In this document: piece after piece, positions 1 through 49,496 of the stretch | Layout of the letters: each line of letters begins with the position of its first letter | How positions within the stretch are numbered: position 1 is the stretch's first letter | Virus record (IMG/VR): IMGVR_UViG_3300048625_000063 | Span: 1 to 49,496 of that record | Source: a virus | Direction: 5' to 3' (one strand) | Length of the DNA stretch: 49,496 nt | The notes under the pieces: generated by a model | Databases searched by the model: none | Told to the model about the DNA's origin: nothing | The model's input: only the letters and a program-made list of their open reading frames with translations | Program-made: the position numbers and the translations under genes

Positions 1-10
1 ATAGCAAAAC

Positions 11-175
11 TTAGATTCTTGGGAGCGTGTGTAACTTTGCAAAAACTTGGTTTAGGTTATCAAGTTCGTTTTGCGAATAATAGTCGCCGTTTGCTTTACG
101 AGATTCTAGTTCCTCGCAACGCAAGGCAATGGCAAAAATCAAGTCACCGACTTGAATGGGGGTTAGGTTCAACAT
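11..175 (-). CDS. hypothetical protein, 54 aa
   Basis: Short minus-strand reading frame opening with ATG and a GGAAAG ribosome site 4 nt upstream, ending at TAA. The product begins MLNLTPIQVGDLIFAIALRC and has an acidic, Asn-rich second half. I recognise no family. It reads in the same direction as the right-arm genes and would continue that arm if the contig is circular. A plus-strand frame over the same bases (19-234) has no ribosome site and is taken as its shadow. Confidence 0.6.
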   Translation of the reverse strand: MLNLTPIQVGDLIFAIALRCEELESRKANGDYYSQNELDNLNQVFAKLHTLPRI

Positions 176-519
176 TTGCTTTCCTTTGTTTGATTTGGGC
201 TAACTTGCCCCGAATGGCAACGGCCAAAAAATAGGCCATTGCCAAACGGCATTAGTTAGAAAATCTGAAAGTCCACTTTTGAGTTTTGAAAGAACGATGA
301 GGCGAAAGCGGACAACTCCGAAGAGGCCTTGCTTTGCTACAAATCAACTATTGCACACTCCAAATAAAAGCACAACTCCAAACCGCCTAATCGGCGTGTT
401 GCCCTTTGTTTACAAGGGTTCAAAGAGATTTTTTTATTCGGGATAGGTTCGCTTTTTATGGGCTCGGCACACCCACGCAAAATTTCAAAACTTTTGGAAA
501 TGTTTTCACACCTACAATA
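176..519. other. non-coding left-edge region with hairpins and short repeats
   Basis: I find no supported gene here. It holds a 10-bp inverted repeat (216-225 with 234-243, one G-T wobble, loop AAAAAATA), a small CCCTT/AAGGG hairpin at 402-418 followed shortly by a T run, and three loose copies of a GCACAACTCCAAA-like word (about 309-321, 353-364, 370-382). It separates the divergent genes at 11-175 and 535-759, so it is a natural place for divergent promoters or a packaging or replication signal. That role is inference. Confidence 0.45.
483..498 (+). repeat. 16-bp direct repeat, copy 1
   Basis: TTTCAAAACTTTTGGA occurs here, just upstream of the first plus-strand promoter, and again exactly at 802-817 in front of the next gene. 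The placement suggests a shared regulatory site. Confidence 0.55.
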
Positions 520-528
520 TGGTAAGAT
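520..528 (+). promoter_or_regulatory. extended -10 promoter TGG-TAAGAT, leaderless spacing
   Basis: TGG (520-522) followed by TAAGAT (523-528), then six bases to the ATG at 535. No Shine-Dalgarno sequence precedes that ATG. With the usual 6-7 nt between the -10 box and the start point, the RNA would begin on the start codon. Confidence 0.55.
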
Positions 529-534
529 ATATAT

Positions 535-759
535 ATGTCAGAAATAATCGTATCCCTCTCCGGCCTTGGTCAGTTCACTCTAAGCCTTGACCTAGTAGAC
601 CAGCCTGAACCAAGTGACTTAGACCAGTCAGAAGTGTGGCGTGCTACGTTCTGTGACAAGCAGTCAGATGACTGCGAGGTAGTCTACTTTGAGATGGGTG
701 AGGACTATGAGATGTGGGACCTCATTGACGAGGCTATTCAAACATATCGGATGGAATAA
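535..759 (+). CDS. hypothetical acidic protein, 74 aa
   Basis: First plus-strand gene, ahead of the terminase genes. The protein is strongly acidic, has two Cys (FCDKQSDDCEVVYFEM) and ends in a helical acidic tail. No family is recognised. The ATG lies six bases after a -10 box and lacks a ribosome site, which points to a leaderless message. Its position at the head of the packaging genes fits a small head or packaging accessory protein, but nothing in the sequence proves that. Confidence 0.6.
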   Translation: MSEIIVSLSGLGQFTLSLDLVDQPEPSDLDQSEVWRATFCDKQSDDCEVVYFEMGEDYEMWDLIDEAIQTYRME

Positions 760-801
760 CTTTACACATCAAACTGATATGTAAAAATTTTTTGCATAAT
801 T

Positions 802-817
802 TTTCAAAACTTTTGGA
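802..817 (+). repeat. 16-bp direct repeat, copy 2 (overlaps ribosome site)
   Basis: Exact second copy of TTTCAAAACTTTTGGA (first at 483-498). Its 3' end runs into the GGAGG ribosome site of the gene starting at 825, so anything binding it, as DNA or RNA, could affect that gene's translation. Confidence 0.55.
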
Positions 818-824
818 GGACCAA

Positions 825-1055
825 ATGGCCCGTGGACTAACCGACCCTATCGAAACAGAACAAGACAACAATTCCGAAGGCTATCTTTCCCCTAAGGAAG
901 AACGAGCAATGCTTTATGAAATGCAGGAAGTTCTGCAAGAGCTCATCCGCAAGCATAATGAGCTATATGATAAGTATGACAAGATGGATGATAAGCTAAC
1001 TACCCTTCGTGTTGAGAATGAGGCTCTGAAGCTGGTATGGCAGAAGGGGCTCTAA
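825..1055 (+). CDS. hypothetical coiled-coil protein, 76 aa
   Basis: The start is ATG 825, six nt after GGAGG at 815-819; an upstream TTG in the same frame lacks a ribosome site. The second half is a heptad-like coiled coil (about residues 25-72, KEERAMLYEMQEVLQELIRK onward). Its stop overlaps the start of the small terminase gene (TAATG), so the two are translationally coupled. Function unknown; a packaging accessory role is inferred only from position. Confidence 0.65.
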   Translation: MARGLTDPIETEQDNNSEGYLSPKEERAMLYEMQEVLQELIRKHNELYDKYDKMDDKLTTLRVENEALKLVWQKGL

Positions 1056-1594
1056 TGAGTTCCGCTAACAACCAACTACAAGCCTTCCGGGGCTCATCAG
1101 TCCTAGATGACTTGCTACTCAAGGCTGCCGCTGATGGTCGTTCTCCAATGGAGATGGAGCGACTGTCAGGTATTCCAGCGGCTCAGGCTGTGCAGCACGT
1201 TAAGCAGTTGCTAGAGAGCCGTGACGTATGGACCGAGCACCAGCAGCGTCAGCTTCTGCTAAATGAACTACATGAACTAAAGGATAGCCTCCGCGAGCAA
1301 GCGTTGAAGGCCAAGGATTTGGACTCAGCCCGTTTGCTGTTGAAATCCCTAGAGGTAATCGGCAAGAGGCTTGACTCACAGCAGCAGACGCTGGATGAGA
1401 ACGTAATCAAACTATCTAACTACCAGCAGTCAGTTTTGCTGCGTGCTATGAATACGGCGTTGGATTTTGCTAAGAAGCAACTAGCAGAGCGATACCCTAA
1501 CATCTCACATACTGAGCTTGATGAGCTAGTAGCTGATGGTCTTGTGCAGGCTAAATATGAGATTATGGCTGATGAGGATGATTCTAGCCTATGA
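1055..1594 (+). CDS. terS: terminase small subunit (putative)
   Basis: A 179-residue protein directly before and overlapping the large terminase gene, the usual place for the DNA-recognition subunit of the packaging motor. Residues about 25-60 (SPMEMERLSGIPAAQAVQHV) look like a helix-turn-helix, followed by a long helical region. The start chosen is ATG 1055, after AAGGGG and overlapping the previous stop; an ATG at 1037 is possible. The assignment rests mainly on position, length and the HTH. In the family, oligomers of this protein bind the packaging site and pass DNA to the ATPase. Confidence 0.7.
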   Translation: MSSANNQLQAFRGSSVLDDLLLKAAADGRSPMEMERLSGIPAAQAVQHVKQLLESRDVWTEHQQRQLLLNELHELKDSLREQALKAKDLDSARLLLKSLEVIGKRLDSQQQTLDENVIKLSNYQQSVLLRAMNTALDFAKKQLAERYPNISHTELDELVADGLVQAKYEIMADEDDSSL

Positions 1595-3096
1595 TTGACG
1601 GTGTTCTAGATGCAGTAATTGCTGATATTCGGGCAAGGTCCAAGAAGAGCGAATACCTTACCGACATTAAGTTGTGGGCTAGTGAAGTGCTTGGTAAGAC
1701 TCTATGGTCGAAGCAGGAAGAAATTGCGCGAAGCATTGTTGAGAATACCCACACTGCAGTTGTGAGCTGTAACGGTGCTGGTAAGTCGGGACTTGCTGGT
1801 ATTGTGGCAGTGTGGTGGGTAGCTGTGCATGACCCAAATGAGGTTGCGGTTATTTGTTCTGCGCCTACCTACGTGCAGATTGCTCGAGTATTGTTCAAGG
1901 AGATTCAGGATAACTTTAACCTAGCCAAGCAGCATGGTGTTGTGCTTCCGGGATATATAACTCAGGCACAGGAGTGGAAGCTAGATGATGGAACTGTTAT
2001 GGCTTGGGGTCGTAGACCAGCTGATAAAGACCTAGTTAGCTCCTTTCAGGGTATTCACAGACGTTATGTTCTGGTAATCCTAGATGAGGCTGGTGGTATC
2101 CCAGAGGATTTGTATACCGCTACTGAAGCCGTTACTAACACTGAAGGTGCTAGGGTTCTAGCAATTGGTAACCCTGACTCCAGAGGAACACCGTTCCACA
2201 AGATTTTCCGCGAAGACCCAACATGGCACAAGATTAAGATTAGTGCCTTTGATACGCCTAACTTTACTGGTGAGGATATCCCAGAGGGCTTGAAGCCACT
2301 GCTGATTCAGCCTGCATGGGTTGAACGTCAGAAGATTTCATGGGGCGTAGATAGTGCTAGATATAAGAGTAAGATTCTAGCTGAGTTCCCAGATGAAGCA
2401 GATAACACATTCTTCTCGCAATCAGCTATTGACCGCGGTGTAGATACCGATATCCAAGAAGACTACAACCTTAATGCTGTGCTTGGCGTGGACTTGGCAC
2501 GTTTCGGTGAGGATGATTCGGTAGTTTACATCAATCGCTTTGGCCGATGCCGTAAGCTTGAGACTTGGACCAAGGCTACCTCGATTGAGTCAGCTAACCG
2601 TATTCATAAGCTGGCTATTGAGCATGGCGTGAGCGAAGTGCGTATTGACGCATCGGGTCTTGGTGGTCCGATTGTGGACCAAGTGGTAATGCTGGCTCAG
2701 GATAGATACATTGTTATCTCAATGCTAGGTTCCGCTGCATCGCCTGATAACACTCGCTGGCTCAATGCTCGTGCCTTTAACTTTGATAGCCTGCGTGAAC
2801 AGATGCTAGATGGCAAGATTGACCTTGACCCAGATGATAAGGTCCTTATGGATGAAATGCTGATGATTCAGTATAAGTTCTCCGCTAAGGGTTCGATTCA
2901 GATTGAGAGCAAGGATGACATGAGAAACCGTGGCGTAAAGTCCCCAGACAGCCTTGATGCGCTGGTATATGCCGCTGCTGACCTATCACACATCATAAAT
3001 AGCCCATTTGCTGGTCAAAAGCATGGTGACATTGTGCCATTTGATGAGAGTCTTGTAAATGATTATGACCCATTCCTCAGCTCTTGGACTTGGTAA
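1591..3096 (+). CDS. terL: terminase large subunit
   Basis: ATP-driven DNA packaging motor with a C-terminal headful or end-cutting nuclease. Of 501 residues, Walker A is SCNGAGKS (59-66) and Walker B is LVILDEAG (161-168), with the catalytic Glu after the Asp. The RNase H-like nuclease shows acidic residues at D301 (GVDLARFGEDDS), D353 (RIDASGLGG) and about D453/D456 (SPDSLDALVYA). Length and motif order are normal for siphophage TerL. It overlaps the small subunit by ATGA, so translation is coupled. It docks on the portal encoded next. Confidence 0.95.
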   Translation: MIDGVLDAVIADIRARSKKSEYLTDIKLWASEVLGKTLWSKQEEIARSIVENTHTAVVSCNGAGKSGLAGIVAVWWVAVHDPNEVAVICSAPTYVQIARVLFKEIQDNFNLAKQHGVVLPGYITQAQEWKLDDGTVMAWGRRPADKDLVSSFQGIHRRYVLVILDEAGGIPEDLYTATEAVTNTEGARVLAIGNPDSRGTPFHKIFREDPTWHKIKISAFDTPNFTGEDIPEGLKPLLIQPAWVERQKISWGVDSARYKSKILAEFPDEADNTFFSQSAIDRGVDTDIQEDYNLNAVLGVDLARFGEDDSVVYINRFGRCRKLETWTKATSIESANRIHKLAIEHGVSEVRIDASGLGGPIVDQVVMLAQDRYIVISMLGSAASPDNTRWLNARAFNFDSLREQMLDGKIDLDPDDKVLMDEMLMIQYKFSAKGSIQIESKDDMRNRGVKSPDSLDALVYAAADLSHIINSPFAGQKHGDIVPFDESLVNDYDPFLSSWTW

Positions 3097-3159
3097 ATAG
3101 CAAGATAATATAGTTTTATAACGTTTTGAGAACGTTTCAGGAGCTTTTGAGAAGGAATT

Positions 3160-4578
3160 ATGACTGAATTTAACGAGGAACTACAGGCCCAAATAGCAGA
3201 GAATGAGTTTCTCCGTGAGTCTTATTCAAGCATGGCTCAGGCTATTCTTGCCTTTGATGACGCTGGATGGAACACTGCTAACGCAGGTGGCTCTGGCGAT
3301 GGCTTTACTTTGCAGGAACTGCAGGATGCAGCGAAGCGTATTCGTGAAAGCACCGAGGGTAACCCACTGCTAAAGCGTGGTTGCGGTCTTCGTACTAGCT
3401 ATATCTTTGGTCGTGGCGTGTCATTTGCTGACCAGCCACCTCGTATCCAGAAGTTCATTCAGGACCCACGTAACCAAGAAGTGCTGTTTTCTCCTGAGGC
3501 ACAGACTGTAAATGAGCGTGCAAACTTCACTGATGGTCAGTTCTTCCTACTTGCTAACATAGCAACCAAGCAGTTCCAGCGTATTCCTTTCGCTGAAATC
3601 ACTGCTGTTGTGACTGACCCTGATGATGCAGAGCGTGTTCGCTATATCCGCAGAACTTGGACCAACAAGATTCAGGAACTATCCTCTGGTGCAGCCAAAG
3701 AAACCATTAAGCAGGTTTGGTATCCAGTAGATACCTATACTCCTGAGAATGGCCGCTATGTTGCATCTATTCAGGGCAACCCTGTGGATGTGAAGTTCCG
3801 TATGTTCAACTTCCACGTGAACCGCAGAAGCGGTCAGGTGTGGGGTGTGCCAGATGCTTTCCCTGCTCTTCCTTGGGCACACGCATACAACGAGTATCTA
3901 AAGGATGGCTCTCGTATGCTGAAGGCTTTGTCTATGTTTGCATGGCAGCTAAAGAGCAAGACCAAGGCTGGAGCAACTAACGCAGCTGCTGCTATTGCTA
4001 CCCCAAAAACTGCTGGCTCTGTTGCAGTTACTGGAAGCGACATGGAACTTAGTTCAATGCCTCGTGGTAACTCAATCAACCTAACCGATGGTAGACCACT
4101 TGGTTCAATGGTTGCATCTGCCCTTGAGGTATCTGTTGTTGCTTTGCTATCTGACCCCGGAACCTCCGGTGCGTATGGAACTGCACAGACGCTAGATGTT
4201 CCTACTGTGAAGGCGATGGAATCTCGTCAGCAGTCATGGGTTCTATTCTACAAGCGAGTAATGATGTTCTTTGGAGCAAAGACTGATGCCCTAGAGGTTA
4301 ACTTCCCTAAGATTGAGACTGAGCCAAGCCAGCGTTTGACTCAGGCACTTGCTCTAGCATATGAGGGCAAGGCTATCTGGCAGGATGAATACCGTGCAGC
4401 AATTATTGAAACTCTTGACGTTCCTCGCCTACACCTTGAGCCACCTCCAGTTGATGGTGCTGCTGCCGCAGGCAATGCTCAAAGCAATGTTCCAGCGCAG
4501 GGAAACTCAGGCGCAGTAGGCTCAATGCAAAGCAACACTAATGCAACTGCAAAGCAGGATGCTAAACCTGTAGCATAA
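3160..4578 (+). CDS. portal protein
   Basis: A 472-residue protein between the large terminase and the capsid protease. It starts at ATG 3160 after GAGAAGGAATT. Portals form the dodecameric ring at one capsid vertex through which DNA enters and leaves. I see the mixed central region (GCGLRTSYIFGRGVSFADQP) typical of actinophage portals and a low-complexity Ala/Gln/Asn-rich tail from about residue 425, likely disordered. Position, length and sequence character support the call; there is no catalytic motif to check. Confidence 0.88.
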   Translation: MTEFNEELQAQIAENEFLRESYSSMAQAILAFDDAGWNTANAGGSGDGFTLQELQDAAKRIRESTEGNPLLKRGCGLRTSYIFGRGVSFADQPPRIQKFIQDPRNQEVLFSPEAQTVNERANFTDGQFFLLANIATKQFQRIPFAEITAVVTDPDDAERVRYIRRTWTNKIQELSSGAAKETIKQVWYPVDTYTPENGRYVASIQGNPVDVKFRMFNFHVNRRSGQVWGVPDAFPALPWAHAYNEYLKDGSRMLKALSMFAWQLKSKTKAGATNAAAAIATPKTAGSVAVTGSDMELSSMPRGNSINLTDGRPLGSMVASALEVSVVALLSDPGTSGAYGTAQTLDVPTVKAMESRQQSWVLFYKRVMMFFGAKTDALEVNFPKIETEPSQRLTQALALAYEGKAIWQDEYRAAIIETLDVPRLHLEPPPVDGAAAAGNAQSNVPAQGNSGAVGSMQSNTNATAKQDAKPVA

Positions 4579-4588
4579 TACATACGTG

Positions 4589-4597
4589 TGCTATAAT
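4589..4597 (+). promoter_or_regulatory. extended -10 promoter TGC-TATAAT
   Basis: Perfect TATAAT at 4592-4597 with an upstream TGC and no good -35. The predicted start near 4604 gives a leader of about 25 nt containing TTGGAG before ATG 4630. It would give the head genes their own message. Confidence 0.55.
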
Positions 4598-4629
4598 AGT
4601 GTATAACAAGATAACTTATTGGAGAATTT

Positions 4630-5613
4630 ATGACTGTTTCCCTAAATGAGTCCTTTGCCTTTAGCGCAACTGGCTCTGGTAAAAAGTGGAGCGTAAAAGT
4701 TATCGAATCCGGATGGGGTTCGTCTGGCTATTACCCAGCAGCAATGCTGGAGGAGTTTGGACCACAGGTATTCAAGAAGGGCACTAAGGTGTTCATGAAT
4801 CACCCATCTGTGAATGAAGAGAGCGATAGACCAGAGCGTGATGTAAATCAGCTCGCTGGTAAGCTCGTTTCTGATGCCAAGTTCGATGGCACTGGCCTTG
4901 TTGCCGAAGTTGAATTTTACTCACACTTTGCCCCAATCATCAAAGAGATGGCTGGGGATGTAGGTTTGTCTATCCGCGCATTGGGCGAGTCCCGTGTTGG
5001 AGAGGCAGAGGGCCGTCAGGGTCCAATCATCGAAGCACTGGTGGCAGACCCACTGACGAGCGTAGATGTTGTAACTGTAGCCGGAGCAGGTGGCAAATTC
5101 TTGTCTTTGCTTGAGAGCTACACTAGAAAAGACGAAGAAGCCTCTGTGCTCTCGGAGTCTGTATCGGAAGGAAACGAAATGACTATCACCAAGGATGAGT
5201 TTGACGCAGCTATTGCTGACGTTAAGGCAACCTTCGCTGAAGCTTTCGGCCCTCTGTCGGAATCTGTGAAGGTTCTTGTAGAGTCTGCAACCCCTGCTGA
5301 GACCGATGAGGCTGCTGAAGAAGCTGCTGAAGAGGTTGCTGCTGTGGACCCTGTAGAAGTTGCTGAGAAGTTCAACGAATCTGGTCTACCAAAGATTTCG
5401 CTAAAGCGCGTAGCTGAGGCAATGAAGTCGGAGACCAACACCAAGACTGTTGACGAGCTAATCGCAGACGAGAAGGCATATGTCTCGGCTGTAAGCGAGT
5501 CGGCTAACAAGGCTGTAGCTACTGACACCACTGGTGTTATCAGCGAAGCCAACACCACCAATCTAGCTGATGAGTTCAACTCCGTTGTAACTCGCATCGC
5601 TGGCAACAAGTAA
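4630..5613 (+). CDS. capsid maturation protease with C-terminal scaffold-like region
   Basis: A 327-residue protein. Residues 1-165 resemble phage prohead proteases: the opening around VIESGWGSSGYYPAAML, a candidate catalytic His in FMNHPS (H58) and a candidate Ser in GDVGLSIRA (S114). Residues about 184-327 are acidic, Ala/Glu-rich and helical, like a scaffolding domain. In this family the protease cuts scaffold and capsid N-termini during head maturation. A good ribosome site precedes an in-frame ATG at 5179, so the C-terminal part may also be made alone. The catalytic residues are assigned by pattern only. Confidence 0.85.
   Translation: MTVSLNESFAFSATGSGKKWSVKVIESGWGSSGYYPAAMLEEFGPQVFKKGTKVFMNHPSVNEESDRPERDVNQLAGKLVSDAKFDGTGLVAEVEFYSHFAPIIKEMAGDVGLSIRALGESRVGEAEGRQGPIIEALVADPLTSVDVVTVAGAGGKFLSLLESYTRKDEEASVLSESVSEGNEMTITKDEFDAAIADVKATFAEAFGPLSESVKVLVESATPAETDEAAEEAAEEVAAVDPVEVAEKFNESGLPKISLKRVAEAMKSETNTKTVDELIADEKAYVSAVSESANKAVATDTTGVISEANTTNLADEFNSVVTRIAGNK
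5179..5613 (+). CDS. internal-start scaffold protein, 144 aa (nested, putative)
   Basis: In-frame ATG 5179 inside the protease gene is preceded by GGAAGGA (5166-5172) with 6 nt spacing, at least as good a ribosome site as the gene's own. The product (MTITKDEFDAAIADVKATF onward) is acidic and helical, like phage scaffolds. Nested scaffold genes inside the protease gene are known from lambda (Nu3 inside C). That it is used here is inference from the ribosome site and domain boundary. Confidence 0.5.
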   Translation: MTITKDEFDAAIADVKATFAEAFGPLSESVKVLVESATPAETDEAAEEAAEEVAAVDPVEVAEKFNESGLPKISLKRVAEAMKSETNTKTVDELIADEKAYVSAVSESANKAVATDTTGVISEANTTNLADEFNSVVTRIAGNK

Positions 5614-5624
5614 AGGAAAAGTAA

Positions 5625-5969
5625 ATGGCTCTTAACGAGATTTACAAGAACGCCGATGAGCTAGTTCTTCCTGTAGCAAGCACCGTAAAATCCGGTGACA
5701 TGGTTCAGGTAGGTCAGCTAGTTGGTTTGGCACAGAAAGACGCATACGCTGGCGAGAACGGTAGCTACTACACCACTCTAAAGTTCAATGGCGTTGTAAA
5801 GCTATCCACCCTAGTAGCAGTAACTGTTGGCGCAGCGGTTTACATTACTTCGGCTGGAGTAATCAACGTTACCGCTTCCGGTAACAAGTTCATTGGACAC
5901 GCAGTTACTGCAAAGTCTACCACCACCGCAGGCGACATTTATGTTCGTCTCGTATCGGCTGCAGCGTAA
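5625..5969 (+). CDS. head decoration protein (DUF2190-like)
   Basis: A 114-residue protein between protease and major capsid genes, with an AAAGGAAAAG ribosome site. The beta-rich sequence with DELVLPVASTVKSGDMVQVG and a run of small residues and turns (AVTVGAAVYITSAGVINVTA) matches the pattern of DUF2190-type decoration proteins that trimerise on the capsid surface and stabilise it. Length and position agree. No active-site motif is expected. Confidence 0.72.
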   Translation: MALNEIYKNADELVLPVASTVKSGDMVQVGQLVGLAQKDAYAGENGSYYTTLKFNGVVKLSTLVAVTVGAAVYITSAGVINVTASGNKFIGHAVTAKSTTTAGDIYVRLVSAAA

Positions 5970-5980
5970 GGATAAAGCAA

Positions 5981-7078
5981 ATGACCGAAAATATCACTTC
6001 ACGCCACATTGAGGCTGCTAAGGTTCTTGAGGGTGCACTTCGCGGTGACCGCATGGACAAGCTCAAGCTTCAGGAAGGTATCAGCACCTCTGACCTACCT
6101 GTGCAGCTTACCCCAACCATCAACAAGATTCTTCTTGAGAACTACGCAACTGCTCCAAAGGTTTGGAACTCGTTTGCAACCAAGATGGTTCTTGATGACT
6201 TCCGCGCACAGCCTTTCCTAAACCTCAAGTACGAGGATGACGGCAAGGACAACGGCGGAGACACCTTCCGCGATGGTTCGCTACCAACCGTAGGCGAGTA
6301 CGATGAGTACCCAACTGCTGGCTGGTTCTCGACCACCGAAAGCTCGATGCAGCTAAAGAAGTCGGGTCAGCGTATCCGCTTCAGCTGGGAAGCTATCGTT
6401 AACGATGGCAACATCGGCCTACTAGAGCGTCTACCTATCGAGCTTGGCCTAAAGGCTGCTGGTAAGGAAGACGAAGAAGTTACCAAGCAGCTAGTTTCGA
6501 CCACTGGTCTAAACGCTACCAACTTCAACTCGACCAACGGCAACCTGTTCAACTTTGCACTTACTCTAGAGAACCTAGAGCTTGCAATTCAGGCAGCTAA
6601 CACTCAGGTATACAACGGCAAGACCATCACCCCTGTGTCTCGCTTTGCCTTGGTTATCCCAGCAGCTCTTGAGCTTACTGCACGCAAGATTCTTGCTGTT
6701 CAGTCCGTTCAGACTGACGTAACCTCTGGTGATATCGCAACCCGTACCATCACTGGTAACCCAATTGGTTCGCAGGTTGAGATTGTTGTAAACCCTTGGA
6801 TTAAGACCATCAACAGCGCAGCTGACGCTTACTGGTTCCTTATCCCAGTTCCAAGCGCAACCATGAACCCATCGGTAGCCCTAGGCTTCCTCCGTGGATA
6901 CGAGGCTCCTGAGCTTCGCATCAAGATGAACGGTGGAACCTTCCTAGGTGGCGGTGACGTTCCTGCTCGTGATGGTTCGTTCGACAACGATGACTTCGAG
7001 ATGCGAATCCGTCACATCGCAACTGGTGGCTTCATTGTTCCAGCCGGAACCATCGCTTCACGCGGTGGCGCAAGCTAA
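5981..7078 (+). CDS. major capsid protein
   Basis: A 365-residue protein in the standard place after the decoration protein, with an AAGGAT ribosome site before ATG 5981. The sequence has the HK97-fold feel: a helical N-terminus (ITSRHIEAAKVLEGALRG), a central domain, and a C-terminal part with conserved-looking GGDVPARDGSFDNDDFEMRI. Codon use here is more uniform and GC-richer than in flanking fibre genes, as expected for the most highly expressed gene. A terminator follows directly. Confidence 0.9.
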   Translation: MTENITSRHIEAAKVLEGALRGDRMDKLKLQEGISTSDLPVQLTPTINKILLENYATAPKVWNSFATKMVLDDFRAQPFLNLKYEDDGKDNGGDTFRDGSLPTVGEYDEYPTAGWFSTTESSMQLKKSGQRIRFSWEAIVNDGNIGLLERLPIELGLKAAGKEDEEVTKQLVSTTGLNATNFNSTNGNLFNFALTLENLELAIQAANTQVYNGKTITPVSRFALVIPAALELTARKILAVQSVQTDVTSGDIATRTITGNPIGSQVEIVVNPWIKTINSAADAYWFLIPVPSATMNPSVALGFLRGYEAPELRIKMNGGTFLGGGDVPARDGSFDNDDFEMRIRHIATGGFIVPAGTIASRGGAS

Positions 7079-7094
7079 GCACAAACCAACTGAG

Positions 7095-7124
7095 AACCCC
7101 TGCCCACTTTCGGGTGGGGGTTTT
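7095..7124 (+). terminator. rho-independent terminator after the capsid gene
   Basis: CCCAC (7103-7107) pairs with GTGGG (7114-7118), with further C/G pairing outside, followed by TTTTCTTTT. It lies 17 bases after the capsid stop codon. Confidence 0.75.
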
Positions 7125-7142
7125 CTTTTAGGAAAGGAAATC

Positions 7143-7256
7143 ATGGCAGCACGCAAAGTAGTTCGCAAGCACAAGGATACAAAAAAGGACTCTGCTAAGA
7201 GCAATAAAGAAAAGAAGCACAGCAAGAGTCATAAAAAAGATTCTAGTCGCAGATAG
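7143..7256 (+). CDS. tiny lysine-rich basic protein, 37 aa
   Basis: ATG 7143 follows AGGAAAGGAAATC. The product has 12 Lys, 4 Arg and 3 His against 4 acidic residues (MAARKVVRKHKDTKKDSAKS onward), so it is likely to bind nucleic acid, perhaps DNA in the capsid or RNA. It is too short for family assignment. It is bracketed by two terminator hairpins with no visible promoter between them, so it would be made by read-through from the capsid message at a reduced level. The larger frame that includes it runs antisense to nothing useful and overlaps the capsid gene. Confidence 0.6.
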   Translation: MAARKVVRKHKDTKKDSAKSNKEKKHSKSHKKDSSRR

Positions 7257-7260
7257 CAAG

Positions 7261-7290
7261 AATCCCTCACCTTCGGGTGGGGGATTTGCT
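7261..7290 (+). terminator. rho-independent terminator
   Basis: AATCCCTCACC (7261-7271), loop TTCG, GGTGGGGGATT (7276-7286): an 11-bp stem with one T-G pair and a stable tetraloop, then TGCTTTT. It ends the basic-protein message just before the RNR promoter. Confidence 0.8.
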
Positions 7291-7314
7291 TTTGCGTCAG
7301 GACAATGGTATAAT
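7286..7314 (+). promoter_or_regulatory. promoter of the RNR gene
   Basis: TTGCTT (7286-7291), 17-bp spacer, perfect TATAAT (7309-7314) with TGG before it (extended -10). The start near 7321 leaves a leader of about 28 nt with AAGGAGG. Confidence 0.7.
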
Positions 7315-7348
7315 AATAGACCACTCAAAATTACAAGGAGGAACATTA

Positions 7349-9382
7349 TTGTTTTCATTTAAACTTTCAGATGAATTCGTTGCGGAATACCGCACTAGAA
7401 AAGCGCCATTCGGTTATGCAGATGTTGCAGGCAACTCGGTAGGAGAAATTACCTTCCTACGCACTTACAGCCGTATCAAGGAAGACGGAACCAAGGAAAC
7501 TTGGGCAGACGTTTGTGAGCGTGTTACCAATGGAACCTACTCGCTTCAAAAGGATTACGCAAAGCAGCAGCGACTACCTTGGTCCGATGCTAAGGCACAG
7601 GCTTCTGCTCGTGAGTTCTACGACAGACTATTTGACCTGAAGTGGACACCACCGGGCCGTGGCTTGTGGGTAATGGGCACTAACATTGTAAATGAGCAGA
7701 AGAACTCTGCAGCTTTGCAGAATTGTGCTTTTGTATCTACCAATGAAATGACTAAAGCTAATCCAGCAAAGCCATTTGCTTTCCTTATGGAAGCATCTAT
7801 GCTTGGTGTTGGAGTTGGCTTTGATGATAAGGGCGCTGACAAGGGCTTTGACATCTATGAGCCAAGCAATCCAAATGAGTATGTAATTCCAGATACCCGT
7901 GAGGGCTGGGCTGAATCTACTGCTGCTCTAATCAATTCATTCTTGAAGCCAAACCAGCCTAACTGGGACTTCAACTATGACCAAGTTCGACCATATGGTG
8001 TTCCAATCAAGACCTTTGGAGGAACTGCCTCTGGTCCTGAACCACTGATGAAGCTGCACAACGGTATCCGAGCTATCTTCTGTGGCCGCAAAGGTGAAAA
8101 GCTAACCCGTAAGGATATTGCTGACATCGGCAACATGATTGGTGTAGCAGTTGTTGCAGGTAACGTTCGCCGTTCTGCAGAGTTGCTTATTGGTCGCATT
8201 GATGATGAGGATTTCCTCAACCTGAAGAATCCAGAGCGATTCCCAGAGCGTAACTCTTACGATGCTGAGACTCCGGGCTGGGGCTACATGAGCAACAACT
8301 CTGTAGAGGTTTCTGTTGGAACTGACTTCGACCCAATCATTGATGGCATTGTTCGTAATGGTGAGCCGGGAGTTATCTGGATGGATACTTCTCGCAAATA
8401 TGGCCGTCTCGCTGACCCAATCAATAACAAGGACCACCGAGTAGTCGGCTATAACCCTTGTGCAGAACAAAGCCTTGAAAGCTTTGAGATGTGCACCTTG
8501 GTTGAGACCTACTTGAACCGTCACGATAACTTGGATGACTTCAAGCGAACCCTAAAGTTCGCTTACCTTTATGCCAAGACAGTTACGCTTCTACCTACTC
8601 ACTGGGAAGAAACCAACGCAATCATGCAGCGCAATCGCCGTATCGGAACCTCAGTTTCTGGTGTTGCAAACTTTGCTGATACACAGGGTCTACCAATCCT
8701 GCGTCAGTGGATGGATGAGGGCTATGCTATTGTAAAGAACTATGATAGCATCTACAGCGAGTGGCTAGGTATCCGTGAATCAATCAAGACTACTACGGTA
8801 AAGCCATCAGGAACTGTATCAATCCTTGCTGGTGAAAGCCCCGGTGTTCATTGGACTCCGGGTGGTGAATACTTCCTACGAGCAATTCGCTTCAAGAAGT
8901 CTGACCCAATGTTGCCACTATTCAAAATGGCTAACTACCGAGTTGAAGATGATGTAACTGATGTGGATGGAACCTCTGTGGTTTACTTCCCAATCAAGGC
9001 TGGTGCAAAGCGTGCAGAACGTGATGTATCAATCTATGAGAAGATGAACCTAGCAGCTACTGCACAGCGTTACTGGTCAGATAACTCAGTTTCCGTAACT
9101 GTGTCATTTGACCCAGAAACAGAAGCAGATGCAGTTGGAACTGTGCTTCATATGTATGATGGCCAGCTAAAGACTGTATCGTTCCTACCAAGTGGTAACT
9201 TCACATACCCACAGATGCCTTACACTCAGATTACTAAGGAAGAATATGATGAGTACGGTCAGCAGTTGTTCACCATTGATTTTGATGGTGTGTATGCTGG
9301 CATGGCAGCTGATGCAGTTGGCGAAGCTTACTGCACTACAGATGCTTGTGAAGTCAAGCTGATTGTAGAAAATCAGAAGTAA
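7349..9382 (+). CDS. nrdJ: adenosylcobalamin-dependent (class II) ribonucleoside-triphosphate reductase
   Basis: Reduces ribonucleotides to deoxyribonucleotides with coenzyme B12, independent of oxygen. The start is TTG 7349, 7 nt after AAGGAGG and downstream of the promoter; the frame is open further up but that lies before the transcription start. The 677-residue length fits the monomeric Lactobacillus leichmannii type. Seen: N-terminal FLRTYSRIKEDG, LQNCAFVST with C126 (redox pair), NPCAEQSLE with C371 and E373 (radical site), KPSGTVSILAGESPG, and a C-terminal C662/C667 pair (CTTDAC) that would take electrons from thioredoxin, which this phage encodes at 31060. It stands alone between terminators inside the structural genes. 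Confidence 0.95.
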   Translation: MFSFKLSDEFVAEYRTRKAPFGYADVAGNSVGEITFLRTYSRIKEDGTKETWADVCERVTNGTYSLQKDYAKQQRLPWSDAKAQASAREFYDRLFDLKWTPPGRGLWVMGTNIVNEQKNSAALQNCAFVSTNEMTKANPAKPFAFLMEASMLGVGVGFDDKGADKGFDIYEPSNPNEYVIPDTREGWAESTAALINSFLKPNQPNWDFNYDQVRPYGVPIKTFGGTASGPEPLMKLHNGIRAIFCGRKGEKLTRKDIADIGNMIGVAVVAGNVRRSAELLIGRIDDEDFLNLKNPERFPERNSYDAETPGWGYMSNNSVEVSVGTDFDPIIDGIVRNGEPGVIWMDTSRKYGRLADPINNKDHRVVGYNPCAEQSLESFEMCTLVETYLNRHDNLDDFKRTLKFAYLYAKTVTLLPTHWEETNAIMQRNRRIGTSVSGVANFADTQGLPILRQWMDEGYAIVKNYDSIYSEWLGIRESIKTTTVKPSGTVSILAGESPGVHWTPGGEYFLRAIRFKKSDPMLPLFKMANYRVEDDVTDVDGTSVVYFPIKAGAKRAERDVSIYEKMNLAATAQRYWSDNSVSVTVSFDPETEADAVGTVLHMYDGQLKTVSFLPSGNFTYPQMPYTQITKEEYDEYGQQLFTIDFDGVYAGMAADAVGEAYCTTDACEVKLIVENQK

Positions 9383-9390
9383 GATATAAT
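9363..9390 (+). promoter_or_regulatory. promoter for a short RNA
   Basis: TTGTAG (9363-9368), 16-bp spacer, perfect TATAAT (9385-9390), overlapping the end of the RNR gene. The predicted start near 9397 is followed only by two hairpins. Confidence 0.5.
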
Positions 9391-9396
9391 AATATA

Positions 9397-9456
9397 GTGA
9401 CTTTCCTCCTTAGTCACATGAAGACCCCCGTTGAGCTTTCGCTCCGGGGGTTTTCG
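9397..9456 (+). ncRNA. candidate ~60-nt small RNA with anti-Shine-Dalgarno loop
   Basis: Downstream of TATAAT 9385-9390 lie GTGACT (9397-9402) and AGTCAC (9412-9417), a perfect 6-bp stem with the loop TTCCTCCTT, then a terminator at 9421-9456. No reading frame of note lies between. The loop carries CCTCC, the same word as the anti-Shine-Dalgarno tail of 16S rRNA, so it could pair with AGGAGG ribosome sites, many of which occur in this phage. This is inference from promoter, hairpin and terminator; it could also be just the RNR 3' end. Confidence 0.42.
9421..9456 (+). terminator. rho-independent terminator
   Basis: ACCCCCG (9424-9430) pairs with CGGGGGT (9445-9451), with inner GAGC/GCTC around a TTTC loop, then TTTTCG. 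It ends the RNR and candidate small-RNA transcripts. Confidence 0.85.
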
Positions 9457-9464
9457 CTTACTTG

Positions 9465-9473
9465 TGGTATAAT
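9465..9473 (+). promoter_or_regulatory. extended -10 promoter TGG-TATAAT, near-leaderless
   Basis: TGG 9465-9467 and TATAAT 9468-9473; the fibre-gene ATG is at 9483, nine bases on, with no ribosome site. The RNA would start 0-3 nt before the start codon. Confidence 0.65.
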
Positions 9474-9482
9474 AAGTATACA

Positions 9483-11159
9483 ATGATAATCTTCCCAGAT
9501 ACTAATCTACCTCCCCAATCAGCCGACTGGACTGATAAGGTTGAGCTTGAGATTAAGAAGCTAGACAAGCGACCCATCGGAGGCGGTGGTGGCGGAGATT
9601 CTGGCACAGGTTCTGGACCGCAAGGACCAGCTGGACCTCAGGGACCTCAGGGCATCCAAGGAGAACAGGGTCCAGAAGGCCCTCAGGGGCCTCAAGGAGA
9701 CGCTGGCCCTCAGGGTGAGCAGGGAATTCAGGGTGTACAGGGTGAGCAGGGCCTACAGGGCTTACAGGGCGTTAAAGGTGATGCTGGTGACCAAGGTATT
9801 CAGGGCATCCAAGGCAATACTGGACCAAAAGGCGATACTGGTGACCAAGGGATTCAAGGCGTAAAGGGTGATACTGGTGCTCAGGGTATTCAAGGTATAC
9901 AGGGTATCCAAGGAATTCAAGGAGACCAAGGACCACAGGGTGATACTGGACCACAGGGTGACCAAGGTATTCAGGGTATTCAAGGAGTCAAAGGTGACAC
10001 TGGAAATACTGGAGCTACTGGAGCGCAAGGTCTAACTGGACTAAGCGCATATCAGGTTGCACAGCTTGAGGGTTTTACTGGCACTGAAGTTGAGTGGCTT
10101 GCATCGCTTGTTGGTGCGAACGGTGCTGACGGTGCTGATGGTGCTCAAGGTATACAGGGTGTCCAAGGAATTCAAGGTCCTGCAGGAGCCGATGGTGCTG
10201 ATGGTGCAACTGGAGCTACTGGTCCAGCAGGTCCCGGTGTAGCAGCTGGTGGAACTACTGGTCAGTTCCTTACTAAAGTTGATGGCACTGACTATAATAC
10301 AACTTGGTCTTCTACTGCACCATCTGCTGGATATACTTCAGTTGTCAAGCATGAAGTAAAACTTGGTGAAGCAATTGCTAAGGGCCAAGCAGTTTATGTT
10401 TCATCTGCTGATGGCACAAACATGATTGTTTCCAAGGCCTCAAATGCCGCAGAAGCAACATCATCAAAGACGATGGGCCTACTTGAAGCAGGCGGTTCTA
10501 CCAACGCTAAAGTAAATGTTATTACTGAAGGTTTGCTTGCTGGCTTAGATACTTCAACTGCAACTGTTGGCGATGCTGTGTGGCTTGGCACTAATGGTAA
10601 TCTAATTTTCTGGCACTATGGTGGTTCAACCACTAAGCCATCTGCACCAGACCACCTTGTTTTTATCGGTATTGTTACTCGTGTAAATGCAAACAATGGT
10701 GAAATTTTCGTCAAGCCACAAAATGGATTCGAATTAGAAGAATTACATAATCTTCAAGTTTCTGCTGCTGCTGCTGGGAACACTATTACCTATAATGGTT
10801 CTGGTCAGTGGATTGCTGGGCAGTATGGATACTCTAACTTGAGTGGAATTCCATCTACATTTGCTCCATCGGCACATACTCATTCGCCATCTGAAATTAC
10901 TGGAACTGCAGTTATTACTTCTGATAGCAGACTAAGTGATTCTCGCACGCCAATTGGAACTGCTGGTGGAGACCTAACTGGGACCTACCCCAACCCAACT
11001 CTTGCTGCTACTGCAGTAACTGCTGGTTCTTATACTTCTGCAAACATCACAGTAGATGCTAAAGGTCGCATTACTTCTGCATCAAATGGTTCTGGTGGTG
11101 GCGGTAGTGTAATAGTAAATGACTCACAACTAATACTTGCAGTACAAATTTTTGGATAG
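9483..11159 (+). CDS. collagen-like tail fibre / adhesin
   Basis: A 558-residue virion protein. The N-terminus ([16 protein letters not shown]) resembles that of the tail protein at 28875 and may be an anchoring motif. Residues about 45-190 and 210-255 are Gly-X-Y repeats ([29 protein letters not shown]) that should form a collagen-type triple helix, split by [19 protein letters not shown], an insert common in phage collagen-like fibres. The C-terminal part is beta-rich and ends with a fibre-type [20 protein letters not shown] segment. The start is ATG 9483; an upstream TTG would lie before the promoter start. Likely trimeric and involved in host attachment. Confidence 0.85.
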
Positions 11160-11167
11160 GAAAACAA

Positions 11168-11530
11168 ATGGCAACTTTTACTAAAATACCATTATCTGCA
11201 GCAGCTACTGGAGCACCAATTAAAGTAGCCGCAATTGCATCTACTGGAACTCTAATTCATGCAACTGGAACTTCTGCAGCTACGCTTGATGAGGTTTGGC
11301 TCTATGCTTATAATTCTTCAGCAGCAGCACTGCTGCTTACTATTCAATATGGCGGTATTGCTACGCCAGATAATGATATAAAAATAGTTATCCCAGCACA
11401 GTCTGGTCTTACACTAATAGTTCCGGGCCTTATCCTATCTGGAACTGGAGCTGCTGCCTCAAGTATTTATGCTTATACTACAGTTACAAATGTGGTAACT
11501 ATTAGTGGATACGTAAATAGGATTGCATAA
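11168..11530 (+). CDS. tail-associated beta-rich protein, 120 aa (unknown)
   Basis: It sits between two fibre genes, with an AGGAAAAC ribosome site. The sequence is Ala/Thr/Ile-rich with alternating hydrophobics, suggesting a small beta-sandwich. No family recognised. The context suggests a capping or linking subunit of the fibre complex. Its stop overlaps the next ATG (TAATG), implying coupled translation with the repeat adhesin. Confidence 0.7.
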   Translation: MATFTKIPLSAAATGAPIKVAAIASTGTLIHATGTSAATLDEVWLYAYNSSAAALLLTIQYGGIATPDNDIKIVIPAQSGLTLIVPGLILSGTGAAASSIYAYTTVTNVVTISGYVNRIA

Positions 11531-13911
11531 TGCAGAGATTAAGAGAACTATCATCTTCTCAGATTTCTAGCTGGCATAATAATACTGATAAAAATATACT
11601 TGCCCCAGCTAGAGCAGCTGCTTTAGGAGAATACCCACTTTCTACCCTTGAAAAAACTGCATCTAACTCATGGGTAAGGGAAGCCGATTGGCCCAGTTTA
11701 CCAGCCCTTGCCAATAATACTTTTAATGGATTAGTTTCGGTTTCTGATGTGCTTGATGGGAATAGAGTTGCATTATCTGTAACTGTTACTGGTGGTTTTA
11801 CGGTTGACTGGGGAGACGGCACAGTAGATAGCTGGGCCTCCGCAGCTACCGCACAGCATCAATATACCTACTCAACCTTGGGTACATCTGTAGTTGCTAG
11901 AGGCTATAAAACAGCAATAGTAAAAGTAACCTCCACTACGGGTGGAGCCGCTTGGTCTGCATTTACTTTGCAAAAGGTTCATAGCGCAATTGCGTCTGCT
12001 GGAACCCCTACAAACTTAGGTAGCTGGCTTGACATAAATATTCAAGCACCATCAATGACCTCGCTTTTAATAGGCCACCAAAGTATGCTATATCAATATG
12101 GTGGACTAGAGCAGATTACCATTGGAACCCATTCTGTTACTGTCATGAATGGTCTATTTTCAGGATGCTACTCCCTTCGCTCTGTGCCATTATTTGATAC
12201 CTCTGCTGTTACTGATATGTCTTATATGTTTAGGTTCACGCCTATTGAAACTGTGCCATTGCTAAATACCCAATCAGTAACTGTAATGACTTCAATGTTT
12301 CAGCAATGTAATAATATTCAGACAATACCATTATTTAATACTCAAAATGTATTATTTATGGATTCAATGTTTTCTAGTTGCTATTCTCTACAGTCTGTCC
12401 CACAGCTCAATACTGTAAAAGTTACAAATATGGGTTCGATGTTTAACGGTTGTACTGCATTAACATCTGTTCCACAATTTAATACTGTAGCAGTAACTAA
12501 TATGAGCTCAATGCTTGCAAGCACTAAAATATCATCAGTTCCATTATTTAATACTGCAGCTGTTACTACTATGGCTAGTATGTTTTCTGGATGTGCTTCA
12601 TTAGTATCTGTGCCACAGTTCAATACTGCAAATGTTACCGGAATGAACGCTATGTTCTCCAGCTGCACCTCTTTGCGCTCTGTGCCACTATTCAATACTA
12701 TAAAAGTTACAAGTATGTCAGCTATGTTTAGTGCTTGTACTAGCCTAAAAAGCACACCGTCATTCAACACACCAGTTCTTACTGCTTGTGACTCAATGTT
12801 TCAAAACTGCACAACTCTTGAAACTGTTGGTAAATTTAATATTGCATCAGCTACGACAACAAGCTCTATGTTTAGCGGATGTTCTTCAATAGTTTCCCTT
12901 CCTGATTTTGCAACGTCTACATCTTTGACCAATGGTAGCAGTATGTTTACAAACTGCTTTAAGTTAATTTCATTATCAAATCTAACTTTAAATTTTACAA
13001 ACTGTTCCAACTTACTTAACTTATTTTCAAACTGCTACAGCTTGATATCACTTCCTACTATAACCACTGGAACAGCGCTTACTGCTGCCTCTGGAATGTT
13101 TGCCGGATGCGCATCATTGAAAATAATACCAACATTTACAACAACAAATGTTACCAACTTTATTTCAATGTTTAGCGGATGCTACTCTCTTACAGCTATT
13201 CCAACACTTACTACAACTGCTGCTACTAGCATGAATGGTACATTTTATGGATGTGGTTTAATTAGAGCATTTCCAGCAATGAATACATCAAATGTTACTG
13301 ATTTCAGTAATATGTTTGCAAACTGTTATGCACTTACTACTGTTCCGGCTTTAGATACATCAAAAGCAACTACTATGGCTGGTATGTTTACATCATGTTA
13401 TTCATTAAAATATGTACCACCACTTAGTGGTCGTTCTATAACAGTAGCAATGACTACAACAAGCCATGTATTTAATGCTGCAAAATCCTGTGAATCATTT
13501 GTTCTAACTGGTATTAAAAACAGTTTAACTATAGGTGCAATGGTATTATCGCCAACGGCATTAAATGCCTTCTATTCAGGCATGGCAGATAATAATGCTT
13601 ATACTGTTACTGGAGTAGTTGGCAATGGAACAACTGCAACATATACAGTTTCTGGAACTTGTAGAATTGTTGTTGGACAAAATGTTACGGTAACTGGAAT
13701 AAGTCCTGCTGGTTACAACGTAACTAATGCAGTTGTTACGGCATCAAATTCTACATCATTTACAGTAGCTAATGCAACTGTAACTACATATGCATCTGGT
13801 GGAGCTATCGCAGCACTAGCAGGACAGATTGTTACTGTTACTGGTAACTGGGGAGTAGCATCAGATGACACTACAATTGCAACTAATAAGGGATGGACTG
13901 TAACGGGATAA
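11530..13911 (+). CDS. BspA-like (DUF285) repeat surface protein, putative receptor-binding adhesin
   Basis: A 793-residue protein. The N-terminal part has a PKD-like stretch with VDWGDGTVD (about 92-100) and a following HQYTY. From about residue 195 to 640 there are some 20 repeats of about 24 residues of the form NTxxVTxMxxMFxxCxSLxSVPxF, the BspA/DUF285 leucine-rich-repeat family best known from bacterial and protist surface adhesins. The C-terminus is a Thr/Val-rich beta region. The DNA is visibly more AT-rich than its neighbours and uses TTA/AAT codons more, suggesting transfer. It follows the previous gene with a 1-nt overlap. It most likely forms a host-contacting tail appendage. Confidence 0.8.
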   Translation: MQRLRELSSSQISSWHNNTDKNILAPARAAALGEYPLSTLEKTASNSWVREADWPSLPALANNTFNGLVSVSDVLDGNRVALSVTVTGGFTVDWGDGTVDSWASAATAQHQYTYSTLGTSVVARGYKTAIVKVTSTTGGAAWSAFTLQKVHSAIASAGTPTNLGSWLDINIQAPSMTSLLIGHQSMLYQYGGLEQITIGTHSVTVMNGLFSGCYSLRSVPLFDTSAVTDMSYMFRFTPIETVPLLNTQSVTVMTSMFQQCNNIQTIPLFNTQNVLFMDSMFSSCYSLQSVPQLNTVKVTNMGSMFNGCTALTSVPQFNTVAVTNMSSMLASTKISSVPLFNTAAVTTMASMFSGCASLVSVPQFNTANVTGMNAMFSSCTSLRSVPLFNTIKVTSMSAMFSACTSLKSTPSFNTPVLTACDSMFQNCTTLETVGKFNIASATTTSSMFSGCSSIVSLPDFATSTSLTNGSSMFTNCFKLISLSNLTLNFTNCSNLLNLFSNCYSLISLPTITTGTALTAASGMFAGCASLKIIPTFTTTNVTNFISMFSGCYSLTAIPTLTTTAATSMNGTFYGCGLIRAFPAMNTSNVTDFSNMFANCYALTTVPALDTSKATTMAGMFTSCYSLKYVPPLSGRSITVAMTTTSHVFNAAKSCESFVLTGIKNSLTIGAMVLSPTALNAFYSGMADNNAYTVTGVVGNGTTATYTVSGTCRIVVGQNVTVTGISPAGYNVTNAVVTASNSTSFTVANATVTTYASGGAIAALAGQIVTVTGNWGVASDDTTIATNKGWTVTG

Positions 13912-14117
13912 TGAACGCTGGATTTTATAAAACACAAGATGGTGAAGTTTATTATGGACCAAACTTTGTTGTTAGTGCAACATATGAATTATATAAAGAA
14001 TTTAAAGATTCTTATGAGTATCCAATTGATGGCTGGTATTGGTTTGAAGATGAAGATGAGGCTTATCTTTTCTTCAATATTGAAAAACCAATTGAGCTAC
14101 CTAGCATGGTAGAATAG
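13911..14117 (+). CDS. hypothetical protein, 68 aa
   Basis: ATG 13911 overlaps the adhesin stop codon (TAATG), so it is probably translated by re-initiation. It is rich in aromatic and acidic residues (YPIDGWYWFEDEDEAYLFF), reminiscent of small phage proteins next to tail fibres. A fibre chaperone or minor fibre subunit is possible; no motif decides it. Its last codons, GTA GAA TAG, form the -10 box of the next promoter. Confidence 0.65.
   Translation: MNAGFYKTQDGEVYYGPNFVVSATYELYKEFKDSYEYPIDGWYWFEDEDEAYLFFNIEKPIELPSMVE
14107..14115 (+). promoter_or_regulatory. extended -10 promoter TGG-TAGAAT, near-leaderless
   Basis: TGG 14107-14109 and TAGAAT 14110-14115, nine bases before ATG 14125. The box is built from the last codons and stop of the upstream gene. 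AGG within the nine bases is too short for a convincing ribosome site. Confidence 0.5.
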
Positions 14118-14124
14118 GTATATT

Positions 14125-15801
14125 ATGGCTGACATTCCCTCAAACCTCTCATACGGCACTGTTACTGGCCGATACCTGCTCGCCTACGCTGACTCTAATG
14201 ATGTTGGCTCTAATCCAGATGCTGTTCCGGCACAGGGAACTGTATACTTTACACCTTCCCCAAACTATATTCGTGATGTGGCTGCGTCTCCAGCACCAGT
14301 AACTCTTCTTCCAGCATCTGTTGAGTGTTCTCTAGATGCCAATGGATACATTACTGGATACACTGGTGACCTTGGTGTGCGGCTACTTGCTACTGATGAT
14401 GCTGATGGCTCTCCAGTTGACTGGACTTGGAGCGTTGAGTTCCGACTGACTGATGCTTCTGGTAATGCTATCCGTACTATTCCAAGTTTTAGCTTTTCAC
14501 TTCCCGGTGGTAGCACAGTTGACCTAACTGCAGCTACTCCAGTAGCTGATTCAAATGGGACTTATTATCTAACTGCTGGTCCAACTGGTCCTCAGGGACC
14601 TGCCGGAACCAATGGAACTAATGGAACTAACGGCATTGATGGCGTTGGCTATGATGGCGTAACTTCGACCACCTCACTTTCAATTGCAGCTGGCTCAAAA
14701 GCATTTACCGTCAATAAGATTGGTGCATATGCTGTCGGAACTCGTGTGCGGTTTGCATCCACGGCAACTCCAACAACCTACATGGAAGGTATTATTGCCA
14801 CCATTGTTGGCCTAGTTATAACTGTAACCGTAGATGCAACTTCTGGTTCTGGAACTCTTGCAGCATGGACAGCATCTGTTGCTGGTAACGTTGGTGCTAC
14901 TGGAACTCTTGCTGGTTTGAGTGCAACTGCACCAGTTACTTATGGTGGCGGTGTTATTGCGTTTGATGGCGCAAACAATAACGTAACTCTACGCACCCCA
15001 ATCTTTGGGTATACAACTACTGCAACTGCTGCAGGAACCACTACGTTGACCGTAGCAAGCACAATACAGCAGTTCTTTACTGGTTCCACAACTCAGACCA
15101 TTGTCCTCCCAGTAGCCTCCACAATGACGCTTGGTATGCGTTATGAGATTAGCAACGCATCAACTGGAATAGTAACCGTGAACTCTTCTGGTGGAAATGC
15201 TGTTATTGCTATTCCTGCAAACTCATCTGCTATTGTTACTTGCATCCTAACCTCAGGAACAACTGCTGCATCATGGGATGCTGAATTTTCTGGGTTCAAT
15301 GCTATAACTGGAACTGGCTCTGTTGTTCTTGCAACTAGCCCAAGCTTAACTACTCCTGCTCTTGGTGTAGCAACTGCTACCAGCATCAATGGAACGACTA
15401 TTCCATCAAGCGCAACCTTGCTCACCTCTACCTCAACTACTGTGCCTACTGCAGCTAACGCTACTTCTGCAAGTCAGTTTGGTTTCATGGGTTTGCCACA
15501 GGTATCTACAGCAACTGGACTTAGCTTAACTGCTGCTCATGCAGGGAAGCATATCTACACAACTGCAACTGCACAGACACACACGATTCCAGCAAATATC
15601 TCTGTGCCGCTTGAAATTGGAACTACCATTGTGTTCATTAATCCAGCTGCAGTATCTACTTCTATTGCAATTACCACTGATACTATGTATCTAGCTGGAA
15701 CTGGAACTACTGGAACTAGAGCCCTTGCTGCTTATGGCATGGCCACTGCTGTGAAGACTACAGCAACTACTTGGATGATTTCAGGAAACGGACTGAGCTA
15801 A
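14125..15801 (+). CDS. tail fibre protein with short collagen-like segment
   Basis: A 558-residue virion protein. The N-terminal beta domain (about 1-150, GTVTGRYLLAYADSNDVGSN) resembles the fibre-attachment domain seen in actinophage minor tail proteins. A short Gly-X-Y run (GPTGPQGPAGTNGTNGTNG, about 152-172) leads to a long Thr/Ala-rich beta region, including a segment like QTIVLPVASTMTLGMRYEIS found in many fibre tips. It probably trimerises. Its stop overlaps the next ATG. Confidence 0.78.
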   Translation: MADIPSNLSYGTVTGRYLLAYADSNDVGSNPDAVPAQGTVYFTPSPNYIRDVAASPAPVTLLPASVECSLDANGYITGYTGDLGVRLLATDDADGSPVDWTWSVEFRLTDASGNAIRTIPSFSFSLPGGSTVDLTAATPVADSNGTYYLTAGPTGPQGPAGTNGTNGTNGIDGVGYDGVTSTTSLSIAAGSKAFTVNKIGAYAVGTRVRFASTATPTTYMEGIIATIVGLVITVTVDATSGSGTLAAWTASVAGNVGATGTLAGLSATAPVTYGGGVIAFDGANNNVTLRTPIFGYTTTATAAGTTTLTVASTIQQFFTGSTTQTIVLPVASTMTLGMRYEISNASTGIVTVNSSGGNAVIAIPANSSAIVTCILTSGTTAASWDAEFSGFNAITGTGSVVLATSPSLTTPALGVATATSINGTTIPSSATLLTSTSTTVPTAANATSASQFGFMGLPQVSTATGLSLTAAHAGKHIYTTATAQTHTIPANISVPLEIGTTIVFINPAAVSTSIAITTDTMYLAGTGTTGTRALAAYGMATAVKTTATTWMISGNGLS

Positions 15802-16778
15802 TGACTGGCGTATTGGGCGGAGTTATTGGTTCGGCAGCAGCCTCAGCTTTTACAACTACTGGTGGAACCCCAGTTACCTCTGGTTCATATACCTATAGAG
15901 TATTTACTGCTAATGCAACCTTTGCTATTACATCTGGTGCTCCAAAAACTATTGAGTTCTTAGCTATTGCTGGTGGTGGTTCTGGAGGTACTGGACCAAC
16001 TACTGCTGCAAACTATTCTCCCGGCGGTGGTGGTGGAGCCGGAAGCATGGTTTACCATAGCCTATCGTTAGGTGCTGGAACTTCATATCCAATAGTTATT
16101 GGTGGTGGCGCTTCTGGAGTGAGTCCATCAAATGCAACTATTGGCTCTGCTGGAAACCAAGGAACTTCTACAACAATTAACACAACAACAGTAGTTGCAA
16201 CTGGTGGTGGTTATGGAGCTGCAAGCTCAACTACCTCAGCTACCAATGGTGGAACTGGTGGTTCTGGTGGTGGCGCACACCCATCAACCTCCGCAGCTGG
16301 AGTAGGTGGAACTGTTGGAACATTTACTGGAACTACACACTATGCAAATGCTGGAGGTATTGGTAACTCAACAGGCACTAGCACCATAGCTGGAGGTGGA
16401 GGTGGTGGTTCTGGTACGGTAGGAGGGGCTGCATCTTCAGGCACTGGTGGCACTGGTGGTGCTGGTTCAACTGCATATTCTACATGGCTAACTGCAATTA
16501 CTTCAGCAATGTCTGGAATTGGTGGATGGTCAACTGCAACATCTGGTGGTGCTATTGCCGGTGGTGGAGGTGGAGCTGGTGGAACAACTACTGCTCAAGT
16601 CGGTGGAGCTGGTGGAGCTGGTGGAGGTTCCGCTGCAGTAACTGGTGCGACTACTTCTGCTAATGGTATAACCAATACTGGTTCTGGCTCTGGTGGAGGT
16701 AGGTCAAGTAGCACTGCTATGGTAAATGCTACTGGTTCAGGTGGTTCAGGTTTGGTTATTGTGAGGTATCTAACATAA
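15801..16778 (+). CDS. glycine-rich tail adhesin
   Basis: A 325-residue protein, about one third Gly, with clusters such as GGGGGAGSMVY and GGGGGGSGTVGGAA. Such glycine-rich regions form polyglycine-II sandwich tips in T-even gp38-type adhesins and occur in actinophage minor tail proteins; the loops between glycine strands bind the receptor. The N-terminus (GSYTYRVFTANATFAI) is the usual entry to this domain. The start is ATG 15801, overlapping the previous stop; an earlier in-frame start lies inside the upstream gene. Confidence 0.78.
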   Translation: MTGVLGGVIGSAAASAFTTTGGTPVTSGSYTYRVFTANATFAITSGAPKTIEFLAIAGGGSGGTGPTTAANYSPGGGGGAGSMVYHSLSLGAGTSYPIVIGGGASGVSPSNATIGSAGNQGTSTTINTTTVVATGGGYGAASSTTSATNGGTGGSGGGAHPSTSAAGVGGTVGTFTGTTHYANAGGIGNSTGTSTIAGGGGGGSGTVGGAASSGTGGTGGAGSTAYSTWLTAITSAMSGIGGWSTATSGGAIAGGGGGAGGTTTAQVGGAGGAGGGSAAVTGATTSANGITNTGSGSGGGRSSSTAMVNATGSGGSGLVIVRYLT

Positions 16779-17005
16779 TGGCTCATTGGGCAGAAATTGA
16801 TGAAAATAATATTGTCCTACGCATAACCGTAGGCGATAACAATGACCCCGCAGGTGACGAAGGCTACCAATGGTTAGTTGATAACCTTGGTGGGCGATGG
16901 ATTAAGACTTCATACAACGCAAACGTTCGTGGCAAGTATGCGGCAATTGGTGATTTATATGATGAGGCAAACGATGTATTCGTTACGCTGGATAAGGTAG
17001 AATAA
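16778..17005 (+). CDS. small tail-associated protein, 75 aa (cyanophage-like)
   Basis: MAHWAEIDENNIVLRITVGD and the later LVDNLGGRWIKTSYN resemble a small conserved protein found among tail genes of cyanophages and marine myophages; its exact role is not known to me. ATG 16778 overlaps the adhesin stop codon. Codons GTA GAA TAA at its end double as the -10 box for the next gene. Confidence 0.7.
   Translation: MAHWAEIDENNIVLRITVGDNNDPAGDEGYQWLVDNLGGRWIKTSYNANVRGKYAAIGDLYDEANDVFVTLDKVE
16998..17003 (+). promoter_or_regulatory. -10 box TAGAAT with leaderless spacing
   Basis: AAGGTAGAAT followed by six bases (AATAAC) and ATG 17010, with no ribosome site. The same AAGGTAGAATA word with the same spacing occurs before the gene at 29624. 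Confidence 0.45.
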
Positions 17006-17009
17006 TAAC

Positions 17010-17417
17010 ATGGCACACTTACCAGACATCTATCCACCAGACTACACAACTGTTATTGGGCAAATTCGTCTACTCATTCCAGATACTGAGCAACTTGAGA
17101 ATGTACAGAATCCATCAGATGGTTCTGATTACCTATTTAGCGACCACCAGATTCAGGCTTTTGCAACTCTATATAGTGACAACGTAAAGCGTGCTGCTGC
17201 ACAGGCGAAGCTTGTTCTAGCAACTTCAGAGTCGCTAATAAACAAGGTTATCAAGACTGCTGACTATGCCACAGATGGTGCAAAACTAGGTACTGAGCTT
17301 CGTGCACAGGCTAAGGCACTACAAGATGAGGCAGACAAGGATGACTTGGTTGATGCTTATGATACTAGCTTCATTGTAGTTGGCTATACTACTAAGTGGG
17401 ATAACTCTTGGCTCTAA
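17010..17417 (+). CDS. head-tail connector (adaptor) protein
   Basis: A 135-residue mostly helical protein (YTTVIGQIRLLIPDTEQLEN, then a long helix with AAAQAKLVLATSESL) of the kind that binds below the portal ring in siphophages. Position before the stopper, gp10-like and tail terminator genes supports the call. These connectors normally follow the capsid gene directly; here RNR and fibres intervene. Confidence 0.72.
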   Translation: MAHLPDIYPPDYTTVIGQIRLLIPDTEQLENVQNPSDGSDYLFSDHQIQAFATLYSDNVKRAAAQAKLVLATSESLINKVIKTADYATDGAKLGTELRAQAKALQDEADKDDLVDAYDTSFIVVGYTTKWDNSWL

Positions 17418-17854
17418 ACTCACGCAACTCTATTGACCCTCGATGGGTAGCCCACAACAGGCTAGTCATTCGAGGGCTTCAGCTTGCTCAAGTCGAGATT
17501 TATAATCCGGGTGATTCTGCACATACTTACGATGCAGCAACTAATACTTGGTCTGGCGCTGCTACTGAAGTATATTCTGGTCGCGCCCGTGTGCAGCCCA
17601 TAAATAGCGTATCTGCTTCTAGTGATGGGTTCAATCCAACACTGGTAAAAGCTGTTCGCGTGCAGATTTCATACACTTCTCCAATGCCGGATATTCGACC
17701 TAACTTTAAAATGCGTATCACAAGTTCTCCCAATAATGATACGCTTACTCAGTTTATTTATATCGTTACTGATGTATTGAACTCAAGCAATGCTTGGGAA
17801 CGCACCCTATTGTGCAAGGTAGATACAGAACTGGACCCTACGGAAACTAGCTAA
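17408..17854 (+). CDS. head-tail stopper (putative)
   Basis: A 148-residue beta-rich protein (RARVQPINSVSASSDG, VRVQISYTSPMPDIRP) placed second in the connector cluster, matching actinophage stopper proteins in size and feel. The only plausible start is TTG 17408, which overlaps the adaptor gene by 10 nt. The stopper plugs the channel after packaging and joins the tail terminator. Position carries most of the weight. Confidence 0.66.
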   Translation: MALNSRNSIDPRWVAHNRLVIRGLQLAQVEIYNPGDSAHTYDAATNTWSGAATEVYSGRARVQPINSVSASSDGFNPTLVKAVRVQISYTSPMPDIRPNFKMRITSSPNNDTLTQFIYIVTDVLNSSNAWERTLLCKVDTELDPTETS

Positions 17855-18444
17855 TGCCCAGAACTGGTTATGAAACTACTCCACCTACTGGCGGTGGTGG
17901 AATTGGCCTAAGTTTCACTATTGAAAAATCAAACTTTATTGCTGGTGCAAAAGAAACTGGCAAAGCCCTTACTCGACTAGAACGCAATTTTAATTCAGCA
18001 CTTCGCATGAAGGGCTATTCAATTACACAGGAAGCAACATCTTCTGATAGATATAATGCAATAGATATTTATGTCAGTGCACTAAGTTCTGCTCTTGAGG
18101 ATAGTGCACAGGACTGGGGCAAGAAGGTAGCTGCTGGTGGTAAAGCAATGTTCCGTGAGGTCATAAAGTCTGCACCAAATAGAGTCAAACCAAGGCCCGG
18201 TAGGATTGAAACTCATCTTATGCTTAACTCAGTTAAGGGAACCACTAAGAAATATAAGAATGAATCAGTTGTAGCAATTGGGTGGACTGGAACTTACTAT
18301 CGTTACTTTTCATTCCAAGAAGATGGGACTCGTACTGGTCCAATGCCAATGCACGCTATTCCTAAAACGGCTAAATACATTACTAATGAATTCAATAATA
18401 CATTTGGCCGTATGCTAAAGTATAGAATCGAGAATATCAAATGA
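17854..18444 (+). CDS. HK97 gp10-like tail completion protein
   Basis: A 196-residue protein in third connector position. It contains a helical stretch (LEDSAQDWGKKVAAGGKAMF), a LMLNSVKG-type segment and an RYFSFQEDGTRTGPMPMHAI segment in which the FQEDGT and P-x-H elements recall HK97 gp10-like proteins (pattern GT...PARPFM). ATG 17854 overlaps the previous stop (TAATG). Confidence 0.68.
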   Translation: MPRTGYETTPPTGGGGIGLSFTIEKSNFIAGAKETGKALTRLERNFNSALRMKGYSITQEATSSDRYNAIDIYVSALSSALEDSAQDWGKKVAAGGKAMFREVIKSAPNRVKPRPGRIETHLMLNSVKGTTKKYKNESVVAIGWTGTYYRYFSFQEDGTRTGPMPMHAIPKTAKYITNEFNNTFGRMLKYRIENIK

Positions 18445-18860
18445 CTTTACTTAACGTTCAAGATGCAATCCTAGCACAGTTGAACACGCTTACGCAAGAC
18501 GTGTACGATGGCGTAGTTCCAGAAGACACCAAGCTAAAGTTTGATGCCTCTGGCAATCTTCTACCTTACATTGTTGTTGAGCACGCTGGTATTACTGCTA
18601 TGGACATTGGAGCACCAATTACTGGTGTCGCTGATGCCTCAGGAGAATCCTCAGTCTCTGTTCTGTGCATCGGACCAACTCAGCGTTCTTCTCGTCAGGT
18701 AGCAGCACTGGTCAGAGAAAAGCTAACTGGCTTCCAGCCAACTGGCTCAGGACAGCTAAAACCAATCTCATCTCCATATACTTACATTTCAGGAAATGCC
18801 AATCCAACTAGGTATATTTCTGAAATTGTATTTAGCTTCGCACTGAACACTGTATGGTAA
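18441..18860 (+). CDS. tail terminator protein (putative)
   Basis: A 139-residue protein with the alpha/beta pattern of the lambda gpU-like family: MTLLNVQDAILAQLNTLTQD, a central LLPYIVVEHAG strand, SSVSVLCIGPTQRSSRQVAA and a final ISEIVFSFALNTVW strand. It sits between the gp10-like protein and the tail tube gene, the normal order, and overlaps the gene before by ATGA. The terminator caps the growing tail and joins it to the head. Confidence 0.72.
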   Translation: MTLLNVQDAILAQLNTLTQDVYDGVVPEDTKLKFDASGNLLPYIVVEHAGITAMDIGAPITGVADASGESSVSVLCIGPTQRSSRQVAALVREKLTGFQPTGSGQLKPISSPYTYISGNANPTRYISEIVFSFALNTVW

Positions 18861-18863
18861 AAT
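18855..18863 (+). promoter_or_regulatory. extended -10 promoter TGG-TAAAAT
   Basis: TGG 18855-18857 and TAAAAT 18858-18863, overlapping the TGG TAA end of the tail terminator gene. Unlike the leaderless cases, a GGAAGGA ribosome site lies in the predicted leader before ATG 18887. It would drive the tail tube transcript. Confidence 0.5.
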
Positions 18864-18886
18864 AGAAACAGCATGGAAGGATTCTA

Positions 18887-19099
18887 ATGGCTATTGTTCG
18901 TAACACCCGAACCGGAATTATCACTAATGTTCCGGAGCACTATGTCGGGCATCCAGTTTTGGGCAACGACCTCGTTCTGTATACAGGCGAGGCAGAGGCT
19001 GCACCAAATAAAGAAACAAAAAAGAAGGAGCAGCCTGCTCCAGCTGTTGAGGCAATCAAGCCTGAACTAGCAATCAACATTAAAGAAGACAAGGAATAG
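18887..19099 (+). CDS. hypothetical tail-region protein, 70 aa
   Basis: Short N-terminal fold (MAIVRNTRTGIITNVPEHYV, GHPVLGNDL) followed by a charged Ala/Glu/Lys-rich tail likely to be disordered. Small proteins of this type often sit before the tail tube gene in actinophages. The ribosome site GGAAGGA is strong. Function unknown. Confidence 0.7.
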   Translation: MAIVRNTRTGIITNVPEHYVGHPVLGNDLVLYTGEAEAAPNKETKKKEQPAPAVEAIKPELAINIKEDKE

Positions 19100-19102
19100 A
19101 AG

Positions 19103-20185
19103 ATGGCAACTAAGCTACTTCGCCCGAACGTTGGTATTTATGTTGCCGCCGCAGATGCGTTTGCAGACTGGACAGCCCCAACGCTGACTGAAATCACAAG
19201 CGCAACCAAGGTATTCAACATCTCACCAGCTGTTACGGATGACTACACCCTTAACATGACCGACTCTGCAAGCGATAACTCGCTTGCTATTGTTGACAAT
19301 GCTACGGTTAATACCCCTACTTACTATAACTACGAAGCATCGCTAGATGGCTTCCGCGATGAGAACACTTCGGCAACTTCTGTTTACAACAAGTTCCGTG
19401 ACCTTTTCGCTGCACCAGATGTTAAGTATTACCTCATCAAGCGTGTTGGCAAGGCTCACAGCGCAGCATTTGCTGCTGGTGATGAAATTAGCATCTACGG
19501 TGTGAAGACTGACTTCCCAGTAGACCTACTTGGCGATGGTGAGATGCTCCGTATTGGTGCTCGATTCCTAACCACTGGTGAGGTAAAGGTTAACGTTGCA
19601 GTTGCAGCCGGAACCGCAGGAACTGGTCCAGCTCTTGCTGCAACCGTTGGAACCAAGTCTCAGGCAAACGGTAAGATTAAGGTTTGGTGGGTTCCTACCG
19701 CTAACCTAACTACCGCTGAAGATGTATGGGTTGGCGCACCTGATGTTACCGACCTAGCTGCAGCTGGCTCGATTGACCTAACCTCTGCAATCGCTTGGGA
19801 TGGTTACGAGCTTGGTTCAACTGACTCGAACAAGATTGATGACCGCGGTATCGTGGACCTCGGTGCCGTTCAGGAGCGTGGCTTTGCTCAGTTCTCTGGC
19901 AAGCTAACCTTCTTCCGTGGAATTACCTCGGAGACCACTGGTGCTTACTACAATGCTTTTGAAGCGTTCAAGGCAGCTACCGATGGAACTCGCCCAGATG
20001 GATTCCTAGTAACCCGTGTTGGCCTTCCTAACACCACTGCAGTTGCAGCTGGTCAGAAGCTAAACGTGTTCAAGTTTATCGCTGATGCTTTCATGGATAA
20101 CACCGAAGGTGAAGACTCCGTTAAGTTTATGGTCAACTTCCAGCCTCAGGGCAAGGTTGGCGTAAACGTAGCAGCAGTTAGCTAA
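19103..20185 (+). CDS. major tail tube protein
   Basis: A 360-residue protein just before the tail chaperone frameshift pair, the standard position. The beta-rich sequence with RPNVGIYVAAADAFADWTAP and the YNYEASLDGFRDENTSATSV region matches long actinophage tube proteins with an added surface domain (about 165-230). As with the capsid gene, codon use is regular, suggesting high expression. A large hairpin follows the stop codon. Confidence 0.85.
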   Translation: MATKLLRPNVGIYVAAADAFADWTAPTLTEITSATKVFNISPAVTDDYTLNMTDSASDNSLAIVDNATVNTPTYYNYEASLDGFRDENTSATSVYNKFRDLFAAPDVKYYLIKRVGKAHSAAFAAGDEISIYGVKTDFPVDLLGDGEMLRIGARFLTTGEVKVNVAVAAGTAGTGPALAATVGTKSQANGKIKVWWVPTANLTTAEDVWVGAPDVTDLAAAGSIDLTSAIAWDGYELGSTDSNKIDDRGIVDLGAVQERGFAQFSGKLTFFRGITSETTGAYYNAFEAFKAATDGTRPDGFLVTRVGLPNTTAVAAGQKLNVFKFIADAFMDNTEGEDSVKFMVNFQPQGKVGVNVAAVS

Positions 20186-20191
20186 TAAGCT

Positions 20192-20233
20192 GGTCGGGGA
20201 GGGTTTTGCGCCCATTTGCCCTCCCCGACCTTT
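20192..20233 (+). terminator. terminator or attenuator hairpin after the tail tube gene
   Basis: GGTCGGGGAGGG (20192-20203) pairs perfectly with CCCTCCCCGACC (20219-20230), 12 bp with a 15-nt loop, then only TTT. The weak T tract suggests partial termination or RNA stabilisation, which would lower chaperone and tape-measure expression relative to the tube. Confidence 0.65.
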
Positions 20234-20273
20234 AGCAACAAATCTAATGGGCATAACTGAAAGGCGCAAATAA

Positions 20274-20855
20274 ATGAGTGAAGATGTAATTGACCTCGCA
20301 ACAGAGGCACAGAAGCGTGGAAAGTTCAATCTTGCAGACGCAATCAAGGGTAGGGCTTTCCCGGAAAAGTCAGTAGACGTTTATCTAGACGCAGCCTCGG
20401 CTATGAAGCTCGAGGAACTGAATGTAGAACTTCAGTATCTTGCTGATGTAAATAACGTTGAAGAATATGAGAAACTAAACAAGCAGGCTCAGGCTTTGCG
20501 TGATGAGATTCTTGAATCAAAACTTACTTTCCATATGCGTGGAGTTGGACAGTCTAAGGTAGAGGAGATTACTGAGACTGCAAACAAAATGCACCCTCGC
20601 ACTGAAGAGACATCGGATGACCCAGCTTGGGTTCGTTATTACCTATCTGCATTGGTAGCATCTAACATCGTTAAGGTAACTGATGCTGAAGGCAATGAAG
20701 ATACCAGTGAATTTACTCCAGATGACCTAATTGAACTTCGTGGCATTATGCCAGTTGATTCATGGGAAGTTCTTATTGAAACTATGCAGAAGCTAACCCT
20801 AGCTACTTCATACTTTGATGCCATTACGGATGCTGGTTTTTTACCGAAGTCCTGA
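20274..20855 (+). CDS. tail assembly chaperone (short form, gpG-like)
   Basis: A 193-residue protein with a GAAAGGCGC ribosome site. Acidic and helical, it ends shortly after the slippery site. In siphophages the short chaperone and its frameshifted longer form coat the tape measure protein and recruit tube subunits. Position between tube and tape measure, plus the slippery site, make the assignment firm although the sequence itself varies widely between phages. Confidence 0.85.
   Translation: MSEDVIDLATEAQKRGKFNLADAIKGRAFPEKSVDVYLDAASAMKLEELNVELQYLADVNNVEEYEKLNKQAQALRDEILESKLTFHMRGVGQSKVEEITETANKMHPRTEETSDDPAWVRYYLSALVASNIVKVTDAEGNEDTSEFTPDDLIELRGIMPVDSWEVLIETMQKLTLATSYFDAITDAGFLPKS
20837..20843 (+). 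promoter_or_regulatory. programmed -1 frameshift site T TTT TTA
   Basis: In the zero frame the codons are GGT TTT TTA CCG; T TTT TTA is a canonical slippery heptamer (the same as in HIV-1 gag-pol). A -1 slip opens a frame of 143 further codons ending at 21274 that has no good start of its own. Confidence 0.88.
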
Positions 20856-21274
20856 CATGGGAAAATAATCGTCAGTATGTAACGGCCCTTAAAGCTGCTA
20901 TTGCTGCAGGGGTCCGACCAGTAGCTATGTTGTTTCATGAGCAGCCTAGTGAACCTTGGACCCCTTTCGATTTTAAACTCCTTGAAGCGTACCAGATTCT
21001 TCAAGATGAGACTTGTCAGGAGTGCGGAAATCCTATCTGGATTTGCAGAAATGAATCAGCATCTAATGTTGGATTCAAAATAAAGATTGCTAGATGTTTT
21101 GCTAAGGCAGAACTAGATAAGTGGCATGAAGCTCAAGATAAAAAACAAAATAAAAAGAAGACATATGGTGAGTATCCCTATACGGTAGCTTATACGTATG
21201 ATGATGGTCCTATGCCTAGTAGATTATCTTACTATCAGAACTTGATGGATATAGGTTCCGATAAGATAGAATAA
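20843..21274 (+). CDS. tail assembly chaperone, -1 frameshift extension (gpGT-like)
   Basis: Reached by a -1 slip at 20837-20843, giving a fusion of about 333 residues (190 + 143). The extension begins TEVLTWENNRQYVTAL, continues with a CQECGNPIWIC cysteine cluster, perhaps metal binding, and ends in a Lys-rich tail. An ATG at 20927 could be used but has no ribosome site. The long form is needed in small amounts for tail assembly. Confidence 0.82.
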   Translation, partial: TEVLTWENNRQYVTALKAAIAAGVRPVAMLFHEQPSEPWTPFDFKLLEAYQILQDETCQECGNPIWICRNESASNVGFKIKIARCFAKAELDKWHEAQDKKQNKKKTYGEYPYTVAYTYDDGPMPSRLSYYQNLMDIGSDKIE

Positions 21275-21299
21275 AAAAGATAGGATTAGGTGGTGCAAC

Positions 21300-24200
21300 T
21301 TGGAAATTCGGGCTAAAATCTCCCTTGCCGTAGATAGCTTTAAACAGGGCGTAAAGTCTGTTACGAGTGGCTACGAGCAGGTAGCTAAGGCTGCAAAAGC
21401 TGCAGATGAGCTCATTGCTAAGTCTTCCAAGACTACTGCTGAGTCTAGGCGTGCATATGCTATGCAAAGCGCTAATGGCGAAATGGCTGAAATTCGCAAA
21501 GTCGAACGTGCTGCTATTGAAGCAAATAAGCGCATACAGGATTCCTATAAATCAATCACCCCCAATAAGCTGCCCCTCGCTACTGTGCAGCAGTCTAGTA
21601 GAAGCACAGTAACTGCAACTACTGGAACTCAAGGCCTTCCTGCTCGCAAAACAGCAGAGAGCGTAGTCGCTCAGATTGCTGCTGAGAATAAAGCATACCG
21701 CGATATGGTTGATGCCAAGATAAAGGCAGATGCTGAATTCTATGCAAAGAAGGCGCAGCAAGCGCAGCAAGCAGCGGCACAGGGCAGAACAATTGATGCT
21801 CAGATTGCAGCAGCAAATGCTAGAGTTCGTAAAGAGAACCAAATTGCAGGCGCTCTAAACTCTCCAGACTTTGAGCGTAACCTAGCCTCTATTCGCTATG
21901 CTCTTTATGATGTTGGTGGAAGAGCGATTGCTTTTTCAAGCACCATTGTTGCAGCAATTGGCGATTCCGTAAAGGCATTTGCTGACCTAGAATCCTCCTT
22001 TACGTCTGTTGAGCGCGTTACCCTTGGATTGAGCGAAGGTGCTCTCCAGAGTTTGCGTCAATCACTTATTGATATCTCCACTTCAGCGCCAATTGCTTTT
22101 GATGAGATTGCAAAGATTGCAACTCTTGGTGGGCAGATGGGTATTTCATCAGATGCCCTTGCTGGTTTCTCCGAAACTGTAGCACAATTCTCTGCAATTA
22201 CTGGAATTAGTGCTGACCAAGCCGCACAGTCATTTGGCCGTTTGGCACAGATGATGGGTGTTCCGGTAACTAAGTTTGAAAATTTATCTTCATCTATCCT
22301 TTATGCTGGTGTAAATTCGGTAGCAACTGACCGTGAGATTTTAGCAATGGCAGAATCTATTGGCTCTGCTGGAACGCAAGCTGGTATGAGTGCTGACCAA
22401 GTTATTGGATTATCTACTGCACTAGCCTCGCTAAAGGTTCGCCCTGAAGAAGCACGTGGTGTAATTCTGCGTCTATTCCGCACTATTGATGTTGAAGTTT
22501 CTAACGGTGGCTCAAAACTAAATGATTATGCAAATGTCTTGGGGTTAGTAACTGACGCTGCTGGCACTGCAGGAACTAAGGCTGCACAGCTCTGGAAGCA
22601 GAACCCAAATGAATTCTTTACTTCATTTCTAAAGGGCGCTCAATCAGCTGGTGATTTAAATAGCATTTTGCAAGACCTTGGTATAACGAATACTCGTGAA
22701 CTAAATGTTATTTCAAAGCTTGCTGGAAATACTGACTTACTTTCAAAATCGCTTGGAGATGCTCGTAAGCAATACTTGCTTGGAAGCTATGCAACTGATG
22801 CATTTGCTGTTGCTAATGATGACCTAAATTCAAAGATGAAGATGTTGTCTTCTGCGGTTACAGAGTTCCAAGCTAAGTTCGGAGAATCACTTGCTCCGGC
22901 GCTTGGTGTGACTCTAGATATCCTCAAGATGCTGGCAAAGGGAGTGGCTGCAATTCCAGCTCCAATTAAAGCATTAGCTGGTGTGATTGGATTAGTAGTA
23001 GCTGGAGCAATTGCTCTTGGTGGTGGATTGGCAATTGGTATTGCTGGTATGCTTGCTATGAAGCTTGCTATTGACCGCATGAATACAAGTGTTACTGGTG
23101 TTGGAATTAACCTTACCACATTCAAGATGCTTTTCAGGGAACTTACTGCTGACTTTGGAATTGGTGCAGCATCTGCAAATGCTTTTTCAAATACTCTTAT
23201 TAAGGTTGGCTTTAGTGCTGATACAGTAGCAGTTGCGACTAATAAAGCTGGAATAGCAATGGGATTCTTGCAAAAGAGTATGGGATGGATTGCCCTAGCA
23301 CTTACTGCAGTAACTGTAGTTTGGTCAATGGTTGATGCTCATAATGCTGCACAGCAGTCAGCACTTGAACTAGGTGATGCTATGATTCAAGCTGGTGGAG
23401 GCTCCGAGGCTCTTGCAAAAGCAATCTCAGCCGATAATCAGGCTTATGCCGAAACTGGACAGGCAATTGGCGAACTTGCTGCAAGCTATAACGCAAAAGA
23501 TAAGGCCGATAAAACTGCCGAACTTCGTGCATTAGCTACTGCAGAAGCAATTGATTCCCAAGTAAACGGTATACGAAATGCCACCATTGAGCATGGCAAG
23601 ATTGCAAATGCTGCTGATATTGGAACAGAGGCAAATAAAAAATACGCTCAATCTCTAGGTGCTATTAACTCAGAACTTGACTCAAGCACATCTAAGATGG
23701 GTGTGCAGACTGCTGCATTTATTGCAGATGCACTTGCTAAGTATAAGGGCAAAGAGGGCAAGGATGCTACAATCTTTGAAACTCTACTAAATCCAAAAGC
23801 TGCAAAAGCAACAAAGCTTGCAACTACACTAGGATTCAATCTTGGTGAATTAATTTCTGCAGGAATGAAGAAATCTGGTGGAGCACAGGAATACGCAAAC
23901 TCTACAATGAGGAAAATTGCTGAGATTGGTTCTGTGTGGGTAAAAGATGGTGAGGCTGGTGTACGTAAGTATGGTCAGAGTCTAAACCTTACTGAAAAGC
24001 AAATTACAAGTATTATAAATCAACTATCTTCTAATAGCGCTGAATTGCAAATGGGAAGAAATGGAAGTTCTGCAAATATTCTTCAGGGTGCAATGAACAA
24101 TGCTGCACAAGGGGTTGACTCAGTAACTAAGGCATCGGCTCAGAATAAAGCAATTGTAGATATTCAAACTCAGGCACTTATTGATATGGGCTATGAGGCT

Positions 24201-26279
24201 GGAACTGCAGCCGACATGGTTGGTGGACTGAGCGAGGCCCTAAGGGGATATGTAACATCATCTAGCTCTACTGAAGCAGCCAATAATGCAGCTGCTGACT
24301 CATTTGCTACCTATGCCAAGGGAATCTCAGACACTTCTGATGGCCTCGCTGGAAGCCGTCAGGACTTCTCCAACTGGTCATCATATATGCAGTCTGCAGT
24401 AGATGCGGCAATTGCCTCTGGAACTGGTTTTGCTGGTTCAGTAACTCAAATGATAACAGCTATCAAGGCACTATCAGACGCTGGTAAAGACACTAAAAAA
24501 CCATTTGAAGATATGAGGCAATATATTGTAAATGCCGCAAATGGTGAGGGCTATAGCAAACTTGGCGATAAGATTAAAGCAGCTACTGACCCTAAACAGC
24601 TAAAGGGAATTATCCAGTCTTGGATTAATCTACAAGACGGTGAAACTAATGCTGGCAAAAAAGCAATTGCATATGGAATTGCACTTCAAGGCGCATTGGC
24701 ATATAGCCCAGAACTGTTGAAGATTCTTGCTGCTGGCTTTGATGGCGTTACTACTTCTGCTGGAACAGCCAAGACTGCACTGGAAAAGCTGCAAGAGCAG
24801 ATTACTAAGACATTTGCAGCAATGAACGCTAGAAATGATTTGCGTGCAAGCCTTATGGCACTTGGTAAGTCACTTCAGGAAAATGGAACTAACTTCAATA
24901 CTTGGACTGAAGCTGGACAGAGTAACACTAAAGCTGTGCAGGATGCTATTGACAAGCTTGCTGTTACATCAAAGGGTAAGCTTGGAGTATTTGGGGCTGA
25001 CCTAAAGGCACTTCGTCAGGCGCTTATCAATACTGGGAATGGAACCCCACAGGCACTAGCCATTATTGATAAAGAACTGAAGAAGATTGGTAAGTCTGGC
25101 AAGGCAAGCAAGGCTGATATTGCTGCATTTACTGCTGCTCTAAAGAATATGTCAACTGCACAAAATGCAGTAATTGCAGTTGCCGATAGCATTAATGCCC
25201 TAGCTGGCTCTGTAATGAACTACCTAAACGCAAGCTGGATGCTAGGTAATACTCAGATGCAGATTGCTGCTGGATGGGAACAGATTACCGGAACTGCATC
25301 TCAGGCAGCTAATGCTGTAGCGGATGTATCAGCAGAGTTGAACAAAATTCAGGCAGATAAGGGAATCCTTCAGTATCAGCTACAGGTTGCATTGAAGTAT
25401 GGAGATACTCTTCGCGCTAATGAACTTCGTGCTCAGATTGCCGACCTCACTGCTCAAGCCGCACAGGTGCAGACTGACCACGATAAAGCAGTTGCCGAGG
25501 CGGCTGCAGCTGCGAGCAAGGTAAGCACCACTCCAGCTCAGGACCTATTGCAGCAGCAGCAGGCTCTACAGCAGATGGTTGGATACTATGTTCAGATGGG
25601 TTCCGCTGAAGTAATCAGTGCAAAGAACAAGGAAGATGCTCAGGCTGCAGTAGAAGGAACAGTAAAGGCATTTGAAGACCAAGCTCGTGCTGCTGGTGTA
25701 TCGGAAGAGAACGTAAAGAAGTATTCCGATGAGCTTCGCAAGGGCCTAGACTTGGCCAAGGAGCTAAATAAGCCAGTTGCCTATAAGGTAAATGCTGCAA
25801 CCTCTGCTGCACTTACTGAGATTCGTGCTTTCCGCGATAAGGCAACTGCTGCAATCAACCAGATTCCAAAGACCGTAACCATCAAGGTGAATACTGTTGG
25901 TGCTGTTCCTAACAGCGTTACTATTACGGGAGTGAAGGCTGCAACTGGTGGTCTTATTCGTGGCCCCGGAAGCGCAACTAGCGATAGTATTCCAGCACAG
26001 CTTTCCAATGGTGAATTCGTAATGAGTGCTCGTGCTGTTAGTTCATACGGTGTTGACTTTATGAACTCGCTAAACAATATGAAGATGTCAGCACCATCTA
26101 TTGGTTCACAGTTAGCATCTGCTATGAGTGGTTCAAGTATGGTATACTTATCTCCAGAGGACCGTTCGCTACTTCGTGCAGCGATTGACCGACCTATCAA
26201 CCTTTACACTGACAATCAGAGAATTGCAGCAAGCGCAAATGCTGGCAATGTTATTCTCGCTCAGAGAGGCTCTCACTAA
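21300..26279 (+). CDS. tape measure protein
   Basis: 1659 residues, the longest gene, directly after the chaperones. The start is TTG 21300 after AGGTGGTG. Helical N-terminus, then a TP901-type core (about 200-400) with ALYDVGGRAIAFSSTIVAAI and FADLESSFTSVERVT; hydrophobic segments at about 553-587 and 660-678 that may enter the host membrane; C-terminal GGLIRGPGSATSDSIP (about 1550-1566), conserved in actinophage tape measures. At roughly 0.15 nm per residue the tail should be about 250 nm long. No lytic motif was identified in it. Confidence 0.93.
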   Translation: MEIRAKISLAVDSFKQGVKSVTSGYEQVAKAAKAADELIAKSSKTTAESRRAYAMQSANGEMAEIRKVERAAIEANKRIQDSYKSITPNKLPLATVQQSSRSTVTATTGTQGLPARKTAESVVAQIAAENKAYRDMVDAKIKADAEFYAKKAQQAQQAAAQGRTIDAQIAAANARVRKENQIAGALNSPDFERNLASIRYALYDVGGRAIAFSSTIVAAIGDSVKAFADLESSFTSVERVTLGLSEGALQSLRQSLIDISTSAPIAFDEIAKIATLGGQMGISSDALAGFSETVAQFSAITGISADQAAQSFGRLAQMMGVPVTKFENLSSSILYAGVNSVATDREILAMAESIGSAGTQAGMSADQVIGLSTALASLKVRPEEARGVILRLFRTIDVEVSNGGSKLNDYANVLGLVTDAAGTAGTKAAQLWKQNPNEFFTSFLKGAQSAGDLNSILQDLGITNTRELNVISKLAGNTDLLSKSLGDARKQYLLGSYATDAFAVANDDLNSKMKMLSSAVTEFQAKFGESLAPALGVTLDILKMLAKGVAAIPAPIKALAGVIGLVVAGAIALGGGLAIGIAGMLAMKLAIDRMNTSVTGVGINLTTFKMLFRELTADFGIGAASANAFSNTLIKVGFSADTVAVATNKAGIAMGFLQKSMGWIALALTAVTVVWSMVDAHNAAQQSALELGDAMIQAGGGSEALAKAISADNQAYAETGQAIGELAASYNAKDKADKTAELRALATAEAIDSQVNGIRNATIEHGKIANAADIGTEANKKYAQSLGAINSELDSSTSKMGVQTAAFIADALAKYKGKEGKDATIFETLLNPKAAKATKLATTLGFNLGELISAGMKKSGGAQEYANSTMRKIAEIGSVWVKDGEAGVRKYGQSLNLTEKQITSIINQLSSNSAELQMGRNGSSANILQGAMNNAAQGVDSVTKASAQNKAIVDIQTQALIDMGYEAGTAADMVGGLSEALRGYVTSSSSTEAANNAAADSFATYAKGISDTSDGLAGSRQDFSNWSSYMQSAVDAAIASGTGFAGSVTQMITAIKALSDAGKDTKKPFEDMRQYIVNAANGEGYSKLGDKIKAATDPKQLKGIIQSWINLQDGETNAGKKAIAYGIALQGALAYSPELLKILAAGFDGVTTSAGTAKTALEKLQEQITKTFAAMNARNDLRASLMALGKSLQENGTNFNTWTEAGQSNTKAVQDAIDKLAVTSKGKLGVFGADLKALRQALINTGNGTPQALAIIDKELKKIGKSGKASKADIAAFTAALKNMSTAQNAVIAVADSINALAGSVMNYLNASWMLGNTQMQIAAGWEQITGTASQAANAVADVSAELNKIQADKGILQYQLQVALKYGDTLRANELRAQIADLTAQAAQVQTDHDKAVAEAAAAASKVSTTPAQDLLQQQQALQQMVGYYVQMGSAEVISAKNKEDAQAAVEGTVKAFEDQARAAGVSEENVKKYSDELRKGLDLAKELNKPVAYKVNAATSAALTEIRAFRDKATAAINQIPKTVTIKVNTVGAVPNSVTITGVKAATGGLIRGPGSATSDSIPAQLSNGEFVMSARAVSSYGVDFMNSLNNMKMSAPSIGSQLASAMSGSSMVYLSPEDRSLLRAAIDRPINLYTDNQRIAASANAGNVILAQRGSH

Positions 26280-27145
26280 TGGGCAAAGTTTACTTTGGAA
26301 ATAAGAATAAGCAGACTTGGATTAAGTCGCCACTATCTGGCATGAAGGCCTCATCAGTAGGCTGGCAGAGCGAAACTCAGCTTCTATCTGGCCGTACTTC
26401 TGTAAAGCGTTCTTCAGCCTCTCACAGGCGTTTTGATGCCTCTTGGCTAGGTTCGCTAAACACCAGTGATACTGAGCTAAATCTCAATACAATTAAAAGC
26501 TTTGCTGATGGACTTTACGGCGATGGTCCATTCTATTGGATTGACCCATTTGCTACAGACCAGAACCTAATGCCAGAGCACTGGGCTGCACCCATGCTTG
26601 CAGAAAAGGACTGGCCTCAGTTATCTTATGACCTGACTCCAACGTTCTCATCATCTTCAGCAAATAATCAGTTTCCAATTAAGTATGCAACTTACACTAC
26701 TACTGGGGCATATGCCAGCACAGAGAAGCTAGTGCTGATTATTCCAACTGGGTACAAGCTTATGTTTGGTTGGCATGGTCCAACTGGCGGCTCTACTACT
26801 GGTATTCGTATCGCTCCCTATTTACGCTCCACCGGAGCTGCTGACACAGCGGTAAATCCGACTATGATTACTGCTGGTGGAACTGTGCGAACCAACACTA
26901 GCATCAGCGGAACTACTTACTCATATGTTGAAATCTTTTTAGCTACCACAGGCGCTGCTACCGTAAACATTACTGGCATGATTGCACAGATTATTCCGAC
27001 TAGCAGCACTGTTGCAAGCGGTGGATTCATTCCCGGAAAGGGAACTACTGGATTGCAGTTTTCATCTGCACCAACAATGGACTACTACTCATCTGCAATC
27101 AACGATGGACAGGTAGGAATGTCAGCTACTTGGGTTGAAGTATAA
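26279..27145 (+). CDS. distal tail (Dit-like) protein
   Basis: A 288-residue protein following the tape measure with a TAATG overlap. The N-terminal half (GWQSETQLLSGRTSVKRSSA; GPFYWIDPFATDQNLMPEHW) is typical of the first minor tail protein in actinophages, forming the ring at the tail tip. The C-terminal half is beta-rich, like a carbohydrate-binding module. It overlaps the next gene by one base. Confidence 0.8.
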   Translation: MGKVYFGNKNKQTWIKSPLSGMKASSVGWQSETQLLSGRTSVKRSSASHRRFDASWLGSLNTSDTELNLNTIKSFADGLYGDGPFYWIDPFATDQNLMPEHWAAPMLAEKDWPQLSYDLTPTFSSSSANNQFPIKYATYTTTGAYASTEKLVLIIPTGYKLMFGWHGPTGGSTTGIRIAPYLRSTGAADTAVNPTMITAGGTVRTNTSISGTTYSYVEIFLATTGAATVNITGMIAQIIPTSSTVASGGFIPGKGTTGLQFSSAPTMDYYSSAINDGQVGMSATWVEV

Positions 27146-28866
27146 TGAAGGTAAAATTAGTAAACAATTCTGGTAGCGGTCATATTGCTGACCCATCTCC
27201 AATTAGCTACTCATACTCCGAAGACGTTACTAGCCTTGAGCCATCTAATCTAACTGGTGGTAGTGGTCAGGTAAACGTTTCTGCTTTAGCAGTAGATGAA
27301 GACAAAATTGGCAATACTCACCCTAACAGCCGCCTTCTAATTAATAATAGTATGTCACTTGTGCATGAGGATAGTGGCGAGGTTGAATTCAAAGTAAAGC
27401 AGGCTACCGTAACTGCTGGGGTCGTATCAATTATTGGTGCGACTCTTGAAGACCGCTTGAACGTTGAGCGCATAGCTGCTCCTCATGGCGGCTCTGGATA
27501 TACCCTATTTACTGCAATCAATTATTACTGCAGCCTAGTGGATATTTACTACGTCTTTGGAACGGTTGCTAACTATGCAGCCCTGCCATCCACCCCAAAT
27601 CAATATGATGCTTATGTAACTTTGGATACAGATAAACTTTATGTATACATCGGCTCGGCTTGGGTAGAGAAGCAGTATCGCCTAAACTATGAGACTGGGT
27701 TGGATACCACGCTAGATGCTATTGCAGTAAACTTCATTGGCTGGAAAGGCAATGTCTGGGAGCACCTCAAGATGCTTTGTGCGGCTACCAGTATCAGTTC
27801 AACTGATGATATTGGGCTTGAGTTCTTTGCAGATATAAATGGACTTAATTTCCGAACTGCAAAAACTATTTCTGCAAATTTTCTTTCCAGAAATATCTCT
27901 AGCCAGTCAGTAGCCATTGATAGCATTGACGCTGCTCAATCTTTAGATGTATACAACTATAATACTTCCTATAAGACTCAATCTGTTGTTCATGATATCA
28001 GCCAAAACCGTGATAATGTTTTTGTGAACGCACAGAATGCAACATTCTATGATGGCCTTCAGGTAAACGCTGGTGAGGTTATTACTAAGCGATTTACTAT
28101 TGACGCTTCTTTGGATACCGTGTATCAGCCAACGGCAGTTGACTCAATCCTGCCATTCCCATATGCTGGTGGTCAGGGTGAATACTGTATCGCTGGAGCT
28201 GATGGAATCTTTATTACTGCAGCGCAATGGGTTGGAGAGGGTGGCAAACTAAAGGTTACCCTTACTGAAAATCCAAATGAGATTGAAGTGACCCTTGTTG
28301 CTCCAGTAAAGAATGGTCTTGAAAACATAACTGGCGGTGGTGCACTTAGTTATGAGCCATATAAGATTGGTGTAGAAACTTCTGGTAGTAATGATTATCC
28401 TGCCATTTACATAACTGGTGATGGAGTATTTTATAATAAAATATTGCATACAATACCTACTGGTGCTGCTAATGAGTTCACTTCTCAGGCAAGTGCCCCA
28501 ACTATTGATAATCCATTTATCACAAGCACTTCAACAGCTTATACCCGTGGTGCAGCTGCGGCTCAGGTTGTATGTGGACCCAATGTAACTTTGAATGAAA
28601 CCTATTCTGAGATTCAGCCATTTGGTAGTACCCCCGGTTCATTAAGGACTGTTGATAGCAATAAGTATCGCATCGCATCAGTAAGTTATAACGTAGATAA
28701 TACTACTATAACGGCTAAACCAGCAGCATCTTTTGCTGATTTTGATGCCAAGTGGACCGGAAAGACTTTTGCTGATTTCAAGGCAACTGCACTAGACCCT
28801 GCTACGTATCCAGATGAGGCACTCAAGTTCAATGAGTTCACTGTTATCCCACTAATGAATCCATAA
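27145..28866 (+). CDS. minor tail protein / tail hub (Tal-like)
   Basis: A 573-residue protein in the second minor-tail position. The N-terminal region (PISYSYSEDVTSLEPSNLTG) and a central ATLEDRLNVERIAAPHGGSG segment recall baseplate-hub proteins that close the tail tube and hold the fibres. No peptidase motif is evident. The assignment depends on order and size. Confidence 0.7.
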   Translation: MKVKLVNNSGSGHIADPSPISYSYSEDVTSLEPSNLTGGSGQVNVSALAVDEDKIGNTHPNSRLLINNSMSLVHEDSGEVEFKVKQATVTAGVVSIIGATLEDRLNVERIAAPHGGSGYTLFTAINYYCSLVDIYYVFGTVANYAALPSTPNQYDAYVTLDTDKLYVYIGSAWVEKQYRLNYETGLDTTLDAIAVNFIGWKGNVWEHLKMLCAATSISSTDDIGLEFFADINGLNFRTAKTISANFLSRNISSQSVAIDSIDAAQSLDVYNYNTSYKTQSVVHDISQNRDNVFVNAQNATFYDGLQVNAGEVITKRFTIDASLDTVYQPTAVDSILPFPYAGGQGEYCIAGADGIFITAAQWVGEGGKLKVTLTENPNEIEVTLVAPVKNGLENITGGGALSYEPYKIGVETSGSNDYPAIYITGDGVFYNKILHTIPTGAANEFTSQASAPTIDNPFITSTSTAYTRGAAAAQVVCGPNVTLNETYSEIQPFGSTPGSLRTVDSNKYRIASVSYNVDNTTITAKPAASFADFDAKWTGKTFADFKATALDPATYPDEALKFNEFTVIPLMNP

Positions 28867-28874
28867 GGCGCATA

Positions 28875-29603
28875 ATGATATTTCCTAATAGCAATCTACC
28901 ACTCGCTTCTCAGGCATGGGGTCGAGAAGTAACTAAGCAACTTTCTAACATTATTGACCAGACAACAAGCAATGAGATTAACAATGCTGCTCGTGATAAT
29001 CAGCTAAATAGCGCTATTATTGCAATTGGTAATAATGCCACTGCCGCTTCTGCAGCTGCATCTACGGCTAATACAGCTGCAACTGATGCTGGAAACGCCG
29101 CTACCGCTGCAGCTGATGCCGCAACTGTAGCAAATGACAGCATCTCACGTCTACAAACATACACCACTACCGCACTTGGTAGTGCAGCAGCACAGACATT
29201 CTCCAATACGACTGGAACAATTGCTTCATTTAGCAAATCATTCACCGTAGATACTACTGGTGGTGGAACCAGAACTGCAATGATTAATGCAACTTGCACT
29301 GTTGATTTGGGAATGACTGGTTCTGGAACAGCAACACCACAGCGTATTAGAATTATACAACAGGTAGTTGTCAATAGCACTTATTCATCGTCAACAACTA
29401 CACGAATTGGATATGCCCAAAACGTAACGCAATCTGTTTATGGTGGCGGTTCGCTCACTTGCAGCATAAGCTGCCCGGTATCTAATGGTACAAATTCTAT
29501 ATCAATTTATCACACTCTATCAAATGAATCAACCGCTGGAACACAGACTTGGAGCGGTAGCGTTACGCTAGACAGTGTGAATGTAAGCGTTATTGGCGCA
29601 TAA
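28875..29603 (+). CDS. tail protein with fibre-anchor N-terminus
   Basis: A 242-residue protein. The N-terminus MIFPNSNLPLASQAW parallels [16 protein letters not shown] of the collagen-like fibre at 9483, suggesting a shared docking site on the tail tip. Residues about 30-100 form an Ala-rich coiled coil (AATAASAAASTANTAATDAG); the rest is a beta-rich C-terminal domain that could be a receptor-binding tip. Confidence 0.72.
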   Translation: MIFPNSNLPLASQAWGREVTKQLSNIIDQTTSNEINNAARDNQLNSAIIAIGNNATAASAAASTANTAATDAGNAATAAADAATVANDSISRLQTYTTTALGSAAAQTFSNTTGTIASFSKSFTVDTTGGGTRTAMINATCTVDLGMTGSGTATPQRIRIIQQVVVNSTYSSSTTTRIGYAQNVTQSVYGGGSLTCSISCPVSNGTNSISIYHTLSNESTAGTQTWSGSVTLDSVNVSVIGA

Positions 29604-29611
29604 GGATAAGG

Positions 29612-29617
29612 TAGAAT
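29612..29617 (+). promoter_or_regulatory. -10 box TAGAAT with leaderless spacing
   Basis: AAGGTAGAATA, six bases (AGTTAT), ATG 29624; no ribosome site in between. Same word and spacing as at 16998. It lies between genes, so coding constraint does not explain it. Confidence 0.5.
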
Positions 29618-29623
29618 AGTTAT

Positions 29624-30001
29624 ATGGCAACTACAGCAAAGGGTATCTACTACCCAACATCAGCGAGCAATATTGCTCCACTTGAAACGCACTTTGCCAC
29701 GCTTGCTGGCTCAGTTGATACTGCAATTACTAAGATTAAGTCAGGCGCAACTACAACTTTTACTGGTCCAGCGACTACTGGAACTAGCGTATCTCAGACT
29801 AGCATTAGTTTTGGTCAGACATTTGCAACTGCTCCGTATGTAACTGCTAACCTAGTTGGTGGCTCATCAGGAGTTGCTGGTTATACTGCAGTAATTTACG
29901 GTGTAACTACTACTACTTTTAATGTCAAAGTTTACCGCACAAGTGCAACTGGAACGGCTGAAACTGGCCTATCGGTTCACTGGGTTGCAATCTCGGCGTA
30001 A
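29624..30001 (+). CDS. minor tail protein with H-type lectin-like domain
   Basis: A 125-residue protein. The N-terminus (GIYYPTSASNIAPLETHFA) is of a type common in phage fibre proteins. Residues about 55-125 (TSISFGQTFATAPYVTANL ... GLSVHWVAISA) match the H-type lectin pattern: an ISF opening strand, an FNVKVYR strand and a final WVAI strand, a fold that binds sugars as trimers. It could recognise host surface glycans. The lectin call is pattern-based. Confidence 0.68.
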   Translation: MATTAKGIYYPTSASNIAPLETHFATLAGSVDTAITKIKSGATTTFTGPATTGTSVSQTSISFGQTFATAPYVTANLVGGSSGVAGYTAVIYGVTTTTFNVKVYRTSATGTAETGLSVHWVAISA

Positions 30002-30009
30002 GGATAAAC

Positions 30010-30459
30010 ATGGCTAAGACTTGGATGCTGCCATTTCCAGATTCACATCTAGGAACTAAGTTTGGCGTGACTGATGCAGCTCACCCAAACGGTCACAGGG
30101 GCACAGACTGGAATGGTCTTCCTGCTGGCACAAAGCTTCCTGCTGTAGCAGACGGAACTATCGTTCTTGTGCAGTGGTCAAACGCTCTTGGTAACGTTGT
30201 TGTTCTCAAGGTTACTCGTAAAGTTCTTCCTCCAGTTTACTTTGGTTATTGCCATATGGCAAAGGCTAGTCCTTTGCAGGTTGGCGCTAAGGTAAAGATG
30301 GGTGAGCCAGTTGGGCTTATGGGTAATACTGGAACCGCATCCAGTGGAAGACATTTGCATCTTACCTGTAGCTACTTGCTTATGGGAGTATTTGCTGGCA
30401 AGGTTATGGATGCTTGGGCATTTCTAAAAAAGAAGATAAAGGAAGAGGCCTCAGCCTAA
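30010..30459 (+). CDS. endolysin, M23 metallopeptidase
   Basis: A 149-residue protein. The zinc motifs of LytM-type peptidases are present: HRGTDW (H29, D33), YCHM (H82) and GRHLHLT (H115, H117). It would cut peptide cross-bridges of host peptidoglycan at lysis. No signal peptide, so release depends on the holin-like proteins that follow. No separate cell-wall-binding domain is seen; the C-terminus ends in a short basic helix. ATG 30010 follows TAAGGAT. Confidence 0.88.
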   Translation: MAKTWMLPFPDSHLGTKFGVTDAAHPNGHRGTDWNGLPAGTKLPAVADGTIVLVQWSNALGNVVVLKVTRKVLPPVYFGYCHMAKASPLQVGAKVKMGEPVGLMGNTGTASSGRHLHLTCSYLLMGVFAGKVMDAWAFLKKKIKEEASA

Positions 30460-30734
30460 TGAACGCAAAGACTAAAACATATCTAAAGAAGGCTATTGGT
30501 AGCTACCTTCGTGCAGCTGCAGCCGCCGTTGCGGCAATGCTCCTAGCTGGTATGGATAACCCCACTACTATTACTGTATCCGCACTAATTGCTGGCCTCC
30601 TTGGCCCTGCTGTGCGTGCTCTTGACCCCAATGATGATGCTTATGGCATTGGGGCAAATATCGAAAAGGCCTTCAAGGCTGCTTCTGGTGAAGAAGAGAA
30701 GCTAGTTGTTGAGTCAGAAGACGTAGTTGAGTAA
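30459..30734 (+). CDS. holin-like membrane protein
   Basis: ATG 30459 overlaps the endolysin stop. 91 residues: a basic start (MNAKTKTYLKKAIGSYLRA), a hydrophobic segment at about 18-33 (RAAAAAVAAMLLAGM), a second at about 38-52 (TITVSALIAGLLGPAV), then a charged acidic tail. Size, two membrane segments and position next to the endolysin support a holin. Confidence 0.72.
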   Translation: MNAKTKTYLKKAIGSYLRAAAAAVAAMLLAGMDNPTTITVSALIAGLLGPAVRALDPNDDAYGIGANIEKAFKAASGEEEKLVVESEDVVE

Positions 30735-30735
30735 A

Positions 30736-30996
30736 ATGCCAGACGATTACACTGAGGTTTTAGTAGCTATTGGGCGCATTGAGGAAGGCGTGCGTTACTT
30801 GCGTGAAGATATGGCTGGGTTGAAGTCTGACTTTCAAGTCCAGAAACAAGAAGTAGAAGCTGTAAAGCATGATATTCGCAACATCGAACTAGACGTTCAT
30901 GAACTAAAGACTCAGCGTAATTCCAACAAGAGTAACATTGCCCTTGTTTTTGCAGTGCTGTCAGCTGTGGCAACACTCGTAAACCTCCTATGGTAA
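30736..30996 (+). CDS. coiled-coil protein with C-terminal membrane anchor (second lysis protein, putative)
   Basis: 86 residues from ATG 30736; a TTG at 30727 overlapping the holin stop is an alternative. Residues about 5-68 form a charged coiled coil and the C-terminus is one hydrophobic helix (NIALVFAVLSAVATLVNLLW). Small proteins of this layout next to endolysins are often annotated as holins or lysis regulators; which applies cannot be told from sequence. Confidence 0.62.
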   Translation: MPDDYTEVLVAIGRIEEGVRYLREDMAGLKSDFQVQKQEVEAVKHDIRNIELDVHELKTQRNSNKSNIALVFAVLSAVATLVNLLW

Positions 30997-31021
30997 TAGG
31001 CGGAAATTACCCGACAATAGG

Positions 31022-31053
31022 AAAAGACCAGCCCGAGGTGAGCTGGTCTTTTT
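31022..31053. terminator. bidirectional terminator between convergent arms
   Basis: AAAAGACCAGC (31022-31032) and GCTGGTCTTTT (31042-31052) form an 11-bp stem with a 9-nt loop. A/T runs on both flanks allow termination in both directions, separating the lysis genes from the thioredoxin gene. Confidence 0.9.
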
Positions 31054-31059
31054 CTTTGT

Positions 31060-31317
31060 CTAGATTAGTGGTGCTAGATTCTTATCCAAGAATGGTCTTG
31101 GTTTTGCACCATTGACTCTATAGAGGATGGTGTCTTCTTCCATTAGGATAAGCACTGGGATTGATGTAATATCATTATCAATCGCAATCTGTGGTGTTTC
31201 ATCAATGTTTACCTTGATTAGTTGAACATTATTCTCTTCAACAAACTGGTCAACTACTGGCCCAAACATCTTACATGGCTTACACCAAGGTGCTGAGAAA
31301 TAGACTAACTGCTTCAT
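31060..31317 (-). CDS. thioredoxin
   Basis: An 85-residue small thioredoxin with the active site WCKPC (C12, C15) after a YFSAP strand and the cis-Pro segment SIPVLIL. It probably reduces the phage RNR (7349-9382), whose C-terminal Cys pair needs such a donor. ATG 31317 overlaps the ThyX stop (ATGA). Last gene of the minus-strand arm. Confidence 0.92.
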   Translation of the reverse strand: MKQLVYFSAPWCKPCKMFGPVVDQFVEENNVQLIKVNIDETPQIAIDNDITSIPVLILMEEDTILYRVNGAKPRPFLDKNLAPLI

Positions 31318-32009
31318 GGTGCAACCCTTCCGTTTTCAATGAATGATTTGTAAGTAATTGGCATAAACCCAGAGAATATATTTTCCATCTGTTCTGCAAC
31401 CATAGCAATCTCTGCTTGCGGATATGATGGGTAAGTTCCCTGTTGTGCAGAACGTAGACTCAAGAAGTTCATCAGGCTTCTAGCGTTCATGGTCACATAC
31501 ATACTTGAGTAGATGTTTACGGGCAATGCCATACGAGCAACCTCACGAGCGACACCTGCATCCAGCATTGACTTGTATAGCCAGTAAGAATCAAATGAGT
31601 TATCAATTAAACTCTCACGGACAATTTCCTTTTGGTCTTCTGAGCCTTCAATAAATGTATAGGCTCCAGTCTTTCCAACCTGCACAAGTGGTCGCTCTAG
31701 GCTAGGAATGTAGAACACTGGTTCCAATTCCTTGTAACGACCCGACTCTTCGTTGTACGAAGCGATGCGGTGACGCATGAACTCGCGGAACACAAAGATT
31801 GGAGCCTCAATATAGAACGTAAAAGCATTATGCTCAAACGGACTTCCATGACGCTCACGCATCAAGAAGTTTATCAAGCCACTAACGCTTTCATGTGTTC
31901 CAACTTTGGTTCCAGTAGATACGCGAGCTGCTTTTGCTGCAGCAGCATCATCACCCATTTGCTGAATTAGCTGAACGGTCATATGTGACCTATATTCAAT
32001 CTCACTCAC
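31314..32009 (-). CDS. thyX: FAD-dependent thymidylate synthase
   Basis: Makes dTMP from dUMP with methylene-tetrahydrofolate and FAD. 231 residues with the ThyX signature RHRxxSxNExSxRY as RHRIASYNEESGRY (79-92). The start is GTG 32009 after AAGGAGTGGCCAA, overlapping the upstream gene. It works with the dUTPase encoded at 32315, which supplies dUMP. Confidence 0.95.
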   Translation of the reverse strand: MSEIEYRSHMTVQLIQQMGDDAAAAKAARVSTGTKVGTHESVSGLINFLMRERHGSPFEHNAFTFYIEAPIFVFREFMRHRIASYNEESGRYKELEPVFYIPSLERPLVQVGKTGAYTFIEGSEDQKEIVRESLIDNSFDSYWLYKSMLDAGVAREVARMALPVNIYSSMYVTMNARSLMNFLSLRSAQQGTYPSYPQAEIAMVAEQMENIFSGFMPITYKSFIENGRVAP

Positions 32010-32334
32010 TTGGCCACTCCTTATCTAGCACCATCATAGCGATAGTCGCATAGTTTGCTAGGTCTTGGAATGAGTCACGCAATGATTCATTTTCTGGCTC
32101 AACACCATTATCAATTAGATTATTCAAGCGTGCCATCTTATCCCACATACGCACACGGAGGCCATTGAGAGCACCTCCGGGAGCCATTGCTATATTCTTT
32201 GGCCCATAATCACGGTGCTTGCGTAGCAGCAAGTCTGCGTTATCACCAAAGTATCGGTAGACCACTTCATCAAATGGTTCAATCTTTCGTGTATGTTTAC
32301 CGAAAATTTTTCTACTAGATTCCTGTTGAGCCAA
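32002..32334 (-). CDS. DUF1599-like (nucleotide-modification-associated) protein
   Basis: RKHRDYGPKNIA, ALNGLRVRMWDKMARL and ESLRDSFQDLANYATIAMMVL follow the DUF1599/Nmad1 pattern found in phage nucleotide-metabolism clusters; the helical fold resembles MazG-type pyrophosphohydrolases. The start chosen is TTG 32334, because AGGAGGAA lies 7-8 nt upstream; the frame is open to a TTG at 32364. It overlaps the end of the dUTPase gene. Reaction not established. Confidence 0.75.
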   Translation of the reverse strand: MAQQESSRKIFGKHTRKIEPFDEVVYRYFGDNADLLLRKHRDYGPKNIAMAPGGALNGLRVRMWDKMARLNNLIDNGVEPENESLRDSFQDLANYATIAMMVLDKEWPSE

Positions 32335-32728
32335 AACCCATTCCTCCTCGTTCTGTGGTATCAAGTTTTTCTACCTCCTCAAATTGTGCTGTTACAAATT
32401 CCTGTATTACTAACTGTGCAATGCGGTCACCAGTTTTTACCCAGTAACCTCGGTCTGTAGAGTTATAAAGAATAACCTTAATCTCTCCACGATATCCAGA
32501 GTCAATCGTTCCGGGAGTATTGAGCACCGTTACGCCCTCTTTAGCCGCTAGGCCGGAGCGTGGATGGATTAGACCTACGTAACCATCTGGAATAGCAACT
32601 GATGTTCCCGTGGCCACTAGCGCCCTGCCATAGGCTGGGATGCGAATGTCCTCATTTGCGATAAGGTCTGCTCCAGCATCACCAGCCCTGCCATATTGCG
32701 GAATATTACCTACTACCTTTATCTGCAT
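32315..32728 (-). CDS. dut: dUTP diphosphatase
   Basis: A 137-residue trimeric-type dUTPase. Five motifs are recognisable: AGDAGADL, HPRSGLAAKEG, NTPGTIDSGYRGEIKV, GDRIAQLV and the C-terminal RGGMGFGST. It hydrolyses dUTP to dUMP, keeping uracil out of DNA and feeding ThyX. The start has GGAGGTAGT before ATG. Confidence 0.95.
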   Translation of the reverse strand: MQIKVVGNIPQYGRAGDAGADLIANEDIRIPAYGRALVATGTSVAIPDGYVGLIHPRSGLAAKEGVTVLNTPGTIDSGYRGEIKVILYNSTDRGYWVKTGDRIAQLVIQEFVTAQFEEVEKLDTTERGGMGFGSTGI

Positions 32729-32736
32729 ACTACCTC

Positions 32737-33111
32737 CTAATATGGTTTACGGCCACTCTGGGTCATTACCCAAAGCTTAACTCCTAAATTCAACTCTTTC
32801 AAGCCAGCTAAGATTGCACGATTATTATCAGTAAAATCAGTTAGTTTCAATCGCTTGATTGCTGCTGCCTTTTTCTTGATAATCTCAGCCTCTCCACCAT
32901 TAACAAAGATTACTCTCTGGCAGTTGGGAAAGTTATCTGCGACCATAGAACTAATTGCACTGTGGATTGACGCATTGTCCTGCTGTGCAGTAATGATAAT
33001 GAAATTGCCCTTTGGCCTATATAGAACATCTGCATGAGCAATAGCACTAACAATGTTACCTGACTTATAGTTGATGTGAACAAGCGTATCTGCTAAATCA
33101 AATCCCTGCAT
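32737..33111 (-). CDS. HAD-superfamily hydrolase-like protein
   Basis: 124 residues. Motif I is FDLADTL (D5, A7, D8): the nucleophile Asp is present but the usual second Asp (DxD) is Ala, as in phosphonatase-type DxA variants. Motif II IIITAQQD, a Lys-rich helix for motif III and FTDNN for motif IV follow. It could be a nucleotide or polynucleotide phosphatase, or an inactive relative. ATG 33111 overlaps the previous stop. Confidence 0.7.
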   Translation of the reverse strand: MQGFDLADTLVHINYKSGNIVSAIAHADVLYRPKGNFIIITAQQDNASIHSAISSMVADNFPNCQRVIFVNGGEAEIIKKKAAAIKRLKLTDFTDNNRAILAGLKELNLGVKLWVMTQSGRKPY

Positions 33112-33296
33112 TACTTTCCTTTCTTATCAGTTGAGTAGAATCCGTTTCCAGCAAAGGTAATTACTGGTGCGTGATATACTTCAATCATTTTGGTTTTACA
33201 TTCTGGACATACCTCATGGTCTGGCTTTTCAAGTATTGGATAAATACGTTCATAGCTTCCCTCGCAGGTATGACATTTATAGTTATACGTTGGCAC
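33111..33296 (-). CDS. FmdB-type zinc-ribbon protein
   Basis: 61 residues from GTG 33296, which gives the family-typical opening VPTYNYKCHTCEGSYE; an ATG at 33308 would add four residues. CxxC pairs (KCHTC and CPECK) form the zinc ribbon, followed by a HAPVITFAGNGFYSTD tail normal for FmdB proteins. Role in phages unknown; perhaps regulatory or protein binding. Confidence 0.78.
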   Translation of the reverse strand: MPTYNYKCHTCEGSYERIYPILEKPDHEVCPECKTKMIEVYHAPVITFAGNGFYSTDKKGK

Positions 33297-33630
33297 TTGG
33301 GTCTCCAAAATCTACTGCAAACAAAGCCTTGCAATCTTTACAATCTGAAACGTCACAGATAGAATCACAGTGAGCACAAGCAAATCCGTATTCCTCAGAT
33401 AGTCTGAAAACAGGAAACCCACAACCGCAAGCGTATTGGATTGTAAGCATAAAGTCTTCTTCTTCGTTATACATTTCATCTGTATAAATCTCCAGTGAGG
33501 CAAGTGTCTGATTGACAAATGCCCCACTGGTGCTGAGTTGCGGAGTTTCATTATACTCTACTTGTGGCTGTTTTGCAAGTTTACTAAACCACTTAGATAG
33601 AGCGATAAGCAGTCTTTGCAACTGGACCAC
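33283..33630 (-). CDS. cysteine-rich putative zinc-binding protein
   Basis: 115 residues; the C-terminal half has CGCGFP, CAHCDSIC and CKDC clusters suggesting one or two zinc knuckles. The start is uncertain: GTG 33630 lies only 2 nt after AGGAG, TTG 33621 lies 10 nt after it. It overlaps genes on both sides. An internal TTGCAA-17-TATAAT promoter lies in its first third. Confidence 0.62.
   Translation of the reverse strand: MVQLQRLLIALSKWFSKLAKQPQVEYNETPQLSTSGAFVNQTLASLEIYTDEMYNEEEDFMLTIQYACGCGFPVFRLSEEYGFACAHCDSICDVSDCKDCKALFAVDFGDPSANV
33550..33578 (-). promoter_or_regulatory. minus-strand promoter TTGCAA-17-TATAAT
   Basis: -35 TTGCAA at 33573-33578 and -10 TATAAT at 33550-33555, spacer 17. 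It lies inside the Cys-rich gene and would drive the FmdB, HAD, dUTPase, ThyX and thioredoxin genes. Confidence 0.55.
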
Positions 33631-34327
33631 TGCTCCTCATCCACTTACCGCAATCCTTACACTGGTAACGCTGGTAAGTAACGGTAGTGGTTCTTGCGTA
33701 TCCACGCTTCTCAAGGTTCTGAGATGCACAGTTGGGGCATCCTTCAGGGATGTTATCGTGCAAGCCAGCGTGAGGGTGATTCTTAATCCAAGGTTTCAAG
33801 ATTTCATATAGGTCAACTAGCAAATCAACATCCTGAATCTGATACTTCTTCATTTCAACCCAAGCCTTTTTATCACCTGCCATGCAGGCAACCCATAGGT
33901 CAAAACCAGAGTGCTTTACCTTTGCTCCGACTCCGAGTTTCTGGGCAACATAATCAAGTTTGTTTGATGGAAACTTGAACTGGCTCCGCACCACTCGCAT
34001 AAGGTCGAGTTCTTTATACGGTGAAGGCGGAAGGTATCCGTTCTCCAAGAATTCTCTCTTGATGTGCTTACTATCAAATGCTTGTGAGTTCCAGCCGACA
34101 AGTACATCAGCCTCTTCGATGAGTTGGTGAAGTGAATCAAGCATCTCCTTCTTTCCATCATGGTGAACTGATTTGAAGTGAACTTTTTTCTCGCCTAGCC
34201 ATCGTGCACCAAAGCACAAAACCTCAGTTGACGATACCATCTGATTTATTGATACATTCTGTTGCCATAGCCCCCAAACGTATGCTAGATTTGGGCTTGT
34301 TTCCAAGTCTAAAAATAGAACTTTCAT
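33593..34327 (-). CDS. DEDDy 3'-5' exonuclease with C-terminal zinc ribbon
   Basis: 244 residues from ATG 34327 (AAGGA ribosome site). RNase H-like fold: FLDLETSP (D7, E9), VGWNSQAFD (D85) and YQIQD (Y162, D166) give the DEDDy set. C197/C200 and C223/C226 (CPNC, CKDC) form a zinc ribbon at the end. It could proofread, trim recombination ends or degrade DNA. It is not fused to a polymerase. Confidence 0.85.
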   Translation of the reverse strand: MKVLFLDLETSPNLAYVWGLWQQNVSINQMVSSTEVLCFGARWLGEKKVHFKSVHHDGKKEMLDSLHQLIEEADVLVGWNSQAFDSKHIKREFLENGYLPPSPYKELDLMRVVRSQFKFPSNKLDYVAQKLGVGAKVKHSGFDLWVACMAGDKKAWVEMKKYQIQDVDLLVDLYEILKPWIKNHPHAGLHDNIPEGCPNCASQNLEKRGYARTTTVTYQRYQCKDCGKWMRSSGPVAKTAYRSI

Positions 34328-34328
34328 G

Positions 34329-34769
34329 TTAATCCTTCCATCCAGCTTCCAATGTAGGCATATGCCTAGCATTTCGTAGTGCTATTACCGCGTGCCTTAC
34401 TGCATCGTTTGCATGAGGCTTTCCCGGAACGTGTAGACCTAACTTCTTTAGCCTGTCATCGTCACACAGGGGCTTCAACTTAGGCTCTTGGTATAGAATA
34501 TCAGTTGTTGGATACAAAGCCTCTAGTGCGCCAATTACATAGGTTGGAGTAAGGTCAACTCCATGTAGTCCCTCACGCAACTTGAATGATTCACAGACAA
34601 TCAAGTCAATGTTTAGGTCTTCCAAAACATCCCAATGAAAATCTAAAAACCCTTGAAGCCCACGTTCAATCTGCCCCCGTTTGATTAGCTCTGCTTGCTC
34701 GTCATCTCTTGCGACTTCAAACAGGCAGTAGCCAGTCGTGCCTCCGGGGTCTAGGCTAAGAAGCAACAC
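34329..34769 (-). CDS. RuvC-like Holliday junction resolvase (putative)
   Basis: 146 residues from GTG 34769, 8 nt after AAGGA. RNase H-fold acidic residues: SLDPGGTTG (D7), LIVCESF (E60) and HANDAVRHAV (D122). It would cut branched DNA before packaging, complementing the recombination proteins of this arm. It overlaps the upstream gene by 14 nt. The call rests on the motif pattern. Confidence 0.75.
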   Translation of the reverse strand: MLLLSLDPGGTTGYCLFEVARDDEQAELIKRGQIERGLQGFLDFHWDVLEDLNIDLIVCESFKLREGLHGVDLTPTYVIGALEALYPTTDILYQEPKLKPLCDDDRLKKLGLHVPGKPHANDAVRHAVIALRNARHMPTLEAGWKD

Positions 34770-34953
34770 GTTGCTGGTCCTTAAAGATTTCGTAATCGCC
34801 ACGAGTCTTTTGCAACTGTGCATACTGGAAGCAATCCTTGGCTAACTGATACACAGAGCCAGCCTCATACCTACGAACATGATACTCAAGGGCTTCTTTA
34901 TCCTTAACTACATCCTCGAACTTTGCCTTGCGGCTCATATTGCTAACTGCCAT
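34756..34953 (-). CDS. hypothetical protein, 65 aa
   Basis: Basic, helical protein with GGAGG before ATG 34953. Contains YEAGSVYQLAKDCFQYAQLQ. No family recognised. It overlaps both neighbours and reads within the replication cluster. Confidence 0.65.
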   Translation of the reverse strand: MAVSNMSRKAKFEDVVKDKEALEYHVRRYEAGSVYQLAKDCFQYAQLQKTRGDYEIFKDQQRVAS

Positions 34954-35170
34954 TTTTCCTCCAATTGCTAGGTGAGTGATTCTCTTCTATCTCAAGTTTC
35001 TGTTCGATGCTCTCATAGAGTCGAATGATGTGGATGCAAGGGTATTCACCATCTAGGTCATTGACTACATCTTCTTTCATCGAGGTTGGTAGTCCATCAT
35101 GCGTATAACATACGGCTGGACCACACCAACCCTCTTCTACTCCAACATCAATCCATTCGTTATAGTTCAT
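34943..35170 (-). CDS. hypothetical protein, 75 aa
   Basis: Acidic protein (MNYNEWIDVGVEEGWCGPAV) with GGAGGAAAG before ATG 35170. It contains a DLDGEYPCIHIIRLYES segment. Coupled to the HTH gene upstream (ATGA overlap). Function unknown. Confidence 0.65.
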   Translation of the reverse strand: MNYNEWIDVGVEEGWCGPAVCYTHDGLPTSMKEDVVNDLDGEYPCIHIIRLYESIEQKLEIEENHSPSNWRKNGS

Positions 35171-35568
35171 TTCTTTCCTCCGAGTCTTTTACTGATTGTT
35201 CCTTGGTTGAGCCCAGTAAGTTTAGATACCATGCCTTGACTTGTTCCCTGACCCACAGCACTTGCCACAAGGGAGTAATCAGTGCTAGAATCAGCACGAT
35301 TATATAAGATACTCCTAAGAATATCGAGAGTGCCCACATTCAGGTTTCCTCCAGTTCTATCATTCTTACCGATTAATTTACTTACTGTCCCATGACCTAT
35401 CTTACCATTGGTAATGGCAGATATCTGTCTGCTAGAAAAGACACCGTGAGAGCCTAACTCCCGAATATACCCAAAGGTTTCTTCTTTAGTTAGGCCCTCT
35501 ACGTTATCTCGTAACCAGATTGCCTCATTCAATGCTTGTGCGATAACAAGTTCCCTTGCTCTATCCAT
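35167..35568 (-). CDS. helix-turn-helix DNA-binding protein
   Basis: 133 residues with two similar HTH-like segments: SSRQISAITNGKIGHGTVSK and QGMVSKLTGLNQGTISKRLG, both with the S-x-I/L-T-x-x-x-x-G-T-[IV]-S-K pattern. This suggests a tandem-HTH transcription or replication regulator. ATG 35568 overlaps the end of the primase gene by 8 nt. Confidence 0.68.
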   Translation of the reverse strand: MDRARELVIAQALNEAIWLRDNVEGLTKEETFGYIRELGSHGVFSSRQISAITNGKIGHGTVSKLIGKNDRTGGNLNVGTLDILRSILYNRADSSTDYSLVASAVGQGTSQGMVSKLTGLNQGTISKRLGGKK

Positions 35569-37759
35569 TCACAATCACCTCCAGATAGGTCTTCTGATTC
35601 TCTACTACAGATTGAACTCTAGCCTGAGAGTAAAGTGCTTGAACCATCTCATCGAACTCACGCTTACGCTTGTTGTTGAACTTCTTGTAAGCATCTTCGT
35701 AACGCATACGGCCACCCTTATCTACGATAAGAGCCTCTAGCCTATCTACATCACGTTGCCATTCAGAAGCAGAGATTGCTCCAGCCATTTGGACTAGGTT
35801 CCAGAACCAATCCTCTGAGTAATAGATAGCAGTAAGCAGGTGCTTCAGTTCTACTTCCTCAGACTTGTCATACATCGCAAGCAATACTGCACACTTCCAA
35901 ACGGATAGTGCCAGTCGCTGGCGAGATGGCTCGATTGATTCCTTTTCTGGATGGTTCTCAGCGTAGTTTCCCATCTCCCATTTATACTGGTTGAATCGTT
36001 CTATTGCTGCATCGCTCAACCTGATTGGTCGAGGCGATGGTCCACCCTTTTTCTGCCAGAACATGACTGCCTCAGAGAGACGGCGCATCATATCCTCAAG
36101 AGCGTCATCACGAACAATAACTTCATATTCATCAGCCTGCTGGATATCCTCAGACTCCCTCGTGCGAGGAGGTGTTGGTGCAGTTACATAAATGAAACGT
36201 GCTAGGAATCCAGACCGGAAATATTCAGTAGTTAGAACGTCAGCAGTCTTGCTAGTAATACCCATCAGATACATAACAAAGTTAGTCTCTGCTCGCTCTG
36301 TCTGAGTCTTACCCTTAGTTGAACGAATAGTCACAGGAACGTGACCATCATACAACTCAGTAAATCGCTCTGCTGCTGAGGCCATGTATGTCTTGTTGAT
36401 AAAGTCCTTAAACATACCCTGAACCTCGTCACGGTGAAGCAACGAAGTCTGACCATCACGCTCTCCAAGGATAGCCGTAAGGCCTTCTGGAGTTGCATCC
36501 GAACCAATGTCAATCTGATACCCTGAGAACTTCTCATAGGTTCTGATTGCCCTTAGCATTAGGTTTCGACTGGTTGACTTACGAGTCAAGGTGGTTTCAC
36601 CAAGAACCATAAACCAAAGATTCAAACCCATCTTGCCAAACTTTGGAACAGCAAAGCCGATATCAGAAAACACACAGGACAATAAGGTCCAAGCGGATGC
36701 GTTCTGATATGCGATAGCACCATCGGTCTTTGAGCAAGCCCAATCACGATAGATGTCAATAAAAGAACGCTCGCTATTTACTAGCGAACGCTCTTGCTCA
36801 TTTAGGAATAGTGGCCTGATTGCCGTAAAGTCTACTGGCTTCTCAAGGTCACTGGTATCTAGTGGAACACTAGCAGGGTCTTGTGCATAAGATGAGCCAG
36901 CACGCTGGACTTCACGCCATAGGTCACCATCAGCATCGAGACGCTTTGGGCGAGTAGGTGAGTGATACTTGTTGCACTTTGCATTACGCACTACAACAAA
37001 TACTTCTTCAGCAGTAAGACCCTGCTTGAATAATGCAACCTCAAGTTTCCATAGCAGTTTGGACATATCCGCACTAGGCGATGGCTCTTCCAGATACAGG
37101 CCCATAATCTCAGGCGTGCTTTTCAGCTTTGCCATAGTCTTCATTAAGTCTGGCCATGTATCTGGCAGAGCATCAAGTGACAGTTCGCGGATTGGCTCCA
37201 CTGCTACATCGCCATAGTGCAACTCAAGGTCATCTAGTGTATAGATAGCACCATTAGTAGTTGCAGTAACTGGCGAACTCTTGCCGGGTTTCATATTCAT
37301 TGTGTTTGGAATACGGAGTAGTTTTGTAGTATTCCATCCCGAAGTATCACAGCCTTGGTGCTTGTGTGCATAGGCAATCTTCTTTGCCAGCAGGGCTGCA
37401 ACTTGTGGGTCAACCTCGTTCTCCAAAATCCAGTAAGTGTGCCAGTGCCCCTCAGAGGTCTGGACAGATATGGATGGTTCAACGAGGAAGTTTTCTGGGG
37501 CACAGGTATCAGCATCAGCATAGATTACATGAACGGTCTTTGCATTTTCTTTGATACGGCGCGGAGCGTTGAATAGGATTGGGGAATAGTATACATCATC
37601 AGTGGCATGAGAGATTGATAGATTAATCATATCATTCTTTTGCTCTGGATAGTTGAAGAACTTTTGCTCCGTCAGTTCACCTGTGATGCCTCGTGTCACT
37701 ATGGTTGCAATGCCTTTAGCATCGCCATAGACTGACTCTAAAAAGTCAACCGTCTGCAT
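35561..37759 (-). CDS. PrimPol-like primase / P-loop helicase fusion
   Basis: 732 residues from ATG 37759 with AAGGAGG; the open frame extends upstream but there only translates the tRNA-Asn gene. The N-terminal archaeo-eukaryotic primase-type domain shows a DxD pair in HVIYADADTC (D82, D84), a His region EGHWHTYW and a basic RIPNTMNMK. The C-terminal P-loop domain has a variant Walker A, GETTLTRKST (387-396), lacking the usual second Gly, and an HRDEV Walker B-like site (about 442-446). It probably primes and unwinds phage DNA; it is the only replisome core enzyme I see. Confidence 0.85.
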   Translation of the reverse strand: MQTVDFLESVYGDAKGIATIVTRGITGELTEQKFFNYPEQKNDMINLSISHATDDVYYSPILFNAPRRIKENAKTVHVIYADADTCAPENFLVEPSISVQTSEGHWHTYWILENEVDPQVAALLAKKIAYAHKHQGCDTSGWNTTKLLRIPNTMNMKPGKSSPVTATTNGAIYTLDDLELHYGDVAVEPIRELSLDALPDTWPDLMKTMAKLKSTPEIMGLYLEEPSPSADMSKLLWKLEVALFKQGLTAEEVFVVVRNAKCNKYHSPTRPKRLDADGDLWREVQRAGSSYAQDPASVPLDTSDLEKPVDFTAIRPLFLNEQERSLVNSERSFIDIYRDWACSKTDGAIAYQNASAWTLLSCVFSDIGFAVPKFGKMGLNLWFMVLGETTLTRKSTSRNLMLRAIRTYEKFSGYQIDIGSDATPEGLTAILGERDGQTSLLHRDEVQGMFKDFINKTYMASAAERFTELYDGHVPVTIRSTKGKTQTERAETNFVMYLMGITSKTADVLTTEYFRSGFLARFIYVTAPTPPRTRESEDIQQADEYEVIVRDDALEDMMRRLSEAVMFWQKKGGPSPRPIRLSDAAIERFNQYKWEMGNYAENHPEKESIEPSRQRLALSVWKCAVLLAMYDKSEEVELKHLLTAIYYSEDWFWNLVQMAGAISASEWQRDVDRLEALIVDKGGRMRYEDAYKKFNNKRKREFDEMVQALYSQARVQSVVENQKTYLEVIVNG

Positions 37760-37791
37760 AAATCCTCCTTTGTTTGTTTTCTTTCTCCTTG

Positions 37792-37863
37792 CTGCCCCTG
37801 CTGGATTCGAACCAACAACCTTGAAGTTAACAGCTTCCTGCTCTGCCATTGAGCTAAGGGGCA
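37792..37863 (-). tRNA. tRNA-Asn (GTT)
   Basis: 72 nt: acceptor TGCCCCT/AGGGGCA (7 bp), D stem GCTC/GAGC, anticodon loop CTGTTAA with GTT, T arm GTTGG-TTCGAAT-CCAGC. The anticodon stem has one mismatch at its outer pair. No CCA is encoded. It sits in the leader of the primase gene. Confidence 0.9.
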
Positions 37864-37966
37864 ATATGTCGTGGGCTATATGCAACTTGCCACGCCAAGT
37901 CAGGGTCATGACCCCACTACCCACCAAAAGCGATTGTCTAGAATCATCTTTTAACAGATAGGCTAG
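37864..37966 (-). other. short spacer between tRNA elements
   Basis: About 100 bases with no gene, tRNA arm or clear promoter that I can recognise. It contains a near-palindromic GGGTCATGACCC word at about 37904-37915. Confidence 0.4.
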
Positions 37967-38039
37967 TGCCCCATCTAGGAATCGAACCTAGTCACACGCA
38001 CAAAGGAGGAGAGAGAAAAGCGTGGAACCCAGTTGGGGC
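37967..38039 (-). tRNA. degenerate tRNA-like element, 73 nt
   Basis: The 3' half is tRNA-like: T arm CTAGG-TTCGATT-CCTAG and acceptor GCCCCAA/ATGGGGC (6 of 7 pairs), spaced exactly as in a 73-nt tRNA. The middle is not: the D and anticodon stems do not pair and are replaced by a pyrimidine-rich tract flanked by CACGC/GCGTG. By position the anticodon loop would be CTCCTTT. It may be a decayed tRNA, or an RNA using tRNA processing. Confidence 0.4.
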
Positions 38040-38084
38040 TTGTGAGACAGTTTTAGGTCATGTCTCAGGACTCGCCCATTTAGG

Positions 38085-38552
38085 CTACCATACATCGCCA
38101 ACAGCAGTAGCACCAAGCGATGCCAAGAGGGTCTCCGCACCCTCTACTGCCTTGTCGAAGCCAGCAACCTCGTTGCGTGGCTGGTTGTTCTGGTCTACAC
38201 CAGTCTTTACGCGAACGCCGATTGCCTTACCAAGCAACTCGTTTGGCTCTGGCACAACAAACTTACCTGCCGCCATGTCAATCCCTAGCGAGGAGAAGAA
38301 CGCCTTGGTCTTCCAGAAGTCCTTAGCAACGTAAAGTGGAACGTAACTGAAGACTCGGCGGTTTCCGTATGGAGCATCGGAAATCTTGAACTGGATGTTG
38401 AAGCGTGGCTTACCCTCGTTAGGGCCAGACCTTACGGTCTCGGATACCACGTTGAAGATGGTTGCGTTGTAACTACCATCTGGGATTGGTGCATAATCTC
38501 CACCAGTTGAAGCGAGAGCCTCCTCTGTGATGTTCAGAGTGATGTTACTCAT
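38085..38552 (-). CDS. single-stranded DNA-binding protein (DUF669-like)
   Basis: 155 residues, translationally coupled (TAATG) to the Sak4-like ATPase gene. The pattern YAPIPDGSYNATIFNVVSET, FNIQFKISD and an ending with Ala/Val-rich loops matches DUF669-type phage SSBs, which usually neighbour Sak4 recombinases. It binds ssDNA during recombination and replication. Confidence 0.8.
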   Translation of the reverse strand: MSNITLNITEEALASTGGDYAPIPDGSYNATIFNVVSETVRSGPNEGKPRFNIQFKISDAPYGNRRVFSYVPLYVAKDFWKTKAFFSSLGIDMAAGKFVVPEPNELLGKAIGVRVKTGVDQNNQPRNEVAGFDKAVEGAETLLASLGATAVGDVW

Positions 38553-39316
38553 TACTTACCTCCTTGATTGATTAATTCCATGATGGACTTCATGGAAGGG
38601 TTGTAGATTTTTGCTGGTAGACCAAAGCGGTTCTTGGTAACCAAGCGGTCTGACTGGCCAACCACAAGCACACGCTGTGGCTTGCCATCTTCTGATACCT
38701 CGATGGTCATGTAACCAACGATGTCTGGAATGGATGGTAGAGTGCTCTTGAATGAGCCGGGAAGCATAGCAGTAGTCTTTACAGCACCACTGTTTTCATC
38801 CTTGTCATCAAGCGCATGAGCAATAACAATGCTCACGAATGGTGCAGTGTGGAACGAACGAAATACATCGTTAGCCCAGTTCTTTAGGTCTCCCCACTTA
38901 CCGAACTTGTTGCCCTTATTCTCTGGCTTCTCACCAAAGAACTTCTCAGCCCTGTCCATCACAACACCAATGGTATCTACGATGACAGTCTTATACTTGG
39001 TCTCGCCACTAAGTAGCCAGTCAAATACCTGCTGGAACTGTTCGTGCTTCTCAATCTGGATAACATCCACATCCTTGAAGTCACGAGCGATTGCAGATGA
39101 ACCGCCCTCAACATCAATAAGAAGCACAGGGCCAAAGTCCTTTACCTCAGAGATTGATGCTGCAAGCCAAGTCTTACCACGACCTGCATCTCCGTAGAGC
39201 AAGATGGACTTTGGCTTGTTTAGGGTCTCTGCTTTACGAATCAACTTCATAAAGGCTGGTGCTGGAAAATCCGTTCCAGTCTGCGGTGGCACTACGGCCT
39301 CGACTTTATCAGTCAT
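38552..39316 (-). CDS. Sak4-like RecA-fold ATPase (single-strand annealing)
   Basis: 254 residues with Walker A YGDAGRGKT (41-49), Walker B-type strands VLLIDVEGG (about 64-72) and KTVIVDTIG, and a later MTIEVSEDG segment, as in AAA_24/Sak4 phage recombinases. It acts with the adjacent SSB and nuclease in recombination-dependent replication. It has an AAGGAGG ribosome site and its own near-consensus promoter. Confidence 0.85.
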   Translation of the reverse strand: MTDKVEAVVPPQTGTDFPAPAFMKLIRKAETLNKPKSILLYGDAGRGKTWLAASISEVKDFGPVLLIDVEGGSSAIARDFKDVDVIQIEKHEQFQQVFDWLLSGETKYKTVIVDTIGVVMDRAEKFFGEKPENKGNKFGKWGDLKNWANDVFRSFHTAPFVSIVIAHALDDKDENSGAVKTTAMLPGSFKSTLPSIPDIVGYMTIEVSEDGKPQRVLVVGQSDRLVTKNRFGLPAKIYNPSMKSIMELINQGGK

Positions 39317-39353
39317 GTGTTCCTCCTTATGGAATCATTTACGTTGGATGTAT

Positions 39354-39382
39354 ATTATAACACATCTGATGCTTGTAGTCAA
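39354..39382 (-). promoter_or_regulatory. promoter TTGACT-17-TATAAT
   Basis: -35 at 39377-39382, -10 at 39354-39359, spacer 17, in the gap before the Sak4 gene. Confidence 0.8.
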
Positions 39383-40080
39383 ATACCTACAGCACATTTG
39401 AAACAATATTTTGTTTCAGGGTAATCGTTTGGATGAGAGCCATCTTCTAGGGCTTGCCATAGATTGCTTACTCGATTCCATAACGCAAGAGCAAAGCCCT
39501 CATCATATGGCACAGAGTAAGTCCAGATATCATTCTCATAAGTTCCATCACGATTGATGAACACCAGAGTTGCAGTGTCAATCGGGATGCCGGAGTTATT
39601 CAAACCCCAAGCATACAGCTGTGTCTGGCCAATATATTTTTGCAAAGTATACTCAGACTCAGCATCATCCTTTAGCCCATCAACAAGGTTCTGTAACTTC
39701 TTTACCTTGCTTCTGCTTGTTGTCTTCCAGTCTACTAGATGACGAACACTAGGCAGAACGAGGTCAGGCTTACTGCTAACAATGCCGTAACCATCAATCT
39801 CGCCAAGGGTGATTTTGCGTTCAACCATAGCATCGCTGAAAATAGCGTCATCAGAACCATCAATGCTGTGTTCAAGAAACCCGTGGATTGCAGTTCCAAT
39901 CTTACCTCCCATCCAATACTTAGATTCTGCTTCAGGTGTTCCCACCAAAGCGTGTGCTAGGTGGCGCGTGCAAGGGTCAGAGATATTGCTTGCCCCTACT
40001 TTGTGTTGCTTATCTCGCTCAGACTTCTGCTTGAACAAGTCTACCGCTAGTTGCTTTACTTGTGCGTCACTCAGACTCAA
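39379..40080 (-). CDS. Cas4/RecB-like PD-(D/E)XK nuclease
   Basis: 233 residues. IGTAIHGFLE (H66), SSKPDLVL (D106) and HLVDWKTTS (D117, K119) form the nuclease core, followed by an QTQLYAWGL motif. C37 and C226/C229 could hold a metal, but only three such cysteines are seen, so a Cas4-type 4Fe-4S cluster is uncertain. The start is TTG 40080 after AGGAGG, overlapping WhiB. It probably resects DNA ends for the Sak4 protein. Confidence 0.82.
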   Translation of the reverse strand: MSLSDAQVKQLAVDLFKQKSERDKQHKVGASNISDPCTRHLAHALVGTPEAESKYWMGGKIGTAIHGFLEHSIDGSDDAIFSDAMVERKITLGEIDGYGIVSSKPDLVLPSVRHLVDWKTTSRSKVKKLQNLVDGLKDDAESEYTLQKYIGQTQLYAWGLNNSGIPIDTATLVFINRDGTYENDIWTYSVPYDEGFALALWNRVSNLWQALEDGSHPNDYPETKYCFKCAVGI

Positions 40081-40552
40081 ACAATGCCTCCTCTATAATA
40101 TCGAAATGAACTCCACCCCAGATGCCTGCAGTGATGTTATCAGCAACAGCATAGTCGTAGCAAAGTTTGATTAGAGGACAAGTATAACACATTTCCTCTG
40201 CTTTGTCAACTGAAACTTCCAGAGATTTATCTGCATAAAACTCCGGCTTTCCAAGGCAAGGCGTTGTGGTTTTAGATAGCCCTGCTTGTAACTCACGCCA
40301 TAGTTGTTTGGCGTTTGGGTCTTGCGAGAACTCAAACATCTCAAAGATTGGTTGCTTGTCCTTGCGAACTCGTGCTACTCCACCATTCTTATCCTTATTG
40401 CGTTGATACTTTTCTCTAGCATACTGCTTACGACACTCTCTACATACCCTAGCGTTGTCGTAGGCACGAGTAAAAGTATTATCGTCAGTGAACTCGTGTC
40501 CTTTTGCACAGTGCGTTCCTCGTGGCTTACGCTTGAACTTATAATCTACGAT
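40067..40552 (-). CDS. WhiB-family Fe-S regulator with N-terminal zinc-ribbon extension
   Basis: The WhiB core (90 residues from ATG 40339) has C28, C51, C54, C60 and GIWGG (72-76), the signature of Actinobacteria-specific 4Fe-4S regulators. ATG 40339 has no ribosome site. The frame stays open 71 codons upstream to a stop, with no ATG, GTG or TTG; its first possible start is ATC 40552, 4 nt after AAGGAGG. The extension carries a zinc ribbon, HCAKGHEFTDDNT ... VCRECRKQY, the same module as in the HNH protein at 44790. The ATC start is inferred; total length would be 161 aa. Phage WhiB proteins can alter host transcription. Confidence 0.75.
   Translation of the reverse strand: MVDYKFKRKPRGTHCAKGHEFTDDNTFTRAYDNARVCRECRKQYAREKYQRNKDKNGGVARVRKDKQPIFEMFEFSQDPNAKQLWRELQAGLSKTTTPCLGKPEFYADKSLEVSVDKAEEMCYTCPLIKLCYDYAVADNITAGIWGGVHFDIIEEALFESE
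40181..40209 (-). promoter_or_regulatory. promoter TTGACA-17-TATACT inside WhiB
   Basis: -35 at 40204-40209, -10 at 40181-40186, spacer 17, within the WhiB coding sequence; it would express the downstream nuclease. Confidence 0.65.
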
Positions 40553-40695
40553 GTTTCCTCCTTATGGCAATCGCAAGCGCAAGTATGCGTTGATGACATC
40601 TTCAAACATAGCGTATGGTATCCCGTCTTGCACCAACCAAACTTGACTTCATTTTTAGTATCAGTTGGCTTGACTACGATTTCCTTATCACTCAC
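40546..40695 (-). CDS. small cysteine-rich protein, 49 aa
   Basis: GTG 40695 follows GGAGAGAACAA and overlaps the previous stop (GTGA). Five Cys (C22, C30, C39, C41, C43) with His residues (GYHTLCLK, HTCACDCH) suggest a metal site. Its stop lies just before the WhiB ribosome site. No family recognised. Confidence 0.68.
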   Translation of the reverse strand: MSDKEIVVKPTDTKNEVKFGWCKTGYHTLCLKMSSTHTCACDCHKEETS

Positions 40696-40889
40696 TTGTT
40701 CTCTCCTTCTAGGTAAGGGTTATCTGTCGACAAAGCGGCATCATAACCTTCTTGCCACGCTTGGGCTTTTTGTTCTTTGTACCAAACCCAAAAGGCTTTT
40801 TGAGCAGCCTTTTTGTCTGAACGCAACTGAACAAAAGATTCATAAACAGCATTGGTTTTAGTTCCCCAATACTTCCATTTGCTTGTCAC
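40692..40889 (-). CDS. hypothetical protein, 65 aa
   Basis: Aromatic, basic, helical protein (MTSKWKYWGTKTNAVYESFV; FWVWYKEQKAQAWQEG). GTG 40889 follows GGAGAGAACAA, one of three identical start cassettes in a row. Coupled to both neighbours. Function unknown. Confidence 0.65.
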   Translation of the reverse strand: MTSKWKYWGTKTNAVYESFVQLRSDKKAAQKAFWVWYKEQKAQAWQEGYDAALSTDNPYLEGENK

Positions 40890-41104
40890 TTGTTCTCTCC
40901 TTTGATAAGCCAGTTCTTTGGTGCAAAAAGAAACTCAATACCAATCACATTGCCTTGTTCATCTAGGTCATAAAGAACCTTGCCTTCAACCTGTTTGACA
41001 GAGTTTGGATTTCCACCAAGGTCTAGGTAAGCCATACCGTGTTCATCTGGCCCTATCAAGTTAAGTTGTGCTTGTGGGTCATGACCGCCATAAGTTCTAG
41101 TCAT
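40886..41104 (-). CDS. DUF2283-like small protein, 72 aa
   Basis: The segment GMAYLDLGGN ... VLYDLDEQGNVIGIEFL resembles the DUF2283 pattern (short beta protein ending GxVVGIEIL). ATG 41104 follows AAAGGAGAGAACA. Role unknown. Confidence 0.65.
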   Translation of the reverse strand: MTRTYGGHDPQAQLNLIGPDEHGMAYLDLGGNPNSVKQVEGKVLYDLDEQGNVIGIEFLFAPKNWLIKGENK

Positions 41105-41128
41105 TGTTCTCTCCTTTGATAAGAGTCA

Positions 41129-41347
41129 TTAGATAAGTTTGCCATTCTTATCAGTTGGTGGCTTGTTACCATACTTCTCTGGAATAGACTTCAAGATAGC
41201 AATGATTACATCACGCTGGTTGTTCTTGTTGAATACATCCTCAATCAGTTCAATAGCATCATAGATGGCAAGGTAACTGCCACTCTCTTCGCCATGCTCA
41301 AAGCCAATCTGGTAAGCCAGTTCTTCCTGTCCAGTTTCAAAACGCAT
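41129..41347 (-). CDS. hypothetical protein, 72 aa
   Basis: Acidic helical protein (FETGQEELAYQIGFEHGEES). ATG 41347 overlaps the previous stop (CTAATG) after GGAGGG. No family recognised. Confidence 0.62.
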   Translation of the reverse strand: MRFETGQEELAYQIGFEHGEESGSYLAIYDAIELIEDVFNKNNQRDVIIAILKSIPEKYGNKPPTDKNGKLI

Positions 41348-41577
41348 TAGTTACCCTCCATAATCTCTTTGTAATCAGCATACACTAGATGCTTGATAAT
41401 GTCAAGCGTTGGTTTAGCCGTGTCGGATTCAAATAAATCCTTGATTAGCCCTAGTCTATCATGAGCCTCCGACATTAGCATTTCTTCAATCCATTCTTCA
41501 GGGCTACCAGTTGGTGGATAGTTCTTCTTGTCGCGTAGCCAATCTAGGTATTCATTGATAACACTTGCCTCAATCAT
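41347..41577 (-). CDS. hypothetical protein, 76 aa
   Basis: The start is ATG 41577 (GAGGAGGGCAA upstream); the open frame before it belongs to the neighbouring micro-gene's antiphase. The protein begins MIEASVINEYLDWLRDKKNY and is helical and acidic. Coupled to both neighbours. Function unknown. Confidence 0.62.
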   Translation of the reverse strand: MIEASVINEYLDWLRDKKNYPPTGSPEEWIEEMLMSEAHDRLGLIKDLFESDTAKPTLDIIKHLVYADYKEIMEGN

Positions 41578-41654
41578 TTGCCCTCCTCTGGTTGTGGTGC
41601 TGGGTATGGTGTTGGATAGTTCTCTTCTAGCCACAGCTCGTTCATCTTGCTCAT
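41574..41654 (-). CDS. proline-rich micro-protein, 26 aa
   Basis: ATG 41654 overlaps the upstream stop (TAATGA) and its own TGA overlaps the next ATG (ATGA), so it fits exactly between two coupled genes. Product MSKMNELWLEENYPTPYPAP plus QPEEGK. It also contains the next gene's ribosome site, so it could be a leader whose translation sets expression of the next gene. Confidence 0.45.
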   Translation of the reverse strand: MSKMNELWLEENYPTPYPAPQPEEGK

Positions 41655-41872
41655 TAGTAATCCTCGTCTTCATCGTATTCACGGACACGCATACTCACAG
41701 TGCGGTAGCGCTGTTGCTTCTTGCTTACTCCAGTAGTCGGTGAAACCATACTGGCTAATCCTGCAATAGCACCAACTACCTGAAACCCAATGGCTACTGC
41801 TACACAGCCAATGAAAAACCAGATTGCCATAAATACAAGTGCATTAGTTATTGGCATTAGAAACTCTGTCAA
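41654..41872 (-). CDS. small membrane protein, 72 aa
   Basis: TTG 41872 after AGGAGG, overlapping the helicase stop. A long hydrophobic stretch (about 6-44, ITNALVFMAIWFFIGCVAVA onward) spans the membrane once or twice, followed by a basic then acidic cytoplasmic-type tail ending YDEDEDY. Possibly superinfection exclusion or host membrane modification; that is speculation. Confidence 0.65.
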   Translation of the reverse strand: MTEFLMPITNALVFMAIWFFIGCVAVAIGFQVVGAIAGLASMVSPTTGVSKKQQRYRTVSMRVREYDEDEDY

Positions 41873-43221
41873 ACTGAACCTCCTTTTAGTGTTGCGTTCA
41901 TCTCCAACTGGCGTTGAACAAGTGTTGATAACTGACCCTCATCGAATGTATCTCGTGCAACAATATCGTAAATCTTTACAATGTTTTTCTGTCCACGCCT
42001 ACGGATACGCTCAACAACCTGCTGGTTCATCAGGTTGCTATCTGAGTGCGATAGCCATACGATAGTAGAACATACATTTTGCAAGCCATCAACTCCCTCA
42101 GCAATGGCTGGGATAACGGCTACGATATACTTCAACTTGCCATCTAGGAATAAAGTCTTGGCTTCGTCACGCTGTTTCTGCGTAGCCTTGCCTGACCATT
42201 CAAAGGCGCTGTCGAGTCGGTTAGTTACTAGACTAGCATACTTCTGACTATCTGTCAAGATAAGCATTGGCTCGTCTAGGTTATCATCAATGATTTCTTT
42301 CAGCGCTTTGAACTTGGTGCTCACTGCATCATCGGCAAAGACAACTTCATTATCATCGGTGATAGTAGGCACAGCCAAAGTAATCTGTCGCAATCGAATA
42401 CGAGCCGCGATAGGAACTTCAGCAATCATTGGGTTGCCCTCAAGAAATACAACAAGGTCTTTTTCAAACTTATCATATATCTTTTTCTGTGCTGGCACAA
42501 GGTCTACATACCTAGTTTCTTCCACAACCTCAAGATTATGGTTAGGCTCTAGTCGAATGTAGCAAGGCAGTGACTTCACAAATGCTCCGGCAATCTTCTC
42601 CCTGACAATCTCAACTCCAGCAAATGGTGAGTATGCAGTTTCAGCAAACTTATCTACCCATTTCCAGAATGACTTATCAACGATATTTGTATCTTTCCAC
42701 AAGAACCTAGTCACTGCCCAAAATCCCTCAAAGCGGTTGCCTGATGGCGTTCCTGACATTGACATCTTGAACTGTGCGTTTAGTGTCTTCAGCACCTTGA
42801 ATGACTTGCTTGCCCTGTTCTGTGCAAAGTGACACTCATCTACTAGCACTGCGTCTGGGTGAGCCTTGCTCCAATCAAGTGACCTAAAGTATTCACGCCC
42901 AATAAAGAACCAACCTTGTTTACCTAGTAGCAAATCAGCATAAGCCTGCTTGCCCTGCTTGGTTGAATCAATTTTTGCTACATCTGCTTGGTAATCATTC
43001 TGTCTTTGGATGGTGTCATACCAACCCCAATAGGTATTTAGTGGGCCGATTACTAGAACTGTCTTTGCATTGATACGCTTTACTACCTCAACTGCCATCA
43101 GCGTCTTACCTGTTCCCATAAGGCTGGCGTTCAGCACAGAACGGGTAGGCTCGGTAGCCATGCGCTCAACTGCCTGCGCCTGTTCAGGCTCTAGCGTTAG
43201 TTTTGGTAGTTGTGTTCTCAA
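41869..43221 (-). CDS. SNF2/DEAD-like superfamily 2 helicase
   Basis: 450 residues from TTG 43221 (AAGGATTG upstream). Motif I MGTGKT (35-40), motif II VDECH (127-131), motif III SGTPSGN, motif VI VERIRRRGQK near the C-terminus, with a motif V-like AEGVDGLQN. Compact SNF2-type helicases of this size are common in phages and may remodel replication or recombination intermediates. Confidence 0.9.
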   Translation of the reverse strand: MRTQLPKLTLEPEQAQAVERMATEPTRSVLNASLMGTGKTLMAVEVVKRINAKTVLVIGPLNTYWGWYDTIQRQNDYQADVAKIDSTKQGKQAYADLLLGKQGWFFIGREYFRSLDWSKAHPDAVLVDECHFAQNRASKSFKVLKTLNAQFKMSMSGTPSGNRFEGFWAVTRFLWKDTNIVDKSFWKWVDKFAETAYSPFAGVEIVREKIAGAFVKSLPCYIRLEPNHNLEVVEETRYVDLVPAQKKIYDKFEKDLVVFLEGNPMIAEVPIAARIRLRQITLAVPTITDDNEVVFADDAVSTKFKALKEIIDDNLDEPMLILTDSQKYASLVTNRLDSAFEWSGKATQKQRDEAKTLFLDGKLKYIVAVIPAIAEGVDGLQNVCSTIVWLSHSDSNLMNQQVVERIRRRGQKNIVKIYDIVARDTFDEGQLSTLVQRQLEMNATLKGGSV

Positions 43222-43223
43222 GT

Positions 43224-43463
43224 TTACAATCCTTCCAGTGGGTCTGTGGTGTAGCCATCGTCAATCATAAGGTCGCTATACAAAATCTCTAGTCGGCGTT
43301 CAGCTTCTTGAATACTCTCAAGATACTCCTTGCCATTAGTGCGATGACTAGCAATCCAAATGTCATCATCATCAGTAATACCCAAGTTGACCAAATGGCC
43401 AGAGATACTACTGTAATACTCAGATAGCCCGTCAATCGCCTCAGCAATCTCATACTTATCCAT
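43224..43463 (-). CDS. hypothetical acidic protein, 79 aa
   Basis: ATG 43463 overlaps the previous gene by 8 nt; an ATG at 43490 is an alternative with a poorly spaced ribosome site. Starts MDKYEIAEAIDGLSEYYSSI, acidic and helical. No family recognised. Confidence 0.6.
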   Translation of the reverse strand: MDKYEIAEAIDGLSEYYSSISGHLVNLGITDDDDIWIASHRTNGKEYLESIQEAERRLEILYSDLMIDDGYTTDPLEGL

Positions 43464-43950
43464 TACCTCTCGCTTCCTCAAGAACTGCATCCTTGTATCC
43501 TAGTTTATAAAGTTGCAACTGCACAAACAAATCTCCCTCAACAAGTGAAAAGTTATCGCCGTCATCGTCAATCTTGAACTTACCAAAGCCAGTAAGTTTT
43601 GCCTCGCCAAGTGAGTAGGCAGTGATATTGAAAGTGCCATCACCATTGCGAGTTAGTTTCCACTCTGGGTGTCCACTTAGGCTCTCCGCTGTAGTGCCTG
43701 CCATTGCTTCAGTAATCAGCCTCTTCGCTGTGTGTGGGTCTGATGACCCGTAGGCCATACCAATCTGTCTTGCCGACATTCCAGCACCCAAAGCGTGTCG
43801 AACGGCCTCTACGATAGCCTCGTGTTCTTCCTTGACTTCTTCGATAATCCGTTCGTGCGCTCGCTTCTGCGCCTCGGCAATAGCAATCTTTTCCAAGGCT
43901 CGTGCGGTCTTGATGGAAAGTGCAATCTCTTCCGTATTCTTTTTGCTCAC
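43456..43950 (-). CDS. putative HTH protein, 164 aa
   Basis: The N-terminal half is a charged helix; MSARQIGMAYGSSDPHTAKR (about 58-77) looks like a helix-turn-helix; the C-terminal half is a beta region (WKLTRNGDGTFNITAYSLGE). GTG 43950 overlaps the previous stop. A regulator or DNA-binding protein is plausible. Confidence 0.6.
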   Translation of the reverse strand: MSKKNTEEIALSIKTARALEKIAIAEAQKRAHERIIEEVKEEHEAIVEAVRHALGAGMSARQIGMAYGSSDPHTAKRLITEAMAGTTAESLSGHPEWKLTRNGDGTFNITAYSLGEAKLTGFGKFKIDDDGDNFSLVEGDLFVQLQLYKLGYKDAVLEEARGNG

Positions 43951-44285
43951 TAATCTCCAACCTCCATATCATATTCTGGCAAACTATTTAGCCACGCAAT
44001 AATCGTAGCGGGTGTTTCGCCTTCTGTCAAGTAGTCATAGCCATCCCAATAATCATAATCCTCAATGCCATCTGGGAAGGCTTCCTCTGGGTATTCAGCA
44101 TCCATCAGATAGCAAAACTCTTCTGGGTTATCCTCAAGGGTAAACTTTATCGTGTGGTAACGGGCAGTGTTCATACGAATATTCTGTCCGCTGTTCTCGT
44201 TCGGGTCACAATATTGCTGGTAAGCCGTAAGGTTTACTGCATACTTCTCGCATCCGTAGATGTTGTAATCGTAATCAGTAGTCAT
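43950..44285 (-). CDS. hypothetical very acidic protein, 111 aa
   Basis: Start ATG 44285 (AAGGGAGAGC somewhat far upstream). Very rich in Asp, Glu and Tyr (GIEDYDYWDGYDYLTEGE), a charge pattern seen in DNA-mimic antirestriction proteins, though no such family is recognised. Function unknown. Confidence 0.58.
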   Translation of the reverse strand: MTTDYDYNIYGCEKYAVNLTAYQQYCDPNENSGQNIRMNTARYHTIKFTLEDNPEEFCYLMDAEYPEEAFPDGIEDYDYWDGYDYLTEGETPATIIAWLNSLPEYDMEVGD

Positions 44286-44313
44286 TTTTATTTTGCTCTC
44301 CCTTAGGTCTAGT

Positions 44314-44775
44314 CTACCAAGATGCTTGATAGTAGAAATCAGAGTTGTCAAAGTTTGGATTTGCTAGGATAGCCATAAGGCTCTTGCGTGTGCGGTCAAT
44401 CTCCTCAAAGTAATACTCGTCATACTCCTGACTACCAAAGAAGAAACCTGCTTCAGTAGATAGGTAATCCTCAGCATTGTTTGGGTCTTTGATTACCTCG
44501 GCGCACAGGCTGGCAAGTTCCTCTAGGTCTTTGCGGTTCACATAATACTGCTGGCAGTTATCTTCGCCATCGTTCAGCGCATTTACAAACCAACTATGAA
44601 TAGCATTGGCCTTGCGCCAGTATAGCACATTGAAAGATACACGAACACTAGGACTATCTTCTGATAGGTCACTGCGGTCAAAGCCTGCACTCTCTAGGAT
44701 AGAGTTTACCTGCTGGGTGTTCTTGCCCTCTTCGTGTGAGTAGTCACTCACATACTTCTCTGCTCTCAAATACAT
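44314..44775 (-). CDS. conserved phage protein of unknown function, 153 aa
   Basis: Carries segments I know from many phages: YWRKANAIHSWFV, NCQQYYVNRKDLEEL and GFFFGSQEYDEYYFEEI. The function of the family is not known to me. It follows the HNH gene with a 14-nt gap. Confidence 0.78.
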   Translation of the reverse strand: MYLRAEKYVSDYSHEEGKNTQQVNSILESAGFDRSDLSEDSPSVRVSFNVLYWRKANAIHSWFVNALNDGEDNCQQYYVNRKDLEELASLCAEVIKDPNNAEDYLSTEAGFFFGSQEYDEYYFEEIDRTRKSLMAILANPNFDNSDFYYQASW

Positions 44776-44789
44776 ATCTAACCCCGTGA

Positions 44790-45203
44790 TTACTGCCCTA
44801 CTTTCTTATTCTCCAAAAGATATTTTCTAGTATATTCTCTGGCACAGGCTCGGCATCTGCGAGAGCCCGTCTTTTTTATTTGTGTGTTTTCTTTAGTATA
44901 TTCGTGACCCTTTGGGCAACTTGTAATGCGGTCTGAATACTGCCTTACATTTTCCTTTTGGGTTTGCTCCATTAGGTGCTGTGGATTTACACAGTTTCTA
45001 ACTTCGCATAAATGTCCAACTACATTTGGTGTTTCTGGCAGATATCCATTAGTCCAATAAAACATGGCACGATGAACATAACTACTCGGCATATCTTTTC
45101 CATTGAACCTGCCATAGCCTACATTATTTATGTGTCCATTCCATAGCCAACAAGTATCTGTCTTGATTACATTTTTTTCGTATTTATTGTTTGGGATTAT
45201 CAT
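44790..45203 (-). CDS. HNH homing-type endonuclease with C-terminal zinc ribbon
   Basis: 137 residues: CWLWNG, GYGRF and VHRAMFYW lead to the HNH core GHLCEVRNCVNPQHL (H64, N73, H76). A C-terminal zinc ribbon CPKGHEYTKENT ... RCRACAREY follows (C96, H100, C117, C120), the same module as on the WhiB extension. It has its own consensus promoter six bases before ATG 45203, no ribosome site, and breaks the chain of coupled genes, as expected for a mobile element. Confidence 0.88.
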   Translation of the reverse strand: MIIPNNKYEKNVIKTDTCWLWNGHINNVGYGRFNGKDMPSSYVHRAMFYWTNGYLPETPNVVGHLCEVRNCVNPQHLMEQTQKENVRQYSDRITSCPKGHEYTKENTQIKKTGSRRCRACAREYTRKYLLENKKVGQ

Positions 45204-45209
45204 AGTTAT

Positions 45210-45238
45210 ATTATACCATACATAATCCTATTTGTCAA
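45210..45238 (-). promoter_or_regulatory. promoter TTGACA-17-TATAAT, leaderless spacing
   Basis: -35 at 45233-45238, -10 at 45210-45215, both perfect, spacer 17, six bases before the HNH start codon at 45203. Confidence 0.85.
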
Positions 45239-45425
45239 GTCGGTCTGGTTTGCGGTTCTGTGATAGTTGCTCTAGGTCTTCTGGGTAAACCTCTCCTGTT
45301 TCCTCCAGTAGTTCTAGCCAACGCAACTGCCTAATATTCAGGCTGTTTGGGTCTAGCACTGCGATAGCGCCTTCGCCATATGAGCCATCATCGCTCGCCC
45401 AATAGGCGTTCAGTATAACTGCCAT
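45228..45425 (-). CDS. hypothetical protein, 65 aa
   Basis: ATG 45425 overlaps the previous stop (CTAATG). MAVILNAYWASDDGSYGEGA, then a helical acidic end. Its 3' end carries the TTGACA of the HNH promoter. No family recognised. Confidence 0.62.
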   Translation of the reverse strand: MAVILNAYWASDDGSYGEGAIAVLDPNSLNIRQLRWLELLEETGEVYPEDLEQLSQNRKPDRLDK

Positions 45426-45634
45426 TAGTCCATCTCCCTTACTTCGTCACCATTTACTTCAAATCCAATACCATCTTCGCTTACTACGATATAGTGGTCT
45501 GTCCACTCGGTGATATCGGTTGGTTGCCAGTTGTCACTATCATTAGATAGCCTGATGGCCTCCTCGTAACTGTCTGCCTCAACATCAGTAATCCACCAAC
45601 TCTCGGTGCGCTGTTCTACTGTCCATATAGCCAT
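45425..45634 (-). CDS. hypothetical protein, 69 aa
   Basis: MAIWTVEQRTESWWITDVEA, with a SYEEAIRLSND helix, a small beta-alpha-beta pattern seen in many unassigned phage proteins. GAGGAGGCAAACTA precedes ATG 45634, an exact repeat of the cassette before 45962. Confidence 0.62.
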   Translation of the reverse strand: MAIWTVEQRTESWWITDVEADSYEEAIRLSNDSDNWQPTDITEWTDHYIVVSEDGIGFEVNGDEVREMD

Positions 45635-45819
45635 TAGTTTGCCTCCTCCATTGAATAAGCCTCGTTTAGGTAATAGTCCTGTGGGTTAGTTACATAGTCT
45701 GTTAGGTCAACCTGTGCCGCGCTATCAAACTCTTCTTCTGTCCAGTTCTCCTCTCCCTCAACATCGAAACTAAGGGTTGCGTAGTCCGAACAAAACTCGT
45801 AGCGTAGGGTCTTGGTCAT
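45634..45819 (-). CDS. hypothetical acidic protein, 61 aa
   Basis: Strongly acidic (FDVEGEENWTEEEFDSAAQV). ATG 45819 after AAAGGAGAACTA. Its C-terminus MEEAN comes from the repeated ribosome-site cassette of the next gene. Function unknown. Confidence 0.62.
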   Translation of the reverse strand: MTKTLRYEFCSDYATLSFDVEGEENWTEEEFDSAAQVDLTDYVTNPQDYYLNEAYSMEEAN

Positions 45820-45962
45820 TAGTTCTCCTTTGTGATAGTAAAGCCGTCATTCTCGATGGCATATTGTAGGTCGTAGTTTAGTAGGCTGGCAAATAGGTTG
45901 ATAGCGTGGTTGTAGTTCTTGGCTCTTAGGATTACCTTGTTGCCCTGTCTAACGATTACCAT
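45819..45962 (-). CDS. hypothetical protein, 47 aa
   Basis: The start is ATG 45962 after GAGGAGGCAAACTA, overlapping the previous stop; an earlier in-frame start lies inside that gene. MVIVRQGNKVILRAKNYNHA, basic first half. No family recognised. Confidence 0.6.
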   Translation of the reverse strand: MVIVRQGNKVILRAKNYNHAINLFASLLNYDLQYAIENDGFTITKEN

Positions 45963-46123
45963 TAGTTTGCCTCCTCGTAGCGGTTGATATTTACCTGTAA
46001 CTTCTGGCGGATTTTCAGCAACCTGTATGAGGTTGTCCACCTGCCTTGCTTGTCTAGTTCAATCGAATATTCATTCAGGCTTGCCAGTAGAAACTCTACC
46101 TCTTGCTTGCTAATCGGTAACAT
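45962..46123 (-). CDS. hypothetical protein, 53 aa
   Basis: ATG 46123 follows AAAGGAGATTAG and a consensus promoter. MLPISKQEVEFLLASLNEYS, helical and basic, ending EEAN. First gene of the transcript from the 46151-46179 promoter. Confidence 0.62.
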   Translation of the reverse strand: MLPISKQEVEFLLASLNEYSIELDKQGRWTTSYRLLKIRQKLQVNINRYEEAN

Positions 46124-46150
46124 CTAATCTCCTTTGTTGTTGATATGATT

Positions 46151-46179
46151 ACTATATCACAAGTGTTGCTAGTTGTCAA
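46151..46179 (-). promoter_or_regulatory. promoter TTGACA-17-TATAGT
   Basis: -35 at 46174-46179 within the last codons of the upstream gene, -10 at 46151-46156, spacer 17. Confidence 0.85.
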
Positions 46180-46345
46180 GTGGTTTGTAAAAAGTTCCTC
46201 GTTTTATTTGCACGCTGTTTAGGTTTGCATCTACATCGGGAAACTTTGGGTCAATCATCAGGCGCATTGTGCGTTCGATATCATCGGTTTGCAGTTCGTA
46301 TTCGTAGGTGAGTTCAATACGATAGGTTGTGGCTGTGGCTGTCAT
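46169..46345 (-). CDS. hypothetical protein, 58 aa
   Basis: ATG 46345 overlaps the previous stop (TTCTAATGA). MTATATTYRIELTYEYELQT, beta then helical. The last codons contain the next promoter's -35 box. No family recognised. Confidence 0.6.
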   Translation of the reverse strand: MTATATTYRIELTYEYELQTDDIERTMRLMIDPKFPDVDANLNSVQIKRGTFYKPLDN

Positions 46346-46590
46346 TAGAACCCCTCGCTCTTGCGTAGTTCCTCGTAGTAGATAGCGCTAAAGATATCCT
46401 CAAGTGTGCTGGCGGTCTTGTAGTCAATCGGGATAGCAATACCCTGTGCGATATCGCCATTCTCCCAATAGGTCTTGACAATCAGGTTGCCGTCTTTGTG
46501 GTCAATCGTAAGGCTTCGTGGGTCAAGTAGGCTACCGATAGGCAATAGCATTTGGTATTGGGTAGTGTTTGTGGTTGTGTAGTCGCTCAT
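46345..46590 (-). CDS. hypothetical protein, 81 aa
   Basis: Start ATG 46590 at the overlap with the previous stop. The central LTIDHKDGNLIVKTYWENG is a beta-hairpin type sequence. Coupled at both ends. Function unknown. Confidence 0.6.
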   Translation of the reverse strand: MSDYTTTNTTQYQMLLPIGSLLDPRSLTIDHKDGNLIVKTYWENGDIAQGIAIPIDYKTASTLEDIFSAIYYEELRKSEGF

Positions 46591-47015
46591 TAGAAAGTCC
46601 CTCCGCTGGTTGTGATATGGATTAGAATACAACGATATGGTGCTTCGACAGTTGCGTCAATGCCATTGATAGCAAAAGTTTCGATTACTCGCTTGCCTGC
46701 GTCATTCAGTTCGGCTTCGCTATTAGGCTCGCTGGTGAATAGGTTGTCGTGGTTCAGGTAAATCGTGTCGCTGGTTGCGTAGTCGTGTTCAACATAAACT
46801 GCGCCACCTTGTCCACCATAACTCCAGATAACTGGCACATTATCGGCTAGTCCTAGGTCTATGCACGAACGGCAACAACCTGCAACATTGCGCTTGGCAA
46901 CAATACCTTGCTGGCGAATAGACTTGAACGCATTGTTCATTCGTGCCTCTAGCGTGCCTCTGGCGTGGTTGCTGGCGATAGTTGCCAATCGCTTTTCATT
47001 CTCAACGATAATCAT
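46590..47015 (-). CDS. DUF6891-like protein, 141 aa (tentative)
   Basis: ATG 47015 after AAAGGAGAACTA. The segment VAKRNVAGCCRSCIDLGLAD with a CCxxC cluster, then GGQGGAVYVEHDYATSD, resembles DUF6891 proteins, whose function is unknown. The match is from memory of the pattern and needs a profile search. Confidence 0.62.
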   Translation of the reverse strand: MIIVENEKRLATIASNHARGTLEARMNNAFKSIRQQGIVAKRNVAGCCRSCIDLGLADNVPVIWSYGGQGGAVYVEHDYATSDTIYLNHDNLFTSEPNSEAELNDAGKRVIETFAINGIDATVEAPYRCILIHITTSGGTF

Positions 47016-47053
47016 TAGTTCTCCTTTGGTTTGTGTTGCTTGGTTGTGATATA

Positions 47054-47082
47054 ACACTATCACAAGTTCTGGTGCTTGTCAA
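47054..47082 (-). promoter_or_regulatory. promoter TTGACA-17-TAGTGT
   Basis: Perfect -35 at 47077-47082, weak -10 at 47054-47059, spacer 17. Leader of about 30 nt before ATG 47015. Confidence 0.65.
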
Positions 47083-47109
47083 GTTATTTTGGTTGTCGTT
47101 ATGAAACTG

Positions 47110-47253
47110 TTACAATCTGGCGTGTAGTCCACTTAGTGCTTTGCGGTCACGCTCTAGCCTAGCCCGTGTGCTATCGTTCATCGGCTCGCTTTTCAGCAAG
47201 CGGTCAATATGCCAGATAGCGTGGATAAGTGCGTTGTATTCGTCTTTGTTCAT
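47110..47253 (-). CDS. hypothetical helical protein, 47 aa
   Basis: ATG 47253 overlaps the previous stop (TTTCTAATGA). MNKDEYNALIHAIWHIDRLL, two basic helices. No family recognised. Confidence 0.6.
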   Translation of the reverse strand: MNKDEYNALIHAIWHIDRLLKSEPMNDSTRARLERDRKALSGLHARL

Positions 47254-47774
47254 TAGAAACTATCTCCAATCGCCTGTTCAATCGTGTAATCATCGCTTAG
47301 GGTAATGCCTGCAACACATTCGATAGTTTCCCATTGGTCAATCCTATCGTCTAAGTCTGCAACATTTGCGTAGGTCTTTTTAGTTTGTAGGCTTAGTAGG
47401 TAAACATCGCCTTTCCACCAATCGCTCAAGGCTGGTATAGAGTGTTCAATCCAATCTCCGTCACCATAGATAATCACATCAGCCCAATCACTCTGTGAGT
47501 AGCCCTGCAAGGCTACAAATCGGCTGTGCTGGCCTGCAAGCGATAGGTAAAGTTCAATCGCTCGCCTTGCCTTGTCTGGCTCGTGAAAAAACTTGTCACG
47601 GATAGCCACCAGTTGCGTGTTGTGAGTGCCTTGTCCAATATCGGCGTAGCCTCTGGCAGTTCGTAGCGATATCACGCCTAGACAATCGCCTACAATATCT
47701 GTATAGTCATAGTTGCTGTTGTCAATCTCGACTACAACTCGCTCGGTTTCCGATAGGGTAACGACTTGTTCCAT
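47253..47774 (-). CDS. hypothetical protein, 173 aa
   Basis: Start ATG 47774 after AAAGGAGAAACCCAA; the frame upstream lies before the promoter start. MEQVVTLSETERVVVEIDNS, then a helical EPDKARRAIELYLSLAGQ and a DWADVIIYGDGDWIEH segment. No family recognised. Confidence 0.65.
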   Translation of the reverse strand: MEQVVTLSETERVVVEIDNSNYDYTDIVGDCLGVISLRTARGYADIGQGTHNTQLVAIRDKFFHEPDKARRAIELYLSLAGQHSRFVALQGYSQSDWADVIIYGDGDWIEHSIPALSDWWKGDVYLLSLQTKKTYANVADLDDRIDQWETIECVAGITLSDDYTIEQAIGDSF

Positions 47775-47802
47775 TTGGGTTTCTCCTTTGTTTGATATAA
47801 CT

Positions 47803-47831
47803 ACATTATCATATAATGGCGTTATTGTCAA
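47803..47831 (-). promoter_or_regulatory. promoter TTGACA-17-TAATGT
   Basis: -35 at 47826-47831, -10 at 47803-47808, spacer 17, upstream of the gene starting at 47774. Confidence 0.7.
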
Positions 47832-47836
47832 GTGGT

Positions 47837-48241
47837 TTATAGATATTTCTTTAGATAATCTACTGCATTTTCTAGGCGCTCCATATTATCGTCAAACTGC
47901 CCGATACCTACATTACACTTATTACATAATAGTCCTCTTACGGCATTTGTTTCGTGGTCGTGGTCTACTGCTAGTCTTTCTTTTTTTGCTGTAGTTTCTG
48001 GCTTATGGCATATGGCGCATAATCCATTTTGGTCTTTATTCATTTGTTCGTATTGTTCAGGTGTCAATCCAAACTTTTTCAGCCTATTTCTGTAAGCATT
48101 TTCCTTATAGTTTGGATTTGCTTTTTGTCTGCTCGTTAGGCACTTACGGCAATAACTGCCTGCGGTAGGGAATAGGTGAATCTCTTTTGTTTCTTTACAA
48201 TCACGGCAATAGTCGTAACCAAACGGAACTTCAGGCTTCAT
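47837..48241 (-). CDS. recombination endonuclease VII-like HNH nuclease
   Basis: 134 residues from ATG 48241. An N-terminal zinc ribbon (CRDCKETKE ... CRKC), then FGLTPEQYEQMNKDQNGLCA, VDHDHETNAVRGLLCNKCN and a FDDNMERLENAVDYL end: the endonuclease VII fold that in T4 (gp49) resolves branched DNA. In phages such genes also act as free-standing homing nucleases. A RuvC-like resolvase is also encoded, so one may be redundant. Confidence 0.9.
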   Translation of the reverse strand: MKPEVPFGYDYCRDCKETKEIHLFPTAGSYCRKCLTSRQKANPNYKENAYRNRLKKFGLTPEQYEQMNKDQNGLCAICHKPETTAKKERLAVDHDHETNAVRGLLCNKCNVGIGQFDDNMERLENAVDYLKKYL

Positions 48242-48348
48242 TTTCAATCTTTCTCTAGTTTTATATTTCTAGTTTCTATTATAACCTGCCTAGAAACATA
48301 GCATTAGTTAGATATCATTTATTGCACTAGCCATTATAGTAGATTTGG

Positions 48349-48377
48349 ATTATAGCATACTATTTGCAGTTTGTCAA
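48349..48377 (-). promoter_or_regulatory. promoter TTGACA-17-TATAAT
   Basis: -35 at 48372-48377, -10 at 48349-48354, both perfect, spacer 17. Gives a leader of about 100 nt for the endonuclease VII-like gene. Confidence 0.88.
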
Positions 48378-48395
48378 GTGGCATTTTGGGGATTT

Positions 48396-48435
48396 GGCAT
48401 TGAATATGTTTGATTTATTGAACATATCCTATGCC
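48396..48435. repeat. 15-bp imperfect inverted repeat (operator candidate)
   Basis: Arms 48396-48410 and 48421-48435 match at 13 of 15 positions around a 10-bp spacer (TGATTTATTG), centred about 40 bp upstream of the TTGACA at 48372-48377. No T run follows on either strand, so a terminator is unlikely. Confidence 0.6.
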
Positions 48436-48529
48436 ATTGAACGATTTTACAATACTGTATAACAAACTAATAATAATAAGTAAATAATATATAAGATTTA
48501 TAGCACATAGAGTGACCCCAAGAAAAAAA

Positions 48530-48832
48530 TTACTCCTCCTCCTCCTCCTGCCACTCGTCTTTAGCCTCGCTTAGGATTTCGGCCAGTTTCTCGTAGTAGT
48601 AGTTATACAAGTCTATCTGCATAAGTTGCGTGATAGTTGTGTCGGCTGTCGGGGTTATGCTGTCCTGCCAGTTGTTGGAATACTCCATCGGCATTTCCTG
48701 CCATTCCTCGATGATGTCGCCGTAGTAAATCGGCACTAGGCTGTCGGCGATTTCATGTAGCCTGTCTTCAGGGTTTGCCTCCTCTCGCAAGTCCTCGATT
48801 TCGTGGCGCATTTCGTTGTAGGTTGTTAGCAT
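48530..48832 (-). CDS. hypothetical acidic protein, 100 aa
   Basis: ATG 48832 overlaps the previous stop (CTAATG). MLTTYNEMRHEIEDLREEAN, very acidic, ending in five Glu encoded by a GAG/GAA run. A DNA-mimic type charge pattern, but no family recognised. Confidence 0.62.
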   Translation of the reverse strand: MLTTYNEMRHEIEDLREEANPEDRLHEIADSLVPIYYGDIIEEWQEMPMEYSNNWQDSITPTADTTITQLMQIDLYNYYYEKLAEILSEAKDEWQEEEEE

Positions 48833-48996
48833 TAGTTGGTTGCCTTTCGTGTAGCCGTGATAACTGCCTGTAAGTGGTATTTGTAGTGGTATCCGCATAG
48901 GTTTAGCGGTTGTGCCTCGCCACAGTAAACTCTAGTTGTGTCGGCGCTGTGATTATCGCCTAGGGTTTGGCAGGCTAAAAGTTCTCGTTTACCCAT
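48832..48996 (-). CDS. hypothetical protein, 54 aa
   Basis: GGAGG lies 7 nt before ATG 48996; the gene overlaps the upstream one by 22 nt. MGKRELLACQTLGDNHSADT, with a YCGE ... LCGYHYKYH region that could bind metal. Function unknown. Confidence 0.62.
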   Translation of the reverse strand: MGKRELLACQTLGDNHSADTTRVYCGEAQPLNLCGYHYKYHLQAVITATRKATN

Positions 48997-49127
48997 TCTA
49001 GGGCCTCCTCTAGCGTGGCGTTGTTCTTGATTAGGTTGATTAGTTCTGGCTCATCGGCCAGCGCCCAAACGGGAACGGTGCTTTCGGCGGATAGAATGTT
49101 TAGGTTTAGATTTAGGTTGTTGAACAT
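48975..49127 (-). CDS. hypothetical protein, 50 aa
   Basis: ATG 49127 after GAGAGGCAACAAA. MFNNLNLNLNILSAESTVPV, then an acidic helical end (NATLEEALEWVNENF). Short, no family recognised. Confidence 0.58.
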   Translation of the reverse strand: MFNNLNLNLNILSAESTVPVWALADEPELINLIKNNATLEEALEWVNENF

Positions 49128-49155
49128 TTTGTTGCCTCTCTTTGTTGTTAGGTCT

Positions 49156-49184
49156 AACCTAGCATAGATTTTGGGGTTTGTCAA
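49156..49184 (-). promoter_or_regulatory. promoter TTGACA-17-TAGGTT
   Basis: Perfect -35 at 49179-49184, weak -10 at 49156-49161, spacer 17, in front of the gene starting at 49127. Confidence 0.6.
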
Positions 49185-49201
49185 GTTGCGTTACCAAATC
49201 G

Positions 49202-49495
49202 TTACTTTGGCATAATGCTGTCGGCATACTCCCGTAGGTGAGTAGGCTTTACGCCACGGAGTGGGGTAATACGAAACTCGTCTTCGGTTCTGTCTAGCAC
49301 ATTGGCAACATGAGTTAGCAACTCTGCCACTCTGTCGTGGCACTCGGCACACCAGCAAAAAATCTGTGGCTTGTTGCTGTCGCTTGCGAAACAAACATTA
49401 CCCATGCTAAAGTCATAGGCTAGATACTCTAGGGCTTTTGCCACCGATAGGGCTTTCTGTGCCTTTTCGATTTTTGCCTCTAGTTGCTTAGCGGT
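49202..49495 (-). CDS. hypothetical protein, partial at window edge
   Basis: The frame is open from 49495 to the stop at 49202; GTG 49444 is the only standard start seen but has no ribosome site. Upstream codons read as a coiled coil (KQLEAKIEKAQKALSVAKAL), in keeping with real protein, so the start probably lies beyond the edge. An ATC after AGAGGCAAAA is a more speculative alternative. The C-terminal part has CWCAECHDRV, perhaps a zinc site. Confidence 0.55.
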   Translation of the reverse strand, partial: TAKQLEAKIEKAQKALSVAKALEYLAYDFSMGNVCFASDSNKPQIFCWCAECHDRVAELLTHVANVLDRTEDEFRITPLRGVKPTHLREYADSIMPK

Positions 49496-49496
49496 T

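Follow-up and report, generated by a model that had tools for sequence, protein, structure and literature searches.

The gene at 40,067–40,552 on the minus strand of the window, which is the whole 49,496-nucleotide stretch of IMG/VR record IMGVR_UViG_3300048625_000063 analysed here, encodes a WhiB protein fused behind an HNH-type zinc finger, and this two-domain frame is confirmed as genuine and not an artefact. Development, stress and drug tolerance of actinobacteria are governed by WhiB proteins, and phages, too, use these proteins as tools. The fused gene is rated a new domain architecture within this known family; its product is best read, with a probability of about 60%, as a two-domain phage regulator that arose once and combines a sigma-docked WhiB half with a DNA-contacting, HNH-derived finger. 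The features of the locus are as follows.

40,067–40,552 (−): fused coding sequence, HNH-type zinc finger, linker and WhiB; 161 amino acids plus stop, start ATC at 40,550–40,552
40,557–40,563 (−): Shine-Dalgarno sequence AAGGAGG, ending 4 nt 5' of the ATC; anti-Shine-Dalgarno duplex of about −12 kcal/mol
40,373–40,552 (−): N-terminal zinc-finger module, residues 1–60; ligands C15, H19, C37 and C40
40,265–40,372 (−): linker, residues 61–96; fast evolving, site of exchange of the gene's halves between phages, contains the internal ATG
40,337–40,339 (−): internal ATG of the WhiB frame, in the linker
40,103–40,264 (−): WhiB [4Fe-4S]-type domain, residues 97–150; C99, C122, C125, C131 and G-I-W-G-G
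40,070–40,111 (−): acidic C-terminal tail VHFDIIEEALFESE, net charge −5, replacing the basic tail usual in WhiB proteins
40,546–40,695 (−): upstream gene for a 49-amino-acid Cys-rich protein; its TAG (40,546–40,548) overlaps the start region (ATCGTAG)
39,379–40,080 (−): downstream Cas4/RecB-type exonuclease, overlapping the end of the fusion gene; neighbour in all loci
44,790–45,203 (−): separate HNH endonuclease with a related C-terminal finger at about 44,796–44,933

Architecture, distribution and conservation

The 161 codons form one continuous open frame from the ATC. The coordinates and motifs given in the earlier note are correct: the frame is open for 71 codons upstream of its first ATG, at 40,339, and AAGGAGG precedes the ATC by 4 nt. 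In the window frame there is no in-frame ATG, GTG or TTG before that ATG, and the upstream closing stop, a TAA, runs into the AAGGAGG. Residues 104–149 match the WhiB family PF02467 (E 7e-10, 39.7 bits against a gathering cut-off of 23.6), and residues 11–67 match the tail of the HNH endonuclease family phrog_1492 in PHROGs (E 1e-12). The finger shares the motif C-x-KGHEFT-x(2-3)-NT ... CRxC with the C-terminal fingers of HNH endonucleases (phrog_1492, phrog_826; LittleE G1D3P9, Porcelain and the 44,790 gene). Unlike these enzymes, the fusion protein lacks the HNH catalytic core, a Pfam search of the protein having given only WhiB, and its finger is attached to a regulator; the gene at 44,790 carries HNH_3.

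A search of IMG/VR found 28 loci with the whole two-domain protein (54–100% identity), an alignment-based scan added four more (32 in total), and an exonuclease-based scan added further ones, giving about 42 distinct fused open frames from all scans combined, all in sequences of uncultured phages. The homologues start with the finger and not with the WhiB core. WhiB genes as such are well known in aquatic actinophages (PMC10202952, PMC6802176, PMC10914622). The fusion was not found in any named phage, where the best places hold two separate genes; megablast against phages gave no relative, scans of 84,980 genomes of bacteria and archaea by pattern yielded neither the fusion nor a relative, and literature searches for a WhiB-HNH fusion found no description, in agreement with the earlier remark that no WhiB of such layout was known.

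All eight metal ligands (C15/H19/C37/C40 and C99/C122/C125/C131) are invariant in 35 aligned fusions, which supports the two metal sites proposed earlier. The WhiB cysteines in these fusions keep the Wbl spacing C-xn-C-x2-C-x5-C, and the G[IV]WGG turn is present, with G143, W145, G146 and G147 invariant. In 25 pooled sequences, pN/pS was 0.12/0.84 for the finger and 0.285/0.76 for the WhiB half; the share of nonsynonymous sites that differ is 12% in the finger, 28.5% in WhiB and 45% in the linker. Purifying selection is thus stronger on the finger than on the WhiB half; so low a share beside saturated synonymous sites (pS 0.84) means that the finger is translated, and no other part of the protein is as constrained.

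An AlphaFold2 model from a 58-sequence alignment reached a pLDDT of 79; a model from 21 sequences was poor (pLDDT 60), and the PDB search from that model was meaningless. In the better model, the finger is predicted to form a CxxxH knuckle, a short hairpin and a CxxC that opens a long basic helix (residues 38–55), a treble-clef arrangement. What had been called a zinc ribbon therefore stands as an HNH-type zinc finger, but is predicted not to be a strict ribbon. The modelled finger fits the predicted model of the LittleE HNH tail over 48 residues at 1.3 Å, and a sequence search gave no similar solved structure for it. The modelled WhiB half fits WhiB, WhiB3, WhiB7 and WhiB1 in sigma-A/RNAP complexes with probabilities mostly of 0.8–0.97 but E values of 0.1–0.9; by sequence, it matches solved WhiB proteins with E about 1e-6. 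The fusion shares the Cys spacing, the GIWGG turn and the predicted core fold with the Wbl factors (PF02467; WhiB7, WhiB3 and WhiB1 with sigma-A region 4: 7kug, 8cwt, 6ono), but differs from them in its N-terminal HNH-type finger, in its acidic rather than basic or AT-hook tail and, in eight versions, in its ATC start.

Putative function of the two halves

Known Wbl proteins contact DNA through an AT-hook, an Arg-rich motif or basic residues at the C-terminus, and there is continuing debate over which part of WhiB recognises DNA (PMC10245118); a WhiB whose DNA-type finger is separate and can be exchanged provides a natural experiment on this question. A basic or AT-hook C-terminus, common though not universal in Wbl proteins, is absent from the window fusion protein, and the C-terminal tail has a net charge of −1 to −7 in 24 of 25 fusions and of +1 in the remaining one. 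Residues 1–72 of the window protein carry a net charge of +10; across the fusions, the finger ranges from +7 to +11 and the WhiB core from −3 to −7. Basic tails are found in three WhiB proteins of cultured phages, Footloose gp55, Sbash gp53 and Molivia gp64.

In the regulator reading favoured here, the WhiB half would bind a [4Fe-4S] cluster and dock on region 4 of the host principal sigma factor (sigma-A), as solved WhiB proteins do, while the basic finger and helix 38–55 would touch DNA and make up for the contact missing from the short acidic WhiB tail. Phage or host promoters might thereby be set during early infection, and the ATC start probably limits the amount of protein. A more ambitious and less likely proposal is that the fusion represents a new class of sigma-docked regulator, in which promoter choice would lie with a homing-type nuclease finger and dosage with a conserved AUC start, by which synthesis would be tied both to IF3 and to translation of the upstream gene's message.

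It is rather unlikely, though it deserves serious weight, that the fusion protein is made but its finger serves RNA binding, dimerisation or contact with RNA polymerase, with the protein working mainly as a sigma-A-sequestering or decoy WhiB that shuts down host genes. Sister phages retain similar acidic-tailed, finger-less WhiB proteins, some beside a second, AT-hook-tailed WhiB, which means that such a WhiB may act without DNA contact of its own; according to a passage in PMC10202952, which cites the work, the WhiB of phage TM4 inhibits the host WhiB2; and treble-clef fingers serve many functions, possibly including RNA or protein binding. Against this stand the origin of the finger in a DNA endonuclease family, its strongly basic charge and its conservation, the highest in the protein. 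The simpler idea that the finger is purely a replacement for a lost basic tail is weakened by the finger-less relatives: short near-neutral or acidic tails occur in WhiB proteins of the sister clade, so this tail type predates the fusion and needs no DNA-binding replacement by itself.

Probable initiation at a conserved ATC codon

The start proposed in the earlier note is retained in eight distinct versions of the gene (window, L007, L008, L012, L016, L017, L038 and L039), all of which read ATC GTA GA[TC], and the aligned codon in the other versions is ATG or GTG. Comparison of these versions strongly supports the view that translation begins at ATC in the window phage and in the seven others. 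Five of them (window, L007, L008, L012 and L038) have no in-frame ATG, GTG or TTG ahead of the conserved coding part; the ATC copies of L016–018 and L039 are less certain because of an in-frame ATG 8–9 codons upstream in the former and an in-frame GTG 3 codons upstream in the latter. The Shine-Dalgarno sequence is strong in all eight ATC versions (−7.7 to −12.2 kcal/mol, mean −10.1), as expected where a weak start codon needs compensation; it averages −5.5 kcal/mol in the ATG versions and −1.5 in the GTG versions, many being weak or absent. On the 25-fusion tree, the ATC label requires four changes, which indicates that ATC has persisted for a long time and has interchanged with ATG on more than one occasion.

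The stop codon of the upstream gene overlaps the ATC start (ATCGTAG) in seven of the eight versions, lying at +4 relative to the ATC, and this overlap partly explains the constancy of the ATCGTAG; together with the strong Shine-Dalgarno sequence, it probably helps initiation at the ATC. The same arrangement lends some colour to a programmed −1 frameshift, by which ribosomes would leave the upstream frame before its TAG and reach the finger half, the upstream frame being the one that a −1 shift would leave. Such a shift is nevertheless very improbable: the window has no slippery heptamer (GAA ACA TCG TAG), the corresponding codon in other versions is simply ATG or GTG, and the Shine-Dalgarno sequence is strong and at initiation distance. 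The genes upstream of the ATC versions are moreover of three unrelated kinds; most are the Cys-rich mini-protein, L038 has a different gene, and in L039 a membrane-type frame ends before the ATC in another frame.

It is still harder to maintain that the WhiB core alone is made from the ATG at 40,339 and that the upstream frame is a decayed HNH remnant. Standard gene finders, which accept only ATG, GTG and TTG, would choose this ATG and trim the fusion protein to its WhiB half, and HNH genes do lie directly upstream of unfused whiB in the phages Footloose and Peebs. However, the ATG at 40,339 is not conserved and has no Shine-Dalgarno sequence (−1.5 kcal/mol), a start there would lose the most conserved half of the protein, whose ligands are invariant under stronger purifying selection than WhiB, and in most relatives a conventional ATG or GTG precedes the finger. 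A sequencing or assembly error for ATG, conceivable if a single record stood alone, can practically be dismissed, since eight distinct versions, drawn from numerous separate metagenomes, have the same ATC although most synonymous sites around it differ.

As an instance of non-AUG initiation in phages, the conserved ATC start is clean and has been tested by evolution. It resembles the AUU start of infC in E. coli in being a rare start codon under selection that is expected to be IF3-sensitive, and it differs in that the gene is a phage regulator in a multi-gene operon, the codon is AUC, the Shine-Dalgarno sequence is strong and an upstream stop codon lies nearby.

The Cys-rich mini-protein, which precedes the fusion in the window, L007, L008, L012, L016 and L017 and is swapped for other genes in some relatives, has the motif GWC-x-T-x2-H-x3-C ... 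C-x-C-x-C-H; it shows a weak match to phrog_24185, a family of unknown function.

Origin of the fusion and exchange between phages

In every locus long enough, the gene order is helicase, variable small genes, fusion, exonuclease, Sak4-type annealing protein, a 155-amino-acid protein and primase, and the fusion directly precedes the same exonuclease gene in every copy. Among 80 exonuclease-anchored loci, 51 are fused, in 26 the WhiB is unfused, and the remaining 3 are too truncated to be assigned. In the exonuclease tree, a single branch (support 99/93) separates all the fused loci from the others, and relatives outside this clade have an unfused WhiB at the same place. The cultured Arthrobacter phage Molivia (gp64-63), whose exonuclease is distant, likewise has an unfused, basic-tailed WhiB there, and it shares with the IMG/VR loci L147–L168 an unfused WhiB beside a Cas4-type exonuclease and no finger. 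Given the unfused WhiB at the Molivia locus, a single gain of the finger is the simplest reading: the C-terminal finger of an HNH endonuclease would have been joined once, with the nuclease core left behind, to the front of the WhiB upstream of the exonuclease gene.

Independently of this clade, an arrangement that could give rise to such a fusion is seen in Footloose (gp54-55) and Peebs (gp219-220), where a complete HNH gene overlaps the start of whiB. These have the same order of finger and then WhiB, but as two overlapping genes that give two proteins; from a neighbourhood of this kind, the fusion architecture would follow once the nuclease core and a single stop codon were lost.

The earlier note had inferred a module exchange between a homing nuclease and a WhiB regulator from the likeness of the finger to the HNH gene at 44,790. 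The alignment on which this rested is sound (43% identity over about 48 residues, E 6e-7), but a recent swap with that gene is not supported: the tails of mycobacteriophage HNH proteins are closer to the finger (53%), and the fusion is old and common to the whole clade. Exchange does take place between the fusion genes of different phages, whose finger and WhiB halves were swapped later at the linker. Base identity between L105 and L107 is 94% in the finger and 57% in WhiB, that between L012 and L128 is 70% and 93%, respectively, and the two halves of L007 and L144 also have different histories.

Several further arrangements were observed. The HNH endonucleases of two loci (L034, 2,965–3,270, and L035, 2,965–3,243) end in a tandem pair of this zinc finger, and L036 encodes an apparent lone finger protein of about 55 residues; in these loci, the zinc finger behaves as a mobile module. 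Among the finger-less sisters, L133, L135, L137, L138, L151, L166 and near copies carry two tandem WhiB genes, one with a short acidic tail and, between it and the exonuclease, another with a longer tail that has an AT-hook-like GRPR/GRPS in most, and a division of labour between the two is possible. Further along the window locus, a tRNA-Asn gene (anticodon GTT, 37,791–37,863, minus strand) lies inside the mechanical primase frame (35,561–37,927); the true primase start is probably downstream of this tRNA gene, since primase homology begins only from about residue 22–50.
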